From positions 448,364 through 512,363 of the forward strand of contig NZ_QCXQ01000001.1 of NCBI RefSeq assembly GCF_003124125.1: DNA of 64,000 nt. Direction: 5' to 3'. The position numbers and the translations under genes are program-made. Position 1 is the first letter of the stretch; every line of letters begins with the position of its first letter. This document shows positions 1 to 64,000 of the stretch, piece by piece. The DNA is from Levilactobacillus bambusae. Its GTDB lineage: Bacteria; Bacillota; Bacilli; Lactobacillales; Lactobacillaceae. The notes under the pieces were generated by a model, which had not been told where the DNA came from, did not search any database, and saw nothing but the letters and a program-made list of their open reading frames with translations.

Positions 1-2010
1 CCGTGCCTTTTGGGTAATTCGGGCAATATAATCCTGAACTTCGCTCGTTGCTTCCATCATTAAATCAGCTAACTCATCAATAATGATCACGATGTACGGC
101 ATTTTCAGGCCGGGTTCATCATTTGCATCAGCCCGGTCATTAAACTGTTCAATCTTCCGAACCCCAGCCGCTGCCAGCCTTTCGTACCGCTGATCCATTT
201 CCTTTGCCGCCCACTTAAGGGCCGCCGAAGCCGTTCTAGAATCCGAAATAACGGGCGCAATTAAATGAGGAATCCCATTGTACGGCGCCATTTCAACGGC
301 CTTCGGGTCAATAAGCAGGAGCTTGACCTGTTGGGGGGTGGCTTTGTATAAAATGGAAAGTAACAGTGAGTTAATGAAAACGGACTTTCCTGAGCCGGTT
401 GCACCAGCAATTAAGCCGTGCGGCATCTTGCGCAGATCCGTAATTTGCGGTTCCCCGTTTAAATCGACCCCAAGTGCAATCGTTAACGGTGACTCACTCT
501 CCTGGAACTTAGGGGTGTTGACAACCTCAGACAGCATAACTGGCCGGGCCTTCGGATTAGGTATTTCAATTCCCACCGTTGATTTTCCAGGAATCGGGGC
601 TTCAATCCGGATGTCCTTCGCAGCCAACGCCAACTTTAAGTCGTCCATCAAATTCGTAATCTTATTGACCTTAACACCAAGCGCTAAATGAATTTGAAAC
701 TGGGTTACCGTTGGCCCAATCGTCCAGTCCGACACCTCGGCCTTAACGTTAAAGGCACTTAAGGTCTGATCTAAGATGTCCACTTGGTGTTCAATCCAAT
801 CATCCATTTGGTCATCATCTTGGGTTACGGGAGGGGTCAATAAATCAATGCCCGGAAATTCATATCCGTGACCGTCTTCCCGCAGGGCCGGTTGGGGCTG
901 TTCAACAATATCAGGCTGATCCGACTCACGATTAAATAATGCCAAATCACGTTGGTCGTTTTCCTCATCAGACATAATATCGCCTAACCCATGACCTAAG
1001 CCCCGTGGTTTAACCGACTTAGCCGCATGAATTCGGGCTTTAGGCTGCTTAGATGCAGATGATGACTCTGGTTTTGTGGTCGGTTCATTTGTTTCGACCG
1101 TTTCAGATTTCTGACCTAATATCATCGATTCAGAAACGTCTAAGTCACCGGATAAAGTTGTCGTAGAATCGGACTGTTCACCCTCCCCTATTATCGGAGT
1201 TGCCGCTGCAATTTCACTTTCCTCCGTTGCATAGGCCACACTCTGGCTCTCCACGATTGGTTCGTCAACCACGGTTTGGTCCGACGAAACGTCACTAACT
1301 GACTCTTCCGTCTCTTCTTCACATTCCACCGGTTGGGTTTGATCATCAGTGGGACTGACGATCTCATTAGATAGGGACTCGCTAGTGGTCCCTGTGGCCT
1401 CCTTAGGCGTCTGTGCTGCTAAACTAGTTGCCAACCGTGTCACTTCATCTTCATCCGGCAAAATAAGTTCTGCTTGCTGGTTAAGTGGAGTGGCATCTAG
1501 TTCCAAGGTAGTCGGTTGCTCATTAGAGGCTACTGGTGTTCCTGTTTCTGATTGTTCATCGACCGTAGGAGCAAACGTTAAAGTTGACTGCGGCTGCTCT
1601 GAAATCACGGTATTGAAGTCAAAAAGCAGGACCTGGTCATCTGGCTTATGTAAATGCCGAACAAGTGACTGATAGCCAATCTCTGGTCGTTTAATCCGGG
1701 GTTTCGTGACTAACTGGGCTGGAATTTTAGTTGGGGTAAACGGCCGGGTGTAGTTTGCTGCATCTTCCGTTAACTCACCCCGGGTTTTTGCTGTGGTTCC
1801 CGACGTTTTAGTCTGGTCTGCCACTTTCGGTGTTAATTGAGCCCGTTTATTGACCGAAGTCGGGTTAGTGGCGGGTGTCTTCTTCACGGATCCTTCTTCA
1901 CGTTTAAAGGGTGACGTGCTTCGTTCCGATTCATTCGGTGTCCGACGTTGTTTTGGTTCCGTTCTGCCCGCAAATTTGCGATAAAAAGCAGGGCCATCAT
2001 AATGATTCAT
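1..2010 (-). CDS. sftA: SftA-type FtsK/SpoIIIE DNA translocase, partial at left edge
   Basis: ATP-driven double-stranded DNA pump of the FtsK/HerA superfamily, expected to clear chromosomal DNA from the closing septum. The frame runs from an ATG at 2008-2010 (preceded by GAAAGGA) off the left edge, so 670 residues are visible and the C-terminus, including any gamma domain, is missing. Walker A GATGSGKSVF lies near residue 537 and Walker B VIIIDELADL near residue 640; the FtsK alpha/beta part starts near residue 400. No membrane segments are visible. Instead the first 330 residues or so are rich in Ser, Thr, Glu and Gln, which favours the soluble SftA (YtpT) type over membrane-bound FtsK. ytpR lies directly upstream, as it does next to ytpT in Bacillus. 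Confidence 0.88.
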   Translation of the reverse strand, partial: MNHYDGPAFYRKFAGRTEPKQRRTPNESERSTSPFKREEGSVKKTPATNPTSVNKRAQLTPKVADQTKTSGTTAKTRGELTEDAANYTRPFTPTKIPAQLVTKPRIKRPEIGYQSLVRHLHKPDDQVLLFDFNTVISEQPQSTLTFAPTVDEQSETGTPVASNEQPTTLELDATPLNQQAELILPDEDEVTRLATSLAAQTPKEATGTTSESLSNEIVSPTDDQTQPVECEEETEESVSDVSSDQTVVDEPIVESQSVAYATEESEIAAATPIIGEGEQSDSTTTLSGDLDVSESMILGQKSETVETNEPTTKPESSSASKQPKARIHAAKSVKPRGLGHGLGDIMSDEENDQRDLALFNRESDQPDIVEQPQPALREDGHGYEFPGIDLLTPPVTQDDDQMDDWIEHQVDILDQTLSAFNVKAEVSDWTIGPTVTQFQIHLALGVKVNKITNLMDDLKLALAAKDIRIEAPIPGKSTVGIEIPNPKARPVMLSEVVNTPKFQESESPLTIALGVDLNGEPQITDLRKMPHGLIAGATGSGKSVFINSLLLSILYKATPQQVKLLLIDPKAVEMAPYNGIPHLIAPVISDSRTASAALKWAAKEMDQRYERLAAAGVRKIEQFNDRADANDEPGLKMPYIVIIIDELADLMMEATSEVQDYIARITQKAR

Positions 2011-2110
2011 TCGGATCCGATTCCTTTCAAAATACAATTCAATTCACAATAGGTAAAAGGCACAAAAGAAGCCAGGAACATTAGATGTGCCCGGCCAGTT
2101 CAGATCTTAT

Positions 2111-2752
2111 TTAGGATTCGAACAAACTTTCTGCTCGTTCAAAGTCAAACGCTTCGCCAACGGGTTGATAATCATCTGGTAAAATTAAAGCTCCAGGCCG
2201 TTGTGGTGCGTTTTTAATCTGCAATTCTCTGCCTGAACAAATCATACCATTACTTTCAACCCCACGCAATTCACCCGGCCAAATAATCTCGCCGTTTGGC
2301 ATCATTGCTCCTGGCACGGCAACCACGACTTTAATATCCGCTTTCATGTTAGGCGAACCACTGACAATTTGCAGGGTTTTTCCCCCACCAATTTCAGTTT
2401 CGGTTACCAACAGGTGGTCAGATTTTGGGTGGGCAACGGCTGATTTAACCACCCCTACGATAAACTTAGATTGCATGTCAGCCACTAGCTCACCATCAAA
2501 CCCGGCCTGCACTAACGCCGCATTCAACGCCGCTACTTCGTCAGTCGGGAGAATTAACTGTCCGTTTCCCGTAAGCTTTGGTAAAATTTTTGAAACATTA
2601 AAAAAATTATAACCAGTCGTTTGATTGGTTTTAACATCGTAAATCCGGACAATATCCTGCTGGCGAACGCTCGCTTGCTCTTCAGCGTCGGGACCAACAA
2701 TGGTAATTAAGGTATCCCCTAATTCACCCGGATTATAACTGGTAATTAACAT
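2111..2752 (-). CDS. ytpR: YtpR-like tRNA-binding-domain protein
   Basis: 213-residue protein with an N-terminal DUF4479-like part and a C-terminal OB-fold tRNA-binding domain (about residues 90-195) of the type found at the N-terminus of bacterial PheT. Visible landmarks are VGVVKSAVAHPKSDHL followed by LQIVSGSPNM and GVESNGMICSGREL, the usual signature of this domain. Stand-alone YtpR proteins are widespread in Firmicutes and of uncertain role. It lies 100 bases upstream of sftA in the same direction, the arrangement known from Bacillus (ytpR, ytpT). The ATG start at 2750-2752 follows an AGGAAGGG-type ribosome binding site. Family assignment is firm, function is not. Confidence 0.85.
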   Translation of the reverse strand: MLITSYNPGELGDTLITIVGPDAEEQASVRQQDIVRIYDVKTNQTTGYNFFNVSKILPKLTGNGQLILPTDEVAALNAALVQAGFDGELVADMQSKFIVGVVKSAVAHPKSDHLLVTETEIGGGKTLQIVSGSPNMKADIKVVVAVPGAMMPNGEIIWPGELRGVESNGMICSGRELQIKNAPQRPGALILPDDYQPVGEAFDFERAESLFES

Positions 2753-2845
2753 CTAAACACCCTTCCTCGTCTAAAACTATCTGCTAACTATTATACCAAG
2801 AAATTGGCGCAATTTTTCGTTTCGTGTGAAATTTATAGGATTCAT

Positions 2846-2854
2846 TGGTATACT
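2846..2854 (+). promoter_or_regulatory. Extended -10 promoter for the PepSY-like gene
   Basis: TGGTATACT reads as an extended -10 element (TGnTATAAT with one mismatch), 33 bases before the ATG at 2888. No good -35 is visible at 17 bp, which is tolerated by extended -10 promoters. Confidence 0.45.
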
Positions 2855-2887
2855 AAGGATAAATCATCTCGAAAGCGAGGTTTTACT

Positions 2888-3247
2888 ATGGGAGCTAAAA
2901 ACGAACAGCTTTATCAGCTTAGCTTAACGGGTATCATTGCAGCGGTCATCGGCTACATTATCAGCCAATTTATTAGCAAACCGCAGCGACTCTCACCTGA
3001 AGCCATTCTAACTGAAGTGAAGAAGGCCTTTCGAGCGGAAGCACCCGTAGAGGGCACCTGGATTCAAACCCATGCCGTTCCCTTTCAAAAATTTGCTCTA
3101 AAGACCGACGTTTACTACGGTGGCATTACCCGGTATGAGGACGATGAATTAGTGACCTATGAATTCATTGCGGATGCCAAAACAGGCAGTATCCTTGATG
3201 TTCACCGGACGGACCAACCGACTTCAACTAAAATAACACTCGCCTAA
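2888..3247 (+). CDS. Small membrane-anchored PepSY-like protein
   Basis: 119 residues from the ATG at 2888, chosen because CGAAAGCGAGG precedes it at good spacing; the frame is open further upstream, but without a ribosome site. One hydrophobic segment near residues 11-29 (LTGIIAAVIGYIISQFI) anchors it, leaving a short exported or cytosolic domain whose strand pattern (TYEFIADAKTGSILDVHR at the end) looks like a PepSY/YpeB-type fold. It is divergent from ytpR and convergent with trmB. Proteins of this kind are found beside trmB in other lactobacilli. Exact function unknown. Confidence 0.7.
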   Translation: MGAKNEQLYQLSLTGIIAAVIGYIISQFISKPQRLSPEAILTEVKKAFRAEAPVEGTWIQTHAVPFQKFALKTDVYYGGITRYEDDELVTYEFIADAKTGSILDVHRTDQPTSTKITLA

Positions 3248-3276
3248 AGCGACTCCGCCTTAAGCAGGCCCGACTA

Positions 3277-3326
3277 AATAAAGCAGACCGGGCAATCCAC
3301 TTACGGATTGCCCGGTCTGCTTTATT
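3277..3326. terminator. Bidirectional intrinsic terminator
   Basis: Perfect 22-bp inverted repeat (3277-3298 and 3305-3326) with a 6-base loop, flanked by AATAAA and TTTATT so that both strands end in a T-rich tail. It lies exactly between the convergent PepSY-like gene and trmB. Confidence 0.9.
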
Positions 3327-3339
3327 CGTTCAATTTGTT

Positions 3340-3984
3340 CTATGCCTGGTTAAACTTAGCGATAACTTGATAAATCGGTCCAAGCGCAGAAAACTTTTGT
3401 TCGTACTCGGTCTGGACGTCTTCTACCTCATCGTTAGCTTGGTGAAGATCCAGCCAAACTCCCTGAAAAATCATTCCAAAGTTATTTAAACTCACCAGTG
3501 AATATTCAAACAGTCCCCGATTATCGGTCTTGAACTGAAGTAAGCCGTCTGGTTTTAAAACATCCTGATAATTTTTCAAAAATCCAGCTGAAGTTAACCG
3601 CCGTTTCTCATGCTTCGTTTTAGGCCACGGATCCGAAAAATTTAAATAAATTTCGTCAATTTCATTCGGATCAAAGAAGGTGTCAACGTCAGCACCATCA
3701 GACAAAATTAATTGAATGTTTGGCAGTTCGCTTTCAACCACCTTCTTGAGTGCAATAGCAATTACTGACGTTTGAATTTCAATTCCCAAAAAGTTGATTT
3801 CGGGGTGTAACCTGGCCATCTCAACAATAAATTGACCTTTCCCGGTCCCAATTTCAACGTGTAGGGGCTGAACGGCCGAAAACCGACTCTGCCAGTTTCC
3901 CTTTAACGGAACTGGATCGGTCACGATTAAATTAGGATGTTCCTCAATGTACGGTTTAGCCCATGGTTTATTGCGTACGCGCAT
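3340..3984 (-). CDS. trmB: tRNA (guanine-N7-)-methyltransferase
   Basis: Methylates G46 of tRNA using S-adenosylmethionine. 214 residues from the ATG at 3982-3984, which follows TTGGAGGAAAAAAG; the open frame begins 13 codons earlier but lacks a ribosome site. SAM-binding motif EIGTGKGQFIVEMA is near residues 44-57 and the family signature FSDPWPKTKHEKRRL near residues 117-131. Length is normal for bacterial TrmB. It sits alone between the bidirectional terminator and the ecsAB terminator. Confidence 0.95.
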   Translation of the reverse strand: MRVRNKPWAKPYIEEHPNLIVTDPVPLKGNWQSRFSAVQPLHVEIGTGKGQFIVEMARLHPEINFLGIEIQTSVIAIALKKVVESELPNIQLILSDGADVDTFFDPNEIDEIYLNFSDPWPKTKHEKRRLTSAGFLKNYQDVLKPDGLLQFKTDNRGLFEYSLVSLNNFGMIFQGVWLDLHQANDEVEDVQTEYEQKFSALGPIYQVIAKFNQA

Positions 3985-4009
3985 CTTTTTTCCTCCAAGT
4001 GTAAATAAA

Positions 4010-4045
4010 AGAGCTATGTTCAACCCGTTGACTGAACACAGCTCT
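4010..4045 (-). terminator. Intrinsic terminator of ecsAB
   Basis: Reading leftwards, a stem of about 13 bp (AGAGCT-TGTTCA arms, one mismatch) is followed by TTTTATTT. It separates ecsB from trmB. Confidence 0.75.
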
Positions 4046-4104
4046 GATTTCGATTTAAGTTCAGAATAGCCTTATTTTACTGGCTAACCTAGGTTAACGT
4101 CAAC

Positions 4105-5322
4105 TTAATTTTTTTGTCGGGCTAACCGCCGGGGGGCATAAAATTGAACCATCACCCAAATTTCAACCCCGAGGACTAAGGTTAACACCACGGGCGTTTC
4201 CCAGTTCAGATTTGCGATGCAAGCCATCACGACAAACAACACCCCCGTCACGATGAGAATGGTTCGCATCACCTGCTGAAAGTTTTTCAGTTTTTCCGTA
4301 TTGGCCACGGGGTAAATGTGCGTAAAAACGTTATCGTCAAACTGGGAAAAATACGGCAGTAACTGGAATCCTAGGAGATAGACAAACAACGCCGAAAAGA
4401 TTACGGGGAGCCAAAGCCCCCTGACGAAGTACAAAATGACCAGCCCGATCAGAGTCAGTCGAATGATCAGGCCACTAAACTCCGTTCCCCGGACAAGTCC
4501 CCGAGCATATAAATACCGAAACGTATTCGCTTGGTTAGCCGGAATTCGGCGAAACAACCCGTCCAAGTAGCTACGCCGGTGAATGGTTCCACGTAGCATA
4601 GGGACATCCGTAAACAGATTGAAGAACCGATAGATACTGAGCATTCGACTATCTTCCCTGACGATCTCCGCCCGCCAATCAATCGGGTGCTTAGCCCAAG
4701 TGGTAGCGGTCTGCACTGCAAAAACAAGGTCGGCCGCAATCGCTAACCCGGCTGCAATGACCCAGCCGCCGTAAGCCGCCGTAGCAAATAAAATTAAGGA
4801 CCAGCCCCAGTCAATCATCCAGCCCCGTTTAATTAGCGGGGTTTCATACCGGTAGCAATTGGCTAACGCCCGCCGCAAGATTAAGTCCTTCTGACTAACC
4901 ATGATGATTAGCAGTCCCACTATGTTCATCCAGTTAGTGGTCAACGTCACCCGAATAAAGGGCAGCAGCACAAACCAAACTAGGCCCTGCGTTACCATTG
5001 CTAACCAAAGGCTGTAACGTCTTCCTGCCACCAGATACGCGTGCATATCATGCTCCCTTGGAAGCAAAAAAACACTATCGGCACTTTCAATCAGGGTCGC
5101 TAACCGGCCAATTTGAACGCTAATCATTGCCACCACGATGACAATGAGCGGAGCCCACCAACTATTTGCGTGCAACCGCTGGAGTTCAATGGAATAGCCG
5201 TAACCCAAACCGCCAATTAAGAACATGAGAGCAAAGATAAAAAAATCATTAAAGACTAGGCGGAGATACTTCACCATGTTCCTTAAATGTCGGCTCAGTC
5301 GGGTTGAAAATAAAGTTTTCAT
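4105..5322 (-). CDS. ecsB: EcsB, membrane subunit of the Ecs ABC transporter
   Basis: 405-residue polytopic membrane protein with eight or more hydrophobic segments; its start overlaps the ecsA stop by four bases (ATGA), so it is translationally coupled. EcsB is the integral subunit of the EcsAB exporter, which in Bacillus affects protein secretion, competence and intramembrane proteolysis; the substrate is not settled. Assignment rests on the ecsA partner, the divergent hit gene, the size and the topology. The order hit / ecsA-ecsB is the same as in Bacillus subtilis. Confidence 0.85.
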   Translation of the reverse strand: MKTLFSTRLSRHLRNMVKYLRLVFNDFFIFALMFLIGGLGYGYSIELQRLHANSWWAPLIVIVVAMISVQIGRLATLIESADSVFLLPREHDMHAYLVAGRRYSLWLAMVTQGLVWFVLLPFIRVTLTTNWMNIVGLLIIMVSQKDLILRRALANCYRYETPLIKRGWMIDWGWSLILFATAAYGGWVIAAGLAIAADLVFAVQTATTWAKHPIDWRAEIVREDSRMLSIYRFFNLFTDVPMLRGTIHRRSYLDGLFRRIPANQANTFRYLYARGLVRGTEFSGLIIRLTLIGLVILYFVRGLWLPVIFSALFVYLLGFQLLPYFSQFDDNVFTHIYPVANTEKLKNFQQVMRTILIVTGVLFVVMACIANLNWETPVVLTLVLGVEIWVMVQFYAPRRLARQKN

Positions 5323-6059
5323 TCCGTTTGACCCGCTTTCTTGGTTAGGGAAAGGTAAATATCATTTAACGACTCACCGCTATCCGGAAACGCCTCATGT
5401 AATTCCTTTAGCGTCCCTTCCACCCTTACTTGCCCGTCATGAAGCAGCACAAACCGATCACAGTATTGCTGGGCCGTTTCTAAAACGTGGGTGGTCATTA
5501 AGATGCTAGCGCCAGCTCGCTTTTTTTTATCCATTTCAGCAAGTAAATCACTTTTAGCCAGGGGATCAAGCCCCATGAAGGGTTCGTCAATAATAAATAG
5601 ATTGGCGTTGGTAATGAACGCACAAACGATCATGACCTTTTGCCGCATCCCCTTCGAAAAATTAGACGGAAACCAATCTAATTTGTTGTCTAAACGGAAG
5701 GTTTTTAAAAGTTCGTTCGCCTTTTGCCAGGCCTCTTCCTGATTTAACCGGTAAGCCATAATGGTTAGTTCGATGTGTTCCCTCAGTGTTAGTTCTGGGT
5801 ATAGAACCGGGGTTTCCGGTATATATGCGATTTGCTGTTTGTACAACTGATCGTTTTCCGCAATGGTTATTCCATTAATGGAGATGGTGCCACTAAAGGG
5901 CGTTAATAACCCAATTATGTGGTTGATTGTCGTTGACTTTCCGGCTCCGTTCAGCCCGATCAGGCCCACTAACTCACCGTCTTTAACGTCAAAACTAATA
6001 TCCTTTAAAACGGGGATTTGTGAATACCCGCCAACCACGTGACTGACTTCTAACGTCAA
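5319..6059 (-). CDS. ecsA: EcsA, ATP-binding subunit of the Ecs ABC transporter
   Basis: ABC ATPase of 246 residues. I place the start at the TTG at 6057-6059 because GGAGGG stands six bases before it and the protein then starts MTLEVSHVVGG, as other EcsA do; the longer open frame upstream has no ribosome site. Walker A is GLNGAGKSTT, the signature region NFSKGMRQKV, Walker B LFIIDEP and the H-loop TTHV. It energises EcsB at the inner face of the membrane. The pair is transcribed away from hit. Confidence 0.92.
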   Translation of the reverse strand: MTLEVSHVVGGYSQIPVLKDISFDVKDGELVGLIGLNGAGKSTTINHIIGLLTPFSGTISINGITIAENDQLYKQQIAYIPETPVLYPELTLREHIELTIMAYRLNQEEAWQKANELLKTFRLDNKLDWFPSNFSKGMRQKVMIVCAFITNANLFIIDEPFMGLDPLAKSDLLAEMDKKKRAGASILMTTHVLETAQQYCDRFVLLHDGQVRVEGTLKELHEAFPDSGESLNDIYLSLTKKAGQTE

Positions 6060-6212
6060 ATCAATCCCTCCGCTTCTAATCCATTTGATTGTCCACAGTA
6101 TAGCACACCCGTGTGAAACTCTAAAATCTGTCAACCGTTTTCAGGTTAATTGTGTTTTCTTGGTACCGTTCATTGTATAATGGGCTTAAACTGACTGAAA
6201 GAAGGATGTCCT

Positions 6213-6656
6213 ATGGACGCAACTTTTGATCCAGACTGTGTTTTCTGCAAAATTATTTTAGGGGAAATTCCAAGTTATACCGTTTATGAGGATGACGTCG
6301 TTAAGGCCTTTCTCGACATTTCTCAGGGAACTCCTGGTCATACATTAGTGGTTCCCAAAACTCACGTGGCTGATATTTTTGCGTATAATCCTGAGCTAGC
6401 CGCGGCTGTCTTTTCACGGATTCCCAAAATTGCCAACGCAATAAGGAAATCAAACCCTAATATCCAGGGCATGAACATCGTGAATAATAATGGTGCGGTT
6501 GCCTACCAATCCGTCTTTCATTCCCACTTCCACTTGGTTCCCCGTTACACCGACCACGATGACTTTTCAATGACGTTTAAAGACAACTCATCAAAGTATC
6601 AGCCTGAAGACTACATTAAAATTCAACGGGCCATTGAAGCCGAAATGGAGGACTAG
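6213..6656 (+). CDS. hit: HIT-family nucleotide-binding hydrolase
   Basis: 147 residues. The histidine triad HSHFHLVPR near residues 107-115 and the N-terminal CVFCKI (possible zinc ligands) identify a Hint-type nucleoside phosphoramidate hydrolase. These are soluble, usually dimeric enzymes that cleave AMP-lysine or AMP-amine bonds; physiological substrates are poorly defined. A TATAAT box lies at 6176-6181. It is divergent from ecsAB and is followed at one base by a YtxH-like gene, the classical Firmicute context. Confidence 0.93.
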   Translation: MDATFDPDCVFCKIILGEIPSYTVYEDDVVKAFLDISQGTPGHTLVVPKTHVADIFAYNPELAAAVFSRIPKIANAIRKSNPNIQGMNIVNNNGAVAYQSVFHSHFHLVPRYTDHDDFSMTFKDNSSKYQPEDYIKIQRAIEAEMED

Positions 6657-6657
6657 T

Positions 6658-6996
6658 ATGGGACTAAAAAATTTTGCCGAGCGATCCATCGTTACCGCCG
6701 GAATTGGCTTGGCCTTTCACCTAATCCAAACGCGTCAGAATCCCATTGACTGGGGAAAAGAAAAGGTTAATGATGTTCGGGTTAAGGTGGACCAATACCA
6801 AGAATTTCAGGCCTCACGGCGGGCGGTCCAACATAACCTCACCAAACTTCAGGAAGCCATTCAAAATGCCCAACCGGTTATAACCGATATTCAAACGGAC
6901 ATTAACAAGTTTGAGTTTAAAATTCAGCCCCGCGTGGCCAAACTAAACGACGCCATTAACCGGTTAAACGGCCAAGATTCTACTACCCATGAATAA
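6658..6996 (+). CDS. YtxH/YhaH-like helical protein
   Basis: 112 residues from the ATG at 6658, one base after the hit stop; its ribosome site GGAGG lies inside the end of hit, so the two genes are probably translationally coupled. A short apolar N-terminal stretch (about residues 10-22) is followed by an almost wholly helical, charged region resembling a coiled coil. It matches the YtxH/YhaH type by context (hit, this gene, prsA, as in Bacillus) rather than by a clear motif. Function unknown. Confidence 0.65.
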   Translation: MGLKNFAERSIVTAGIGLAFHLIQTRQNPIDWGKEKVNDVRVKVDQYQEFQASRRAVQHNLTKLQEAIQNAQPVITDIQTDINKFEFKIQPRVAKLNDAINRLNGQDSTTHE

Positions 6997-7102
6997 TATG
7001 AACTTTTTGTAAAGTTATTGCGTCTTTTTATAGGATTTCATGAACGTGTGGTAAGATGAATTTTGTACGATTTAATCATTTAGAAATGGATGTGAACATA
7101 TT

Positions 7103-8011
7103 ATGAAGAAATGGGTCATTGCACTCAGCGGAATTGTCATTAGTTTGACATTAGCCGGCTGTGGAAGCAAAGCAGTCGCAACTACCAAGGGTGGAGACGT
7201 TACTGAAAGTGCCTACTACAGCAGTATGAAGACCACCTCTTCTGGAAAACAGATCTTGCAACAAATGATTTTAAATAAGGTGCTCGAAAAGGATTACGGC
7301 GATAAAGTTAAGAAGTCCGAAGTGACAAAGCAATATGATGAATATAAGTCACAGTATGGGTCATCATTTAGCAGCGTCCTTTCCCAAAGTGGGATGACAG
7401 CTTCCCAACTAAAGACCGAAATTCGCTCTAACCTTCTGTTAAAGGAAGCCGTTAAGGCCAACACCAAGATTACCGATGCTGACTTACAAAAGCAGTTCAA
7501 GAGCTACCAACCTAAGGTCGAAGTTGCTCAAATCCTTGTATCTAAGAAGTCAAAGGCTGAAGATATCATCGACCAGTTAAACGACAACAAGAAGGATCCA
7601 AAGAAACTTCAAAGTACCTTCACTTCCTTAGCTAAGAAGAATTCAACGGATACCGCAACTAAGAACAATGGTGGTAAGCTACCTAAGTTTGACAACACAG
7701 ATACTTCCCTTGACTCTGGATTCAAGAAGGCTGCGTTTAAGTTGAACAACAACGAATACACGGCCGAACCCGTTAAAACCCAGTATGGTTACCACGTTAT
7801 CTTAATGCTAGATAATCCTGGCAAGGGTAAGTGGCAAGACCACAAGGCTGAATTGAAATCACAAATCATCAACAATGATTTAAACGACAGCACTAAGCTG
7901 CACAGTGTGGTTTCAAAAGTCTTAAAGAACGGTGACGTTCAGATTAAGGATAGCGATTTAAAGAATATCTTATCTGATTACATCTCATCAAGTTCCAGTG
8001 CTAGTAAATAA
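7103..8011 (+). CDS. prsA: PrsA foldase lipoprotein (peptidyl-prolyl isomerase)
   Basis: 302-residue extracytoplasmic lipoprotein that folds secreted proteins at the membrane-wall interface. A signal peptide ends in the lipobox LAGC (Cys near residue 20). The central parvulin-type PPIase domain covers roughly residues 135-235 ([46 protein letters not shown]). The flanking helical NC domain is Lys-rich and the tail is Ser-rich. Size and architecture are standard. It sits near ecs and hit, in keeping with a secretion-related cluster. Confidence 0.93.
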
Positions 8012-8020
8012 CTAAGTACC

Positions 8021-8055
8021 AAAAAAAGGCCACTCCCGCGGGAGTGGCCTTTTTT
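8021..8055. terminator. Bidirectional terminator between prsA and yhaM
   Basis: Stem of about 15 bp built on AAGGCCACTCC and its complement around the loop CGCG, with an A-run on the left and a T-run on the right, so it can end both prsA and yhaM transcripts. Confidence 0.9.
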
Positions 8056-8057
8056 GA

Positions 8058-9038
8058 TTATTGCCCCTTTTCTGGGACCTGTTCTGGCAACCGGGTTGGC
8101 CGGAAAAACCGGCGGCCGTCCATTGCAAAAAGCCGTTCCGTAAAGTGACCGGGTTCCGTTTTGCCTAAGGCCGCTGATAGCATCATAATGGACGCATCCA
8201 TTTCATCTAGGTCGTGAAGAACTTGAGCCTCCATTAATTCCGGGGCAACCGGTGAACCGTAATCCAGTTCGCCATGGTGTGATAAAACCATGTGCCGCAA
8301 TAAAATGACAGATTCATCATCGGGATCAATTTTTAGTTGGACACAGGCCCGCACAATATCCCCGTCGACAATCGAAATGTGCCCCAAGAGATTGCCTTCG
8401 TTCGTATAGGTGGTTGAAACGGGTCCGCTTAATTCAGACGTCTTGCCTAAATCATGCAAAATGGCGCCAGCATAAAGCAGCGGTCCGTTTAATGCTGGGT
8501 ATTGTTTAACCACGGAATGGGCTAACCGCAAGATCGAAATCGTATGGTATGCTAATCCACCTTCAAAGGCATGATGATTGGTTTTGGCCGCCGGAAAGTC
8601 AAAAAAGGCTTCCTGTTTTTCCTTCAATAGGAACCGGATAATCCGATTCCATGACGGCTCCGTAATTTCAAACAACGTCTGACTAATTTCATTAACCATG
8701 TCATCCCGTTTCATCGGTGAATGTTCCACGTAGAGTTTAGGATCGTTAGGTTCCGTATCCGTTGCCAACCGCAAGTGATAAATCTTAATTTGCGGGGAGC
8801 CCTGGTAAGTCTCCCGCTTTCCGTGCAATTGAACTACCTGCCCCGCCACAAACTGAGCAATATCTTCATCGGAAGCATCCCAGTACTTTCCGGAAATCTC
8901 CCCAGATTCATCCTGAAAAATGATCGCCAAATATTTCTTGCCGTTTTTGGCTACCCGGACGTCAACGGATTTTAGTAACACAAAGGTGGTTAATTCATCA
9001 TCAACACCGTAGGTCATAAGTAATTGTGGTTCAGCCAA
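8058..9038 (-). CDS. yhaM: YhaM 3'-5' exoribonuclease
   Basis: 326 residues: N-terminal OB-fold nucleic-acid-binding domain (about residues 15-95) and C-terminal HD phosphohydrolase domain with AYHTISILRLAHSV and AGAILHDLGK, the metal-binding His and His-Asp pairs. YhaM trims short single-stranded 3' ends of RNA and is also active on DNA in Bacillus. It lies directly downstream of yhaN and yhaO, as in Bacillus, so the three genes are probably one operon for nucleic acid processing. Confidence 0.93.
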   Translation of the reverse strand: MAEPQLLMTYGVDDELTTFVLLKSVDVRVAKNGKKYLAIIFQDESGEISGKYWDASDEDIAQFVAGQVVQLHGKRETYQGSPQIKIYHLRLATDTEPNDPKLYVEHSPMKRDDMVNEISQTLFEITEPSWNRIIRFLLKEKQEAFFDFPAAKTNHHAFEGGLAYHTISILRLAHSVVKQYPALNGPLLYAGAILHDLGKTSELSGPVSTTYTNEGNLLGHISIVDGDIVRACVQLKIDPDDESVILLRHMVLSHHGELDYGSPVAPELMEAQVLHDLDEMDASIMMLSAALGKTEPGHFTERLFAMDGRRFFRPTRLPEQVPEKGQ

Positions 9039-9049
9039 GGTAATCCCTC

Positions 9050-11656
9050 CTAAAGTTTGATTAACTGATTTTGGTTAACTGTTTGAGCAGCTTGAGCATC
9101 CGAGGTTAACAAAATCACTTGTAACTGTTGGCCAACGTCCGTTAACAACTGCGACATCATTTGCCGGCGCTGGTCATCAAAGGTCACAAATCCATCGTCA
9201 ATCACTAGTGGTAGTCGGTGACTCTCACTTAAAACGCGTGCCACGGCTAACTTCAAACAAACATATAATTGTTCAGCCGTCCCCCGGGAGAGATGACCAA
9301 CCGTTAACCACGGTGTTTGTTCACCCTTAATTTCAATCTGCTCACTGCTCAATTTAATTTGAGTATACCGGTTTTTAGTTAGAAGTGCTAGCTGTCCCTC
9401 TGCCAGCTGAATAATTTCAGGCAGCCGATCCTGGGAAGCTAGGGCCAACATTTGATCAATCCACCGGGCCGCAAATTGGTGGGATAAGTACTTTTCAACG
9501 TTGGCAATGATTTCAGTATCTAACGCCGCCAGCTGCTGTTCCAGGTCCGTTTGCAGCCCGTTAGTTGTCCACGCCTCAATTTTAGCGGCTAACTCGGCTA
9601 GTTCATGCACGGTATTCGTCTGTTGCTGCTGAAGTTGAGTACTCCGGTTTTGAACCGTCTCAAGTTGCGTTTGAAGCTCCTGCCGGGTTTTATACTGGGC
9701 GAGATGCTTCAAATCATCAGCTGATAATTGCTGACTCAACCGCCTGAGTTCCGTCTGATCAACTTCCCGATCCCTCTCAACGGTAACCTGGGCGTTGAAT
9801 TGATCGGCCGTTTCTACCCCGCGGTTCCGCAAGAATTGGTTAACTTGGCTAACCTGGCGTTCAACTTGACCGCTTAGCTGCTGTTCTTGTCGGCGGAGCT
9901 GGGTTAACAAACTAACCGTAGACTGTTCCGACTGTGCGGCACTTCGAATACGATCGACCCTCGCTGAAACCGCCTGCAGTTGATTAGAATAACTCATCTG
10001 ATCACTGAACTTAAGCTCGGGCATAACCGTTTGCCATTGTTGCAGGTAGTCTTCAATAACTATCCGCTGCGGGAATTGTCCCCGATCCTGAATTTCCCGC
10101 TGTAACTGCTGCAACCGATTGAGGTCACGCTGAATTGAGGACCACTGTTCAGGATCTAACGCTGTCAGGCCGTACCGAATTCCGATTTGATCTAATTGAT
10201 CCGTTACCGCTTGCGCATCACGGTTATTTTCACGAAGCTGCGCCCAAAATTCACTAACTTGATCAGTCGGTAGACTGTGTGACGTCGTTGCCGACAAACC
10301 GAAATACGCGTAGGCGGCAATTCCTAGTCCAATGCAGGCCCCCACCAGTTTAACCGCCATACTTGGCATAAACAGCGCCACTAAAAGTAGCCCTAACCCC
10401 ACTCCTATTAGTAGAAGGTCTCGGGTAACCGGCTGACGCTGTGTGGTTCGGGTTCTGGGGCCTTGTTCGTTGGCAGCGTTTAGTTGGTTCTGCATGGTTT
10501 GCTGACGTTGCCGTAGCTTACGCTGTTGATTTAATAACTCCGAAACCAGTTGATCATCCGAACGTGTAAACGGTCGGGGAACCTGTCCACCAACCGAATA
10601 TCGGTCTAGCAAAGCTTGATATTCTTCATGTTGATTCCGTTGGTTTGATTGATCCCGTTCGATTTGTAACGCTACCTGAGTCATCTGTGCCAGTTCGGCT
10701 GCTAATGAGTCAAACCGTTCCTGATGTGTTGCATACCCAACCATCTGTTGGGGCGTTTGTCCCTTAGCCTGTGCCAGTTCGGCTTGTAAATCTTGCTGTT
10801 GGGTCTTTAAGTCATCCAATCGGACCAATAAATGTTGTAATTCCTGTTCATCATCCCGACTGAATCCAACCGTATGATTAGTCTGCTGATCAGTCAGAAC
10901 TGTTAGTCGGTTGTAAGTCGGCCACTTGGATTCCAGAACTTGAAGTTCATTTAGCTCTTGGTTGGCTTGATGCACCGTTGTTTCCAAATCCTTGAGCCGC
11001 TCGTTTGACTGATGCTGCTGGTCAACGGCCTTTACAAACTGGGGGTAGACTGCTTTGGATTGTTCAATTCGGTCCACTAATTCGGCCCGCGTGCCAAGTT
11101 GCTGGTTGATAACGGGATTTCTGCCCGTGGGTTTATAAAGATCCCTAGCCGAGTGCTCTAATTGATGTTCATACTCCTGCCATTCTTCGCTTCCAGCTGC
11201 CCCCAACCCTTGAATTAAATACGTGAGCTGGTCTGGTTTTAACGAAAACACCTGCGCCAGCCGGGGTTCATCAATGAAAAACACAGTTTCGTATAGCGCT
11301 TCATCCAGCGGAGCAATGAGATCAGTCAACGTTTCGGGCGGTAATTGTAATCCCGTCTGAAGGGCTGTTAGTGTTACCCGGCCCCGTTTTGGACCGGACT
11401 CGCGTTGAACTCGAAATTCCTGGCCCTGCTTTTCAATAATGAGTTCGCCACCATATCGCCCACCGGTTAGTGGCTCGTGACGCAAATCTGCAGACCGTTT
11501 TGACGGGAACCCAAATAAAATTGCGGGGATAAACTGCGCAATCGTTGACTTACCAGCTTCATTTTGCCCGTAAAAGGTGGTCATCGTGCCATCCAGATCA
11601 AACGATTGATTTGCAAACTTTCCGTACCCGTAAAGGGTGAGCCGTTTAATTTTCAT
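9050..11656 (-). CDS. yhaN: YhaN, SbcC/Rad50-like ATPase
   Basis: 868 residues from the ATG at 11654-11656, nine bases after GGAGG; an ATG three codons earlier touches the ribosome site and is less likely. Walker A GQNEAGKST is near residue 35; long Gln-rich coiled-coil arms fill the middle; near residues 415-450 there is a pair of hydrophobic stretches, a feature of YhaN-type proteins rather than SbcC. The C-terminal signature LSRGTAEQLY and Walker B LPLVIDDGF complete the ATPase. Its start overlaps yhaO by 11 bases. Expected to form a Mre11-Rad50-like complex with YhaO. Confidence 0.9.
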   Translation of the reverse strand: MKIKRLTLYGYGKFANQSFDLDGTMTTFYGQNEAGKSTIAQFIPAILFGFPSKRSADLRHEPLTGGRYGGELIIEKQGQEFRVQRESGPKRGRVTLTALQTGLQLPPETLTDLIAPLDEALYETVFFIDEPRLAQVFSLKPDQLTYLIQGLGAAGSEEWQEYEHQLEHSARDLYKPTGRNPVINQQLGTRAELVDRIEQSKAVYPQFVKAVDQQHQSNERLKDLETTVHQANQELNELQVLESKWPTYNRLTVLTDQQTNHTVGFSRDDEQELQHLLVRLDDLKTQQQDLQAELAQAKGQTPQQMVGYATHQERFDSLAAELAQMTQVALQIERDQSNQRNQHEEYQALLDRYSVGGQVPRPFTRSDDQLVSELLNQQRKLRQRQQTMQNQLNAANEQGPRTRTTQRQPVTRDLLLIGVGLGLLLVALFMPSMAVKLVGACIGLGIAAYAYFGLSATTSHSLPTDQVSEFWAQLRENNRDAQAVTDQLDQIGIRYGLTALDPEQWSSIQRDLNRLQQLQREIQDRGQFPQRIVIEDYLQQWQTVMPELKFSDQMSYSNQLQAVSARVDRIRSAAQSEQSTVSLLTQLRRQEQQLSGQVERQVSQVNQFLRNRGVETADQFNAQVTVERDREVDQTELRRLSQQLSADDLKHLAQYKTRQELQTQLETVQNRSTQLQQQQTNTVHELAELAAKIEAWTTNGLQTDLEQQLAALDTEIIANVEKYLSHQFAARWIDQMLALASQDRLPEIIQLAEGQLALLTKNRYTQIKLSSEQIEIKGEQTPWLTVGHLSRGTAEQLYVCLKLAVARVLSESHRLPLVIDDGFVTFDDQRRQMMSQLLTDVGQQLQVILLTSDAQAAQTVNQNQLIKL

Positions 11657-12866
11657 TTTGAACATCCTCCGTCTGATGACTCAACAGCCGGCCCGCGTGC
11701 CTTTTAATCTCCACCATCGTTTGTGGATCATTGAGCCAATCCATCAGAAAGCCCTCCCGACTTAGTGGGCCACTCAACGTGAGCAGCTGATCACGGGTAA
11801 ACACCTGCTCCGCGGCGGTTTGCCAAAACTGCTGGTCCATCTTAGTTCGGGTGGGACTTACCGGTACTTCATCAATGCGAATTTGGCTTACCCAAATCCC
11901 GAGACGCTGAAACTGACTACGATGGCTTTCCTGAAAGAGCTCTAGCCACTCCCCCGAGTCAATGGTTGCCTTTAACGACGCCGAAAGCTGTTCGCCGTGC
12001 GCTATCTGGACGGTTACCAGTTTAAAGGGTGCCGTTTGGTCTGCCGCCCACTGGTCTATGGTACGGTCAAGATCGGTAAGGGTCCCTAACTCCGCTGCAT
12101 TGATGCTGAGTGATTTCCACTCTATGAGAGCCGTGGCGTGAAACTCCGGAATCAATCGGTTGCCTTCACTGTGAACCAAAAAAACTCCCTTTTGTCCGGT
12201 CTCGCTTCGGTCACGTCCCTGAATATTGCCGGAGTAGCAAATTGGTGGATTCGTATTGAGGCTCTGACGTTGATGAATATGCCCTAAAGCCCAATAATCA
12301 TAACGTTTACGTAGGAGTTTTTGCAGGTCAAACGGGGCATAGTGGTCCGTCCGTTGGTTTTTAGTAGCAACTTCGCCATGCCACATTCCAATGTGCCAAT
12401 CGGTCCCCTCCCGCGTGGGAAAATCTGCGGAAGGATCAGTCGTTACCCACCGGCTGGGATAGCTAAATCCACTAATGGCAACTGTTTCGCCCGTTGTCAA
12501 CTTTAATTTATGGGTGGTGACAGTCGTTGGCATGACAAAAACGTTATCCGGGTAATCAACTGCTAATTGTTGATCCGCCAAATAATCGTGATTACCAAAG
12601 CTAATGATTACGGAAATCCTTTGATCCCGTAGCCGGCTAAACTCACTAAGTAAAAAACCCTGGGCCTTGACGGATTGAACATCCCGATCAAAAAGGTCCC
12701 CTGAAATTAAAATAAAATCCACCCGTTCCTTAATCGCTAGATCAACAATCTTAGTGAACGATTGAAACGTTGACTGGCGAATTTTATTCCATAACGGGGT
12801 CGGCGCTTTCGCCAAGCCTAAGAATGGACTATCTAAGTGTAAATCGGCCGCGTGAATAAATTTCAT
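11646..12866 (-). CDS. yhaO: YhaO, SbcD/Mre11-like metallophosphoesterase
   Basis: 406 residues. The calcineurin-type phosphoesterase motifs are all present: AADLHLDSPF at the N-terminus, ISGDLFD near residue 54, FGNHD near residue 90, and later MWHGEV and ALGHIHQ. It is the nuclease partner of YhaN in a putative DNA repair complex. First gene of a yhaO-yhaN-yhaM operon. The start follows AAGGGATGGC. Confidence 0.92.
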   Translation of the reverse strand: MKFIHAADLHLDSPFLGLAKAPTPLWNKIRQSTFQSFTKIVDLAIKERVDFILISGDLFDRDVQSVKAQGFLLSEFSRLRDQRISVIISFGNHDYLADQQLAVDYPDNVFVMPTTVTTHKLKLTTGETVAISGFSYPSRWVTTDPSADFPTREGTDWHIGMWHGEVATKNQRTDHYAPFDLQKLLRKRYDYWALGHIHQRQSLNTNPPICYSGNIQGRDRSETGQKGVFLVHSEGNRLIPEFHATALIEWKSLSINAAELGTLTDLDRTIDQWAADQTAPFKLVTVQIAHGEQLSASLKATIDSGEWLELFQESHRSQFQRLGIWVSQIRIDEVPVSPTRTKMDQQFWQTAAEQVFTRDQLLTLSGPLSREGFLMDWLNDPQTMVEIKRHAGRLLSHQTEDVQNEN

Positions 12867-12906
12867 GATGCCATCCCTTCTTCAGATAATTGAACTGTCA
12901 CCATAG

Positions 12907-12957
12907 TAAAACGACTGAGCCACTAAAGCAATCCTGCCTTAGTAACCCAGCCGTTTT
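12907..12957 (-). terminator. Imperfect terminator downstream of the yheA-like gene
   Basis: Reading leftwards, AAAACGGCTG pairs with CAGTCGTTTT around an interrupted long stem, ending in GTTTT. It separates the YheA-like gene from yhaO. Confidence 0.55.
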
Positions 12958-12996
12958 AAATTGTTCGGCCATCGATTTCTCGAATAACACTAGGCC

Positions 12997-13347
12997 TTAA
13001 TCATGGTATAAATCTTGAATGGGTTTTGTAATGATTTGGTTTAGTTGAGCCAAAACATCATTTACGGCCTTTTCCTTGGCCATCAAGTCCTTAACGACGT
13101 CAAACTGCGAAACTTTGTCTGCTAAATCGCGGGCCTGTTGCATTTCATCTTCCGTAATTTCGACCCCTTGCATCTGCTTAGTTTGCAATTGCATTTGAAC
13201 GTCTTGGAAATTCTTAAAGACATCATAAGCAACGGCATCGGCCTTCATTTTACCGTATGCACCAGCAAGTGCTTGGTATTCTGGAGTTTCCCGTAATTCC
13301 TGTTCAAGTTGATTTGCGGTATCGTATACATTTACTACTTCTGCCAT
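12997..13347 (-). CDS. yheA: YheA/YlbF-family (UPF0342) protein
   Basis: 116-residue helical, acidic protein. The pattern ANQLEQELRETPEYQAL, then a central amphipathic helix with FKNFQDVQMQLQTKQMQG, is typical of the YlbF/YmcA/YheA group. Members such as YlbF and YmcA regulate RNase Y in Bacillus; YheA itself is of unknown function. Proximity to the exonuclease gene yhaM is conserved in Bacillus. Ribosome site GTAGGAGG. Confidence 0.85.
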   Translation of the reverse strand: MAEVVNVYDTANQLEQELRETPEYQALAGAYGKMKADAVAYDVFKNFQDVQMQLQTKQMQGVEITEDEMQQARDLADKVSQFDVVKDLMAKEKAVNDVLAQLNQIITKPIQDLYHD

Positions 13348-13425
13348 TTGACTATTCCTCCTACGTTATCAATCTACAAGTATTGTACCATTTCTCCGCT
13401 AAGTTCTCGATAGAAGCCGCTTAAG

Positions 13426-15525
13426 TTAGAAGAAGGATTTCGCTTTGTCCCACCAACTCTCAACCGTCTTCTGTGCGCTCTTAGCGCCGTCCTGAACCCG
13501 CCCCCATAGATCGTTATCACTACTGCTTTCGCTTTTAGCAAGGTCTGAGGCATCCTTTGTGTCAAACTGGGTCCCCTTGGTGTTCGGCAAAATTTCCTGC
13601 ATTTCCGTCCGGAAGAGGGTTCCAACGCCCACCGTACCTGTATCCTCTAGAACGTGAGATTTATCGTTACTGTCATAACCTTCCCAAGTCGCTACTACGA
13701 CATCGGGCGTATAGCCAATTACCCATTTATCCCGGGTAGCCTCAGAATCTGAACTCTGGACGTCTTCCGTACTTCCCGTTTTACCTGCAACGGAATAGCC
13801 GTATGGTTTTGCGTCCGTTCCCGTTCCGTAGTTAAAGACGCCTAACATCATGCTGGTCATTTGTTTAGCTACCTTCGCTGACATCACTTGTTTAGGCTGA
13901 CTAGCAGTTTCGCCGGACGAAACGACGGTCTTTCCAGAGGCATCAACCACCTTCGTAATAAAGTGGGCTGAATTAAGGTTTCCCTGGTTAGCATAGGCCG
14001 TATAAGCCGATGCCATTTCCATCGGAGACACCCCCGTCTTTAGGCCCCCTAGAGCCAACGCAAGGTTATCGTCCGACTTAGTGACGGGTAAGCCAAATTT
14101 CTTAACGGAGTCGTAACCCTTTTGAACCCCAATCTTATTCAGCAGCCAAACTGCGGGTGCGTTCATGGACTGGGCTAGGGCGTCATACATGGTCATTTTT
14201 TCGGAATACTGATTATTCCAATTTTTAGGCCGATACTTGTTAGACCCATAGGAGCGGCGTTCGTTACTCAACTCTGAATCGTAAAAGTAGCCGTTTTGTA
14301 AGGCTGGAGTATAAACAGCAATCGGTTTAATCGTTGAGCCAGGTTGCCGTTTCATTTGGGTTGCCCGGTTATACCCCCGAAAGACATGTTTGCCCCGGCC
14401 GCCAACCACCGCCTCTACTCCCCCGGTACTTGGATCAACAGCAATGGAGGCCGCTTGAACCTTAGTCCCGTCGGCAGCATCCGTCGGAAAGTTAGCGTCA
14501 TTTTTAAAGGTGGACTGCATATTTTCCTGGTGGTTTTGGTCCAGAGACGTATAGATTTTGTACCCCCGGTTCATGATATCTGATTCAGATAACCCGTATT
14601 TATTGACGGCTTCGTTAATGACTGCGTCAAAGTAGTATGGATATTTATAACTATCGTTGTAACTATAATTATCTGCCGTCTCAATCGGAGTAGCTTCTGC
14701 CTGCTTAGCCTCGGACGTCGTGATGGACTTTGTATCTGCCATTAAGCCTAATACAACATTCCGTCTTTCTAAGGCCGCTTGGGGATGGTCAACCGGATTA
14801 TAAGCACTGGGCGATGTCAACATCCCTGCAATAACCGCACTTTCGGCAGTCGTCAACTCTGATGCAGGCTTGCCAAAGTACCGTTCTGACGCATCTTGGA
14901 CCCCCCAAACCCCATTTCCAAAGTACGCATTATTGAGATACATCGTCAAAATATCCTTTTTACTGTAAATATTTTCAACTTCGATGGATAGGAATATTTC
15001 TTTGATTTTGCGCGAAAAAGTTTGTTCCTGCGTTAAATAGGCGTTCTTAACCAGCTGCTGGGTTAAAGTCGATCCCCCGCCGCTAATATAATCCCGACCC
15101 ATAATTTTATTCTTAACTAACAGCCACATAGCCCGGCCAATCCCCCGAACACTAAACCCGTGTTCACTATAAAAGTGCCGATCTTCAGTGGAGATAACCG
15201 CCTTCTGAATACTTGGCGAAATTTTCTTTAGTGGAACATAGGACCCCTTTTGTGAGTAAAGCGTCCCCGCCTTATGATTGTCTTTATCATAAATCACCGT
15301 TGGATTTTCCAGCTGGTTCTTTAAATCTGACACCTTAGCGGTTTTAGCCTGAAAAGTCATATCAATACTTAAAACTAAAAATAATGATAGGGCGATCACT
15401 ATTAGCCATCGTGTTAGTTGGAATCGATGCCAGTAACGCCGTACCCAATCCCACGTGACGTGCCACGCGTTCTTAAGCCACGCTAAAATGGGTGACTCCG
15501 ATTGATTTGATCCACGATTTTTCAT
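13426..15525 (-). CDS. Class A penicillin-binding protein (bifunctional)
   Basis: 699 residues from the ATG at 15523-15525 (after ACGAGG). A cytoplasmic N-tail and one membrane segment (about residues 40-60) precede a GT51 glycosyltransferase domain with STEDRHFYSEHGF and GGGSTLTQQLVKN, then a transpeptidase domain with the active-site SxxK motif in GSTIKP, SMN and KTGST. It polymerises lipid II and cross-links peptidoglycan on the outer face. The C-tail is Ser/Asp-rich and ends in an aromatic/Lys stretch. Closest in layout to the PBP2a/PbpF group; I do not assign a symbol. Confidence 0.93.
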   Translation of the reverse strand: MKNRGSNQSESPILAWLKNAWHVTWDWVRRYWHRFQLTRWLIVIALSLFLVLSIDMTFQAKTAKVSDLKNQLENPTVIYDKDNHKAGTLYSQKGSYVPLKKISPSIQKAVISTEDRHFYSEHGFSVRGIGRAMWLLVKNKIMGRDYISGGGSTLTQQLVKNAYLTQEQTFSRKIKEIFLSIEVENIYSKKDILTMYLNNAYFGNGVWGVQDASERYFGKPASELTTAESAVIAGMLTSPSAYNPVDHPQAALERRNVVLGLMADTKSITTSEAKQAEATPIETADNYSYNDSYKYPYYFDAVINEAVNKYGLSESDIMNRGYKIYTSLDQNHQENMQSTFKNDANFPTDAADGTKVQAASIAVDPSTGGVEAVVGGRGKHVFRGYNRATQMKRQPGSTIKPIAVYTPALQNGYFYDSELSNERRSYGSNKYRPKNWNNQYSEKMTMYDALAQSMNAPAVWLLNKIGVQKGYDSVKKFGLPVTKSDDNLALALGGLKTGVSPMEMASAYTAYANQGNLNSAHFITKVVDASGKTVVSSGETASQPKQVMSAKVAKQMTSMMLGVFNYGTGTDAKPYGYSVAGKTGSTEDVQSSDSEATRDKWVIGYTPDVVVATWEGYDSNDKSHVLEDTGTVGVGTLFRTEMQEILPNTKGTQFDTKDASDLAKSESSSDNDLWGRVQDGAKSAQKTVESWWDKAKSFF

Positions 15526-15650
15526 GTTTAACCTCGTTTTCACTGGTAATGATTAAATTAATTGTAGCATACTCATTTGGGGGCGCTAATAATGCCCAGA
15601 AATTTAATAAAAATTGAGCTTTTATCCCACCACAAAATAAAGATCATAAC

Positions 15651-15690
15651 CAAAATCCAATCAATAAACAATCGGATCTGATTATGATCT
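15651..15690 (-). terminator. Terminator of argR
   Basis: Reading leftwards, AGATCATAA pairs with TTATGATCT around an imperfect inner stem and is followed by TTATTTTG. It lies 50 to 90 bases beyond the argR stop. Confidence 0.7.
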
Positions 15691-15743
15691 CCATTCAACG
15701 TTGCCAAACCAGTGACTCGATCTGTCTCCGTGGTCAAATTTTG

Positions 15744-16211
15744 CTAGTGCGCTATGTCTGGATTCATGTTATCTGAAATTTTATGGTTCAACCGTTTAGC
15801 AATTTCTTCATTTTCGCTAATGATAAAGATCGTATCGTGTCCCGCCAGCGTTCCAGACACTTCTGGCAAGTCCAAGTCGTCTAAAATCGCGGCTAATAAA
15901 TTCCCGTTGCTGGGCAACGTTCGGACAATGTTAATAAATGAAACTCGCTTTAAGTCCACCACAACTTCATTAATCGTTTCACGCAGATGCTCTTCAACAC
16001 TACGGTTCCCCGATTTAAAAATGGTGTACCTAAGGTGGCCATGACCATCCTGCGCTTTAACAATCTGCATTTCTCGAATATCCCGAGAAATTGTTGCTTG
16101 GGTTGCCTGAATGCCAACGTCCTGAAGCCGTTGCATCAATTCTTCTTGAGTCGAGATTGGATATTGATTAATGAGCTGTTCAATCCGGGACTGGCGAATG
16201 TTTTTCTTCAT
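15744..16211 (-). CDS. argR: Arginine repressor/activator ArgR
   Basis: 155 residues from the ATG at 16209-16211, preceded by AGGGGG. The N-terminal winged helix (ISTQEELMQRLQ, ATQATISRDIREM) binds ARG boxes, and the C-terminal hexamerisation domain carries the arginine-binding motif GTLAGHDTIF near residue 125. In lactic acid bacteria ArgR proteins control arginine biosynthesis and the deiminase pathway. Here it closes the argS, arcD-like, arcT-like series, and its own upstream region has a near-consensus ARG box. Confidence 0.93.
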   Translation of the reverse strand: MKKNIRQSRIEQLINQYPISTQEELMQRLQDVGIQATQATISRDIREMQIVKAQDGHGHLRYTIFKSGNRSVEEHLRETINEVVVDLKRVSFINIVRTLPSNGNLLAAILDDLDLPEVSGTLAGHDTIFIISENEEIAKRLNHKISDNMNPDIAH

Positions 16212-16278
16212 AAACAATAACCCCCTACGGAATCTGTTTACAGTGTAACAAAGAAAGCCCTTCAATTCTAGTTTTATC

Positions 16279-16292
16279 TGAATATTTATTGA
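16279..16292. promoter_or_regulatory. Candidate ARG box upstream of argR
   Basis: TGAATATTTATTGA matches the consensus TGAATWWWWATTCA at 13 of 14 positions. A second weaker copy follows at once on the other strand (CGAATAAGAATTGA, about 16299-16312). About 70 bases upstream of the argR start, which suggests autoregulation. Confidence 0.5.
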
Positions 16293-16369
16293 AAATATCA
16301 ATTCTTATTCGTTTTTAGATTCTTTGGTTTTCTAACACCAACCGCCCGAAATTGTTGCCAGACTCAACT

Positions 16370-17707
16370 TTAATCCGTACACAACCGTCGAACTGCTTCT
16401 GCGTAAATGGCCATGGCATCAAACATTTTATCAAGCGGCCAGTTCTCGTTGACTTGATGCATAAAATCTGGGGTTCCCGGCAACATTGCACCGTAGGCCA
16501 CTGTATTAGTCATAGTCCGGGCGTATGTGGCACCTCCGCTGACTTCTGGTTGTGAGTCGTCACCCGTTTCATCCCGGTACACGGTCATCAGGGTTTCAAC
16601 TAACGGACTATCCTTTGGGACGTACAACGGTGCCAGATAATCAAAATGTTCTTCCTGTAAGTCATAGGGAGCAACCGCTTCACGAAGCTGGGTCATGAGC
16701 TGGGCATGGTCTACCGTCACGGGAATCCGCATATCAATTTGCATCCGGGTTTCCTTCTCGTTGATGGTGAGGCTTGAAATATTAAACGTTAGGTGACCAG
16801 ACTCTTGATCCTCAATGGTCCCTAAAACGTTTGTACCAGTGGCATCCTCTTTAAACAGTTTGCCGATAAAGTCTAACGGCCGGCCGCCAAAGACATCGTC
16901 AAGGGCGATAGCCAACCGTAGCAAAGCGTTCGTTCCCTTTGGGGCTTGCATGGCATGAACTGCCTTCCCCTTGACCATAATTCCGTCGTCAGTCGGTTGG
17001 TATTCAAAGTGATGGGCGTCAAGAGCTTCCTTGACCTCATCTAAGCGGGGACCATTATATGGGGCCTTATCGGGAACCGCATTAAAGGGGTTAGTGAGGT
17101 TAAGGTTTAAGTCATCGTATCCGGGCCCAACGAGGTAGGAATCCTGGAGGCCTTTCTCAGCGTAAATCAGCGGGAATTCAGCATCCGGTGCGAACCCCAT
17201 GGTGACGGATTCTTCCTTTTCGTTGTACTTCGCAATCCCACGCCATAAGTTTTCTTCATCCGTTCCGAAGATAAACCGAATCCGTTTATTAAAGTGGTAG
17301 CCCCGGTTTTCTAACGCCTTGACCGCAAATAATGCTGCCATACTTGGTCCCTTATCATCCTGACTTCCCCGGCCATAAAGGTGGTTATCCCTTACAATGC
17401 CCTTAAATGGGTCGGCATCCCAATCCTTTGGGTCGCCAGCGGGTACGACGTCAACGTGCCCGATAATCCCAAAGAGTTCAGATCCACTGCCGGTTTCAGC
17501 ATACCCATAGTATCCCTCAGGATCTTCGTACGTCTTAAAACCTAGTTCGGCCGCAATTGCAATGACCTCATCCAACGCATGGCGGACCCCCGCCCCAAAT
17601 GGCGCATTGGGTTCTGCCGGGGCTAAATAGGACGCTTGACTAATTAACCGTTCTGCAGCTTCAACGGCTCCCTGTTGTTCAACTGCTGTTACAATTTCAT
17701 CACTCAT
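16370..17707 (-). CDS. arcT: M20-family dipeptidase, ArcT/PepV-like
   Basis: 445-residue zinc peptidase. Metal and catalytic motifs are IIGHVDVVPAGD (near residue 86), GRGSQDDKGPSMA (near 117), FGTDEE (near 152), FAPDAEFPLIYAEKG (near 177) and a C-terminal MHQVNENW. The domain plan is that of PepV/Sapep dipeptidases. It starts 20 bases after the stop of a YfcC-family transporter; in streptococcal arc operons an M20 peptidase called ArcT follows ArcD in the same way. I infer release of arginine from imported dipeptides. A second PepV-like protein lies at 45.6-47.0 kb, so this is not the general PepV. Confidence 0.8.
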   Translation of the reverse strand: MSDEIVTAVEQQGAVEAAERLISQASYLAPAEPNAPFGAGVRHALDEVIAIAAELGFKTYEDPEGYYGYAETGSGSELFGIIGHVDVVPAGDPKDWDADPFKGIVRDNHLYGRGSQDDKGPSMAALFAVKALENRGYHFNKRIRFIFGTDEENLWRGIAKYNEKEESVTMGFAPDAEFPLIYAEKGLQDSYLVGPGYDDLNLNLTNPFNAVPDKAPYNGPRLDEVKEALDAHHFEYQPTDDGIMVKGKAVHAMQAPKGTNALLRLAIALDDVFGGRPLDFIGKLFKEDATGTNVLGTIEDQESGHLTFNISSLTINEKETRMQIDMRIPVTVDHAQLMTQLREAVAPYDLQEEHFDYLAPLYVPKDSPLVETLMTVYRDETGDDSQPEVSGGATYARTMTNTVAYGAMLPGTPDFMHQVNENWPLDKMFDAMAIYAEAVRRLCTD

Positions 17708-17727
17708 GATTATAGTCTCCTTCTACG

Positions 17728-19239
17728 TTAAATTAGGGTCGATACCGCTAAAAAGATACAAATAATAACAAACAAACCAATCATTAGTTTCAGCGTAAAC
17801 TTCCACCAAACGTTAATGTTGACGTGGGCAATTGCTAACGCACCCATGACCACTCCGGAAGTTGGTGTAATAATATTTACCCACCCTGAGGCCGCCTGAT
17901 AAGCCGTAATCACTAAGCTAGGGGCAACGTGAGCAAACTTACCAAGTGGGCCAATAATCCCCATCGTTGCGGCCGCTAATCCAGAGGTCGATGGGATTAA
18001 AAACGACATTGGAATGTAAAAAATATAGGTCAGGATAATAAAGGCAATGGATCCCATACTGGATAAGCCACTCTCACCCCAGTGAAGAACCGTCGCCGTG
18101 ATGTTTCCGTCGTTCATGACCACCTGAATCCCCCGGGCAACGGCAACGATGATCGCAACACTAATAAAATCACTCATACCGTTCATAAAGGCTTCAATGT
18201 AGTCACTTTCACTCATCTTAAACGTGAACATGATTAGGACGGACATGAAGAAGAATAGCATTGTAATTTCATTAAAGTACCAAGTTCCTAACGGTACCAT
18301 GTCCTTCCCTAGTAGCGCCCCCAGAAACGGTAAATTTGTGAGCCACTTATTAAGCTGAATAAAAACTGTCCAATGAGGATTGATACTATCCCACGGGACA
18401 AGACCCATAATCATAATGACGAACGTCAAGACGAATAACCATAGGACTGCCTTTTGCCGCCCCGTCATTTGTGTGTCCACCCCATCATCCTCGCTTAAAA
18501 AGCGGGATTCATCAGCCTGACGCTGATCATAAATGAGGGATTGCTTCGGATCCTTCTCAATCTTTGAAGCATAGTGATAAACGTACCAGATACTAAAGGC
18601 CACCGTCACAATTAATAGGACCAACCGTGACATTAAACCATCACCGGGTGAAATGTTTAGGGTTTGGGAAGCAACCCCCGTTGCGAACGGGTTTACCGTT
18701 GATGCTAAACAGCCAACCTGCGTCCCAATTAATGCAATCGAGACCGCTACCAACGAATCAAAACCGACTGCCATCATGACGGGAATCAGCAGCGGATAAA
18801 ACGCAATGGTTTCTTCCCCCATCCCAAAGGTTGACCCACCGAGGGCAAATAGGGTCATTAGAATGGGAATTAGCCACTTTTCCTTCCCCTTGAACTTAAC
18901 GACCACCGAGGAAATTCCGTCGTCTAGGGCCTTGGTTTTATTAACTACCCCCAGAAATCCCCCGATGACCAGAATGAATAGTGAAACGGAAATGGCACCG
19001 TCCGTTTTTGAGTTCCCAACCATTCCAATGACTGGAGCCATGAAGACGTCCCAAATCCCCTGTGGTTTAGCTGCCACCTGCCGGTAAGTATGGGCAATAA
19101 TGTTACCGGCCTTATCGGTTTGGTACTGGCCCGCCGGAATAATCCACGTTAAAATGGCTACTGCGATAATAATAAAAAATAGAATTGTGTAGGCGGAAGG
19201 CATTTTAAATTTCCGTCGTTTTTTAGATACTTGTTCCAT
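17728..19239 (-). CDS. YfcC-family transporter, streptococcal ArcD-like
   Basis: 503-residue membrane protein with about 12 segments, of the YfcC/DcuC-related anaerobic carrier family. Recognisable stretches are LGGSTFGMGEETIAFYPLL near residue 133 and IPSTSGLAAATMGIIGPLG near residue 415. In Streptococcus the arginine-ornithine exchanger ArcD belongs to this family and is followed by ArcT, exactly as here. Placement between T-box argS and argR supports an arginine or Arg-peptide role. An APC-type ArcD is encoded separately at 23.3-24.7 kb, so the window has two unrelated candidate arginine carriers. Confidence 0.75.
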   Translation of the reverse strand: MEQVSKKRRKFKMPSAYTILFFIIIAVAILTWIIPAGQYQTDKAGNIIAHTYRQVAAKPQGIWDVFMAPVIGMVGNSKTDGAISVSLFILVIGGFLGVVNKTKALDDGISSVVVKFKGKEKWLIPILMTLFALGGSTFGMGEETIAFYPLLIPVMMAVGFDSLVAVSIALIGTQVGCLASTVNPFATGVASQTLNISPGDGLMSRLVLLIVTVAFSIWYVYHYASKIEKDPKQSLIYDQRQADESRFLSEDDGVDTQMTGRQKAVLWLFVLTFVIMIMGLVPWDSINPHWTVFIQLNKWLTNLPFLGALLGKDMVPLGTWYFNEITMLFFFMSVLIMFTFKMSESDYIEAFMNGMSDFISVAIIVAVARGIQVVMNDGNITATVLHWGESGLSSMGSIAFIILTYIFYIPMSFLIPSTSGLAAATMGIIGPLGKFAHVAPSLVITAYQAASGWVNIITPTSGVVMGALAIAHVNINVWWKFTLKLMIGLFVIICIFLAVSTLI

Positions 19240-19277
19240 ATCGTCACTTCCCTATCCTAAAATGTGTAACCGCTTAT

Positions 19278-19283
19278 ATTATA
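19278..19283 (-). promoter_or_regulatory. -10 box upstream of the YfcC-family transporter
   Basis: Reading leftwards, TATAAT stands 39 bases before the start; TCGTCA at 17 bp spacing is a weak -35. It lies after the argS terminator, so the transporter and peptidase have their own promoter. Confidence 0.5.
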
Positions 19284-19340
19284 GTGCTTATTAATTGGCT
19301 TGACGAGTCACAAACTGGTGAACCGCCGGCCAAGTTAATA

Positions 19341-19388
19341 AAAAAGCGCCTAGCTAACCCACTGTTAACGGGATGAGCTAAACGCTTT
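19341..19388 (-). terminator. Terminator of argS
   Basis: Reading leftwards, AAAGCG-TTAGCT arms pair with TAGCTA-CGCTTT and run into six T. Confidence 0.75.
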
Positions 19389-19407
19389 AGGTTAATACCA
19401 ATAATAA

Positions 19408-21099
19408 CTACATCTCATCTGGGGCTTGAACACCCAAGATTCGTAATGATTCCTTCAGCATAATCGATACACTCTTCACTAGGGCAAGCCGAGCGGGACG
19501 TTCAGCGTCATCTGCCAAAATCTTAGAGTGGGCGTAGTACTTGTTGAAGGCCTTTGCCAGTCTTAACGAGAACTTCGCAATATCGGAAGGTTCAAATTCG
19601 TCGAGGGCTAACTCAACTACCCGTGGAAAATCAGCAAGTTCCTTAATGATGTCCCAAGCTTCCGGATCGGAAATTTGGTTGTCGTTGGCAGAGATTTCAA
19701 CATCCCCCGCCTTCCGCAGGATACTTTCCGCCCGGGCGTGGGCATACTGAACGTAGGGCCCCGTTTCCCCTTCAAACTTGAGTTGGTCTTCCAGATTGAA
19801 GTCAATGTTATTCATCCGGTCGTTCTTCAAATCACCAAACACAATGGCCCCAACCCCAACCTGCTTAGCAACTTCTTCTTTATTAGGCAGGTCAGGGTTC
19901 TTTTCTGCAATTTGTTTCTTAGCCATTGCCACGGAATCATCCAAGACGTCGTTCAAGAGAATAATCCGGCCAGACCGGGTGGACAGTTTCTTTCCGTTGA
20001 CGGTAATGAGCCCAAACGGAACGTGCACCAGCTTGTCGGCGGATGGAATGCCCATTTCTTCAAGAACGGCCTTCACCTGCTTAAAGTAATAACTCTGTTC
20101 GGAGCCCACTACGTACATGTTCATTGCGGGATGGTACGTCCGGTCCCGGTAAAGAGCGGTAGCAATATCACGCGTCATGTACAGCGTCGCCCCGTCACTC
20201 TTTAAAATCATTGCCGGGTTCATATCGTACTTTTCTAGGTCCACAACTTGGGCCCCCTGGGACTCCTGCAACAGGTTGTCGCTCTTTAGCAGATCAACGA
20301 CTTCTTGCAGCTTGTCGTTATAAAAAGCTTCACCGTTGTAAGTATCGAATGTGACTCCCAGCTTATCGTAAACTCCCTCAAATTCCTTAAGTGATTCTTC
20401 ACGGAACCAAGCCCAAAGATCATGGGCCTCTTGATCACCAGCCTCAAGCTTACGGAACCATTCCCGGGCTTCATCATCTAATTCGGGGTGCTCAACATCC
20501 TCTTTATGGAAGCGAACGTAGTACTCAACCAGCTTATTGATGGGATCCTTCTTGACGTCCTCTTCGCTTCCCCACTTCTTGTACCCAACAATGAGTTTTC
20601 CAAACTGGGTTCCCCAGTCGCCTAAGTGGTTATCCTTAATGGGGTGGTACCCATTTTTAGCTAAGATATTTGCTAATGAATTACCGATCACCGTTGAACG
20701 TAAGTGGCCCATTGACATGGGCTTGGCAATATTTGGTGAGGACATATCAATTGGAACGTTACCCCCGTCCCCACGATCATTTTGACCGTAGTCCGCACCT
20801 TCAGTTAGAACCGCTTCAAGCGTTTCAGCACTAAAAAGTGATTTATCAAAGAAGAAGTTAACGTAGGGCCCCATTGCCTCAACCTTTTCAAACCCAGTTT
20901 GGTCGATTTTTGCAACGATATCAGCCGCAATTTGTTGGGGTGCCTGATGTAATTGTTTGGCTAAGGTAAACGCCGGAAACGCTAAATCCCCCTGTGCGTC
21001 CGTCTTTGGTGTTTCTAACTTGGCTGAAATATCATCAGCACTTAGCTCACCATCTAGTGCCCCTGCTAAGGCATCTGTGACTTTAGTTGAATAATCCAT
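19408..21099 (-). CDS. argS: Arginyl-tRNA synthetase
   Basis: 563-residue class I synthetase. The N-terminal Add1 domain is followed by the HIGH-type motif in [20 protein letters not shown] (near residue 125), the catalytic Rossmann fold with [16 protein letters not shown], and a C-terminal helical anticodon domain that begins around the [19 protein letters not shown] stretch. Length and order are standard. Expression is predicted to depend on a T-box leader just upstream. Neighbours downstream are the arginine transporter and peptidase. Confidence 0.97.
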
Positions 21100-21143
21100 C
21101 GATCTTCCTCCTTAATTTAGATCCATTTTTAGTCCGAGTAGAC

Positions 21144-21360
21144 AAAAAAACTCTTACAAGTTAAATAACCTGTAAGAGACGAGCTAACCCGCGGTACCAC
21201 TCTAATTGACTGATGTCCACTTTACTATTAAAGTTGCTAGTTCTAAAAAGTACGCCTTCACAATGGCACCGATCAGGCTTTCACCATCCCTGACTCGCTT
21301 AACGGTACTTCACTGTTACTACCCTTTTATCATTGAACAACGATTAATTGACCTACTGAC
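21144..21360 (-). ncRNA. T-box riboswitch leader of argS
   Basis: Reading leftwards: Stem I with the AGTA/GAA loop-E pair and AGCGAG ... GGGATGGTG motifs (about 21254-21320), then the T-box sequence AGAGTGGTACCGCGG (21189-21203), then a terminator with CTCTTACA/TGTAAGAG arms (21151-21178) and seven T. Uncharged tRNA binding should favour the antiterminator. The specifier is probably CGT (Arg) at 21252-21254, inside GAAGGCGTA, but GGC immediately after GAA cannot be excluded by eye. Confidence 0.9.
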
Positions 21361-21375
21361 ATTCTTCCATCAGTA

Positions 21376-21446
21376 AGCGGGTGACGGGAATCGGACCCGC
21401 GACGCAAGCTTGGGAAGCTTGAATTTTACCACTAAACTACACCCGC
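21376..21446 (-). tRNA. tRNA-Gly (CCC)
   Basis: 71-base cloverleaf, acceptor GCGGGTG/CACCCGC, discriminator T, no encoded CCA. The anticodon loop TTCCCAA sits on a CAAGC/GCTTG stem and gives anticodon CCC. It lies on the same strand only about 15 to 25 bases before the argS T-box leader. Confidence 0.93.
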
Positions 21447-21531
21447 ACAACACAAAAAAGTATAGCACAGAAAATTTATTCTGTCATCATCTTTTTAAAA
21501 ATAAACCTTCATCTTTTTTGTGAGTCCGGTT

Positions 21532-21936
21532 TTACTTGGTTGATTTCTTAGAATCCGTTGGGTTGGCTTTTAACGTCTGCGGATCGACATGGGTAATCGT
21601 AACTTCACCCGCACGGTGCTCTTGCTCGACCCGCTTATTTCGCTCTTCATTGTTCCTCTTTGAGTCGGCTAAGTCATGCGTCCCCGTGGTTGCTGCGGCC
21701 TTTGTCACCTTAATTTCTGTCTTCCGGCTAACCGCCCGGTGATTTAAATCATCGACAACAACGGCATCTTCGGGGTCAAATGAATCAATTACGATTAAGA
21801 CCGAATTTTCATAGACCTTCTCAACGACGCCCTTAAAGTTGTGTGCAAAGGAACCAAACTTCTTCGCGGTCACATAGTCCCCCACGTTAACGTTAATTTC
21901 TACCTTTTCTGCATCTTTATCTTTTTTGTTTGCCAT
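21532..21936 (-). CDS. DUF2187 (YkvS-like) protein
   Basis: 134-residue protein. Residues 15-60 (VGDYVTAKKFGSFAHNFKG, VIDSFD) form a small beta-barrel of the DUF2187 type, which resembles KOW/SH3-like RNA- or protein-binding folds. The rest is charged, Lys/Glu-rich and probably disordered. Function unknown. Ribosome site AAAGGAAG before the ATG at 21934-21936. It stands alone upstream of tRNA-Gly. Confidence 0.7.
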   Translation of the reverse strand: MANKKDKDAEKVEINVNVGDYVTAKKFGSFAHNFKGVVEKVYENSVLIVIDSFDPEDAVVVDDLNHRAVSRKTEIKVTKAAATTGTHDLADSKRNNEERNKRVEQEHRAGEVTITHVDPQTLKANPTDSKKSTK

Positions 21937-22116
21937 AATTGCACTTCCTTTGCCGAGATTCCGACCCTTATTCTACTCTTTATTCCGCCACTTGTCGCTT
22001 ATCTTGTAATTTCTTACAAACGTTGTCTTTTTCTAAAACTTAACGGTTGAGTGGGTTCAGCCGATTTAAGCGTGTTACACTTAGCCTAAAACGTTGTTAA
22101 TGAAGGAATGACCTGA

Positions 22117-22464
22117 ATGTGGTTATTAATTAATTTATGTGCCTGGCCACTGCTGGCACTTTTTGTCTTACTAGGACTTCACGCCCGCGAAGAAAAGCAT
22201 ACCCAGCAATGGTTAATTACCGTAAGGGTAATTGATTTCATCCTGCTCGTTAGCTGTATTATTCTGACTCACCGAACCTTCGGCCACCATCCTGTTCTCG
22301 TTTCAGCAAACTTGCTGGCAACCATTACCACCCTGCTGCTCATTGAGATGAGTTTTAACAAAAAGGAAACCTGGCGCTTTCATCTACTTACCTATAATTT
22401 ACTTGCCATCATTGGGGTGTGTAGCTTTGGCATCAGCTCCTACCTCTTCACTATCTTTAATTAA
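22117..22464 (+). CDS. Four-helix membrane protein, possibly DUF1516/YisL
   Basis: 115 residues with four hydrophobic segments spread over the whole length (about 2-20, 31-48, 60-77, 92-112) and short charged loops. Size and topology fit the UPF0344/DUF1516 (YisL) family of small integral membrane proteins of unknown function, but no diagnostic motif is visible, so the name is tentative. ATG at 22117 follows GAAGGAATGACC. Confidence 0.55.
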   Translation: MWLLINLCAWPLLALFVLLGLHAREEKHTQQWLITVRVIDFILLVSCIILTHRTFGHHPVLVSANLLATITTLLLIEMSFNKKETWRFHLLTYNLLAIIGVCSFGISSYLFTIFN

Positions 22465-22481
22465 GGAAATCCAAGTAACGA

Positions 22482-22544
22482 AAAACAGCGTTCCAAACCG
22501 AATCCGATCAACTTTTGATCGGATTCGGTTTGGAACGCTGTTTT
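22482..22544. terminator. Bidirectional terminator with 30-bp perfect stem
   Basis: Arms 22482-22511 and 22515-22544 are exact complements around the loop CTT, with AAAA on the left and TTTT on the right. It lies between the converging membrane-protein gene and arcR. Confidence 0.92.
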
Positions 22545-22561
22545 GTTGTGGTGACTGAATC

Positions 22562-23242
22562 TTAGACGTGGTAGAACGTCATTCGTTTGTGCGAATAGTT
22601 GAGAACTCCGTCGTCTTGCAATTTAGCAATCACCGAACTGGCGGTTTCCCTGGTGGTGGCACTAATTTCAGCTAGTTCATTAATGTTAACCGGATAGGCC
22701 ACAAACAAATGTCCCTCCTCGTTAACCTGACCTAGTTTCTGTCCGAGCAATCGAATGGAGTATTGCACCCGATCCGAAGCGGACGACGTAATCATATGCT
22801 GTAAATGATCCTCATCCTCGCTAATGATGGTTCCCATCTCAATTAACACGGCCTTCATCATTGCGGGATTTTTTGAAATCAGTTCTTCAATCTGACCCAT
22901 AGCAAAGCTTGCTACCACAATCGTAGTCATGGCTCTAACCGAGTAGGCATAGTCGTCATCCATAAAGAAGCCCCGGTAGGGAAAGGCATGGTCCTGAGCA
23001 ACGTACTCGTAAAAACTGGCTTCCCCTGTCATATCAAACCGTTCCACCCGGACAATCCCATCCAACAGGTAATAAAATCGATCCCGGCGATCCCCCTGAT
23101 CGAATAAAATTTGCCCCTTCGGATAACTGCGAACCTTAACCCGGGCTAATAATTGGTCAAATTCATTTGAAGGTAACTGAGCAAATTCACTCTCAGTTCG
23201 CATCTTTTCTATATAGGTCGAATAATCCCTCTGATCAATCAT
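22562..23242 (-). CDS. arcR: Crp/Fnr-family regulator of the arc genes
   Basis: 226 residues from the ATG at 23240-23242, nine bases after AGGAG (an ATG two codons earlier is too close to it). N-terminal cyclic-nucleotide-binding-like beta-roll (GQILFDQGDRRDRFYYLLDG, near residues 43-62), dimerisation helix, and C-terminal winged helix with INELAEISATTRETASSVIAK split across the recognition helix. No Fnr-type N-terminal cysteine cluster is visible. ArcR proteins activate arc operons in enterococci, staphylococci and lactobacilli. It is last in the arc region, after a terminator that follows arcD. Confidence 0.85.
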   Translation of the reverse strand: MIDQRDYSTYIEKMRTESEFAQLPSNEFDQLLARVKVRSYPKGQILFDQGDRRDRFYYLLDGIVRVERFDMTGEASFYEYVAQDHAFPYRGFFMDDDYAYSVRAMTTIVVASFAMGQIEELISKNPAMMKAVLIEMGTIISEDEDHLQHMITSSASDRVQYSIRLLGQKLGQVNEEGHLFVAYPVNINELAEISATTRETASSVIAKLQDDGVLNYSHKRMTFYHV

Positions 23243-23262
23243 CTTCATCAGCTCCTACAAAA

Positions 23263-23294
23263 ATAAAGGGAGAACAAAATTGTTCTCCCTTTAT
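23263..23294 (-). terminator. Terminator of arcABCD, before arcR
   Basis: Perfect 15-bp arms (ATAAAGGGAGAACAA and complement), then TTTTTG reading leftwards. arcR expression therefore needs readthrough or its own promoter. Confidence 0.9.
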
Positions 23295-23302
23295 CATAAC
23301 CA

Positions 23303-24733
23303 TCAGATTGTGATTTGACCAGTAGCTAATTGCCAAATTGCGACAATGGCAAGAAGAAGAATCGCAAGGGCGACCCATCTTTCAACGGGGCCAAATACTT
23401 TAGCGGCGTGATTATCCTTCTTTTGCAGGTACCAGTATACTGGAATTCCTGCGGCAAATAATAGCATCATAAGCAAGAGGAAACTTGAACCGGTGGCGTA
23501 TAACAACCAAACGGCGTAAACGCTGGAAATTATCCCAATAATGAGGTTGCGTGTCCGGCCTGGAACACTGGAATCTTCGCCTAACGTATACTTAAATTGA
23601 TAGAAAGCGGAGAAAGCGTATGGGACTAAGATTGCAGCACTGGCAATTGAGTAGAAGAAATTGTAAGCCGAAGCTGTAATCAAGTATGAGAACATAAAGA
23701 TTTCAACACAGATATTTGTGAATGTTAGTGAGTTAACGGGTGCGCCGTTTTTGTTTTCCTTAGCAAACCACTTTGGGAAGGTTCCCTGTTTAGCGGCCTC
23801 GTATGGCAGCTGGCCCGCAAACATGGTCCAAGAAAGCCAAGCCCCAACGACGGAAATAATTAATCCGGCATTAACGAGAACGGCTCCCCATTCCCCAACA
23901 ACACTCTTTAAGAGGGCAGCCATTGCTGGCTGACTGAGGTGAGCCAAACCATAACGCCGCATAACCCCAAATGAGAGCAGTGTGACTAACATATAAATCA
24001 GGATCACGGTAATAATTCCTAAAACGGTGGCCTTACCAACGTCAGACCGTTTTTTAGCTCGACCGGAGAAGACAACAGCCCCTTCGATCCCAATAAATAC
24101 CCAAACGGTAACTAACATCGTTCCACGTACTTGATTCATGACGTCAGCAAACTGGAAGTGACCCGATGGGGTGAACCAGAAACCTTGAGTAAAGATTCCC
24201 AACTTGAATGAAATCACCATAATGACCAAAAAGACGAAAATCGGAATTAACTTAGCAACGGTAATAATCGTATTAACAAAGGATGCCGATTCAATTCCAC
24301 GAAGAATCATGAAGTGGCAAGCCCATAAAATAACGGAGGCGGCAAGAATGGACCAAATATTTTGTCCGTCCCCAAAGACTGGCAAGAAGTAAGCGACGGC
24401 ACTCATCAGTAACGTGGCATATCCCACGTTACCTAACCAAGCTGAGGCCCAGTAACCCCACGCGGAGTTAAAGCCCATATACTTACCAAATCCCGCTTCT
24501 GCGTAACTATAAACCCCGGCGTCCAAATCTGGCCGTTTCATCGTCAGGTTTTGGAACGTAAAGGCTAAACAAATCATCCCGACGGCGGTAATTGCCCAAC
24601 CAATCATGATGGCGCCAGCCCCCGCTGGAACCGCCATATCATGCATTAAGTTAAAGACCCCGCCCCCGATGATAGAACCGACAACTAACGCTACCAGTTC
24701 CCATAGGCCTAATTTACCTTTTGCTTCATCCAT
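23303..24733 (-). CDS. arcD: Arginine/ornithine antiporter ArcD (APC family)
   Basis: 476-residue amino acid permease with about 12 to 13 membrane segments. The first segment carries VGSIIGGGVFN, the glycine-rich substrate loop of APC transporters. Arginine in and ornithine out is the expected exchange, electroneutral and free of energy cost. It follows arcC by 24 bases and ends at the operon terminator, completing arcABCD. Membership of the operon is the main reason for choosing arginine over lysine or agmatine. Confidence 0.9.
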   Translation of the reverse strand: MDEAKGKLGLWELVALVVGSIIGGGVFNLMHDMAVPAGAGAIMIGWAITAVGMICLAFTFQNLTMKRPDLDAGVYSYAEAGFGKYMGFNSAWGYWASAWLGNVGYATLLMSAVAYFLPVFGDGQNIWSILAASVILWACHFMILRGIESASFVNTIITVAKLIPIFVFLVIMVISFKLGIFTQGFWFTPSGHFQFADVMNQVRGTMLVTVWVFIGIEGAVVFSGRAKKRSDVGKATVLGIITVILIYMLVTLLSFGVMRRYGLAHLSQPAMAALLKSVVGEWGAVLVNAGLIISVVGAWLSWTMFAGQLPYEAAKQGTFPKWFAKENKNGAPVNSLTFTNICVEIFMFSYLITASAYNFFYSIASAAILVPYAFSAFYQFKYTLGEDSSVPGRTRNLIIGIISSVYAVWLLYATGSSFLLLMMLLFAAGIPVYWYLQKKDNHAAKVFGPVERWVALAILLLAIVAIWQLATGQITI

Positions 24734-24757
24734 AGTGAGACCCTCCTAACATTGACA

Positions 24758-25699
24758 TTACTTAGTAATGATTGTTCCAGATCCGTTCGACAGGAAGTTG
24801 CCGACGTTTTCGAGTGAGGTGACAACTGCTTGTCCATGATCACTATTTTCAACAAACTCAATTGCTGCTTGAACCTTCGGCAACATGGATCCCTTGGCAA
24901 ATTGGCCTTCATCCATATACTTCTTCAGTTCTGCAATGGTAACGTGCTCTAATTTCTTTTGGTCCGGCTTGTTAAAGTTAACGTAAATGTTATCCACCGC
25001 CGTTAAGATAATCAGGGAGTCGGCCCCAACCAATTCAGCCAGTTTTTCGGAAGCAAAGTCCTTATCAATAACGGCTTCGCGGCCAACTAACCGGTTTCCA
25101 TCCTTCACGACCGGGACACCGCCCCCACCTACTGAGATAGGAATGATCCCATCATTTACCATGTGGTTAACCACCCGGTATTCCTTAACGGAGATTGGTT
25201 TTGGTGATGGAACAACCCGCCGGTAACCGCGGCCAGCATCCTCAACGAACGTAAAGTCTGGGTGTTCAGCCTTTTGGGCGTCAGCATCTTCCTTAGAATA
25301 GAACGGACCAATGGGTTTTGTTGGGTCGGCAAAGGCAGGATCGTCTTTGCTGACCTCAACTTGGGTCACAATCGTAGCAACATCTTTATCCAGATCGTTT
25401 TCAGCCAGGACCTCATCCATCGCATTTTGCATCCAGTAACCGATGCTGCCCTGAGTCATCGCAACATCCGTATCTAACGGCATTGGTGGATTCTTCGGGG
25501 TTGATCCGTTAGCCATTTGCAGCAGTAAGTTGCCGACTTGTGGCCCATTCCCGTGGGAGATAACCAGGTTATCACCGTTCTTGACAAATTGAACCAGGTA
25601 CTTAGCAGTTTTTCGTAACGCTTCTTGTTGTGCTTCAGCTGATGCATCATCCGTTAAGATGGCGTTTCCTCCGAGCGCAACGACAATTTTTTTATCCAT
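24758..25699 (-). CDS. arcC: Carbamate kinase
   Basis: 313 residues from the ATG at 25697-25699 (the protein starts MDKKIVVALGGNAIL); an in-frame ATG three codons earlier abuts AAAGGA. Amino acid kinase fold, with the phosphate-binding ALGGNA, the central GRGYRRVVPSP and GGGGVPV. It transfers phosphate from carbamoyl phosphate to ADP, the ATP-yielding step of the pathway. It is separated from arcB by 81 bases that hold a terminator-like hairpin, so its expression may be lower than that of arcAB. Confidence 0.95.
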   Translation of the reverse strand: MDKKIVVALGGNAILTDDASAEAQQEALRKTAKYLVQFVKNGDNLVISHGNGPQVGNLLLQMANGSTPKNPPMPLDTDVAMTQGSIGYWMQNAMDEVLAENDLDKDVATIVTQVEVSKDDPAFADPTKPIGPFYSKEDADAQKAEHPDFTFVEDAGRGYRRVVPSPKPISVKEYRVVNHMVNDGIIPISVGGGGVPVVKDGNRLVGREAVIDKDFASEKLAELVGADSLIILTAVDNIYVNFNKPDQKKLEHVTIAELKKYMDEGQFAKGSMLPKVQAAIEFVENSDHGQAVVTSLENVGNFLSNGSGTIITK

Positions 25700-25725
25700 T
25701 AAATTCATTCCTTTCTCAAACAAAA

Positions 25726-25755
25726 ACAGGTGTATAGGCTCCGCTATACACCTGT
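25726..25755 (-). terminator. Intercistronic hairpin/attenuator between arcB and arcC
   Basis: Perfect 12-bp stem (ACAGGTGTATAG and complement, loop of six) followed, reading leftwards, by TTTTTG. It has full intrinsic terminator form inside an operon, so partial termination is likely. Confidence 0.8.
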
Positions 25756-25780
25756 CGATTAAGACGTTGTCACTCACGGA

Positions 25781-26818
25781 TTACATTTTTGGAATGTAAA
25801 GGTCCCCAAGGGTAACGGCCATCATGGCTTTAATAGAATGCATCCGGTTTTCGGCTTCAACAAATTGACGTGCATACTTCGAGTTAAAGACTTCGTCAGT
25901 AACTTCCATTTCTTTAATGCCGTACTTTTCAAATACTTCTTCGCCGTAAGTGGTGTCCGTGTTGTGGAAAGCTGGTAAACAGTGCATGAAGATTAATTCA
26001 TCATCTGGGGTACCGGTCTTCTTCATCATATCCATGTTAACTTGGTATGGCGTTAATTCCTTAACGCGTTCTTCCCAGTTATCTTCACCCATGGATACCC
26101 AGACGTCAGTGTAAATAACGTTGGCGCCTTTGACACCTTCATCAATATCAGCAGTGACGTTTAAGTGAGCGCCAGTTTCGTCAGCAAACTTCTGAGCGAT
26201 ATCAACAACGTCCTTACCAGGGTGAAGACTGTCAGGTGCTAAGATTGTAACGTTAACGCCTAGCATTGCTCCGGCAACCAAGAGGCTGTTAGCCATGTTA
26301 TTCCGGCCGTCACCAACGAAGGTCAAGTTTAAGCCCTTCAAGTAGCCGAAGTTTTCCTTCATGGTCATGAAGTCGGCAATCATTTGGGTTGGGTGCCATT
26401 CGTTAGTTAACCCGTTCCATACGGGTACCCCGGCATACTTAGCTAATTCTTCAACGTCCTTGTGGGCAAATCCACGGTATTCAATCCCATCGAACATGCT
26501 GCCAAGAACCTTAGCGGTATCTTCAATCGTTTCCTTCTTACCTAATTGGATATCATTGGCCCCTAAGAATTCTGGGTGGGCGCCTAAGTCAATGGAAGCG
26601 ACCGTAAAGGCGGAACGAGTCCGAGTCGAACTCTTAGCAAAGAGTAACGCAATACTCTTGCCTTCCAAGTAGTGGTGAGGAATTCCCATCTTCTTCATGC
26701 TCTTAAGGTGAAGGGCAAAGTCAACAACGTAGCTAACCTGTGCTGGAGTGAAATCCTTGCAAGCTAAGAAGCTACGACCTTGCAATTCTGAGACGTTAAA
26801 TTTGTTAATATCAATCAT
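25781..26818 (-). CDS. arcB: Catabolic ornithine carbamoyltransferase
   Basis: 345 residues. The carbamoyl phosphate loop is SSTRTRSAF (near residue 57), the ornithine-side motif [11 protein letters not shown] near residue 280, and HPTQ occurs as WHPTQMIAD near 141. It converts citrulline and phosphate to ornithine and carbamoyl phosphate. Gene order arcA-arcB-arcC marks it as the catabolic rather than the biosynthetic enzyme. It lies 34 bases after arcA. Confidence 0.96.
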
Positions 26819-26852
26819 AATTCACTAACTCCCTTTTCTGTAATTTAGTCTT

Positions 26853-28091
26853 TTAGAGGTCTTCACGAACTAATGGCATACTCATGCAACGTGGGCCCCC
26901 ACGTCCCCGTGATAGTTCACTAGAGAGGGTATCAATCACCTTTAAACCATGCTTCCGTAAGAGTTCATTTGAAACATAGTTCCGGTTATAAGTGACAACG
27001 ACCCCTGGGGCGATGGCTAACGTATTAGAGCCATCATTCCATTGTTCACGGCCGGCAACGATTGGATCACCATCACCAGTTGGAATCAGATCAAGTTCGT
27101 CTAAGTTGAGCGCCTTCTTAAGAACTTCTTCCAGATTTTGGTCGTGTTCGATGGAGAAGCCATCTTCATTATTAGCTGGGTGAAGCGTCCAAGTATCAAT
27201 CTTGCCACCCTCACCTAAAATTCCTGGGTGAACCGTAAATTGATCCCGGTTAATCATGGTGAACACAGTATCTAAATGCATCATGGCGTGGTTATGAGGG
27301 ATCCGAATGGCAATAATGGTGTCGTAACCGCTGTCATTTGCTGGATCAAACAGGCTCCGGGCAACGTCTTGAATGGCATCTGCTGATGTCCGTTGGGATA
27401 CCCCAATTGCTAAGACGTGGTCGGAAAGAACTAATTCATCCCCACCTTCAATCCGAGTCTTGTGGTCCCGGCCGCGCCATACGTGTAAGCCCTTATTAGC
27501 AAACCGTGGGTGATACTTAATGATGGTTTCCATAAAGAGTGATTCACGCCGACGGGCTTCAAAAGTCATATGGTTAATGGTTAAGCCATCACCGATTGAA
27601 GCTGCGGGATCACGAGTAAAGTAAAGGTTTGGCATTGGATCCATAAAGAATGGGTAGTCCTTATCTTCAGCTGCACTCACCAGGTCACTTGGAACAAAGT
27701 CAATTTCATTCTTACGGATCCCTGACATAATCTTATCTACCATCTCAGGAGTTGACATGCTCATCAAGTATTCTTTTAGGGCATCGTGAGTGGTACCTGC
27801 CGCATATCCGGATTCAGTTAACATTTCTTCCAGAAAGGCATCCTTTACGTTACCAGCATCAATGGCTTCTGCTGATAATTTTTCAAGGTAGAGAACTTCT
27901 GTTCCGTTATCCCGTAAAATATCCGCAAAGGCATCGTGTTCCTTTTGAGCTTGGGGTAAGAATGGAATATCATCGAATAGAAGCCGTGGCATCATTTCAG
28001 GTGTGAAGTTTTCAATTTCCTCGCCCGGACGCTTTAGCATAACGGTCTTCAACTTACCGATTTCGGAACCTACATGAATTGGAGCTGTCAT
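26853..28091 (-). CDS. arcA: Arginine deiminase
   Basis: 412 residues of the pentein fold. [10 protein letters not shown] (near residue 158) and the His-Asp region MMHLDTVFT (near 270) contain catalytic residues, and the nucleophile Cys is in GGPRCMSMP near the C-terminus. It hydrolyses arginine to citrulline and ammonia. First gene of the operon, with a strong AGGAGG site and a long upstream control region. In acid stress the ammonia produced raises cytoplasmic pH. Confidence 0.97.
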
Positions 28092-28127
28092 AATAATTAC
28101 CTCCTAAGTAATTTTGATTACGGACAA

Positions 28128-28133
28128 AGTATA
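28128..28133 (-). promoter_or_regulatory. Likely -10 box of the arcA promoter
   Basis: Reading leftwards, TATACT lies 37 bases before the arcA start. No good -35 is seen at 16-18 bp (CATATA), as expected for an activator-dependent promoter. Confidence 0.55.
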
Positions 28134-28137
28134 TAAT

Positions 28138-28151
28138 TGAAAGCGTTTTCT
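28138..28151. promoter_or_regulatory. cre site (CcpA) within the arcA promoter
   Basis: TGAAAGCGTTTTCT fits the consensus TGWAANCGNTNWCA except for the last base. It occupies the space between -10 and -35, a position suited to catabolite repression. Confidence 0.7.
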
Positions 28152-28175
28152 ATATGCTGCTCATTTCTCACTGAA

Positions 28176-28195
28176 AATGCGAATCATTTCGCATT
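28176..28195. promoter_or_regulatory. Crp/Fnr-type operator, proximal to arcA
   Basis: Perfect 8-bp arms AATGCGAA/TTCGCATT around TCAT. The core TGCGA-N6-TCGCA has the exact 5-6-5 geometry of a Crp site (TGTGA-N6-TCACA). Its centre is about 63 bases before the probable transcription start, close to a class I activator position. Confidence 0.6.
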
Positions 28196-28218
28196 GTATA
28201 AAAAATCACTTATAAAAA

Positions 28219-28234
28219 TGTGAATTATGACACA
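28219..28234. promoter_or_regulatory. Crp/Fnr-type operator, distal to arcA
   Basis: TGTGAATTATGACACA matches TGTGA-N6-TCACA with one mismatch. Its centre is 41 bp, four helical turns, upstream of the proximal site. Confidence 0.6.
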
Positions 28235-28336
28235 TTTATCGAATAGTATGGCTATTACCGGTGAATATCTGTGTAATATTACAAATATGTTACAACAAAT
28301 ATTCGTTTTTGTCGGGCATTTGCGGTTTTTATGCAA

Positions 28337-28350
28337 AGAAAACGATTTCA
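28337..28350. promoter_or_regulatory. Second cre-like site upstream of arcA
   Basis: AGAAAACGATTTCA matches the cre consensus at 13 of 14 positions. It lies about 200 bp upstream of the promoter-proximal cre. The whole gap 28092-28494 has no gene; it contains these regulatory sites, an AT-rich palindrome TGTAATATTACA at 28272-28283 and the racD terminator. Confidence 0.5.
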
Positions 28351-28416
28351 ATAAATTAGCTGCCCATTATAGCACGTTTGTTAACTAGTGATATTCAAAA
28401 ATTTGCCATTAAAAAA

Positions 28417-28480
28417 GTCGAATATACGTCCAAGATTTAAGAACTTCCATAAAAGTTCTTAAATTGGGCATATATTCGAC
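28417..28480 (-). terminator. Terminator of the murE-asl-racD operon
   Basis: Long stem with GTCGAATATA and AAGAACTT arms, reading leftwards into six T. It insulates arcA from the cell wall operon. Confidence 0.88.
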
Positions 28481-28494
28481 ATTAATTAACTTCA

Positions 28495-29223
28495 TTAATC
28501 AGTAACATCTGAATGAGAACGTTGAGTTTTAGTTGCCAATTCAATTGACCGATCCACTAAAATTGATTGGCCATCCGCAATTGGCAAATCTGTCACTGGT
28601 TCCCGTTCCTGGGCCAAGGATAATTCGGTACAGCCTAAAATCACCACGTCACAGTTTTGTTCGTTAATCATTTCAGCCACAATTTGATGAAAGAGAACGG
28701 GGTCAACCATGTTTTGTTCCTTGATGTCATCGTAGATCAACGTCATTGTCTCCGCCTCAATCTTTTCAGTGGGTAAGACTGGCGTTAGGCCAACCCGGTT
28801 GATTTCATCCTCGTAAATTCGATCTGCAATTGTCCCACGGGTCCCCGTTATCCCAATTCGTTTAGCATCCGGATAACGAGCCTGGATATCCTTAACCGTT
28901 TCCCTTGGCATATGCAAAATTGGAATTTCGGTTGCCGCCTGCAACTCTTCGTAGAAGTAATGGGCTGTATTACATGGTAAGGCAAAAAAATCCGGCCCGA
29001 ATTGGCTTTGCTGCTTAATGTCACTGAGTAACGCAGGAAATGGGCTTGGCTGACTGTGATCCAAGATGTACGATGTTCGGTCTGGAACCGTCGCATGGTT
29101 CACCAAAATGTAGTTAAAGTAATCCTGGTCTTTGTGCGCTGGTGTTCGCAGGTTTAGCTGATGAACATAGCTTTCAGTTGCCATGGTGCCCATTCCACCG
29201 ATAATGGTAAAAAAGTGTTCCAT
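28495..29223 (-). CDS. racD: Aspartate racemase
   Basis: 242-residue PLP-independent Asp/Glu racemase. The two catalytic cysteines are in LPCNTAH (near residue 83) and ILGCTEL (near residue 197). It makes D-aspartate from L-aspartate. It follows an ATP-grasp ligase gene by six bases, the pairing known from Enterococcus faecium and Lactococcus, where D-Asp is placed in the peptidoglycan cross-bridge. Last gene of its operon. Confidence 0.9.
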   Translation of the reverse strand: MEHFFTIIGGMGTMATESYVHQLNLRTPAHKDQDYFNYILVNHATVPDRTSYILDHSQPSPFPALLSDIKQQSQFGPDFFALPCNTAHYFYEELQAATEIPILHMPRETVKDIQARYPDAKRIGITGTRGTIADRIYEDEINRVGLTPVLPTEKIEAETMTLIYDDIKEQNMVDPVLFHQIVAEMINEQNCDVVILGCTELSLAQEREPVTDLPIADGQSILVDRSIELATKTQRSHSDVTD

Positions 29224-29229
29224 TTATAA

Positions 29230-30480
29230 TTACTCCTTGTTAATGGCAAAATACTTATCAAAGTTAACCGTATAGTTATGATTAATCCAGGTCTGTAAAG
29301 CTAGCCGGCGAAGGTTCATATCGGGGTGATAATTAAAGGTCGTTCCATACTGTCCGGCCTCGATTAGGGCTAGGGCCCGTTCTTTGTCTTCGTTTTCTCT
29401 GGCATACTTCTTAAAGACCTTTACTGGCACCCCTAGCCATAGCTTTTCGTGCGACCGATCTTTATTCGCATAAATCGTTGGCTGATCCCTTAACGTCCCC
29501 GTTACGTAATCCTGCACGACCATATCCGCCAAGTTATAACCATTTAGTGTCACGAAGAAGCTGGAACGACCCTGCCGCAGATTAATCTCAAACAACTTAA
29601 AACTTCCGTCACGTGAATCATACTTCATATCAAAGTTACAATACCCCGTAAACTCAATCTTTTCCAAGAACGTTTTAATTTGCTGGTAGAGGGCTGCATT
29701 ATACTCGGGTAAAATTGCGACGTAATTACCGATCGCTGATGGGGCTGGATCCTCTAACAGCGGATGTCCCATACACATTAATTTGACATGGTGATACTGA
29801 TCCGTATAAACGTTCAGGGTCCTCATATTGCTATCATCCCCAGGAATGAAATCCTGTAAAATCAATTCTGAGGTGTACCCATTATCATAAATCTTATGAA
29901 CAATATCGTTTAATTCAGCTTCGGACTGAATCCGAAAGGCCTTCTTACGGCCCTCAAAGTGGACGTCTAACCATTCAACACTGTTTGCTGGTTTTAACGC
30001 TACCGGGTACCCAAAGGGGTTGCTAAACTGATCAGTCTCTGCGTCAGCCTGTGTGATAATTTCAGTCTTAGGGTATGGAAGCCCATATTTATCGCACATC
30101 TTATAGAAGTTTTCCTTCTGATTAAGCTGCCGCAGTAAATCATAATCAATATAGGGACAGATAAACACATCGTCCAGTTCCGCTTTATGCTTTGAAATCA
30201 ACTCGGCATACCCGTCCCCACAGCCGATTAAAATAACGGGTTCCGGGTGATGGGCGTACTCCTCTTTAATGGTCATCATTGAATCAATCCAAACGGGATC
30301 TTCAGAAAAACCATCAATCACTTTTAGATCCACGATCTTTGAAAACCGCGTTGGAGCTAGCTCGGTCTGAGCGTAAGCCCTCACTGGCTTCTGATATAAA
30401 TCGTAAAACCCCCGTGCCATTCCATAAACGTTAAAGTCACTCCCCAGGAGTACCGGGGTAAATGCTGGTACATTTTCCAT
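29230..30480 (-). CDS. asl: ATP-grasp ligase, probable D-aspartate ligase
   Basis: 416-residue ATP-grasp enzyme. The central ATP-binding part (YPVALKPANSVEW, near residue 172) and the metal-binding end (FKLFEINLRQGRSSFF, near 315) are clear. Position between murE and racD points to D-aspartate ligase, which joins the beta-carboxyl of D-Asp to the Lys side chain of UDP-MurNAc-pentapeptide. Size is like the E. faecium enzyme. Substrate is inferred from context; other carboxylate-amine ligases of this fold exist. Confidence 0.78.
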   Translation of the reverse strand: MENVPAFTPVLLGSDFNVYGMARGFYDLYQKPVRAYAQTELAPTRFSKIVDLKVIDGFSEDPVWIDSMMTIKEEYAHHPEPVILIGCGDGYAELISKHKAELDDVFICPYIDYDLLRQLNQKENFYKMCDKYGLPYPKTEIITQADAETDQFSNPFGYPVALKPANSVEWLDVHFEGRKKAFRIQSEAELNDIVHKIYDNGYTSELILQDFIPGDDSNMRTLNVYTDQYHHVKLMCMGHPLLEDPAPSAIGNYVAILPEYNAALYQQIKTFLEKIEFTGYCNFDMKYDSRDGSFKLFEINLRQGRSSFFVTLNGYNLADMVVQDYVTGTLRDQPTIYANKDRSHEKLWLGVPVKVFKKYARENEDKERALALIEAGQYGTTFNYHPDMNLRRLALQTWINHNYTVNFDKYFAINKE

Positions 30481-30486
30481 TATTAA

Positions 30487-32022
30487 TTAAAGCCCCTTCA
30501 CAACTTCTTTAGCAATGATGACATCCGTCGGGTATGGGGTATCGACCCCTTTAACCTTCTGGTAGGGATCCTCTCCTTTACCTGCTAAGACGACGATGTC
30601 ATCACCCGTGCTCATTTCAATCGCCTTTTTAATGGCGGTTGGTCGATCTAATTCGAAAATAACGTCCACTTTCCCATGGTCGATATGATCATCAATTTGT
30701 TTAGCAATGGCCATTGGATCTTCATAACCCGGGTCATCCGTTGTTAAAACGGCAACATCGGCTTCCTCGCTAATGGCTTGGCCAAAACCAGCTCGTCGTG
30801 ATTCACCCTTATTACCGGGCGACCCCACAACAATAATAACGCGGCCAGCATGAGTTTGACCCTTAAGAAATTCTAGTAGTGCATGGACGCTAGCGTAATT
30901 ATGCGCGTAATCAATATAGATGGTTCCATGATTATCGGACACGACCGTTTCCATCCGACCGGGTACTCGAACCGCCTCTAGCTTATCATAAGCACTCTCA
31001 TGGTCAACCCCATCAAGGGCACTTGCAATTAATGCCGCTACCGCATTCCCCTCATTATAGTTCCCAGCAATGCCAACTTCATAGTGACCACTAATTTGAT
31101 CTAGCTTAGCCGCCTTATTAGTGGCCGCTCTTAAGTCAAACTCACTTTTGTGTAACGTTTCCGAGTCGTTGTTGTACCAAAAATCAACGGGAACGTCGAG
31201 GGCAATCTCCGCTCCCTTTCGGGCAAAGAGATACACATTTTCAGGTTGACTCGAAGTTTTGGCTGCGTAGTAAACGTCCGCTAGATGATCCGTTTCAGCG
31301 TTAATAATGCAACAGGTTGAGTTTACGAGGACCTGCTCCTTACAGAGCAAGTAGTCTTCAAACGTTGGGTGTTCATTTGGGCCAATGTGATCTGGCGTAA
31401 TATTCAGAAAAATTCCCACATCGTAGGTTAACCCATAAACCCGGTTACGTTTATACGCCTGAGAGGAAACTTCCATCACTAAGTGGGTCATTCCACTATC
31501 CACTGCTTCTCGCATATCGTGAAAAAGATCCAGTGATTCCGGAGTCGTTAAATCCGATTTAAATTGTTGTTCAGGAGCAGGACCCAGGATCCGATCCACC
31601 GTCGAAAACAGGGCCGTTTTATCATCCGTCGTTTCCGCAAAGATGCCGTGGGTGAAGTAAGCCGTGGTTGTTTTCCCCTTAGTTCCCGTCACGGCAACGA
31701 TAAATAAGTCATTCTGGGGGTACCCGTAAAATGCGGCTCCAATTAACGCCATTGCCTTTTGGATATCCGTTACAATAATGGCTGTTAATTCTGAGCCTTC
31801 TTCGTATTCTCGTTCGGAGACGTATCCGGTTGCCCCCGCAGCTTTAGCACTCGCTAGGTATTCAGGCCGAAAATTACCCTTACAGAAGAACAGCGTTTCG
31901 TTAGATACCCGTCTTGAATCAAACGTGACGGCCCTAAATTTTTCAGAACCGTTATCAATAACTTGCGCTAATAACCGGTGTTCAGCCAAAACCGTTTTGA
32001 TCTCATCTATCCCAATTATCAT
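30487..32022 (-). CDS. murE: MurE, UDP-MurNAc-tripeptide synthetase (probably L-Lys adding)
   Basis: 511-residue Mur ligase: N-terminal UDP-binding domain, central P-loop TGTKGKTTTAYF near residue 115, C-terminal domain with the amino-acid specificity motif DDPGYEDP near residue 420. mDAP-type MurE has DNPR with an Arg that holds the second carboxylate; that Arg is absent here, which favours lysine. It acts in the cytoplasm in lipid II precursor synthesis. Six bases separate it from asl, so murE-asl-racD is one operon. The ATG at 32020-32022 follows GGGGAG. Confidence 0.88.
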   Translation of the reverse strand: MIIGIDEIKTVLAEHRLLAQVIDNGSEKFRAVTFDSRRVSNETLFFCKGNFRPEYLASAKAAGATGYVSEREYEEGSELTAIIVTDIQKAMALIGAAFYGYPQNDLFIVAVTGTKGKTTTAYFTHGIFAETTDDKTALFSTVDRILGPAPEQQFKSDLTTPESLDLFHDMREAVDSGMTHLVMEVSSQAYKRNRVYGLTYDVGIFLNITPDHIGPNEHPTFEDYLLCKEQVLVNSTCCIINAETDHLADVYYAAKTSSQPENVYLFARKGAEIALDVPVDFWYNNDSETLHKSEFDLRAATNKAAKLDQISGHYEVGIAGNYNEGNAVAALIASALDGVDHESAYDKLEAVRVPGRMETVVSDNHGTIYIDYAHNYASVHALLEFLKGQTHAGRVIIVVGSPGNKGESRRAGFGQAISEEADVAVLTTDDPGYEDPMAIAKQIDDHIDHGKVDVIFELDRPTAIKKAIEMSTGDDIVVLAGKGEDPYQKVKGVDTPYPTDVIIAKEVVKGL

Positions 32023-32095
32023 CGAGTCATCTCCCCTTCACTTGGTGTGGGAGGCGCCGTTAGCTTCCCCACTATTTTTTTCTCATAAAACGACA

Positions 32096-32132
32096 ACAAG
32101 GTTGTTACGGATTCATCCACTAACAACCTTGT
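32096..32132 (-). terminator. Hairpin between asnB and murE
   Basis: Perfect 12-bp arms ACAAGGTTGTTA and complement with a 13-base loop. The tail reading leftwards is only TTGTCGTTTT, so termination may be incomplete. Confidence 0.5.
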
Positions 32133-32172
32133 GTTAATCATGACTTCACGTCATTGACTTTTTACTATTTAA

Positions 32173-34062
32173 TTAATCAATTGCGGTCCGATGAACGTAC
32201 TGGCGCATATCAACGTTCGTATCTTCTGGGAAGTAAACCGCATACCAGATAATAAACGTGTAAACCGTAAAGATTTTTTGCATACTTGATTGGCCGTTTA
32301 CGTGGGCGTCAAAAATCTTCATCAATTCATCTGGGTTGAAGAACTTCTGGGCAATATCAGAATGGAATGCATTAATAATCCGAGTCTTATATGGTTCTTC
32401 AGTCATTCCCTGAGCAACGGGTGACGGAAAGCCAAGTTTTTCCTTCTTGGCAACCCGCTCTGGTAATTCAGCTTCAGCGGCTGCCCGTAAGGAAATTTTG
32501 GTCTCCTCCTGGTTAATCCGCGTCTTAACGGGCATGGTTGCCGCAAATTTAGCAACTTCTTTGTCCACTAATGGCGTCCGAACTTCCAGTGAGTTTGCCA
32601 TACTCATCCGGTCCGCCTTATGCAAAATATCGTAAGGTAACCAGGTATTGATATCGAAGTACTGCATCTGGGTCATTTCATCCAGATTTGAAACATCGTC
32701 AAAGATATGCTTCGTATAAGCTCCCGTATCAACGTTTAACTTAGGGTTCTTTAAAATCTTGTTCCGGTCTTCATAATCGTAAACGTAGTTAACCCGGTAA
32801 TAACGTTCCGAAAGTGGTTGGGCTCCCCGAACAAGGAAGCGCCGGCCGTGGAACCGAGGGAACTTCTCGGCGGTTTTTCCGAGTGCCTTACGAATTGGCT
32901 TAGGTACCCACTTTTGGTAGCGTTCAAATGGGTAGGCTTCGAGGTAGGTGTTGTAACCACCAAAGAATTCATCGGCCCCTTCACCGGAGAGCGCAACCTT
33001 AACGTCCTTCCGGGTCCCCTTGGACAAGTAGTACAACTGCATGGCCGATGGGTTGGAGAGTGGTTCATCCATGTAATACATGACCGTTGGCAGGATATCA
33101 AAGTAGTCAGCGGATGACATGTACAATGGTGTGTTCTTCTGGTGAATTTCTTCCGCAAACTGCGTGGACCAGCTCAATTCTGAAAACTTTGAGTTCTTAA
33201 ACCCAAGTGAGAAGGATTGGATTGGTTTTAGTTTAGCGGCTTCGTTTAGGACGTAACTCGAATCAATTCCGCTGGATAAGAAACTACCGACCTCAACGTC
33301 AGCAATCATATGAGCCTTAACGGATTCGTCAACAATTTTCCGAATCTTCTTAGCATCTTCCTCAACCGTCTGACTGTTATCAATATGATCATAGCTAAAC
33401 TTGAAGTAGTGGTGAGTTTCGGTCTGGCCACCCTTAATATCGTGCAGGAAGTACTGACCAGGCAAAACTTTGTAGACGTTTTTGAACATCGTATCCCGGG
33501 ATGGAATAAATTCAAAGCTTAAGTGAACTGGCAGTAATGCTTCATTAAATTCTTTTTTAAAATTGGGGTGATCTAAGAAGGCCTTAATTTCTGACGCCCA
33601 AAGGAAGGTCTGACCGTCATCATAGTAATACAGCGGCTTAATTCCAAAGTGATCTCGGGCACCAAATACCTGTTGGTTTTCCTTATCGTAGATAATGAAG
33701 GCAAACATTCCCCGCAGTTTATCTAGTAACTTAGGACCCCATGCATCATATCCGTGTAACAAGACTTCTGAGTCGACGTCCGTACGGAACTGGTAACCTA
33801 AGTCTTCTAATTCTTTCCGAATATCCTGATAGTTATAAATTTCACCATTAAAGGTTAGGACCTTTGTCTTGGCGTCGTTTTCCATCGGTTGTCTACCATG
33901 CGCAAGATCGATAATTGATAAACGACGGAAGCCTAAAGTGACACTTTCATCGCTAAAGTAGGCCTCATCATCTGGCCCACGGTGCTTAATCCGATCGGCC
34001 ATAGTGTTGATGGTGTCAGTTGAGACATCTTTTTGGTTAACAAAACCAACAAATCCACACAT
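32173..34062 (-). CDS. asnB: AsnB-type glutamine-dependent amidotransferase
   Basis: 629 residues. The class II glutaminase domain begins with Cys2 (MCGFVGF) and has NGEIYNYQDIR near residue 74; the synthetase domain has the PPi loop SSGIDSSYV near residue 266. It formally makes asparagine from aspartate and glutamine. Homologues in lactic acid bacteria also amidate peptidoglycan precursors (AsnH on cross-bridge D-Asp in Lactococcus, AsnB1 on mDAP in Lactiplantibacillus). Position upstream of murE-asl-racD makes D-Asp amidation plausible here; the sequence alone does not decide. The 294-base gap upstream shows no strong promoter or RNA motif to me. Confidence 0.88.
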   Translation of the reverse strand: MCGFVGFVNQKDVSTDTINTMADRIKHRGPDDEAYFSDESVTLGFRRLSIIDLAHGRQPMENDAKTKVLTFNGEIYNYQDIRKELEDLGYQFRTDVDSEVLLHGYDAWGPKLLDKLRGMFAFIIYDKENQQVFGARDHFGIKPLYYYDDGQTFLWASEIKAFLDHPNFKKEFNEALLPVHLSFEFIPSRDTMFKNVYKVLPGQYFLHDIKGGQTETHHYFKFSYDHIDNSQTVEEDAKKIRKIVDESVKAHMIADVEVGSFLSSGIDSSYVLNEAAKLKPIQSFSLGFKNSKFSELSWSTQFAEEIHQKNTPLYMSSADYFDILPTVMYYMDEPLSNPSAMQLYYLSKGTRKDVKVALSGEGADEFFGGYNTYLEAYPFERYQKWVPKPIRKALGKTAEKFPRFHGRRFLVRGAQPLSERYYRVNYVYDYEDRNKILKNPKLNVDTGAYTKHIFDDVSNLDEMTQMQYFDINTWLPYDILHKADRMSMANSLEVRTPLVDKEVAKFAATMPVKTRINQEETKISLRAAAEAELPERVAKKEKLGFPSPVAQGMTEEPYKTRIINAFHSDIAQKFFNPDELMKIFDAHVNGQSSMQKIFTVYTFIIWYAVYFPEDTNVDMRQYVHRTAID

Positions 34063-34356
34063 GTTAAATTCCCCTTTTTAATTTACATTGATTAACAACT
34101 CTATCGTTCAACGTTATGCAAAACTATCAAACCTAATTCTACAAACATAACATAAACATCTTAGCAAATTTTTAGCCGTAATACCAGTCACAGTAGGCGC
34201 CAGATCAAGTTTTTTGAAATTTTCATTTTTCTTTACCTTTTCACCTAGCTTGAGAATTTATCCGGGAACAGCCAAATCATTTTCAGTGCCCCAGAGTATC
34301 CGCTTACAGCAAATTGCGGTATAATCAATTCAATTAATACTCAAGGGGGTTTTACA

Positions 34357-34611
34357 ATGGATGAACTCATTTTCTTCAACCCAGGTGATTCAATCGGCAA
34401 CTTTCACGATTACAATGACGCTGTCCAAACAGCTCAGATCTATCGGGAGAAAAATCAGGATGACGGCCACGTACTTGTGGTTCAAAAAACTGAGGCAAAC
34501 CCCACTTCGTTTGATATTTTTTTAGCGGATGATCAGATAACCCATAAGAATGAGCAGCTGCCAACCGGCCAAGATAACGAAGCCTCATATAAAATTTCAA
34601 AACGTTTCTAG
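34357..34611 (+). CDS. Small acidic protein of unknown function
   Basis: 84 residues, ATG after AAGGGGG, with TATAAT at 34320-34325. The sequence is polar and acidic, with no membrane segment or signal peptide. The pattern VLVVQKTEANPTSFDIFLADD suggests a small beta structure. It ends at its own terminator and is therefore probably a monocistronic gene. I do not recognise a family. Confidence 0.65.
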   Translation: MDELIFFNPGDSIGNFHDYNDAVQTAQIYREKNQDDGHVLVVQKTEANPTSFDIFLADDQITHKNEQLPTGQDNEASYKISKRF

Positions 34612-34619
34612 TTAAGATG

Positions 34620-34653
34620 CCGTCCTACTCAAGTTGAGGACGGTATTTTTATT
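34620..34653 (+). terminator. Intrinsic terminator after the small acidic gene
   Basis: CCGTCC/GGACGG arms with an inner TCAA/TTGA stem, followed by TATTTTTATTT. Confidence 0.75.
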
Positions 34654-34810
34654 TCCCTAAAATAGACTTGTGTCCTTTTAAAAGAAAATTGTATAATATG
34701 TAAGCCTTTTTAAACGTTTTACCCCGTCCAAACCCTGACGACAAAAAAGCTGGTATCGGGAAATTAACTTTGTTTCGCTGTAGGGGCAGAACAATATTGG
34801 AGGAATTTTT

Positions 34811-35767
34811 GTGGCCAAGAAGACCATAAAAGGCGACGACGGAAAAACTTACGTGGTCCAAGAAAAGCGTCCATGGTATAAAAATTGGGCTTTTTGGATG
34901 GGCTTAACCATCCTCTTACTTATAGTTGGGATTGGCTTTTCTCAATCTGGGAAAGTCCGTAGTGACACCCAGTCAAAGTCCAGCGTGACTCAAACGACTG
35001 CCGTGCCAAAGCTGCACCTAGATAAGCACACGGTCAACGATACTGAATCGTTAACCGGCACCACGGTTCCCCAAGCAACCGTTAAATTTGTTTCAGATTC
35101 CGAAGCAACTGAGAAGGTCAAAGCTGACCTTGACGGTAACTTTAGTGAAGCCAATCTACAACCTGACACAACATATACCGTAATGGCAACCAAAGATGGT
35201 CAAACCAGTCATCGTGAGACCGTTACGGTAACGAGTGCCACGGATGAATCTGACAGTTCAGAGTCATCATCAGAAACATCAAGCGAGGATGATGACGCCA
35301 CAGAAGAAGATAGTTCCGAAAGCTCATCGTCCTCTGATGCTAATGACGTTGACTCTGAGAGCGACGCTGACAGTATTGAGGACGATGCCGAAAAAGATAG
35401 TCTCGACACCGAGAAATCAGATGAAAGTGCGGATGAATCAGGTACAAATTCTGAACCGTCACCGAACCAGAATACTGCAGCACTCCACGCAGCTCAGGAC
35501 TATGCTGACATGGATATGTCCGAACAAGCCGTCCGTGATCAACTCACCTCATCTTACGGAGAAGACTTCTCAGAATCAGCAGCCGATTACGCTATGTCGC
35601 ACTTAACCGGGGTTGACTGGAACCAAAACGCACTTAATTCCGCTAAGTCCTACCAGGAAGATCAAGATATGTCCGTTAACGAGATTCGGGATCAACTCAC
35701 CTCATCCTACGGGGAAAACTTCACTGACGCCCAAGCTGACTACGCCATTAGCCATTTAGACGATTAA
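34811..35767 (+). CDS. Membrane-anchored surface protein with two Ltp repeats
   Basis: 318 residues from a GTG start (GGAGG 7 bases before). A short Lys-rich cytosolic tail, one membrane segment (about residues 27-45), an Ig-like domain (about 65-135, LTGTTVPQATVKF), an Asp/Glu/Ser-rich linker (about 140-225), then two 40-residue repeats of the Ltp type (pfam Lipoprotein_Ltp), each with QLTSSYGE and YA-SHL. Ltp repeats occur in the superinfection-exclusion lipoprotein of phage TP-J34 and in many host surface proteins. Here the anchor is a transmembrane helix instead of a lipobox. Repeat DNA is nearly identical at 35537-35560 and 35690-35713. Exact role unknown. Confidence 0.8.
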   Translation: MAKKTIKGDDGKTYVVQEKRPWYKNWAFWMGLTILLLIVGIGFSQSGKVRSDTQSKSSVTQTTAVPKLHLDKHTVNDTESLTGTTVPQATVKFVSDSEATEKVKADLDGNFSEANLQPDTTYTVMATKDGQTSHRETVTVTSATDESDSSESSSETSSEDDDATEEDSSESSSSSDANDVDSESDADSIEDDAEKDSLDTEKSDESADESGTNSEPSPNQNTAALHAAQDYADMDMSEQAVRDQLTSSYGEDFSESAADYAMSHLTGVDWNQNALNSAKSYQEDQDMSVNEIRDQLTSSYGENFTDAQADYAISHLDD

Positions 35768-35818
35768 GTTAATCTACACAATTCCGTTAACTAGTGTTGC
35801 AATTTTTTTAAAATGTAT

Positions 35819-35846
35819 TTGCAAGTTGCCCAAATTCGTGTATAAT
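35819..35846 (+). promoter_or_regulatory. Promoter of tRNA-Leu
   Basis: TTGCAA, 16 bp, TATAAT, ending 23 bases before the mature tRNA 5' end. Confidence 0.75.
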
Positions 35847-35869
35847 TGTTCCTGTTGCAATGCAATGAT

Positions 35870-35953
35870 GCCCCGATGGCGGAATTGGCAGACGCGCAGC
35901 GTTCAGGTCGCTGTTTGGGCAACCAAGTACAGGTTCGAATCCTGCTCGGGGCA
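35870..35953 (+). tRNA. tRNA-Leu (CAG)
   Basis: 84-base tRNA with a long variable arm; acceptor GCCCCGA/TCGGGGC, discriminator A, no encoded CCA. The anticodon loop TTCAGGT on a CAGCG/CGCTG stem gives CAG. It has its own promoter and terminator. Confidence 0.95.
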
Positions 35954-35983
35954 TATTAGTTTGGAATAGAAAGTTTTTAAAAA

Positions 35984-36028
35984 ATAGGAACCTTGCTAAA
36001 TCAACGTTTAGCGAGGTTCCTATTTTTG
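35984..36028 (+). terminator. Terminator of tRNA-Leu
   Basis: 17-bp stem (AATAGGAACC... with one G-T pair), loop of six, then TTTTTG. Confidence 0.88.
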
Positions 36029-36064
36029 AGTTTGGGTAAGATTAGGTGAGTTTTTCAAAAGTGT

Positions 36065-36083
36065 TTGCACACTTTTTGCACAC
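36065..36083. repeat. Two direct copies of TTGCACAC
   Basis: TTGCACAC at 36065-36072 and again at 36076-36083, one helical turn apart, just beyond the tRNA-Leu terminator. They could be remnants of integrase arm sites or of an integrase 3' end, but no integrase is present. Confidence 0.4.
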
Positions 36084-36154
36084 CGTTAAAACTTCTGATG
36101 ATTAAATCTTGCTTAAATTAATAACTAATTGAGGATTTTGACTCATTAAACTAC

Positions 36155-36373
36155 CTAGTGCTGACGTTTTTTCAGTTCATCGGATAGTGCCTTAATATAG
36201 TCAATATTGTGCGCCTCATGGACGGCTTCAATGAGGTAGGCGTCTAGACCATCCGAATGAATAAAGACTTGCCACTGAATGTAAGCTGATACGGTTTCGG
36301 AGTCACACCGTACCGAGAAGACCATCCATTCTAGACCCTTTAATTTTCGAGTTGTCAAACGACTAAGATCCAT
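36155..36373 (-). CDS. Small protein of unknown function
   Basis: 72 residues from the ATG at 36371-36373, nine bases after GGAGG (an ATG two codons earlier is too close). Soluble, with a beta-like first half (WMVFSVRCDSETVSAYIQW) and a helical second half (EAHNIDYIKALSDELKKRQ). No recognised family. It is isolated between the tRNA-Leu region and the OhrR-like gene. Confidence 0.6.
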   Translation of the reverse strand: MDLSRLTTRKLKGLEWMVFSVRCDSETVSAYIQWQVFIHSDGLDAYLIEAVHEAHNIDYIKALSDELKKRQH

Positions 36374-36502
36374 TGTCATTCACCTCCCTTCTCGGGCATT
36401 GACTATTTTGAAGCACCAGTATGGACTCCCAAAACTAAAAAAAGACCCCCACCCGACTGAATCGAATGAAAGCCTTCTAATTAATTTTACTAGCGCAATC
36501 GG

Positions 36503-36532
36503 TTGTTTTTTTAGAATAAATTGCGTACAATT
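36503..36532 (+). promoter_or_regulatory. Promoter with overlapping palindrome, ohrR-like gene
   Basis: TTGTTT, 17 bp, TACAAT. The -10 lies within AATTG-CGTA-CAATT (36519-36532), and TACAATT is an OhrR-box half-site, so autorepression is likely. Confidence 0.5.
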
Positions 36533-36566
36533 TAGCTGATTAAAACTTATGATTGGAGAGATTAAA

Positions 36567-37037
36567 ATGACGCAGTTAAATCAAATCACCTTGGATTCAC
36601 AACTTTGCTTTGCCTTGTATACCGCAAATAAAAAGTATAACCATTTCTATCAGGAAGCCTTGGCCCCCTTTAATCTCACGTACTCCCAATACATTGCGTT
36701 GCTCTCGCTTTATGAACAGGCTCCGATGACGGTAAAGGAACTGGGCAACCATCTGAACCTTGATAGTGGGACATTAACGCCCCTCCTTAAGCGACTAGAA
36801 AAACAGGGTTGGGTAACCCGAACTAGAAGTACGGAAGACGAACGGCAAATGATCATTGATCTGACAAAAATGGCTCAGCAAAATCAAGCTGACCTCTATA
36901 ATCGGGTAACCTCCTGTCAGAAATTACTGGGGTTAACGACCGATCAATACCAAGCCTTAGTAGTTGCAGTCGATAAAATCAGTGACCAACTTGATTTAGT
37001 AGATGCCGATCACTTAATTGCAACGGTTCCAGATTAA
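36567..37037 (+). CDS. OhrR-like MarR-family regulator
   Basis: 156 residues from the ATG at 36567 (TTGGAGAG before it). N-terminal LDSQLCFALYTANK has the single reactive Cys of OhrR proteins (residue 15), the sensor of organic hydroperoxides, and the winged helix includes VKELGNHLNLDSGTLTPLLK. OhrR normally represses ohr; no ohr gene is visible here. Instead an IscA-like gene follows by 22 bases. I take regulator type as firm and the peroxide link as an inference. Confidence 0.82.
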   Translation: MTQLNQITLDSQLCFALYTANKKYNHFYQEALAPFNLTYSQYIALLSLYEQAPMTVKELGNHLNLDSGTLTPLLKRLEKQGWVTRTRSTEDERQMIIDLTKMAQQNQADLYNRVTSCQKLLGLTTDQYQALVVAVDKISDQLDLVDADHLIATVPD

Positions 37038-37059
37038 CCTTAAAAAGGAGTGGACAGCA

Positions 37060-37449
37060 ATGATGACCCTTCAAATAACCGAATTTGCTCAGGAGAAAAT
37101 TCTCGCACGAATGGGAATGGATCGGTCAAACCAATTGATCTTGGATTTAGACGATGGCGTTGGCCCCTACTCGGAGTTTGCAACCTGTTCTTTGGAGACA
37201 AACTATCAACTTCTGATAACAGAGCATGTCGATTCAACCATTTATAATCAGGTTCTTCAATCTCCGTTAGGTCCCGTGTCCGTCAAGGGGTACGCGCATA
37301 GTTTCTTCTCTGAGGACCCTAAAATTAGTGTCTCTTCCGACTATAACCTTCAGCTAAGCGACCGATCTGGACTTTTGGACTCTAACGTTAGTCTCATTTA
37401 CCATCCCCAACCATCGCCTGTTCACATCGAAAAGACAGGCGGCTGTTAG
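37060..37449 (+). CDS. IscA/HesB-like iron-sulfur assembly core-domain protein
   Basis: 129 residues from the ATG at 37060, nine bases after AAGGAG. The N-terminal FAQEKILARM, the LDLDDGVGPYSEF stretch and the overall strand pattern match the atypical IscA-like (Fe-S biosynthesis core domain) proteins of lactobacilli. The three conserved cysteines of true IscA are not kept: there is a Cys near residue 46 and a CxxC-less C-terminal GGC. It probably forms an operon with the OhrR-like gene. Role in Fe-S handling is inferred. Confidence 0.68.
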   Translation: MMTLQITEFAQEKILARMGMDRSNQLILDLDDGVGPYSEFATCSLETNYQLLITEHVDSTIYNQVLQSPLGPVSVKGYAHSFFSEDPKISVSSDYNLQLSDRSGLLDSNVSLIYHPQPSPVHIEKTGGC

Positions 37450-37455
37450 CCAACT

Positions 37456-38154
37456 TTAAAGTAGGGTGATGACCATCATGAGCATGGCAATAAAGTTGTT
37501 AAAGGCATGCATATAAATGGTACTCGTAATGGTTTCCGTTCGACGGTAAACGTAAGCAAAAATCCCGCCCATAACGGCATATAGTAAGAAGCTGGCAATG
37601 GTTGTACTACTATGAGCAAGTGAAAACAGAATTCCACTCGTGATGATCGGCGTCCAAAACTGCGAAGAGCCAAATAAGCCATCCATCAGGAACCCCCGGA
37701 AGATCAATTCCTCCACCACCGGTGAGAAAACAACCGAACTAACGGCCATGGCACCGAGGATAAAATGATTAGAACTCATTAGCTTTAAAATGGCTTCGTT
37801 ATTTGCCGTTTGGGTCTGACCAAACACCAGGACGTTAATGAAGTTTAAGAGAAACTCCGTTAGGTAAAAAACAACGAGGGCCTTCCCCATTAGCTTCCAA
37901 GTCGCCGGGGATAACCGAGACGTTTTTTCTGGGTGAACCCAGTGATACACTTTTTCGGCTAACCAGACGAGGGCGGCAAATAGCCCAAAGTATAGGCCAA
38001 CCCATAATAAACTTTGGGTCGGATCCGGTTGAAGCTTACGAATTAAAGCCAACGGTAGCTGAACCAGTTCGATTAAAATAATCATACCCAATAAAACGAA
38101 CAGCCGACCGACAAACTGTTTCGTTGAGGGTCGTTTTGAATGAAATGTTTGCAT
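37456..38154 (-). CDS. CPBP-family intramembrane metalloprotease
   Basis: 232 residues, six to seven membrane segments. Conserved motifs of the CPBP (Abi) family are EELIFRGFL (near residue 147), SLAHSS (near 183) and HAFNNF (near 217), the proposed zinc and catalytic residues. Family members include eukaryotic Rce1 and bacteriocin self-immunity proteins; there is no bacteriocin gene here. Convergent with the IscA-like gene, six bases apart. Confidence 0.88.
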   Translation of the reverse strand: MQTFHSKRPSTKQFVGRLFVLLGMIILIELVQLPLALIRKLQPDPTQSLLWVGLYFGLFAALVWLAEKVYHWVHPEKTSRLSPATWKLMGKALVVFYLTEFLLNFINVLVFGQTQTANNEAILKLMSSNHFILGAMAVSSVVFSPVVEELIFRGFLMDGLFGSSQFWTPIITSGILFSLAHSSTTIASFLLYAVMGGIFAYVYRRTETITSTIYMHAFNNFIAMLMMVITLL

Positions 38155-38195
38155 GGTTAACCTCCATAATTCACTAATAAAATTTAAAAATCATG

Positions 38196-38224
38196 ATGAC
38201 AATTGCGAACGGTTGCGTTACCAT
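38196..38224 (+). promoter_or_regulatory. Candidate promoter of the small RNA
   Basis: ATGACA (5 of 6 to the -35 consensus), 17 bp, TACCAT (4 of 6 to the -10). Transcription would start near 38231, at the first hairpin. Confidence 0.4.
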
Positions 38225-38227
38225 ATG

Positions 38228-38373
38228 GTTGCGGGTATTACATTTATGTCATACCCCATCAACAGATAAATTTCATTTTACTCCCCCAAAGTAAATGAAA
38301 TTTTCGTAACACAACCCCCAATTGTGTTACAACCTTACTCTTTGGCCATTACGTTTACCGTGATGGCTTTTTT
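38228..38373 (+). ncRNA. Candidate small RNA with twin CCCCCAA hairpin loops
   Basis: Four hairpins in series. H1 38228-38263 has GGGTAT/ATACCC arms. H2 38268-38303 is a 14-bp stem with one bulge and loop CCCCCAA. H3 38306-38330 is a perfect 9-bp stem with the same loop CCCCCAA. H4 38345-38367 is a 9-bp stem followed by TTTTTT, a good plus-strand terminator. Both flanking genes are on the minus strand, so the terminator serves no protein gene. C-rich loops of this kind in staphylococcal small RNAs pair with G-rich ribosome binding sites. No homologue known to me. Confidence 0.5.
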
Positions 38374-38377
38374 AGTC

Positions 38378-38569
38378 TCATTTTTGGTGCCGATTACCCA
38401 CCAACAGTAAAAACAAGAACGTGGCCGCAATCGTGGCCGCTACCCACCCCACAACCCAAATAATAATTTCTACAATAAAACTAAAGTGAATGGCACTCGT
38501 TAACCAAAATAGTCCAATAATAATAAGTGCCGGAACAACCGCGATAATTAAGTACGATAACGCCCTCAT
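38378..38569 (-). CDS. Small two-helix membrane protein
   Basis: 63 residues from the ATG at 38567-38569, six bases after AAGGAGG. Two hydrophobic helices (about 6-26 and 32-56) and a short basic tail. No family recognised. Upstream of it is the divergent gene at 38658. Confidence 0.65.
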   Translation of the reverse strand: MRALSYLIIAVVPALIIIGLFWLTSAIHFSFIVEIIIWVVGWVAATIAATFLFLLLVGNRHQK

Positions 38570-38657
38570 GACATTCCTCCTTGTAAGCATTCCACGTGGG
38601 TTTTAAATTTAGCAGCAGTATAATACGGGGTAAAGCAACAGAAAGGATGTCCTCATC

Positions 38658-39023
38658 ATGAATCAAGAAGCTGTCTTACCCTTCCAACAACTTTATCAAG
38701 CAACAACTGAAAGTCTTCTAATGGCGCCCCTATCCGATAAGGAGGCTGGTGATATTTTAACGCAGTTGGATCATCTTCCGGACCAAGATGACTCCCTTGC
38801 AAAAATTTACCGCATTTTAATTATGGACGAATTAGACTTTCGGCGGCGCCAATTTGTTTTTGTGGGGAATATCAACCATGACGGAACCTTCTTAGATTAT
38901 CCCCTTGATATGGCACATTGGACTAAACTGTCGCCGACTGATCAACAAGGCTATTTAGACACGGGTATGATGTTTGACGCCCATCCCGTATCGCTTTCTG
39001 AAGCCCAACGGTTAATTGAATAA
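38658..39023 (+). CDS. Soluble protein of unknown function
   Basis: 121 residues, ATG after GAAAGGATG. N-terminal half helical and acidic (LSDKEAGDILTQLDHLPDQ); the second half has FVFVGNINHDGTFLDYP and ends in a helix. No motif known to me. It has its own terminator and probably its own promoter. Confidence 0.65.
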   Translation: MNQEAVLPFQQLYQATTESLLMAPLSDKEAGDILTQLDHLPDQDDSLAKIYRILIMDELDFRRRQFVFVGNINHDGTFLDYPLDMAHWTKLSPTDQQGYLDTGMMFDAHPVSLSEAQRLIE

Positions 39024-39035
39024 ACCAATAGCGAA

Positions 39036-39068
39036 GGAGCTGGACCAGTCTTGGTCCAGCTCCCCTTT
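39036..39068. terminator. Terminator between the unknown gene and mscL
   Basis: Perfect 12-bp arms GGAGCTGGACCA and complement, loop of four, then CCCCTTTTATTTT on the plus strand. Confidence 0.8.
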
Positions 39069-39439
39069 TATTTTTGTTGGTCTTTGAGTAAATCGCGAAT
39101 TTGTTCTAGGTAAACTTCTTCGTTGGTTGGTGCCGGTTCTGCGTCCGGATCCTTCTTCATAAATCGGTTCAGACTCTTCGTTAAGAGAAAAACCACAAAC
39201 GCAATAATTATAAAATTAATGCAAGCATCTAAAAATGAACCGTACTTAAAGTGTGCACTACCCACCGTGAACTGAAGCCCGGATAGGTCAATTTTCCCAA
39301 TGAACAACCCAATTAACGGATTAATCAGATTGGTGGTTAGGGATTTAACAATTGAGGTAAACGCAGCCCCAATGATAACCCCAACGGCTAGATCAATCAC
39401 GTTCCCACGTGCAATAAATTCTTTGAACTCTTTTAGCAT
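39068..39439 (-). CDS. mscL: Large-conductance mechanosensitive channel
   Basis: 123 residues from the ATG at 39437-39439 (GGAGGGTATCGA before it); the open frame extends much further upstream but only the short form starts [19 protein letters not shown] as MscL does. TM1 lies near residues 14-40 and TM2 near 70-92, with the cytosolic helix at the end. Homopentameric osmotic safety valve of the membrane. Confidence 0.95.
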
Positions 39440-39726
39440 TCGATACCCTCCTGTAGACATAAAGCTTACCTCTATTTTAAGCAATGGCAGATACGATTTG
39501 CAAGTTGAATTCATAAACCCCCGCTTTTTTAAGACGTTATTCATAAAAGCAGGCACCGTGCCCATTTTACAGCTCCCTCGCTGGTGAACGACCATTGTAC
39601 CAAAATTTACACGGCGTCTCGTTTGCGTAATCGCTATCAATGGCATACCATAAAAGTTGAAAGAGGCGAAAGCAGCGAAATTATGAAGCCTCATGCCTCA
39701 AAAAAGACGAAAGGATGCGGTTTAGC

Positions 39727-42444
39727 TTGAAAACAATTGACATCAAAGTCACAGACGATGCTATGGATATTGTCTATAGAACCGATACGCAAAATTCAGA
39801 GCGCCGCTTTGTAATTGCCTATAACCCCGAGCAAGAAATCGGGGAGAACTTGGAAAACATCCGGGTAAAACTGGTTGGTTTACCAGTTGATGCTGCAATC
39901 ATTGAAGACTCATTAGACTATGAGTTTTCTGATACCATTGTGGGGATTAATCATCAACGGATTGATATTGGGCTGGCGCTTGCCAACATGCTAAACATTC
40001 CTTCTGTCAGTCGCCGTTCATTGGAAGAAAACGGGCTTGAAAAGGCCGTAAACGATAAACGGAACTACTTACAGTGGCACCTCGACTACTACGGCGAGTA
40101 TACTGCCAAACGGAACTACGGCCAAGAAGCCATGCTAACCATTGGTAATGGTTACTTTGGTTTACGCGGAGCCTACGTGGAAGCTCACGCGGATACCGAT
40201 AACTATCCCGGGACCTACATTGCCGGGGTATACGATAAAAACATCACCAACGTTAATGGCCGGGACGTTGAAAACGAAGACTTAGTTAACATGCCCAATG
40301 CCCAAGCCCTATCATTTGGAATCGACGGGCAAAACCGGTTTGAAATCAAACCTGAAAACATTCAGGATATTTACCGGAGTTTGGACCTTCGTACGGGAAT
40401 CCTCACCATTCACATGATGATTCAACTAGCAACCGGTCAAATGCTTCGGGTTGTTACCACTAAGGTGGCCGATATGATTGATTGGCATAACTACGCCATT
40501 AAATATGAAATCACCCCCCTTAACTTTTCGGGGGCCATTCAGATTTACTCTACCATTGACGGTGGCGTAGTAAACAGCAACGTGGAACGTTACCGCAGTC
40601 TAAATGAACATCATTTGCACACGGATGGCATGTCAAACCACGATAACGAAATTGTTCTGACGGGGCATACCTTAACTTCAAACATTCAGTACGCCGTCGC
40701 CGCTAAGTTGGCGGGATCGGGAATTCCTCAGAATGCTGACTACCATATCATTCCGAGTGACGATAAAATCCAACAAACGGTCACCGTCAACGTGGAGACG
40801 GGCAATTGTTATACGTTTGAAAAGGCCGTTTCCATGGCCACCAGCCGGGAAACGACGGGTGACCTCGAGCCAGCGGTTGAAAAACACCTTCGGTCGGCAA
40901 CCTTTAATACCGTCTCTGATCACAGTAAGAGCTACTGGAAGAAAACCTGGTCGGGATCCGACATTGTGATTGATCAGGACCTGACCAGTCAAAAACTGAC
41001 TCGGGTCAACATTTTTCACATGTACGTAACAGCAGCGGCGGCTGAATCTGGCGAGCTAGACGTTTCAGTGGGCTCCCGTGGTTTACACGGTGAAGCATAC
41101 CGGGGCCATATTTTCTGGGATGAAATGTTTGATATTCCCTTCTACACCCTGCATGCGCCAAAGCTAGCCCGGCAACTGTTAATGTACCGGTACCGCCGGT
41201 TAGATGCCGCTCGTGAAAACGCTAAGTCTGCGGGATACAGCGGCGCCATGTTCCCCTGGCAGTCTGGCCTCGATGGTGATGAACAATCCCAGGTGGTTCA
41301 CTTAAATCCGCTCACAAATACTTGGGATCCAGACAATTCTCATCTCCAACGTCACGTTTCCTTATCGGTTGCCTATAACGTGATTATGTACACCAACATT
41401 TCCGGTGACAAGGAGTTCATGAATCAGTACGGGTTAGACATGTTGGAATCAATCGCACGTTTCTGGCTCAGTATTGCTAAAAAGAACGAACAAACCGGAC
41501 GTTACAGTATCTCTGGGGTTATGGGACCGGATGAATTTCACGAAAACTACCCCAATAGTGACAGTCAGGGACTCCAGGACAACGCCTATACCAACATTAT
41601 GGTAGCCTGGCTCTTCCGTAAGCTAGCGTTGATTCGTAAGAACACTAAACCCGAAACCCTAAAACAGGCTGACGAACAAAGCGGGTTTACATCGAACGAC
41701 GTTAAAGCGATGGATGACGTTGCCCATCACCTTAACCTTGAAATCAACCGGAACGGCATTATTGCCCAGTTTGCCGGTTACTTTAACCTCGAAACCCTTA
41801 ACTTCGAGAACTACCGGCGTAAATACGGCGATATATCCCGGATCGACCGGATTTTAAAGGCCCAGGGAAAGACGCCAGATGCCTATCAAGTGGCCAAACA
41901 GGCTGATACCTTAATGCCAATCTATAACCTGACTGAACCTGAGGTCCGCCAAATTATTAAGGACATGGGTTATGACTTACCGGCTAATTCGTTCAGCAAA
42001 AACTTGCAGTTCTATTTGGCCCGCACGACCCACGGATCCACCCTATCCCGGATCGTTTACTCGGTTCTTGACGAAATGGATAATAGCATGGATGCTTCCT
42101 GGAACTTCTTCAGTCAGGCTCTCCTATCGGACTACTACGATATTCAAGGTGGTACAACGGCCGAAGGAATCCATCTGGGCGTCATGGGCGCAGTTACCCT
42201 TATGGAAACTCGGAATTACGCCGGGTTTGATGCGTTTGGCCAAACCATTACCATTAACCCCCACATGCCGGATCAATGGCAGAAGATTAGTTTCCAACAA
42301 TTAGTACGGGGCATTAACTATAAGGTCATCGTTTCTCACACCGAAATTTCCGTCACGGCGGATCAGGATACCTCCGTTGTTTCAAACGGCGAAACCTACG
42401 ACCTCCTCGCAAACAAACCACAGATTATTACCTACAATAACTAA
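39727..42444 (+). CDS. GH65 disaccharide phosphorylase (maltose/kojibiose phosphorylase type)
   Basis: About 905 residues. I prefer the TTG at 39727 because the ATG at 39715 directly abuts GAAAGG. Residues 1-115 form an extension absent from the usual 750-residue maltose phosphorylases; then comes the GH65 N-terminal beta-sandwich (GNGYFGLRGAY), the (alpha/alpha)6 barrel with FWDEMFDIPF and the catalytic Glu in GPDEFHENY, and a C-terminal beta domain. It would phosphorolyse an alpha-glucobiose to beta-glucose 1-phosphate plus glucose; pgmB follows by 14 bases and uses that product. No sugar transporter or regulator is adjacent. Substrate not resolved. Confidence 0.85.
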   Translation: MKTIDIKVTDDAMDIVYRTDTQNSERRFVIAYNPEQEIGENLENIRVKLVGLPVDAAIIEDSLDYEFSDTIVGINHQRIDIGLALANMLNIPSVSRRSLEENGLEKAVNDKRNYLQWHLDYYGEYTAKRNYGQEAMLTIGNGYFGLRGAYVEAHADTDNYPGTYIAGVYDKNITNVNGRDVENEDLVNMPNAQALSFGIDGQNRFEIKPENIQDIYRSLDLRTGILTIHMMIQLATGQMLRVVTTKVADMIDWHNYAIKYEITPLNFSGAIQIYSTIDGGVVNSNVERYRSLNEHHLHTDGMSNHDNEIVLTGHTLTSNIQYAVAAKLAGSGIPQNADYHIIPSDDKIQQTVTVNVETGNCYTFEKAVSMATSRETTGDLEPAVEKHLRSATFNTVSDHSKSYWKKTWSGSDIVIDQDLTSQKLTRVNIFHMYVTAAAAESGELDVSVGSRGLHGEAYRGHIFWDEMFDIPFYTLHAPKLARQLLMYRYRRLDAARENAKSAGYSGAMFPWQSGLDGDEQSQVVHLNPLTNTWDPDNSHLQRHVSLSVAYNVIMYTNISGDKEFMNQYGLDMLESIARFWLSIAKKNEQTGRYSISGVMGPDEFHENYPNSDSQGLQDNAYTNIMVAWLFRKLALIRKNTKPETLKQADEQSGFTSNDVKAMDDVAHHLNLEINRNGIIAQFAGYFNLETLNFENYRRKYGDISRIDRILKAQGKTPDAYQVAKQADTLMPIYNLTEPEVRQIIKDMGYDLPANSFSKNLQFYLARTTHGSTLSRIVYSVLDEMDNSMDASWNFFSQALLSDYYDIQGGTTAEGIHLGVMGAVTLMETRNYAGFDAFGQTITINPHMPDQWQKISFQQLVRGINYKVIVSHTEISVTADQDTSVVSNGETYDLLANKPQIITYNN

Positions 42445-42458
42445 GGAGTGTGACAAAC

Positions 42459-43130
42459 ATGGTTCAATTTTCTGATATTAAGGGATTTGTATTCGATTTA
42501 GATGGTGTGATTACAGATACTTCGGCTTTGCACAGCAAGGCCTGGCACAAAACGGCGGACGAAGTTGGGGTCACTTGGACCACCGAACTTGATAACGGCC
42601 TTAAAGGCATTAGTCGGATGGATTCCTTAAACATGATTTTAGCGGCTGGGAACAAGGAAAACGATTACACTCAGGCGGAAAAAGAAAAACTGGCGGACGA
42701 AAAAAACGATTATTACATTCAACTCGTTGACGCAATGACCGCTGCTGATATTCTTCCCGGGATTCAGTCCTTCTTAGACAGCCTCGTTGAAAACCACTAC
42801 CAGATTTCACTGGCCTCTGCGTCCAAGAATGCTCCTCGGGTTCTTGATAAGTTAGGTCTGTCGGATTACTTCAAGAAAATTGTTAATCCAGCCGACTTAA
42901 CGAAGGGCAAACCCGATCCAGAAATTTACACTAAGGGCGCTGAACTTTTAAAATTACCACCCGAGGCTTGCATTGGCATTGAAGATGCAGAAGCGGGCAT
43001 TGACTCCATCAATGCTGCGGGTGAAACATCCGTTGGACTCGGTGATAAAGCCATCTTGAAGGATGCCGACATGGTTTTTGCAACCTCCCGTGAATTAACA
43101 CTGGGCCACATTGCAGATAACATGGAATAA
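42459..43130 (+). CDS. pgmB: Beta-phosphoglucomutase
   Basis: 223 residues from the ATG at 42459, after AAGGAG. HAD fold, with FDLDGVITDT as nucleophile and acid/base motif, SASKNAP, and GIEDAEAGIDSI. It converts beta-glucose 1-phosphate to glucose 6-phosphate for glycolysis. Immediate downstream partner of the GH65 phosphorylase, with probable translational proximity. Confidence 0.95.
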   Translation: MVQFSDIKGFVFDLDGVITDTSALHSKAWHKTADEVGVTWTTELDNGLKGISRMDSLNMILAAGNKENDYTQAEKEKLADEKNDYYIQLVDAMTAADILPGIQSFLDSLVENHYQISLASASKNAPRVLDKLGLSDYFKKIVNPADLTKGKPDPEIYTKGAELLKLPPEACIGIEDAEAGIDSINAAGETSVGLGDKAILKDADMVFATSRELTLGHIADNME

Positions 43131-43214
43131 CTTTAAAGTAACTGGGATCATCGGTCCGTTTCGCTCAAAATATAGGACCGTTGCATCGCGGCTTAACTAG
43201 AGCCAACCTACAAC

Positions 43215-43274
43215 AAAATAGGGATGATAACCAAATTCGATCAAAAAAATCGAACTCGGTTATCATCCCTATTT
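43215..43274. terminator. Bidirectional terminator after pgmB
   Basis: Stem with AAATAGGGATGATAACC arm, one internal mismatch region, and AT-rich tails on both sides. It lies between converging pgmB and the kinase gene. Confidence 0.8.
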
Positions 43275-43318
43275 AGTATGGTTAAAACAGCTTCTGTCCC
43301 AACCCCTTAAGCAGGATA

Positions 43319-43951
43319 TTAACGAATATCCACTAGGGCTTCATCAATCATGTTGAGGACGGATTCAGTGTTGCCAGGAACTGATAAATCATACTGTTGT
43401 AAATCAATTTTAATTTTTGGACTGGCGTCATATTCCCGGTACCACGCTTGATAAGCCGTCCAAATCCGTTTGTAATAGGATTCTAGTCCCGGATTATCTT
43501 CAAATTGTTCGTAGGGCCGGCCCCGTTTTTTGATTCGGTAGAGGATGGTGTCAAAGTCACTATCAGCATAAACTAACAGATCGGGTGCCTTCTTTGGCAA
43601 TTCCGTTAGCTCATTCATCATGTTATCTAAAAGCTGGAGATAGACACCTAACTCGGTGTCCGTAATGTTCCCCTCCGCATTATTTTCCCGCGTAAAAAGA
43701 GCATCTTCGTAAATCGACCGGTCAAGGACGTTATTATCATCCTCAAGCGCCTGCTTCATCATTCCAAACCGTTTATTTAAAAAGTAGATTTGAAGTAAGA
43801 AACCGTATTGTTTGGGATCTTCATAGTACAGTGGTAAAACTGGGTTTTCACCAACTGGTTCAAAGAACGCCTTTGTATTTAAATGTTCGGCAATTTTGCC
43901 AGTGAGCGTTGTCTTACCAACGCCAATCATTCCTGCCGTGATTATCACCAT
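43319..43951 (-). CDS. Deoxynucleoside kinase (dAdo/dGuo type)
   Basis: 210 residues. P-loop GMIGVGKTTLT at the N-terminus, the family motif DRSIYEDALF (near residue 78), and the LID region RIKKRGRPYEQFE. It phosphorylates purine deoxynucleosides for salvage, as do the Dak/Dgk enzymes that many lactobacilli need. Only one subunit gene is seen here; lactobacilli often have a tandem pair. Confidence 0.9.
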   Translation of the reverse strand: MVIITAGMIGVGKTTLTGKIAEHLNTKAFFEPVGENPVLPLYYEDPKQYGFLLQIYFLNKRFGMMKQALEDDNNVLDRSIYEDALFTRENNAEGNITDTELGVYLQLLDNMMNELTELPKKAPDLLVYADSDFDTILYRIKKRGRPYEQFEDNPGLESYYKRIWTAYQAWYREYDASPKIKIDLQQYDLSVPGNTESVLNMIDEALVDIR

Positions 43952-44148
43952 AATAGCCCCTCTTTTTCAAAATATAACAAGATATAGTGTACCATAAAAT
44001 AAAAACCCCCACATGTGAAACCGAAAATGAAGGCGAAAACATTTGCCCACATTTAAAAATGAGGAGGAATGCGGATAATGGTAAGGTTTTCATTAAATGC
44101 GGTATAATAATATTGAACATACAATCGTAAATATAGGGGGAATTTGAT

Positions 44149-44919
44149 ATGTACCAAGCCATTGTCTTTTTCGACCTTGATGGCACACTGTTTGATAATC
44201 AAAAGGAATTATTGCCATCTAGTTTGAGTGCCATTGATGAATTACGGGAAACCAACATCCTGCCAGTTATTTCGACCGGCCGCAATATTTTTGAGGTCCA
44301 GTATGTTTTAAACGAGACGGGAATTGACTCCATTATTAGTGCGAACGGCAGCTACGTGGTCTACGCCGGCAGTAAACTATTCGCCGAGGAATTAAGTAAG
44401 ACCGACTTAGCTGAAATTACCGACTATGCCAACGCCCAGGGTGATCCCGTTGCTTACTTTAACAGTCACGAATTTAGATTAAGCCAGCAAACGGACGTCA
44501 CCAAGGAAAACTATAAGTTACTGCGCCTCAATCCAATCGTGGACGATGACTGGTATAAAACCCACGAAGTAAACTTCCTGAACATCTTCAACAGCAATAA
44601 GGAAGAACAATATAACGCCCACTTCAAGGGCAAATTCTCACTGGTTCGGAATAATCCCCGGTGTTTAGATACCATGAAGTATGGGGTCTCCAAACAAACC
44701 GGAATTCAACAAATGATTAAGTATGCCGGACTCGAAGGGATTAAAACGTATGCCTTTGGCGATCAACTGAATGACCTCCAAATGTTTGACCAAGTAGATG
44801 TCCCCATCGTCATGGAAAACGGGAATCCAGAGGCCAAGAAAAAAGCAGCTTACGTCACCACAAGTAACGAGAATGACGGAATTGCCAACGGACTACGCCA
44901 CTTTGGCTTAATTCGTTAA
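44149..44919 (+). CDS. HAD-superfamily Cof-type phosphatase
   Basis: 256 residues. Motif I FFDLDGTLFDN, motif II ISTGR, motif III with a lysine around MKYGVSKQTGI, motif IV FGDQLNDLQMF; the insert between II and III is a C2B-type cap. Probable sugar phosphate or nucleotide phosphatase; substrate unknown. TATAAT at 44103-44108 and AGGGGG before the ATG. Confidence 0.9.
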   Translation: MYQAIVFFDLDGTLFDNQKELLPSSLSAIDELRETNILPVISTGRNIFEVQYVLNETGIDSIISANGSYVVYAGSKLFAEELSKTDLAEITDYANAQGDPVAYFNSHEFRLSQQTDVTKENYKLLRLNPIVDDDWYKTHEVNFLNIFNSNKEEQYNAHFKGKFSLVRNNPRCLDTMKYGVSKQTGIQQMIKYAGLEGIKTYAFGDQLNDLQMFDQVDVPIVMENGNPEAKKKAAYVTTSNENDGIANGLRHFGLIR

Positions 44920-44951
44920 CCAGAATCATGGCCTTGTCTAATGACATTTTA

Positions 44952-45004
44952 AAGGGGCTCTCCATGGCTGGATTAAAATCCAGCCATGGAGAGCCCCTTA
45001 TTTT
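44952..45004. terminator. Bidirectional terminator with 22-bp perfect stem
   Basis: Arms 44952-44973 and 44978-44999 are exact complements, loop TAAA, followed by TATTTTATT; the left flank is TTTTA. Confidence 0.88.
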
Positions 45005-45082
45005 ATTCTGATGGATCTTTCATTAACCACCCTACGGCTCAGAGTGTCAACTGGCATCAATAGCGACTAAGGGGTGAATCGG

Positions 45083-45586
45083 CTAATCCGTTACCGGTTG
45101 CCGGTGGAGGGGACGATTATCCAATCCGGTCCGCACAATTAAAACGTCTGAAACGGCGTGAGTCGTAATATAACTTGCCGTTGACCCTAAAAACATCCGC
45201 TCAACGACGTTAGCACCGGTAGCTCCAACAATGATGAGGTCAGCCTGTTTTTCCTCCGGTAGATCATGGGCCAAAATTGTTTTAGGGCTCCCGTACAGGA
45301 CGGATGTCTCCACCTTCGTTACCCCAGCTTCCCGAGCTTGATCAGCGTAGCGACTCACTAAGGTAGCCATGTTGGCCCGGACTTCATCCATTGCCTTTTG
45401 GTCAACGTAGCCAAACCCAATTTCGGTGGCCCCTAACCCCACGAATTGCCCCCCGTTCATAACGGTAGCAATGCAGAGCCGGGCCTGATTCCGAACTGCA
45501 ATTGCAACGGCCTTTTGCAAGGCCCTGTGTGCTTGGCGGGAGCCATCAACCCCCACTAAAATTGTTTGGTACCGTTTTGCGCTCAT
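45083..45586 (-). CDS. Universal stress protein (UspA family)
   Basis: 167 residues. ATP-binding signature GATGANVVERMFLGSTASYI near residues 117-136 (G-2x-G-9x-G-S/T), N-terminal ILVGVDGS. Soluble, usually dimeric. It starts 33 bases after pepV ends, in the same direction, and may be cotranscribed with it. Confidence 0.93.
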   Translation of the reverse strand: MSAKRYQTILVGVDGSRQAHRALQKAVAIAVRNQARLCIATVMNGGQFVGLGATEIGFGYVDQKAMDEVRANMATLVSRYADQAREAGVTKVETSVLYGSPKTILAHDLPEEKQADLIIVGATGANVVERMFLGSTASYITTHAVSDVLIVRTGLDNRPLHRQPVTD

Positions 45587-45619
45587 TGGAATCCCTCCTA
45601 TTAATTTACCTCTTTCTCT

Positions 45620-47020
45620 TTACTTGGCTAATTCATAAATGGATTCGCCATAAATGGCCATGGCTCTTAACAGATCACTCACTGGCTGATATTCATTGGC
45701 TTGATGCATCGTACTTGGCGTCCAAGGGAATAGTGCCCCAAAGGCCACCCCCCGTTCCATTAACCGTCCGTAGGTGCCACCACCGACAACTTCGGGTTGA
45801 GCATCCGTTTCACCCGTCTGTCGCTTATAGATCGCCATTAGCGTCGAAACAATGGGATCGCTCGGATCAACGTAGTGGGGTTTCATTTCCCGGCCCTTTT
45901 CAATTGTGACAGCCATCTGACGGGTAGCAGCCGATAACCCTTCACGAATTTCCGCTGGCCCCACTCCCTTAGGATACCGGAAGTTGGTGTTCACTTTTCC
46001 ACCTGCATTGGCGTCAAAGTTCATAATCCCAACGTTCATAGTGAGATCACCCATGACATCATCCGTATAGGCAATTTCTAATTGGTTAGCCCGTGAATCA
46101 TCATGCAATTTAGTCGCAATGAGGGACAAGAAATCTTCCGCATCGCCACCAAATGGGTACTGGTTCAAGAACTTCGCTAGGTAAGTTCCCGCATTCACCC
46201 CGAGTTTGGGTTCCATTCCATGAGCTGCCTTCCCAATGATGTGGAAATGCAATCCATCCGCGTTGGTCTCCACCTCGCCGGTGACCGGTTCTTCGGCTAA
46301 GAAGGTTTCAAATTCGGCCTGCATTTGGCTAACCTCGGTTGTTTTAACGTCCGCCACCGCATCCCGTGGAACCATGTTTTCGCGTAAGCCCGAGTGAAAA
46401 CTAACCAACGTTAAATTGCCAGCGTTCTCGCCCTTGAATTCAACCTCAAACGTCACGTTGCCTTTTTCACCGTTAATTAACGGAAATTCAGCATCCGGTG
46501 AGAAGCCCAGCGTCGGAGCTGGTTCCACTTCCATATAGTGGGTCATCCCGGTCCAATTGCTTTCTTCATCCGTTCCTAAAATTAGGCGGACCTTTCGTCC
46601 CAGTGAAATCCCGTTATCCTTTAACATTCGTAACCCGTAGTAAGCAGCTAACCCCGGGCCCTTGTCATCGGAAGTTCCCCGGCCGTACAGATTGCCATCC
46701 TTCTCCGTCAGGGTATAGGGATCGGTCTCCCAACCTTCACCCGCTGGCATTTGGTCAACGTGTGATAAAACGGCTAGTGTTTCATCGCCGTCTCCAAACT
46801 CAATGTACCCCGCCAAATTGTCCAAGTTTTTAACGGTAAATCCATCTCGCTGCCCAATTTCCAGGAACTTTTTCAACGCCGCTGCGGGGCCTGGCCCAAG
46901 TGGTTCGGCCTGTGTCGCTAAACTGTCATCGCGCGCACTATCAATTGCTACCAGTGCTGTTAAATCTTCAATATATTGATCGCGGTAATTTCCCGCTAGT
47001 TTTTGCCAATCCAGGGTCAT
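45620..47020 (-). CDS. pepV: Dipeptidase PepV
   Basis: 466-residue M20 zinc dipeptidase. Motifs LSHVDQMPAGEGW (near 84), GRGTSDDKGPGLAAYYG (near 113), LGTDEESNW (near 147), FSPDAEFPLINGEKG (near 173) and the C-terminal MHQANEY. Size equals that of PepV of Lactobacillus delbrueckii (about 470). It removes amino acids from a broad set of dipeptides, including carnosine-like beta-Ala peptides. Distinct from the ArcT-like paralogue at 16.4 kb. Confidence 0.93.
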   Translation of the reverse strand: MTLDWQKLAGNYRDQYIEDLTALVAIDSARDDSLATQAEPLGPGPAAALKKFLEIGQRDGFTVKNLDNLAGYIEFGDGDETLAVLSHVDQMPAGEGWETDPYTLTEKDGNLYGRGTSDDKGPGLAAYYGLRMLKDNGISLGRKVRLILGTDEESNWTGMTHYMEVEPAPTLGFSPDAEFPLINGEKGNVTFEVEFKGENAGNLTLVSFHSGLRENMVPRDAVADVKTTEVSQMQAEFETFLAEEPVTGEVETNADGLHFHIIGKAAHGMEPKLGVNAGTYLAKFLNQYPFGGDAEDFLSLIATKLHDDSRANQLEIAYTDDVMGDLTMNVGIMNFDANAGGKVNTNFRYPKGVGPAEIREGLSAATRQMAVTIEKGREMKPHYVDPSDPIVSTLMAIYKRQTGETDAQPEVVGGGTYGRLMERGVAFGALFPWTPSTMHQANEYQPVSDLLRAMAIYGESIYELAK

Positions 47021-47124
47021 GTAAAGGTCTCCTTTGATGTTAAATGATTACCCTTATTTTAGCATAGCTAGCGCATCGTGGCTCGCGTTTCAAAAACGTT
47101 CCCTTACTGATTCTTAAAGAGAAC

Positions 47125-47133
47125 TGCTATACT
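47125..47133 (+). promoter_or_regulatory. Extended -10 promoter of nnrD
   Basis: TGCTATACT, an extended -10 element, 33 bases before the ATG at 47166. Confidence 0.45.
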
Positions 47134-47165
47134 AAAGAAAAAGTGTGGGTTTAGGAGGAATTTTA

Positions 47166-47993
47166 ATGACACCAATCCGTGAAAATATTTTACTGCATAC
47201 CATTCGTAAACGGCCAGCCGATAGTTTTAAGGGAACCTACGGCCATGTCACTTTAATCGGCGGGAACGTCAATTATGGGGGAGCCATTATTATGGCAAGC
47301 AGCGCCGCCGTCTACAGTGGGGCTGGCCTAGTTTCTACCTTAACCGATCCCGTTAACCGATCCAGTCTACATAGCTGGTGCCCTGAAGCAATGTTTGCTG
47401 ATTTCCATGACCAAACTGAGGTTGTTCGCCTCACCGAATCGGCTGACGTGGTTGTCCTTGGCCCGGGACTGGGAACGGACGCGTTAGCCCAACAAATCGT
47501 ACAGACCGTATTTACAACGGTTAAGCCGCGTCAGGTCCTAGTGGTTGACGGATCAGCCATTACCCTAGTCGCTCAACAAAAGCTCCAATTTCCCGATGCC
47601 GAAATTATTTTGACCCCCCATCAAATGGAGTGGCAGCGCCTTTCCGGAATCTCCATTCCAGATCAAACGGAGTCCGCTAATCAAGCTGCGGTTTCCCGCT
47701 TGAAGGCAACCGTTGTGCTCAAGTCACACCGGACTGAGGTCTACACGTCAACCGGCGTCTATCAAAACACCACGGGGACCCCAGCTCAGGCGACTGGTGG
47801 CATGGGTGATACCTTAGCGGGGATTGTCGGAGGATTTGTTGCCCAGTTTTCTAACCATTCAAACGCCGTCTTGGCCGCGGTCTATACTCACAGCGCAATT
47901 GCTGATCAACTAGCCGAGAATCAATACGTCGTGCTCCCCCACCAAATTATTCAGAACCTGCCAGCCTTCATGAAGGTTCACGAAGCAAAGTAA
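47166..47993 (+). CDS. nnrD: ADP-dependent NAD(P)H-hydrate dehydratase
   Basis: 275 residues from the ATG at 47166 (AGGAGG before it). Ribokinase-like fold of the YxkO/CARKD family: GHVTLIGGN near the N-terminus, VVVLGPGLGTD, and the anion-hole motif TGGMGDTLAGIVGG near residue 213. It repairs hydrated NADH and NADPH. The epimerase partner NnrE is not adjacent. Confidence 0.93.
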   Translation: MTPIRENILLHTIRKRPADSFKGTYGHVTLIGGNVNYGGAIIMASSAAVYSGAGLVSTLTDPVNRSSLHSWCPEAMFADFHDQTEVVRLTESADVVVLGPGLGTDALAQQIVQTVFTTVKPRQVLVVDGSAITLVAQQKLQFPDAEIILTPHQMEWQRLSGISIPDQTESANQAAVSRLKATVVLKSHRTEVYTSTGVYQNTTGTPAQATGGMGDTLAGIVGGFVAQFSNHSNAVLAAVYTHSAIADQLAENQYVVLPHQIIQNLPAFMKVHEAK

Positions 47994-48021
47994 CTCAGAT
48001 TAATCGATGGTCTACTAAATA

Positions 48022-48069
48022 GAGCGCGTAACCAATCTCGATCTCTCTGATCGAATTAGTTATGCGCTC
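48022..48069. terminator. Probable terminator after nnrD
   Basis: GAGCGC-TAAC arms with inner CGAT/ATCG pairing; tail ACTTTT on the plus strand. Also lies downstream of the converging RsuA-like gene. Confidence 0.55.
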
Positions 48070-48106
48070 ACTTTTCGTATCGGTCGAGTTAGTCAATCTA
48101 GCCCGA

Positions 48107-48784
48107 TTAGTTATTCCCCTCTAAGAGGTCAATTTCACGTTCGTTTAGTGCCCGGTACTGTCCCGTTGATAGCGCCGAATTCAACTTAAGCGGCCCAATT
48201 TCACGCCTGGCTAGCGTAGCAGGCTGCCCTAATTCAAGAGCCACCTGATAAAGAGCGCTTTCCTGGTGATTTCGAACCTTGATTTGATAGGTTACCGCCG
48301 GCCTAATCCTTTCAACTTCTGGAGTCAGTTGATTGAGCTGTCCCCTTAACCGCTGCTCTAATTGAGTTGATAAGGGGTTAACAAACCGTAATTCATAACT
48401 TGTTGACCACTCCTGATCGGTAACGTGATGAGCAAACGCCTGACTAGAGGTCACTAAAACGATGCCCGCAGCTTCGCGGGGAAGCGGTTGGATGAGTTGG
48501 AGGTCGGGACGTAAATCAACCTCATTAAAAACACTTCCAACCGTTTTACTACCGTCCCGGCTCAATGAACTTGCCATCCCCACCGGCTTATTAACGAGGT
48601 ATGTCACCGCTTGGCGATGCGTCACATCTACCCCTTCAACCAACACCTGATCCGTCTCTTTGACTGGGGTCCGGGGTGAAGTAACGACGGTACCGTTAAC
48701 CATAACGTTGCCCTCAATTAATAATCGCAAAATTTGCAAGTGTGTGCCCTGATGGTGCATAAATAAATAGCTTTCAAGGTTCAT
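48107..48784 (-). CDS. RsuA-family protein lacking the catalytic Asp
   Basis: 225 residues: N-terminal S4 RNA-binding domain (LQILRLLIEGNVMVNG, residues 18-33) and a pseudouridine synthase domain (YLVNKPVGMASS near residue 61). In active RsuA/RluB/E/F enzymes the next motif is GRLDxxTxGLLL with the nucleophilic Asp. Here it reads QPLPREAAGIVLVT (about 98-111), so a Pro stands in place of Asp. The frame is intact. It follows the flippase-like gene by eight bases, as in Bacillus ytgP/ytzG. Probably a non-catalytic RNA-binding paralogue. Confidence 0.78.
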   Translation of the reverse strand: MNLESYLFMHHQGTHLQILRLLIEGNVMVNGTVVTSPRTPVKETDQVLVEGVDVTHRQAVTYLVNKPVGMASSLSRDGSKTVGSVFNEVDLRPDLQLIQPLPREAAGIVLVTSSQAFAHHVTDQEWSTSYELRFVNPLSTQLEQRLRGQLNQLTPEVERIRPAVTYQIKVRNHQESALYQVALELGQPATLARREIGPLKLNSALSTGQYRALNEREIDLLEGNN

Positions 48785-48792
48785 TTAACCAC

Positions 48793-50445
48793 CTACTTAA
48801 TGTGTAAAATTCGCCGGAATGCACCAACCCGAGGTCCCATAATCTCATCCGCTAAGCGAGTCCTAAGCACCATATAGATATAGAATCCCGCGGCTCCAGC
48901 AACGGCAATGATTAACGCCACCATACTGGCAATCCGCCCGTAGCGACCAAAAATCCCAACCAGCAGAACCAATAATCGGGCAATGACAAACGTTGCGATC
49001 GACAGCCCCAAAATTTGGTTTGCCTTATTGGCAATGGGATTAAACGATAGCCCAAATTGCAAATGCAGGGAGCGTAAAATGAGAAGGCAGGTGACACCCA
49101 GTCCCACTAAGGTTGCAGCTAAGGGCCCAAACGTTCCCAGGAAATAAATAGCGGGCCACTGCAATAGCAGTTTCACTCCCGTCCCAATGGCAAAATAGCG
49201 AACCGCTAATTTATTTTGCGAAATACCCTGCATGACCGCAGACATGACGGTGAATAAGCCTAGCAGGATAGAAACGTAAGATGAGAAGGCCAGAACGGAT
49301 GAGCCAAGGGCTTCCTCAGCCTGACCATAAAATAGAATATTTAATGGCCGCGCGACCGCTGCCATTCCTAAGGCACTAGGCAGCATCACAAACATAAACA
49401 GTAACAGCGCATCAGAAATTTGGCGCCGAACGTCCTGTTTGTCTCCCCTAGTAAAAGCCTCTGACAGTAGCGGAACCGCAGCAATGGCTAACGCCGAGGA
49501 TAACGAAACCGTAATCATGATCAGCTTATTGGAGTTTGCCGCAAATAACGCATAAAAATCGTTTAGTCGGGCCATCGTATAACTCCCCGCCATTTTCATG
49601 ACCGGGAAGAACGTGTACTGATCAATTAATTGAAAAATGGTAATTCCCGCGCCCAAGATAATGAAAGGTACTGCTTGAGAAATAATTTCACGGTAAAGTT
49701 CTTTACCACTAACCACTAAGTCATTATTACTATTTTCTATGTAACCCGTAAATACCGAGCGCCGTTTAACGTAGTAAACCCCCAAAATCAGGAAGCCGGC
49801 TATGGCACCAATAAAGGCTGCGAACGTTGACTGCGAAACCGCGGTTACCCAGCTGCCGTGCCAAACCCGCATAATTAAAAAGGCGGTCACTAGCATATAA
49901 ATTACCCGAGCTACCTGTTCCACGAACTGAGAAATCGCTGACGGTGCCATCTGTTGGTACCCCTGAAAGTACCCCCGCGTTAAACTCATGGCCGGAATGA
50001 CTAAGATGGCCCAGGCTAACGAATGGAGCACGGGAATGACGTTTGGATCGCCTCCAGTTAGCAACGGCGCCCCAAAATATAGAATTACAGCGGACAGGAC
50101 CCCCGTGATAACAGCGAGCACCAATCCCCGCTTATAAAGTCGAACCCCAATCCCGTATTCATTTAAGGCATTGTAGTGAGCCACCTGCTTGGCAATGGCT
50201 GATGGAACCCCCGCAATGGCTGCTAAGAGGAAAAAGCTGTAAATATTGTAACCCTTACCGTATAAGGCATTTCCCTGAAGAAAATAGCTGCCAAACCAAA
50301 TACTCCACGGAATAACGTAAATGGCACCTAAAATTCTCGAAAAAATACTTCCAGCGGTCATCCATGCCGACCCAATAACCATTTGGTCCTTTGATGACCG
50401 ATCCTGAATGTTTGCCGAGGCTTCCTGCTCGGATCTTTCTGACAT
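48793..50445 (-). CDS. MOP-superfamily flippase (YtgP/MurJ-like)
   Basis: 550 residues with 14 membrane segments, of the polysaccharide biosynthesis/MurJ branch of MOP exporters. Motifs include the N-terminal KDQMVIGSAWMTAGSIFSRI and the second-helix GVPSAIAKQVAHYNA. YtgP-type proteins can translocate lipid II and complement MurJ. First gene of a pair with the RsuA-like gene. Whether it is the only lipid II flippase here cannot be told from this window. Confidence 0.85.
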   Translation of the reverse strand: MSERSEQEASANIQDRSSKDQMVIGSAWMTAGSIFSRILGAIYVIPWSIWFGSYFLQGNALYGKGYNIYSFFLLAAIAGVPSAIAKQVAHYNALNEYGIGVRLYKRGLVLAVITGVLSAVILYFGAPLLTGGDPNVIPVLHSLAWAILVIPAMSLTRGYFQGYQQMAPSAISQFVEQVARVIYMLVTAFLIMRVWHGSWVTAVSQSTFAAFIGAIAGFLILGVYYVKRRSVFTGYIENSNNDLVVSGKELYREIISQAVPFIILGAGITIFQLIDQYTFFPVMKMAGSYTMARLNDFYALFAANSNKLIMITVSLSSALAIAAVPLLSEAFTRGDKQDVRRQISDALLLFMFVMLPSALGMAAVARPLNILFYGQAEEALGSSVLAFSSYVSILLGLFTVMSAVMQGISQNKLAVRYFAIGTGVKLLLQWPAIYFLGTFGPLAATLVGLGVTCLLILRSLHLQFGLSFNPIANKANQILGLSIATFVIARLLVLLVGIFGRYGRIASMVALIIAVAGAAGFYIYMVLRTRLADEIMGPRVGAFRRILHIK

Positions 50446-50695
50446 ATTAAAACCCTACCTTCACAATCTCAAATTTCATTTAGGAATTCATTTAAAGCTC
50501 AATAATATCCATTTTATACTGATTTACACCCGTAAGCAACGAGAAAAACCGCTTATAGGGCCGGCTTTGCGAAACATTATCTTTTTGACCAAATTTACAC
50601 ATGTGTCTTATTTTAAGCCCCTATCCTGTGAACTTCGCTAAAAACGTGCTACGATGGACATAAGATTTCAAGTGTCAGATAAAGGAGGAATTTTC

Positions 50696-51022
50696 ATGGA
50701 TAAAGCGGTCAATGAACCAAACCGTCCGGCTGAAATGCGAATGTCAGAGGAACGGGCTGCCGAAGTTGTTCGAATGGTTAACCACATTCGGCAAAACTTT
50801 CCGGAATTCAAACCATTTTCAAACGATGATTTAATATACGAAACCTACCTTAGTTTTAAAGACGTCGACACCTCAGTCGACAGTGACCTGCAAACCATGA
50901 GCCGCATCTTCTACAATCGGTTTAATACCGACCTAGGACACAGCGATTGGACGGCCGAAGGCTTCGAAGAAGAAATGACTAAACGTTTCTTTATGTCCCT
51001 ATCGCAAACATTAATTTCATAA
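50696..51022 (+). CDS. Soluble helical protein of unknown function
   Basis: 108 residues from the ATG at 50696, nine bases after AAAGGAGG. The protein is charged and mostly helical, with no membrane segment; MSEERAAEVVRMVNHIRQ and FNTDLGHSDWTAEGFEEEM are the most distinctive parts. No family recognised. It is divergent from the flippase gene and ends at a terminator; the 250-base gap before it probably holds divergent promoters, but I see no clear boxes. Confidence 0.65.
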   Translation: MDKAVNEPNRPAEMRMSEERAAEVVRMVNHIRQNFPEFKPFSNDDLIYETYLSFKDVDTSVDSDLQTMSRIFYNRFNTDLGHSDWTAEGFEEEMTKRFFMSLSQTLIS

Positions 51023-51028
51023 ATATAA

Positions 51029-51062
51029 AAACGCGATCCCACTTTTGGGAATCGCGTTTTTT
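51029..51062. terminator. Bidirectional terminator before leuS
   Basis: AAACGCGAT-CCC arms with one bulge, loop ACTTTT, then six T on the plus strand and AT-rich on the other. Confidence 0.8.
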
Positions 51063-51071
51063 AGTGGTGAC

Positions 51072-53501
51072 TTATTTAGCTACAATATTAACTAATTTTT
51101 CTGGAACCACGATTACTTTTTTAACGTCCTTACCCGCAATCTGTTCTTGAATGTGGGCGTCAGCAAGGGCTAATTCTTCAATTTCAGCCTTTGAAAGTGA
51201 CTTATCGACCGTTAAGTGTGACCGAACCTTACCGTTGACCTGCAAGGCCAGTTCAACTTGGGATTCAACCAATTGGCTTTCATCATATGTTGGCCACGGA
51301 ACGTAGGTAACGGATTCCTGATGCCCTAACTTACTCCAAAGTTCCTCGGCAATGTGGGGCGCAATTGGCGCCAACAGTTGAACAAACCCTTCAATGTACG
51401 GTTTGTATAACGTTTTAGCCTTGAACGCTTCATTAACAAAGACCATCATCGCAGAAATTGCGACGTTAAAGTGCATCTTCTCGTCGTCATCTTCGACGGC
51501 CTTGACCATCTTGTTATAGGCCTTATCTAATGACCCATCGTTTTCATCAACCACCGATGCCCGCAGCTGGTCTTCGTCATTAATAATGAGACGCCAAACC
51601 CGTTCAATCCACCGGTAGGCTCCGGCAATTCCTTCGGTGGTCCATGGCTTAGACGACTCTAATGGCCCCATGAACATTTCGTAAACCCGTAAGGTATCAG
51701 CACCATACTCTTCTACGATATCATCAGGGTTAACAACATTCCCCTTAGATTTGGACATCTTTTCGTGGTTGGAACCTAAGATCATCCCCTGGTTAACCAG
51801 CTTAGCAAACGGTTCCTTCGTTGGCACCACCCCAATATCATGCAGGAACAAATGCCAGAACCGGGCATAAAGCAAGTGCAAGACGGCATGTTCGGCACCA
51901 CCAACGTATAAGTCAACGGGAAGCCAGTACTTTAATTTTTCGGGATCGGCAATCATTTCCCCGTTTTCTGGGTCAACATAGCGTAAGAAGTACCACGAAC
52001 TCCCGGCCCATTGTGGCATGGTGTTCGTTTCCCGTTTGCCGTGACGCCCATTTTCATCCGTAACGTTAATCCAGTCGTCTAGGTTAGCGAGTGGACTTTC
52101 ACCCGTACCCGACGGTTCCAAATTATCCGTTTCTGGTAACGTTAACGGTAACTCATCTTCAGGCACCAACGTGGTTTCACCATCGTCCCAGTGAATCACT
52201 GGAATGGGTTCACCCCAATAACGCTGCCGGCTAAAGATCCAGTCTCGGAGCCGGTAGTTAACCTTTTTATGACCGGCATCATGCTCTTCTAACCAATCAA
52301 TGGCCTTTTTGATGGCCGTTGTCTTATCAAATCCATCTAAGAAGCCAGAATTAACCAGAATTCCGTCGCCCGTATAAGCCTGAGCCTGGACATCCTCATC
52401 TTCACCACCAGAAATCACTTCAACAATTGGCAGGTCAAACTTCTTGGCAAATTCATGGTCGCGTTCATCGTGGCCTGGAACGGCCATAATTGCCCCCGTT
52501 CCGTACGAAGAAAGCACGTAGTCGCCGATCCAGATGGGCAGTTTTTTGCCGTTAACCGGGTTAATGGCGTATGCCCCCGTGAAGACCCCCGTCTTATCCT
52601 TATTAAGATCAGTTCGTTCAAGGTCGGATTTCGATTCAATGGCTTCTTGATACGCCTTCACTTTGTCGGCTTGAGCTGGCGTTGTAATTGCATTAACTAG
52701 GTCATGCTCAGGAGCTAGCGTTAAATAGGTTGCCCCAAACAGCGTATCTGGACGAGTCGTATAAACCTCAACTTGGGTATCGGCATGCCCGTCGATATCA
52801 AAGAACACACTGGCCCCCTCTGAACGGCCAATCCAATTACGCTGTTGTTCCTTAATGTTTTCGGGCCAGTCTAGGGTATCTAAATCTTCCAGCAACTTAT
52901 CGGCGTATTCCGTAATCCGGAGGACCCATTGGCGCATCGGGACCCGGTAAACGGGGTAACCGCCCCGTTCGGTTTTTCCGTCGATAACTTCTTCATTTGC
53001 GACAACCGTTCCGCCCATGAAGTCCGGCGCCCAGTTGACCATGATTTCGTCTTCATAGGCTAACCCTTTTTTATATAACTGTTCAAAGATCCACTGCGTC
53101 CACTTATAAAAGCTGGGATCTGTCGTGTTAATCTCCCGGTTCCAGTCATACGAAAACCCAAGGGATTTTATCTGCCGCTTGAAGTTTTTAATATTTTCGT
53201 CCGTAAAGTCCTTTGGGTTATGCCCCGTTTTTAAGGCGTACTGTTCCGCCGGGAGTCCAAAGGCATCCCAACCCATTGGATGAAGAACATTGTAGCCCTG
53301 CATCCGTTTGATCCGGGCCATAATGTCGGTTGCGGTATACCCCTCAGGGTGTCCAACGTGTAGTCCCTGTCCAGATGGGTAAGGGAACATATCTAAAACA
53401 TAGTACTTCTTCTTGGTCTCATCATCACCCGTCTTAAACGTGTCATGTTCATCCCAATAATGCTGCCATTTTTTCTCAATGGCTGTGTGATTATATGCCA
53501 T
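51072..53501 (-). CDS. leuS: Leucyl-tRNA synthetase
   Basis: 809-residue class Ia synthetase. HIGH motif as HVGHPEGY (near residue 48), editing CP1 domain ([12 protein letters not shown] near 250), KMSKSKGNV near residue 580, and the C-terminal anticodon and extension domains. Length is normal for Firmicutes. Controlled by a T-box leader immediately upstream. Confidence 0.98.
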
Positions 53502-53531
53502 GCCTTTGTCATCCTTTCTATAGAACTAAAT

Positions 53532-53765
53532 AAAAAAAGCCTCCAGAACGACAGTTGTCATTCTGCAGGACGAGTTAACCGCGGTACCACCTACAATTTC
53601 CCATAACGGGACGCTTAAAGGGCCGGTAACGAGGCTAAACGTCTTGACCTAATTTATTCAGTCAAAAAACTCGGAGATGAGTTCGGAAGTGATGAGGCCG
53701 AGTTCGCATCCCCACTCGGTTTCTGATCCATCATAACTTCCTACTATTTCTCGTCATCGTTTCAT
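53532..53765 (-). ncRNA. T-box riboswitch leader of leuS
   Basis: Reading leftwards: Stem I with GGAAGT/ACTTCC helix and AGTA/GAA loop-E pair, specifier CTC (Leu) at 53679-53681 right after GAA; T-box AGGTGGTACCGCGGT (53578-53592); terminator CAGAATGACA/TGTCGTTCTG (53543-53566) and a T-run. Uncharged tRNA-Leu should promote readthrough into leuS. The rest of the gap 53502-53873 holds the PAP2 gene's TATAAT box at 53829-53834. Confidence 0.93.
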
Positions 53766-53873
53766 TTTGAATGGTTTTATCTTATCAGAGGCACACCCTA
53801 AAAGCAAGGCTCCTCCAAAGATTTGCGCTATAATTAGTATCATCAACTTCAAATATTACTAGGAGGTTTCGCC

Positions 53874-54521
53874 ATGCCGCATCCAATTACTCGCCGGCGC
53901 TTTTGGTTAACCGGGCTTGCTGCCGCTGTTTTTTTAGCCTTACTCATCGGGGTGAGTCTGCAGCAGCCCTGGGTTCACCAATTTGACGAGATGGGGATTC
54001 GTTTAATCCGGCAACCCCAGAATCCCATGATAACTAAGGGGATGATTGACACTAGCCTGTCTGGGAATACCGTTCCCACCTTAGTCATCAGCATCCTCAT
54101 TGCCATTATTTTAGCGGTCCTTCACCACCCGTGGTCTGGGGCGATGATTATCTTTAACGTTGTTGTGTGGGCAGGTAGCCTTAATAGCCTGATCAAACAC
54201 TTGGTTAGGCGGCCTCGGCCAACCGTCGATCGCCTTCTGCAAGAATCAACCTATAGCTTTCCAAGTGGCCATGCCATTACGGCCATGCTCCTGTGGGGAT
54301 CGCTCGCATTAGTATTAGGCTGGCTAATCACCACTGCATGGCTCCGGCACACCGTGCAGATTCTCTGCGCTAGCTGGATTCTATTAGTTGGAATCAGCCG
54401 TGTCTTTGTTGGCGTCCATTACCCGAGTGACGTTCTGGCTGGATGGTGCCTTGGATTTGTCTGTTTGACCCTTTCTCAGCTCATCTTCGGTCACCTTGCC
54501 GAACTATCATACCAAAAATAA
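53874..54521 (+). CDS. PAP2-family membrane phosphatase
   Basis: 215 residues, about six membrane segments. The three phosphatase motifs are KHLVRRPRP (near residue 108), PSGHA (near 129) and SRVFVGVHYPSDVLAG (near 176). Likely an undecaprenyl pyrophosphate or phosphatidylglycerophosphate phosphatase on the outer face. AGGAGG before the ATG. Confidence 0.92.
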   Translation: MPHPITRRRFWLTGLAAAVFLALLIGVSLQQPWVHQFDEMGIRLIRQPQNPMITKGMIDTSLSGNTVPTLVISILIAIILAVLHHPWSGAMIIFNVVVWAGSLNSLIKHLVRRPRPTVDRLLQESTYSFPSGHAITAMLLWGSLALVLGWLITTAWLRHTVQILCASWILLVGISRVFVGVHYPSDVLAGWCLGFVCLTLSQLIFGHLAELSYQK

Positions 54522-54560
54522 AGTCCCACCGCATTAATGATTGCGGCGGGACTTTATTTT
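54515..54560. terminator. Bidirectional terminator
   Basis: AAAATAAAGTCCC arms with an inner CCGC/GCGG pairing; A-run on the left, T-run on the right. It lies between the converging PAP2 and DUF960-like genes. Confidence 0.88.
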
Positions 54561-54896
54561 TTAAAAGAAACTGGCGTTGCGGGCTTCCGCAGGTAATAAA
54601 ATTATTTGGCTTTCTCCATCATCATAAGCTAAGATCGTATCCGGTAAATCTCCCGAGTACGGAAAATCCGTATCGAAAGTTGCCGAGAGTTCTATCCCAT
54701 CGTCTAAATCGGTTGGCTGGAATCGATAAGCAACCTTACCATCCTTTGCCTCTAGGTGAAAGGTAAGCACGTTTTCTAACGGAAACATGCCCTGCAAGTC
54801 CTGATCAATTAAATACCACACTGTATCAATCATTTCGCCAGGAAGTACGGCTACTGTCCCATAGCTTGCATATCTTGCGTGGTGATTATCAAACAA
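54561..54896 (-). CDS. DUF960-like protein
   Basis: About 111 residues if the TTG at 54894-54896 is the start (GAGG nine bases before); a GTG five codons earlier is possible. The N-terminal pattern ARYASYG ... LPGEMIDTVWYLID, then FHLEAKDGKVAYRFQ, resembles DUF960, a small family of unknown function in Lactobacillales. Soluble, acidic. Followed upstream by the MFS gene in the same orientation after 72 bases. Confidence 0.6.
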   Translation of the reverse strand: MFDNHHARYASYGTVAVLPGEMIDTVWYLIDQDLQGMFPLENVLTFHLEAKDGKVAYRFQPTDLDDGIELSATFDTDFPYSGDLPDTILAYDDGESQIILLPAEARNASFF

Positions 54897-54968
54897 TACC
54901 ACTCGCCTCACTCTCGTAAAGATTACATTCAGTATAACCGTTTTTGACCACGACCGTAAATAATCCGT

Positions 54969-56438
54969 TTAACGTTCACTTGATGGTTGACTTCTATCAA
55001 ATGAATTAACAACGAAGGCCGCCACAACAAGGAGTACCGCAACCAAAAAGACATGGTGAAGTCCCAAATATAAAATCCGGTGTAACGTCTTGAGTAAGTG
55101 TTTGGGCAGTGTCACCGCCGTTTGCGGGTTAATTAATCGGTTCAGCATCCCCATATTAATATTATGGTGTGCGGAAACCCCTTGGTTTAAGGAAACGTTC
55201 ATAATAATTCCAAAAACAGAAATCATTAGCGTTTGCCCGAGTGTCCGCGACAACGTATTAAAGGAGGTTGCTACCCCAAGATGTTCTGGTGCAACCTGTC
55301 CCTGGACCGTCACGGTTGTGGTCGTAATGGTGATCCCAAAACCCGTTCCACAAATTGCCGCAATTAAGAAAAACCATCCAAATGGCGTTGATTGTGGAAT
55401 GAATGCCATTATTAAACTCCCCGTCAGTACAAATGTCAATGAAAAATAGACAATTCGCTTTGGCGTCCACTTTAAAATTAGCCGTCCCGCAATGAACGAA
55501 CCGACAATCCACATCAATGAGCTCGGGGTAATCGCAAATCCAGCAACGGTTGCGGGGTACCCCAAAAGCCCCTGGGTCCAAGTGGGCAGGTAAAACTCAA
55601 AGCCCATTAAAAATCCGCTCACTAGAGCAGCCACTAAATTTTGCGATACAAAGGTTCGGTTTGAAAACATGGCTAACGGAATTAGAGGATCAAGGGCGCG
55701 TTGTTCACGCCGAATGAAGCAAACCCCTGCTAGTATAAAAATCATTCCCATGCAACTGAATAACCACCAGTTAATGACGACATCGCCCAGCCACTGAAAA
55801 CCCAACATTAAAGCTAAAAGAGATACGGATAACCACAGGGAGCCCTGCCAATCTAACGGTTTTGATTGCCGTTCCCACTCATCGTTTAAGTAGGCCCAAA
55901 TCATAAACAACGTTATTAACCCGATTGGTAAGTTAATGAAGAAAACCCAGTGCCAAGTTAATCGATCCACAATAAATCCCCCAATTAAGGGGGCAACTAT
56001 GGATGCAATTCCCCAGGCACTCCCATTTAGGCCCATAACCTGCGCCCGTTTTTCAAAGGGATAGATATCCGCAATAATGGTGTAAGCCAGGGGCATAATG
56101 GCCCCCGCCCCAATTCCTTGAACAGCCCGCCAAAGAATTAGTTCCTCCATATTAGTCGAAATTCCGCTTAGCAGGGATCCAATGGTAAAGATAATTAATC
56201 CGGCCATCATAATGGGTTTACGCCCCCAGGTATCCGCTAACTTCCCGTAAATAGGTGTAGCCACGGCACTTGCTAGCAAGTAAATGGATGAAACCCAGTT
56301 CATGAGGGAAACCCCGTGTAAATCCCCGACAATGGTTGGCATTGCGGTCGTTACCACGGTCCCCTCAACGGCACACATAAAGGTACCAATAAAAAGGGCA
56401 ATCGTAACCACCAAAACGTTAGTCTGTCGCTGCTTCAT
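54969..56438 (-). CDS. MFS drug exporter, DHA2 (EmrB/QacA) family
   Basis: 489 residues from the ATG at 56436-56438 (GGAGGAGAAA before it), with 14 membrane segments. Motifs: VEGTVVTTAMPTIVGDL in TM1, GKLADTWGRKPIMM in the first loop, and GSAWGIASIVAPLIGGF (motif C, proton antiporter). It would export toxic compounds using the proton gradient; substrate unknown. No regulator adjacent. Confidence 0.9.
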   Translation of the reverse strand: MKQRQTNVLVVTIALFIGTFMCAVEGTVVTTAMPTIVGDLHGVSLMNWVSSIYLLASAVATPIYGKLADTWGRKPIMMAGLIIFTIGSLLSGISTNMEELILWRAVQGIGAGAIMPLAYTIIADIYPFEKRAQVMGLNGSAWGIASIVAPLIGGFIVDRLTWHWVFFINLPIGLITLFMIWAYLNDEWERQSKPLDWQGSLWLSVSLLALMLGFQWLGDVVINWWLFSCMGMIFILAGVCFIRREQRALDPLIPLAMFSNRTFVSQNLVAALVSGFLMGFEFYLPTWTQGLLGYPATVAGFAITPSSLMWIVGSFIAGRLILKWTPKRIVYFSLTFVLTGSLIMAFIPQSTPFGWFFLIAAICGTGFGITITTTTVTVQGQVAPEHLGVATSFNTLSRTLGQTLMISVFGIIMNVSLNQGVSAHHNINMGMLNRLINPQTAVTLPKHLLKTLHRILYLGLHHVFLVAVLLVVAAFVVNSFDRSQPSSER

Positions 56439-56586
56439 TTTCTCCTCCGAAAAAGTGCACCGGCCCCGCCATCCTAGTGTAATTAGACAATCAATTGCAT
56501 CATTGTCCGCCAACTTCATTTTTAGCTAAGACAAGGGTTGTACCAGGTTAGTTTCACTGGCACAACCCTTGTCGATCTTTTAAACG

Positions 56587-57783
56587 TTAAAGCTCGTCCG
56601 CAAATGCGGCTTTTAAAGCATCCACTTTATCTAAATGTTCCCACGGTAAATCAATGTCGGTCCGACCAAAGTGACCGTAAGCAGCCGTTTGTTTATAAAT
56701 TGGTCGTTTCAAATCAAGCATTTCAATGATTCCGGCTGGGCGAAGGTCAAACAGGTTTCGAATCACTTCAACTAATTTTTGTTCAGAGACCTTATTCGTT
56801 CCAAACGTATTTACTGAAACGGAAACCGGTTCTGCCACCCCGATTGCATAAGCAATTTGAACCTCAGCCTGGCTAGCTAACCCGGCAGCCACCACATTCT
56901 TTGCAATGTAGCGGGCCGCATAACTAGCACTTCGGTCAACTTTCGTTGCATCCTTACCAGAAAATGCACCCCCACCATGGTGGGCAAATCCGCCGTAGGT
57001 ATCGACAATAATTTTCCGACCCGTTAATCCAGCATCCCCTTGGGGACCACCAATAACAAATCGACCGGTTGGGTTAATTAAGTAGGTTGTCTTATCTGAT
57101 AAGAGGCCTGCCGGAATAACTGGCTTAATAACCTGTTCAATAATATCCTTTCGAATTTGATCCAACGTTACGTCTGGATCATGCTGTGTACTGAGGACAA
57201 CGGTATCAACCCCCATTGGCTTACCATCGTCATCATATTCAACGGTAACTTCGGCCTTAGCATCGGGACGCAAGTATGGAATCGAACCGTCCTTCCGAAG
57301 GGTAGCAATCCGTTTCATCAACTTATGGGATAACATGATCGGTAATGGCATATATTCAGGCGTTTCGTCAATGGCATACCCAAACATTAACCCTTGGTCA
57401 CCGGCTCCAATTTGATCTAACGGATCCGTATCGCCATCACGGGTTTCTAACGAATCATCAACCCCTTGGGCGATATCAGGCGATTGTTCATCAACTGCAA
57501 CTAAGACGGCACAGTTATCACCATCAAAACCGTATTGGCCGTCAGTATACCCGATTTCCTTGATCGTATCACGAACAATTCGTTGGATATCAACGTAAGC
57601 AGAAGTCGAAATTTCACCGAAAACGAGCACTAACCCCGTAGTTACGGATGTTTCACACGCTACCCGCGCATCAGGATCCTGAGTTAAAATAGCGTCGAGA
57701 ATGGCGTCACTGATTTGATCAGCAATCTTATCCGGATGTCCCTCTGAGACAGATTCGGACGTAAATAAATGTCTTTCTTGCAC
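56587..57783 (-). CDS. metK: S-adenosylmethionine synthetase
   Basis: 398 residues from a GTG at 57781-57783, eight bases after GGGGGA. Motifs [15 protein letters not shown] (near residue 9), [12 protein letters not shown] (near 126) and the P-loop-like [17 protein letters not shown] (near 272). It makes SAM from methionine and ATP. Translation is predicted to be shut off by SAM through the SMK box that contains its ribosome site. Confidence 0.97.
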
Positions 57784-57790
57784 GAGAATA

Positions 57791-57882
57791 TTCCCCCTAA
57801 AAATTAAACGAACGGAGTTGACCGATAATCTTCCGTTCCTCGGTTACAAGGCACCTCCATCTACATGGAGCCTATCGGGAAT
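57791..57882 (-). ncRNA. SMK-box (SAM-III) riboswitch of metK
   Basis: Reading leftwards: TTCCCGATAGGC, a CTCCAT/ATGGAG hairpin, GCCTTGTAACCG, a variable hairpin with GGAACGGA, and finally GGGGGAA, the metK ribosome site (57791-57797). The CTTGTAAC core and the TCCC element that sequesters the ribosome site are the family hallmarks. SAM binding blocks translation start. Confidence 0.9.
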
Positions 57883-58007
57883 TTTGACTTATAACTCTAA
57901 AATGATACCATATCTAGCCGATTTCGGCAAAGTAACTTCCCCCATTGACCTGACTAAAAAAAGCAACTAAAATGATGAGTTATAAGTCAAAGATTGGAGT
58001 TAATGAC

Positions 58008-58712
58008 ATGGACACCATCAAACGATTATCTTCAAATCCATTAGTTCAAGAGGTTAGCATCAGTGCCGTTGTTCAAGCGCTGATTTGGTGGATTGTTGGT
58101 CACCAGCACGTTGGGACAGCCACGGTCACCATTGGGACTAATGGTCAACTTATTTTGGCCTCCCTTTTCCTAGGTGCGGCGGCTTACTTAGTGGTAAAAC
58201 GCCACTTTCTCTCCCGGGTGGGCCCTATTTTAGCTGCGGCCGCAGGTGCCCTAATTGTGCTTAGTCTACATCATCAGAACCTTCTACTACTAATCGGGCT
58301 TTTTCCGTGCGTCACTCTAATTCTCATGTGCATTCCCAAGCTAGATCTTCAGACTGAATTCGGGCTTATCATCTTAGGAATGGGTTTTGCCCTATCCTTT
58401 CCAATCATTTTCTTTTATGCCACCCATCGGTTTTTAAGTATTCAGTTTCTTTGGGAGTTAATGCCATTAATGGCCAGCTACTGGTTCTTTTACGAGCCGG
58501 AATTTATTACCCGTCCCAAGAACTGGCTGTGGACCCTAATTACGCCACTGATTCTTGCAATTTTGCTTCTCTCGCTTCCCCTGAGTTGGCGCAGTATAAC
58601 AGCCATTATTTTAGTGATTGTCACTTGGTTTGGCCGACCCTTTGTCGCCAACCGCTATCACTTTATAATGACGACGTTGTTACAGCTTGCCTTCACCCTA
58701 ATTCTCTACTAA
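58008..58712 (+). CDS. Seven-helix membrane protein of unknown function
   Basis: 234 residues from the ATG at 58008 (TTGGAGTTAATGAC before it). Seven or eight hydrophobic segments, short loops, several His/Trp near helix ends (HQHVG, ELMPLMASYWFFYEPEF). No family motif recognised. Divergent from metK. Confidence 0.65.
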   Translation: MDTIKRLSSNPLVQEVSISAVVQALIWWIVGHQHVGTATVTIGTNGQLILASLFLGAAAYLVVKRHFLSRVGPILAAAAGALIVLSLHHQNLLLLIGLFPCVTLILMCIPKLDLQTEFGLIILGMGFALSFPIIFFYATHRFLSIQFLWELMPLMASYWFFYEPEFITRPKNWLWTLITPLILAILLLSLPLSWRSITAIILVIVTWFGRPFVANRYHFIMTTLLQLAFTLILY

Positions 58713-58722
58713 GCTTAAATAA

Positions 58723-58757
58723 AAGGCTAACATCCCAACCTATGGCATGTTAGCTTT
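58723..58757 (+). terminator. Terminator after the membrane protein gene
   Basis: AAGGCTAACAT pairs with ATGTTAGCTTT around an open loop; a short TTTT tail. Confidence 0.6.
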
Positions 58758-58874
58758 TGACGTTCCAGTTAATCTCCCATTTAAAAGTTTCCTAAAACTT
58801 TAAGAGACTACCCCGTTAAAATTCAAACGGTGCTAAACTAACTCAATGAGTTCATTTACCAGGGAGGAACTAAA

Positions 58875-59213
58875 ATGTTACAAATTAAAGTTGTTGGCGA
58901 TATTCGCCAGGGACCGTTTCAACCGTCATTAACGGGAAATCCGATTGTTGATGAAGGGCTGCTCCGGCACTTTTGTCAGAAATTAGCCAAACAAGTTTCT
59001 GTGCCAGTGGTGGTCTCACATGATTTTGACCCTACGGCTTCATCACCGGATATTTTTATCATTGACGATCAAATTCTAAACCAATGGACCGAAAATCACC
59101 CCCACCAACTGACAGTTATTCCCATTCCCCACAATGAGCTTTTGCATGGTGTGGTTCAACCGACCATCAATCGATTGCTTGATGGAACAGAATTAAGCTC
59201 CCCCACTAACTAA
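58875..59213 (+). CDS. Soluble protein of unknown function
   Basis: 112 residues, ATG after GGGAGGAACTAAA. The alternating strand-helix pattern (LLRHFCQKLAKQV, VPVVVSHDF, PDIFIIDDQ, LTVIPIP) suggests a small Rossmann-like or PTS-IIB-like fold, without the IIB cysteine. No family recognised. Confidence 0.6.
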   Translation: MLQIKVVGDIRQGPFQPSLTGNPIVDEGLLRHFCQKLAKQVSVPVVVSHDFDPTASSPDIFIIDDQILNQWTENHPHQLTVIPIPHNELLHGVVQPTINRLLDGTELSSPTN

Positions 59214-59257
59214 CCACGGACTGTGTCATTCACTTGATTCAGTCTTTTTTATTGGAT

Positions 59258-59725
59258 TTAAGTCAGTTCCTCAATGAAACAAATGCCATTTTTAATCCGA
59301 CTCGATCGATCTTCCAAATGGCGTTGCAACAAGGCAAGAAAGTCGTACTGGTCAAACAGTTCGTTTCTAATTTCATTAGTTCGGTGGGACAGATTAAACT
59401 GTCCCGTGCGAATATGGAACCAACGGCGAACCTGATAGGCGTTGTCATAGCGAATAATCTCTATGGCGGTACCTTCTTGAATCGAAAGACCCTCAAGTTG
59501 CTTTAGTTGATCATTCGCAAAACTGGTTTTTGAATGACTGACTGCGTCCAAAACCTCAATCACAATGTCCAACCGCACATCCGGTTGTAACAAGGGTTGA
59601 TAGGTTTGGTAAAAGCGTTCGCGAAAATCTACAAGCGAAAGTAAAGCTGGATAAAAACTGCGATCATGACTCAGATGGGCATTTGAAAACTCCCCATTTC
59701 CATCAGTTGTCTTACGTAGACTCAT
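59258..59725 (-). CDS. Soluble protein of unknown function
   Basis: 155 residues, ATG after GGGGAGGAATAA. Mixed helix/strand protein with an aromatic, His/Arg-rich middle (YQVRRWFHIRTGQF). No membrane part. The plus-strand open frame over the same bases has no ribosome site. Overlaps nothing else and converges with the gene at 58.9 kb. Confidence 0.6.
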   Translation of the reverse strand: MSLRKTTDGNGEFSNAHLSHDRSFYPALLSLVDFRERFYQTYQPLLQPDVRLDIVIEVLDAVSHSKTSFANDQLKQLEGLSIQEGTAIEIIRYDNAYQVRRWFHIRTGQFNLSHRTNEIRNELFDQYDFLALLQRHLEDRSSRIKNGICFIEELT

Positions 59726-59762
59726 ATTTATTCCTCCCCACCTATAATTACCGGTACTCCTT

Positions 59763-59788
59763 TATCCAATGGTATATTCCAATGGATA
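59763..59788. repeat. 26-bp near-perfect inverted repeat, possible operator
   Basis: TATCCAATGG-TATATT-CCAATGGATA, 38 to 63 bases upstream of the minus-strand gene at 59725. The gap 59726-60091 (366 bases, AT-rich) has no gene and holds this repeat and presumably divergent promoters. Confidence 0.4.
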
Positions 59789-60091
59789 ATTGAAGGATAC
59801 CACCAACGGCGAACAATTACACGTTAAAAATTAATTTCGTTCCAATATTCATTAATAGAGCGAATAAATCGTCTAAATTAATTAATAAAATTATAATTGT
59901 CACGAACAATGGGCAGTATCCATTATGAATTTTAAAACTGACACTTAACTTCTATGTGTCTATATTTAAAGTCCGCAGTTTTTCAGAATTCCCACCAAAA
60001 AAAATACGTTTTTGATTCATTTTACTTTTATTCATGCTAGAATACGGTTACATTTAACGTATACCATGGTCAATGTTAAGGAGGTTTTTTT

Positions 60092-60889
60092 ATGGCACAT
60101 TCTGTAACACTTGAGGATATCATGACGGGTTACCTTGCCAACTACAACGATGAAATGAAGACTGAGGCATCCACAATTATTGACGGGAACTTTCCCATTA
60201 TGTGGTTTGGTGATCTGAATGCTTACGAAAAGTCGGACCATAAAGTTGTGACCGTTGGCATAAGTCCATCCGATCACGAATTTGATCCACAGCCCGATAA
60301 TTCAGATGCCTATTTAAGGTTTAAGTATACGTCTCCATCCACTGATAATGATTATCAGGAGTATAAAGAAAATTTCAACACGTACTTTGGTCTTAACCCC
60401 TATGGCCACTTCTTTACCGACTATGAGCATGACATTGTCCAGCCAATTTTAGGATCTCAATATGGCTATGGTTTCAAATCGGAGTCACAACCTAAGAATC
60501 AATTGATCCACTTAGACTGTCGAACTGCCTTAGCAACCCACCCTAACTGGTCGGCCTTAAAATCACCGGAACAAATCCAACTAAAAAACCAGTTTATTAA
60601 GCCGGGTAATCAACTATTTGTTCAGTTTCTGGAATTATTACAACCAGACATCACTTTCGTAAGTTCGGGCCGCGACGATTTCTTTGGTAACGTCCTCCCC
60701 GCCCTTAAGGCACAGCCAGAACCTACTGATCAGAAGGCTCAAATTTTCTGGGTCACGTACCCCAACTCTACTAACCAAAAGGCAATCCTTTGGAAGGAAA
60801 ACGGCCAGTGGCCAAGCGCAAATGCAGAACGCTTGATTACAACCGTCAAGTCGGATAGCCAACATGCCGACTTTTTCAACCAATTCTAA
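60092..60889 (+). CDS. Orphan protein, possible uracil-DNA-glycosylase-like fold
   Basis: 265 residues, ATG after AAGGAGG. The opening FGDLNAYEKSDHKVVTVGISPSDHEF (about residues 38-64) looks like the motif-A loop of UDG-superfamily proteins (glycine, then a Pro-Ser turn). The end HLDCRTALATHP and FLELLQPDITFVSSGRDDF fits the later strand-loop that ends in a glycine. No active-site Asp/His can be assigned with certainty. Monocistronic, with its own terminator. Otherwise unrecognised. Confidence 0.6.
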   Translation: MAHSVTLEDIMTGYLANYNDEMKTEASTIIDGNFPIMWFGDLNAYEKSDHKVVTVGISPSDHEFDPQPDNSDAYLRFKYTSPSTDNDYQEYKENFNTYFGLNPYGHFFTDYEHDIVQPILGSQYGYGFKSESQPKNQLIHLDCRTALATHPNWSALKSPEQIQLKNQFIKPGNQLFVQFLELLQPDITFVSSGRDDFFGNVLPALKAQPEPTDQKAQIFWVTYPNSTNQKAILWKENGQWPSANAERLITTVKSDSQHADFFNQF

Positions 60890-60905
60890 TCATAACTTTA
60901 ATGGA

Positions 60906-60951
60906 ACTAATCAACCTCTCGATATAGACCGATGTTGATTAGTCTTTTTTT
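60906..60951 (+). terminator. Terminator of the orphan gene
   Basis: Perfect 10-bp arms ACTAATCAAC/GTTGATTAGT, 18-base loop, then seven T. Confidence 0.8.
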
Positions 60952-61008
60952 CAATAAGATTAAATTTTAAACATATTCCGATTTTTTTCGAATTGCCCCA
61001 CTAAGTTT

Positions 61009-61017
61009 TGCTATACT
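61009..61017 (+). promoter_or_regulatory. Extended -10 promoter of the lipoprotein gene
   Basis: TGCTATACT, identical to the extended -10 before nnrD. Confidence 0.45.
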
Positions 61018-61082
61018 AACGGTGAAGAACATTTTTTATTAACTGGTGACATACATAATTTAAATTCGGGGGTACTTACACT

Positions 61083-61760
61083 ATGACACTTAAAAAAAAG
61101 ATGGGCAGCATTGTCCTGCTAGCCGTTTTACCGCTAACGCTTGCCGCATGTGGCAACCAATCTTCATCTACTAACCAATCCTCTTCAAAGAGTGAAAAAA
61201 CAACCCAGGCTTCGTCTTCCAGCAAAAACAGTCATTCAACTTCATCCAGCAAAGCCAGCAGCTCTTCAAGTTCTCAGTCCTCTCAGGACACTTCATCAGC
61301 CACGTCTTCATCATCAGCATCTAAAAATTCGAGTGAAAGCAGCGACTCAACTGCAACGGCTACAAGTGATAGTCAGGCTATAGCAACATCTAGTTCCTCC
61401 GCTACGTCATCATCCAGTTCCACTCCAGCTACTTCCGCTTCAAGTAACCAAACAACGATTAATTGGAAGGGAGGCGCCTTTCCAAGTCTCTATTCTATAG
61501 ATGAAATGCGGCAGAAGTATAACTTACCCGACTACACGACCCATCAAACCGCTACTAACCTACTGCACCATAACCAATACATGGGGCTCGTTAAAGGGAC
61601 TGACGTCCACAATGGTGGGGTTGGCGCCCAAAGTACAGAAGGCTCTGTAAACACTGGAGATTACTACGCAACCTTCTTTACGTATGATTCCAACCAAACC
61701 ATGCAGTCCAAAAAATACGTTGATTTAAGCAATGGGAGTTTCTACGTTCAACGCTTTTAA
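61083..61760 (+). CDS. Serine-rich lipoprotein
   Basis: 225 residues. Lys-rich signal peptide and lipobox LAAC (Cys near residue 23), a Ser/Thr-rich low-complexity linker (about residues 25-125), and a small C-terminal domain (about 126-225, INWKGGAFPSLYSIDEMRQ, FYVQRF). It should be anchored on the outer face by the lipid and the linker may span the wall or be glycosylated. The C-terminal domain is not recognised. Confidence 0.8.
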   Translation: MTLKKKMGSIVLLAVLPLTLAACGNQSSSTNQSSSKSEKTTQASSSSKNSHSTSSSKASSSSSSQSSQDTSSATSSSSASKNSSESSDSTATATSDSQAIATSSSSATSSSSSTPATSASSNQTTINWKGGAFPSLYSIDEMRQKYNLPDYTTHQTATNLLHHNQYMGLVKGTDVHNGGVGAQSTEGSVNTGDYYATFFTYDSNQTMQSKKYVDLSNGSFYVQRF

Positions 61761-61788
61761 GAATAACTTATTCTAGGAGGTCTTAACA

Positions 61789-62019
61789 ATGTCTCAAACC
61801 AAAGAAATGCTCGATCAATTTAAACAGGAAGTTCAAGCAATTCGTGACCAGGAACCCGATGTCCGGTTCGATATCAAGGATGAACGCGGCAATACAGTGT
61901 TAAATGCCCAAGCCTTTGGGGAATTTATCAAGTTAACGGTTATGGGTGAGAAACTTCAAGCCATACGCTTTATTTCCGCTAACCTTTTCAACTTAACGGT
62001 TATTAAGCATCAAAATTAA
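61789..62019 (+). CDS. Small soluble protein of unknown function
   Basis: 76 residues, ATG after AGGAGG. Helical start (MLDQFKQEVQAIRDQ), then strands. It begins 28 bases after the lipoprotein gene and could share its transcript. No family recognised. Confidence 0.6.
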   Translation: MSQTKEMLDQFKQEVQAIRDQEPDVRFDIKDERGNTVLNAQAFGEFIKLTVMGEKLQAIRFISANLFNLTVIKHQN

Positions 62020-62026
62020 CTTAATT

Positions 62027-62065
62027 AAAATGGTTCAGGCAGATTAACTACCTGGACCATTTTTT
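62027..62065 (+). terminator. Intrinsic terminator
   Basis: AAAATGGTTCAGG pairs with CCTGGACCATTTT; six T follow. Confidence 0.82.
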
Positions 62066-62140
62066 AGTACTAAGCTAATTTTATCCCTTCTAGGTTAGCA
62101 AGCGATATAATAACTATAGTAAACTAAAGGAGCGATCAAG

Positions 62141-62353
62141 ATGGAATTAAATAGCGAAGATAGAAAACAATTTATTGATGCAGTTAAGAAAGTGGCATCC
62201 CGCCAAATTGATGATGCACAAGAAGTTGGCAATCGCCGCTTTGAAACCCATGAAGATGCTGAAAAGGCTATGGCAATTGCCCAAGAAGTTGCACCCGACC
62301 GTAAATTTGAGATTGGTCATGCTAACGGAAAGTACTTCGTAGAAATCAAGTAA
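62141..62353 (+). CDS. Small charged protein of unknown function
   Basis: 70 residues, ATG after AAAGGAG; TATAAT at 62106-62111. Highly charged, helical, without membrane part. A hairpin at 62358-62390 (TGGATGAT arms, GGGC/GCCC) follows, with a weak T tail. No family recognised. Confidence 0.6.
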   Translation: MELNSEDRKQFIDAVKKVASRQIDDAQEVGNRRFETHEDAEKAMAIAQEVAPDRKFEIGHANGKYFVEIK

Positions 62354-62447
62354 TTTAGTGGATGATGGGGCTTAAAGCCCCTATCATCCACTATTTCGTA
62401 TTTTAACTAGAATTGTTATAATATTAGGTATAAGGAGGTGACGTTTG

Positions 62448-62732
62448 ATGTGTCAAATTGGAAATAACGAAAACACCCTCATTGAATTTTTCACTGACGT
62501 TTACCGGTCACAAATTCAAAATGGTTTGCGGCCCGTTGAAGCCCAGAATGTCTACATAACCCCCCAGTTATTTGATGAGATGAGTCAAATGTTGGACGGT
62601 AAATCTCAGCTGTTAGATGCCATTAAAACGCTATCCAAGGCCGGATATATTTTTGTCCCGACTAATGGATATGAACCAGAAACTAATATCACAAGCGTTA
62701 AACTAATGCCTGAGCACTTTGCAATTAGTTAG
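62448..62732 (+). CDS. Small soluble protein of unknown function
   Basis: 94 residues, ATG nine bases after AAGGAGG; TATAAT at 62417-62422. Mixed fold with LFDEMSQMLDGKSQLLDAI and a final strand. No family recognised. Last protein gene before the tRNA cluster. Confidence 0.6.
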   Translation: MCQIGNNENTLIEFFTDVYRSQIQNGLRPVEAQNVYITPQLFDEMSQMLDGKSQLLDAIKTLSKAGYIFVPTNGYEPETNITSVKLMPEHFAIS

Positions 62733-62746
62733 ACATTACAATACTT

Positions 62747-62780
62747 GGTGTTGATGAAGAAATTCAGCAACACCTTTTTT
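62747..62780 (+). terminator. Intrinsic terminator
   Basis: GGTGTTG/CAACACC arms and a T-run. The remaining gap to the tRNA cluster (about 190 bases) shows no gene. Confidence 0.75.
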
Positions 62781-62969
62781 GTTTAGCAAAGAGCTGGTAC
62801 GCAGGCGAACGCCTATGCCCTATCCTAATGCAAAGTAAACATGTAGATAATAAGGTTCGAAACGCCGTCTTATCCAAAATTTGATCATCGTTTTCTGTTA
62901 ATGGACAAAAAAGAGATAGATTGTTTTAACAATCCATCTCTAAACCAAATCGGCTTTTACGTATTCAAG

Positions 62970-63040
<71 letters not shown>

Positions 63041-63098
63041 ATAAACAATAAAAGGGTTTGCCAATCCAGTAACGAATTAGCAGACCCTTTTCTCAAAG

Positions 63099-63183
63099 TA
63101 CCGGAGGTGGGGTTCGAACCCACACGAGCTCAACACTCACTGGATTTTGAGTCCAGCGCGTCTGCCAATTCCGCCACTCCGGC
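63099..63183 (-). tRNA. tRNA-Leu (CAA)
   Basis: 85 bases with a long variable arm, acceptor GCCGGAG/CTCCGGT (G-U first pair), discriminator A, anticodon loop CTCAAAA on a CTGGA/TCCAG stem. Confidence 0.95.
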
Positions 63184-63224
63184 ATAACACTTATTAAATT
63201 GTGAATGTTAACTACCCATTCAAG

Positions 63225-63298
63225 GGCGGTAGATGGGAATCGAACCCACGCGTGCCGGAACCACAATCCGGTGTGTTAACCACTTCACCACTACCGCC
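63225..63298 (-). tRNA. tRNA-His (GTG)
   Basis: 74 bases including the G-1 opposite discriminator C, anticodon loop TTGTGGT. Confidence 0.95.
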
Positions 63299-63311
63299 AT
63301 AACATTACAAA

Positions 63312-63382
63312 CAGGGATAGTAGGAATTGAACCCACACCGACGGTTTTGGAGACCGTAGTTCTACCTTTAAACTATATCCCT
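63312..63382 (-). tRNA. tRNA-Trp (CCA)
   Basis: 71 bases, acceptor AGGGATA/TATCCCT, discriminator G, anticodon loop CTCCAAA. Confidence 0.95.
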
Positions 63383-63383
63383 A

Positions 63384-63469
63384 TGGTGGAGGGGAGTGGA
63401 TTCGAACCACCGAACCCGAAGGAGCGGATTTACAGTCCGCCGCGTTTAGCCAGACTTCGCTACCCCTCC
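63384..63469 (-). tRNA. tRNA-Tyr (GTA), CCA encoded
   Basis: Long variable arm, acceptor GGAGGGG/CCCCTCC, anticodon GTA. The 3' CCA is encoded (63384-63386), unlike in its neighbours. Confidence 0.95.
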
Positions 63470-63474
63470 ATAAA

Positions 63475-63547
63475 TGGCACGGGACGGAATCGAACCGCCG
63501 ACACACGGAGCTTCAATCCGTTGCTCTACCGACTGAGCTACCGAGCC
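63475..63547 (-). tRNA. tRNA-Phe (GAA)
   Basis: 73 bases, acceptor GGCTCGG/CCGTGCC, anticodon loop TTGAAGC. Confidence 0.95.
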
Positions 63548-63597
63548 ATTTCACCATGAAGTGAATGCTATGCTATTAAATTAAGATAACATAACCA

Positions 63598-63672
63598 CGG
63601 TCCGTACGAGACTCGAACTCGTGATCTCCTGCGTGACAGGCAGGCGTCCTAAACCAACTAGACCAACGGACC
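63598..63672 (-). tRNA. tRNA-Asp (GTC)
   Basis: 75 bases, acceptor GGTCCGT/ACGGACC, discriminator G, anticodon loop CTGTCAC. Confidence 0.95.
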
Positions 63673-63700
63673 AAATAATTTGGTGCTGTTATGTTATCAA

Positions 63701-63773
63701 TGGAGGATACAGGGCTCGAACCTGTGACCCTCTGCTTGTAAGGCAGATGCTCTCCCAACTGAGCTAATCCTCC
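63701..63773 (-). tRNA. tRNA-Val (TAC)
   Basis: 73 bases, acceptor GGAGGAT/ATCCTCC, anticodon loop CTTACAA. Confidence 0.95.
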
Positions 63774-63777
63774 AAAA

Positions 63778-63849
63778 TGACCCGTACGGGATTTGAACCC
63801 ATGTTACCGCCGTGAAAGGGCGGTGTCTTAACCACTTGACCAACGGGTC
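63778..63849 (-). tRNA. tRNA-Glu (TTC)
   Basis: 72 bases, acceptor GACCCGT/ACGGGTC, anticodon loop CTTTCAC. Confidence 0.95.
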
Positions 63850-63883
63850 ATATACAGACTAAGTATATAACTTTAATATACAA

Positions 63884-63975
63884 CGGAGAGTAAGGGATTC
63901 GAACCCTTGAAACAGGCTTTTACCCGTTTACACCATTTCCAGTGGTGCTCCTTCGGCCAGCTCGGACAACTCTCC
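63884..63975 (-). tRNA. tRNA-Ser (GGA)
   Basis: 92 bases with a long variable arm, acceptor GGAGAGT/ACTCTCC, discriminator G, anticodon loop CTGGAAA. Confidence 0.94.
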
Positions 63976-63981
63976 ATTTAA

Positions 63982-64000
63982 CTCCGACAGGCGGACTCGA
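63982..64000 (-). tRNA. 3' end of a tRNA, probably tRNA-Asn (partial)
   Basis: T-loop end, T-stem CCGCC, acceptor 3' strand TGTCGGA and discriminator G. A T at position 1 with discriminator G is typical of tRNA-Asn, and Asn precedes Ser-Glu-Val in the similar Bacillus cluster. Cut by the right edge. Confidence 0.7.

Follow-up and report, generated by a model that had tools for sequence, protein, structure and literature searches.

In the available parts of the LhrC papers, LhrC is described in Listeria, and the known family there comprises LhrC1-5, Rli22 and Rli33-1 (Rfam RF00616). Probing and mutants of LhrC4 with lapB show that the loop lies on the Shine-Dalgarno (SD) sequence, that positions −2 to +7 are covered by the 5′ strand of stem A, and that three CU-rich sites are capable of binding (PMC4132741). 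Loop A of LhrC also pairs with the SD of lmo0484 (PMC5880928), and in staphylococcal RNAs of the RsaE/RNAIII type a UCCC-type loop contacts the SD (PMC4132741). We found no statement on LhrC relatives outside Listeria in the parts of the literature searched (PMC4132741, PMC8079631, PMC5880928 and PMC13350326), a term search of the available part of PMC13109727 gave no mention of LhrC, and a literature search combining LhrC with Lactobacillales returned no papers. Rfam also holds a model for Ref84 (Enterococcus sRNA 84, RF02846, cut-off 52 bits), for whose name a literature search returned unrelated papers only. The csRNAs of Streptococcus are multi-copy, anti-SD RNAs whose expression is driven by an OmpR-type regulator acting on a direct-repeat box. 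For L. casei, the accessible text of PMC8220740 gives 307 putative sRNAs, two of them resembling Enterococcus sRNA families, and a relative of the RNA studied here may already be among them.

We analyzed a stretch of 64,000 nucleotides from Levilactobacillus bambusae (hereafter the window), in which a plus-strand small RNA candidate had been proposed in a 223-base gap between two minus-strand genes. The gap was confirmed at that length and with those neighbours (Table 1). The minimum free energy (MFE) fold of 38225-38375 on the plus strand consists of four hairpins (−45.1 kcal/mol, z −6.4, 0/200 shuffles equally good), in agreement with the three hairpins and the plus-strand terminator with a T run of the original prediction; the terminator is a hairpin followed by T's as described, with a stem of 10 pairs by our count instead of 9. 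The 5′ end of the predicted RNA was inferred from the position of the −10 element alone, and a small ORF at 38225 was discarded, its ATG preceding this start site. Elsewhere on the minus strand of the window lie a T-box leader (53563-53766) and a cluster of ten tRNA genes (62970-63975).

Table 1. Features of the predicted small RNA and its neighbourhood (window coordinates)
Feature	Position	Strand	Remarks
Rce1/CPBP-type membrane protease gene, divergent neighbour	37456-38154	−	PF02517; kept beside the RNA
Intergenic gap	38155-38377		223 bases; minus-strand ORFs on both sides
Weak −35-like ATGACA	38196-38201	+	Conservation not seen by eye
−10 element TACCAT	38219-38224	+	Aligned genus loci
Predicted LhrC-like small RNA	38231-38374	+	About 144 nt; covariance-model core match 38256-38374; element in 36/36 genus genomes
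Hairpin 1 (5′ hairpin)	38233-38256	+	MFE fold, genus alignment
Hairpin 2	38265-38305	+	Counterpart of LhrC stem-loop A; loop CCCCCAA at 38283-38289
Core TTTCATTTTACTCCCCCAA	38271-38289	+	Antisense of SD GGGGGAG, spacer and AUG AAA; conserved across genera
Hairpin 3 (middle hairpin)	38306-38330	+	Second CCCCCAA loop at 38315-38321
Single-stranded linker with CUUACUCUUU	38331-38343	+	Counterpart of the LhrC single-stranded CU-rich stretch
Intrinsic terminator hairpin and T run	38344-38374	+	Terminator-like site 38344-38368, then T's

The minus strand of the same stretch folds well too (z −4.7, 0/200 shuffles as good), which, together with the minus orientation of both flanking ORFs, would suit a cis-acting leader or attenuator on a minus-strand transcript running into the protease gene. 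We consider such a leader highly improbable, because the terminator with its T run and the conserved −10 element lie on the plus strand, and because in an alignment of 39 copies G-U cells outnumber A-C cells (99 vs 28), as would be expected of a plus-strand RNA. The gene neighbourhood also argues against it. Of the 29 other genus loci, 28 have a protease homologue next to the RNA, the exception being a contig that ends too early (L006), and the homologue also stands beside the RNA in three loci of genus g38 (L076-L078); among the 40 loci from outside the genus (L076-L115, most of them with 2 kb on each side), however, it is present at only these three.

DNA searches found the element in all 36 Levilactobacillus genomes, with 81-86% identity in the 35 others. 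There is one full place in 35 of the 36 and two in an incomplete bin (G008), while G028 carries an additional 25-base fragment. A scan for an exact 24-base piece of the core returned 33 stretches from named genomes, 31 of them Levilactobacillus (two Candidatus) and two Lactobacillus sp. Thirty of the 36 genus genomes were fetched as loci, the remaining six being used later and in part only, and across these 30 aligned loci, which represent 16 distinct sequences (alignment A2), the −10 element, core, linker and terminator are almost invariant. The window genome also holds a second, more diverged copy (C10:702183-702307, minus strand, 54.8 bits; positions 2001-2125, minus strand, of locus L206). 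Copies are multiple in several genera and tandem in some, as might be expected of a mobile or repeat DNA element devoid of RNA function; the single full place in nearly every genus genome, the fixed synteny and the compensatory changes in the stems make that explanation negligible in our view.

The ATGACA-17-TACCAT arrangement proposed as promoter of the window copy is present and its −10 element is kept in the genus (TACTAT in 27 of the 30 aligned loci, TACCAT in two, the window and L009, and TATTAT in one), whereas no conserved −35 element was seen by eye in the same loci. Similar sites number two in 37400-38800 against 3.1 expected from shuffles, so the match by itself is no better than chance.

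The claim that different stems carry the same loop holds inside the window and across relatives. The stem of hairpin 3 reads GTAACACAA/TTGTGTTAC in the window and ACAACATAA/TTATGTTGT in most relatives, so that three pairs have changed on both sides and the C-run between them has stayed constant. Of the 30 aligned genus rows, 29 contain CCCCCAA twice and L012 contains it once, the loop of its hairpin 3 being CCCTCAA. In the alignment of 39 copies, four of the five loop positions of hairpin 2 are C in 39, 39, 39 and 38 copies, and the loop of hairpin 3 contains CCC in 32 of the 39 Lactobacillaceae copies. Outside this family hairpin 3 is optional (present in 8 of 32 copies), and the second CCCCCAA hairpin is therefore not the defining part of the RNA, contrary to the emphasis that the original prediction had laid on the doubled loop. 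Variation is lowest in hairpin 2, over its loop and 5′ arm, the two arms differing slightly in mean conservation (0.85 for the 5′ arm vs 0.80 for the 3′ arm). Hairpin 1 is replaced in relatives by two 5′ hairpins, the first of which shows paired changes.

Within Lactobacillaceae, BLAST detected the element in 93 of 397 genomes, covariance model R1 in 119 and a core pattern in 166, the latter spanning 26 of 40 genera with 8 hits for the reversed-pattern control. The core conserved across genera is UUUUCAUUUUACUCCYCCAAAGU; as read from family copies it is CUUUUUCAUUUUACUCCUCCAAAGU, with a CCCCC variant in the Levilactobacillus and g38 copies. Family genomes listed with a match have one to six matches each, and in other genera several copies per genome may occur, some in tandem. 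In two genomes of another family, tandem copies follow each other with an exact period of 195 bases, three in L212 (2001-2474, plus strand) and four in L213 (2001-2669, minus strand). The stems covary across Lactobacillaceae genomes while the C-rich loop of hairpin 2 is kept: over 39 copies (alignment A4, drawn from 37 selected sources with E ≤ 1e-6 as the limit), 94.0% of cells pair, double changes affect 34 of 36 pairs, and covariation is 0.663 against 0.177 when shuffled and at most 0.10 with slid partners, figures that are biased toward the model since the alignment was fitted to its own structure. L111, included in alignment A3 and absent from A4, lacks the core and was therefore read as a false match. 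The hairpins of the window very probably belong to a genuine regulatory sRNA that is strongly conserved.

In other genera, a direct repeat KTCAYA-N5-KTCAYA lies at most 130 bases before the core in 34 of 50 copies, against 13 of 6000 control segments, the 50 being those found by the core pattern in L076-L115, which misses copies such as L077. The repeat was found within 200 bases of none of the 30 window-type copies. Among the g38 copies it is exact in L076 and L078 and recognizable by eye in L077, and the second copy of the window genome (L206), which has ACUCCUCCUCCCC in hairpin 2, is preceded by a sequence that looks box-like by eye, TTCATACTTTCGTCATA. The main copy of Levilactobacillus has thus likely lost the box. 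A strict form of the pattern, TCACANNTTSTTCACA, gave 30 sites over 30 genomes, of which 19 were positive and the window genome (G000) negative, with a single site for the reversed control. As read, 19 of these sites precede a core, six precede diverged look-alikes and five neither; among the box-linked look-alikes the model score is firm for L158 only and marginal for L157. In three Levilactobacillus loci (L156, L169 and L170), a TTCACA-type box with a diverged look-alike was seen at about 1300-1700; a gene of the metallophosphatase type (PF00149 in L170) follows at a distance of about 0.4-0.6 kb. The box of the Streptococcus csRNAs differs from the KTCAYA type. Control by PhoP was rejected, as the upstream regions of pstS contain an exact TTTACA-N5-TTTACA in 14 of 30 cases and an exact TTCACA-N5-TTCACA in none, unlike the RNA copies of the same genomes, which carry TTCACA-type boxes. 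The motif published for CroR (TTTATTAA; PMC9426447) differs from the KTCAYA box, which makes control by CroR less likely.

At gathering thresholds no Rfam family matches this RNA in the window, and the LhrC model (cut-off 110 bits) matches neither the window nor 20 other Lactobacillaceae loci; within 38100-38450, LhrC and Ref84 give no match even at E ≤ 1. With Rfam silent in the window, the link to LhrC depends on our own models, R2 and R3. Model R2, for which Lactobacillaceae copies alone were used, found matches in 111 of 295 genomes from across the order, which represent 29 of 74 genera and seven families (f1, f2, f3, f5, f7, f8 and f9). Twenty R2 places were fetched, 19 of them outside Lactobacillaceae, and a Rfam scan recognized LhrC above its cut-off at three (L207, L208 and L209, genus g47) and no Rfam RNA at the other 17. 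On the three LhrC loci the best copies score 49-51 bits with R2 and the others 30-46. Model R3, made of 32 copies from outside Lactobacillaceae that include those of L207-L209, finds 38256-38374 in the 64-kb window with 72 bits (E 3.8e-11; next match 13.1 bits, E 4.9), with the provisos that covariance-model E-values are rough and that C-rich, AU-rich composition could raise scores. It aligns stem-loop A, the single-stranded stretch and the terminator in order, leaving hairpin 3 as an insertion. At the level of profiles, homology with LhrC is therefore found in both directions. A sub-threshold Rfam scan of ten further loci placed Ref84 on the RNA at seven (best E 0.011), all of them outside Lactobacillaceae and none at the scan's two Lactobacillaceae loci, and LhrC at two, with E-values of 1.9 and 4 that are at chance level and like those of unrelated families.

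Alternatively, the Lactobacillales RNAs could form a family of their own that arrived at the LhrC design by convergence, because any anti-SD RNA has C-rich loops and U-rich arms. Besides the failure of both Rfam models to score the window copy, this explanation could appeal to a linker and a terminator loop that differ from those of LhrC, and to Listeria-type LhrC promoters, in which the KTCAYA box is not clear either by eye or by TTCACA score. We nevertheless find convergence unlikely, given that the models match both ways between the LhrC-bearing loci and the window, that R3 matches only 8 of 299 Bacilli genomes, every one from this order, and that intermediate copies in other families keep the same order of parts.

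Like LhrC, the window RNA has a stem-loop A with a UUUUCAUU arm and a CU-rich loop, a single-stranded CU-rich stretch and a terminator, occurs in more than one copy, and is antisense to the SD and start codon. It differs by an additional hairpin in the middle, which carries a second C-rich loop, by its 5′ hairpin or hairpins, and by a predicted length of about 144 nt, counted from an inferred 5′ end, against 105-121 nt for LhrC (PMC8079631). Moreover, LhrC has three UCCC sites (loop A, single-stranded stretch and terminator loop), whereas the window RNA has UCCC in loop A only, its linker being ACUCUUU, its terminator loop lacking a C run and its hairpin 3 loop being preceded by A. LhrC1-5 bind Hfq; an Hfq gene, present in the LhrC-bearing genome G567, was absent from all six Lactobacillaceae genomes in which it was sought, namely the window genome and five others. 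LhrC is induced by envelope stress through LisR; the window-type copies lack the KTCAYA box carried by many copies of other genera. As it falls below the Rfam cut-off, lacks the three UCCC sites and comes from a genome without an Hfq gene, we do not assign this RNA to LhrC proper. The cut-off of Ref84 is not reached either, and the likeness to RsaE/RNAIII-type RNAs lies in the C-rich loop, no Rfam family matching the window RNA. We consider it likely that the locus encodes a plus-strand trans-acting sRNA of about 144 nt, which belongs to the Lactobacillaceae branch of an LhrC-like family found throughout the order and probably works as LhrC does, most likely by blocking translation at the SD and start codon.

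Hairpin 2, with its 5′ arm and its loop, shows the geometry in which LhrC4 pairs with lapB (PMC4132741). By analogy, the C-rich loop, mainly that of hairpin 2 but also that of hairpin 3 and perhaps the linker, would first touch a G-rich SD; hairpin 2 would then open, and pairing of its 5′ arm over the spacer and AUG would block initiation. The arm and loop shared with LhrC4, a second C-rich loop and a CU-containing linker make translational repression the best inference, and the window RNA is predicted to be transcribed, to pair with real targets and to repress them. Identical repeated loops could instead serve as a decoy of the CsrA/Rsm style that captures a protein rather than an mRNA, an idea raised by the LhrC authors themselves (PMC4132741); conservation, however, extends into the 5′ arm of hairpin 2, antisense to the SD and AUG, and a decoy role is accordingly very unlikely. 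The RNA is best read as a candidate trans-acting translational regulator. This much of the original prediction stands, with its conserved and structured plus-strand RNA, C-rich loops and covarying stems, apart from the second loop hairpin, which is missing from most copies outside Lactobacillaceae.

Target prediction on ribosome binding sites produced leads only. The suggested targets metK and argR come 117th and 124th among 392 genes for pairing with stem A in a sample of the window genome called with our own simple ORF caller. GGGGG occurs at −25 to −1 in 56 of these 392 genes, which indicates that the loop complement is common and that metK and argR are not special. The metK gene of the window is itself preceded by a SAM-III (SMK) riboswitch (57781-57899, minus strand). 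Exported proteins with MKK-type starts were considered as a class, MK[KR] starts being found in 5/27 exported vs 10/266 soluble proteins in the G000 sample and in 3/15 vs 3/216 in G342, according to crude classes of our own making. This class was rejected, its pairing energies being not significantly better than those of soluble proteins (p 0.45 for the window stem A in G000; p 0.06 in G000 and 0.30 in G342 for the family consensus), and shuffled arms were equally low in 6/30 and 4/30. Neither was oppA retained as a conserved target: the oppA-type starts of the genus are mediocre for the window stem A, and among 30 oppA-type matches only L275, L284 and L276, none from the genus, fall in the top 1% of the G000 background. 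A search of the 36 genus genomes for the complement of the core with up to two mismatches gave 105 hits, of which 37 were exact and were attributed to the RNA itself; the remaining 68 compare with 41 for a reversed control, although a pattern resembling a ribosome binding site is expected to be enriched anyway. Among the 20 of these 68 that were read, the start of an Ltp-type lipoprotein gene (PF07553; L348, about 596-617, G019) matches the core complement at 21 of 22 bases by eye, and that of an amino-acid permease matches it in five genomes (PF00324 for L334, the others by likeness). These lipoprotein and permease starts are candidate targets, to be taken as leads only.

We tentatively propose that LhrC, Ref84 and the lactobacillus RNAs may represent one ancestral multi-copy regulon of the order that in many lineages answers to a single dedicated regulator of the OmpR type, acting through KTCAYA-N5-KTCAYA, with a conserved core that is the antisense of an idealized translation start (SD, spacer and AUG AAA); the main copy of Levilactobacillus would have been freed from this regulator while keeping a second hairpin in which the contact loop is duplicated. 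Through the relationship of the window RNA to LhrC, a regulator known from work on Listeria seems to have a long history and a wide distribution among lactic acid bacteria. If these RNAs are indeed relatives of LhrC, a regulator investigated in connection with Listeria infection would be a long-standing tool of lactic acid bacteria, among them species that have no Hfq. It would then be possible to curate a single RNA family for the whole order in place of the present separate Rfam models, and the mechanism would be testable in harmless strains.
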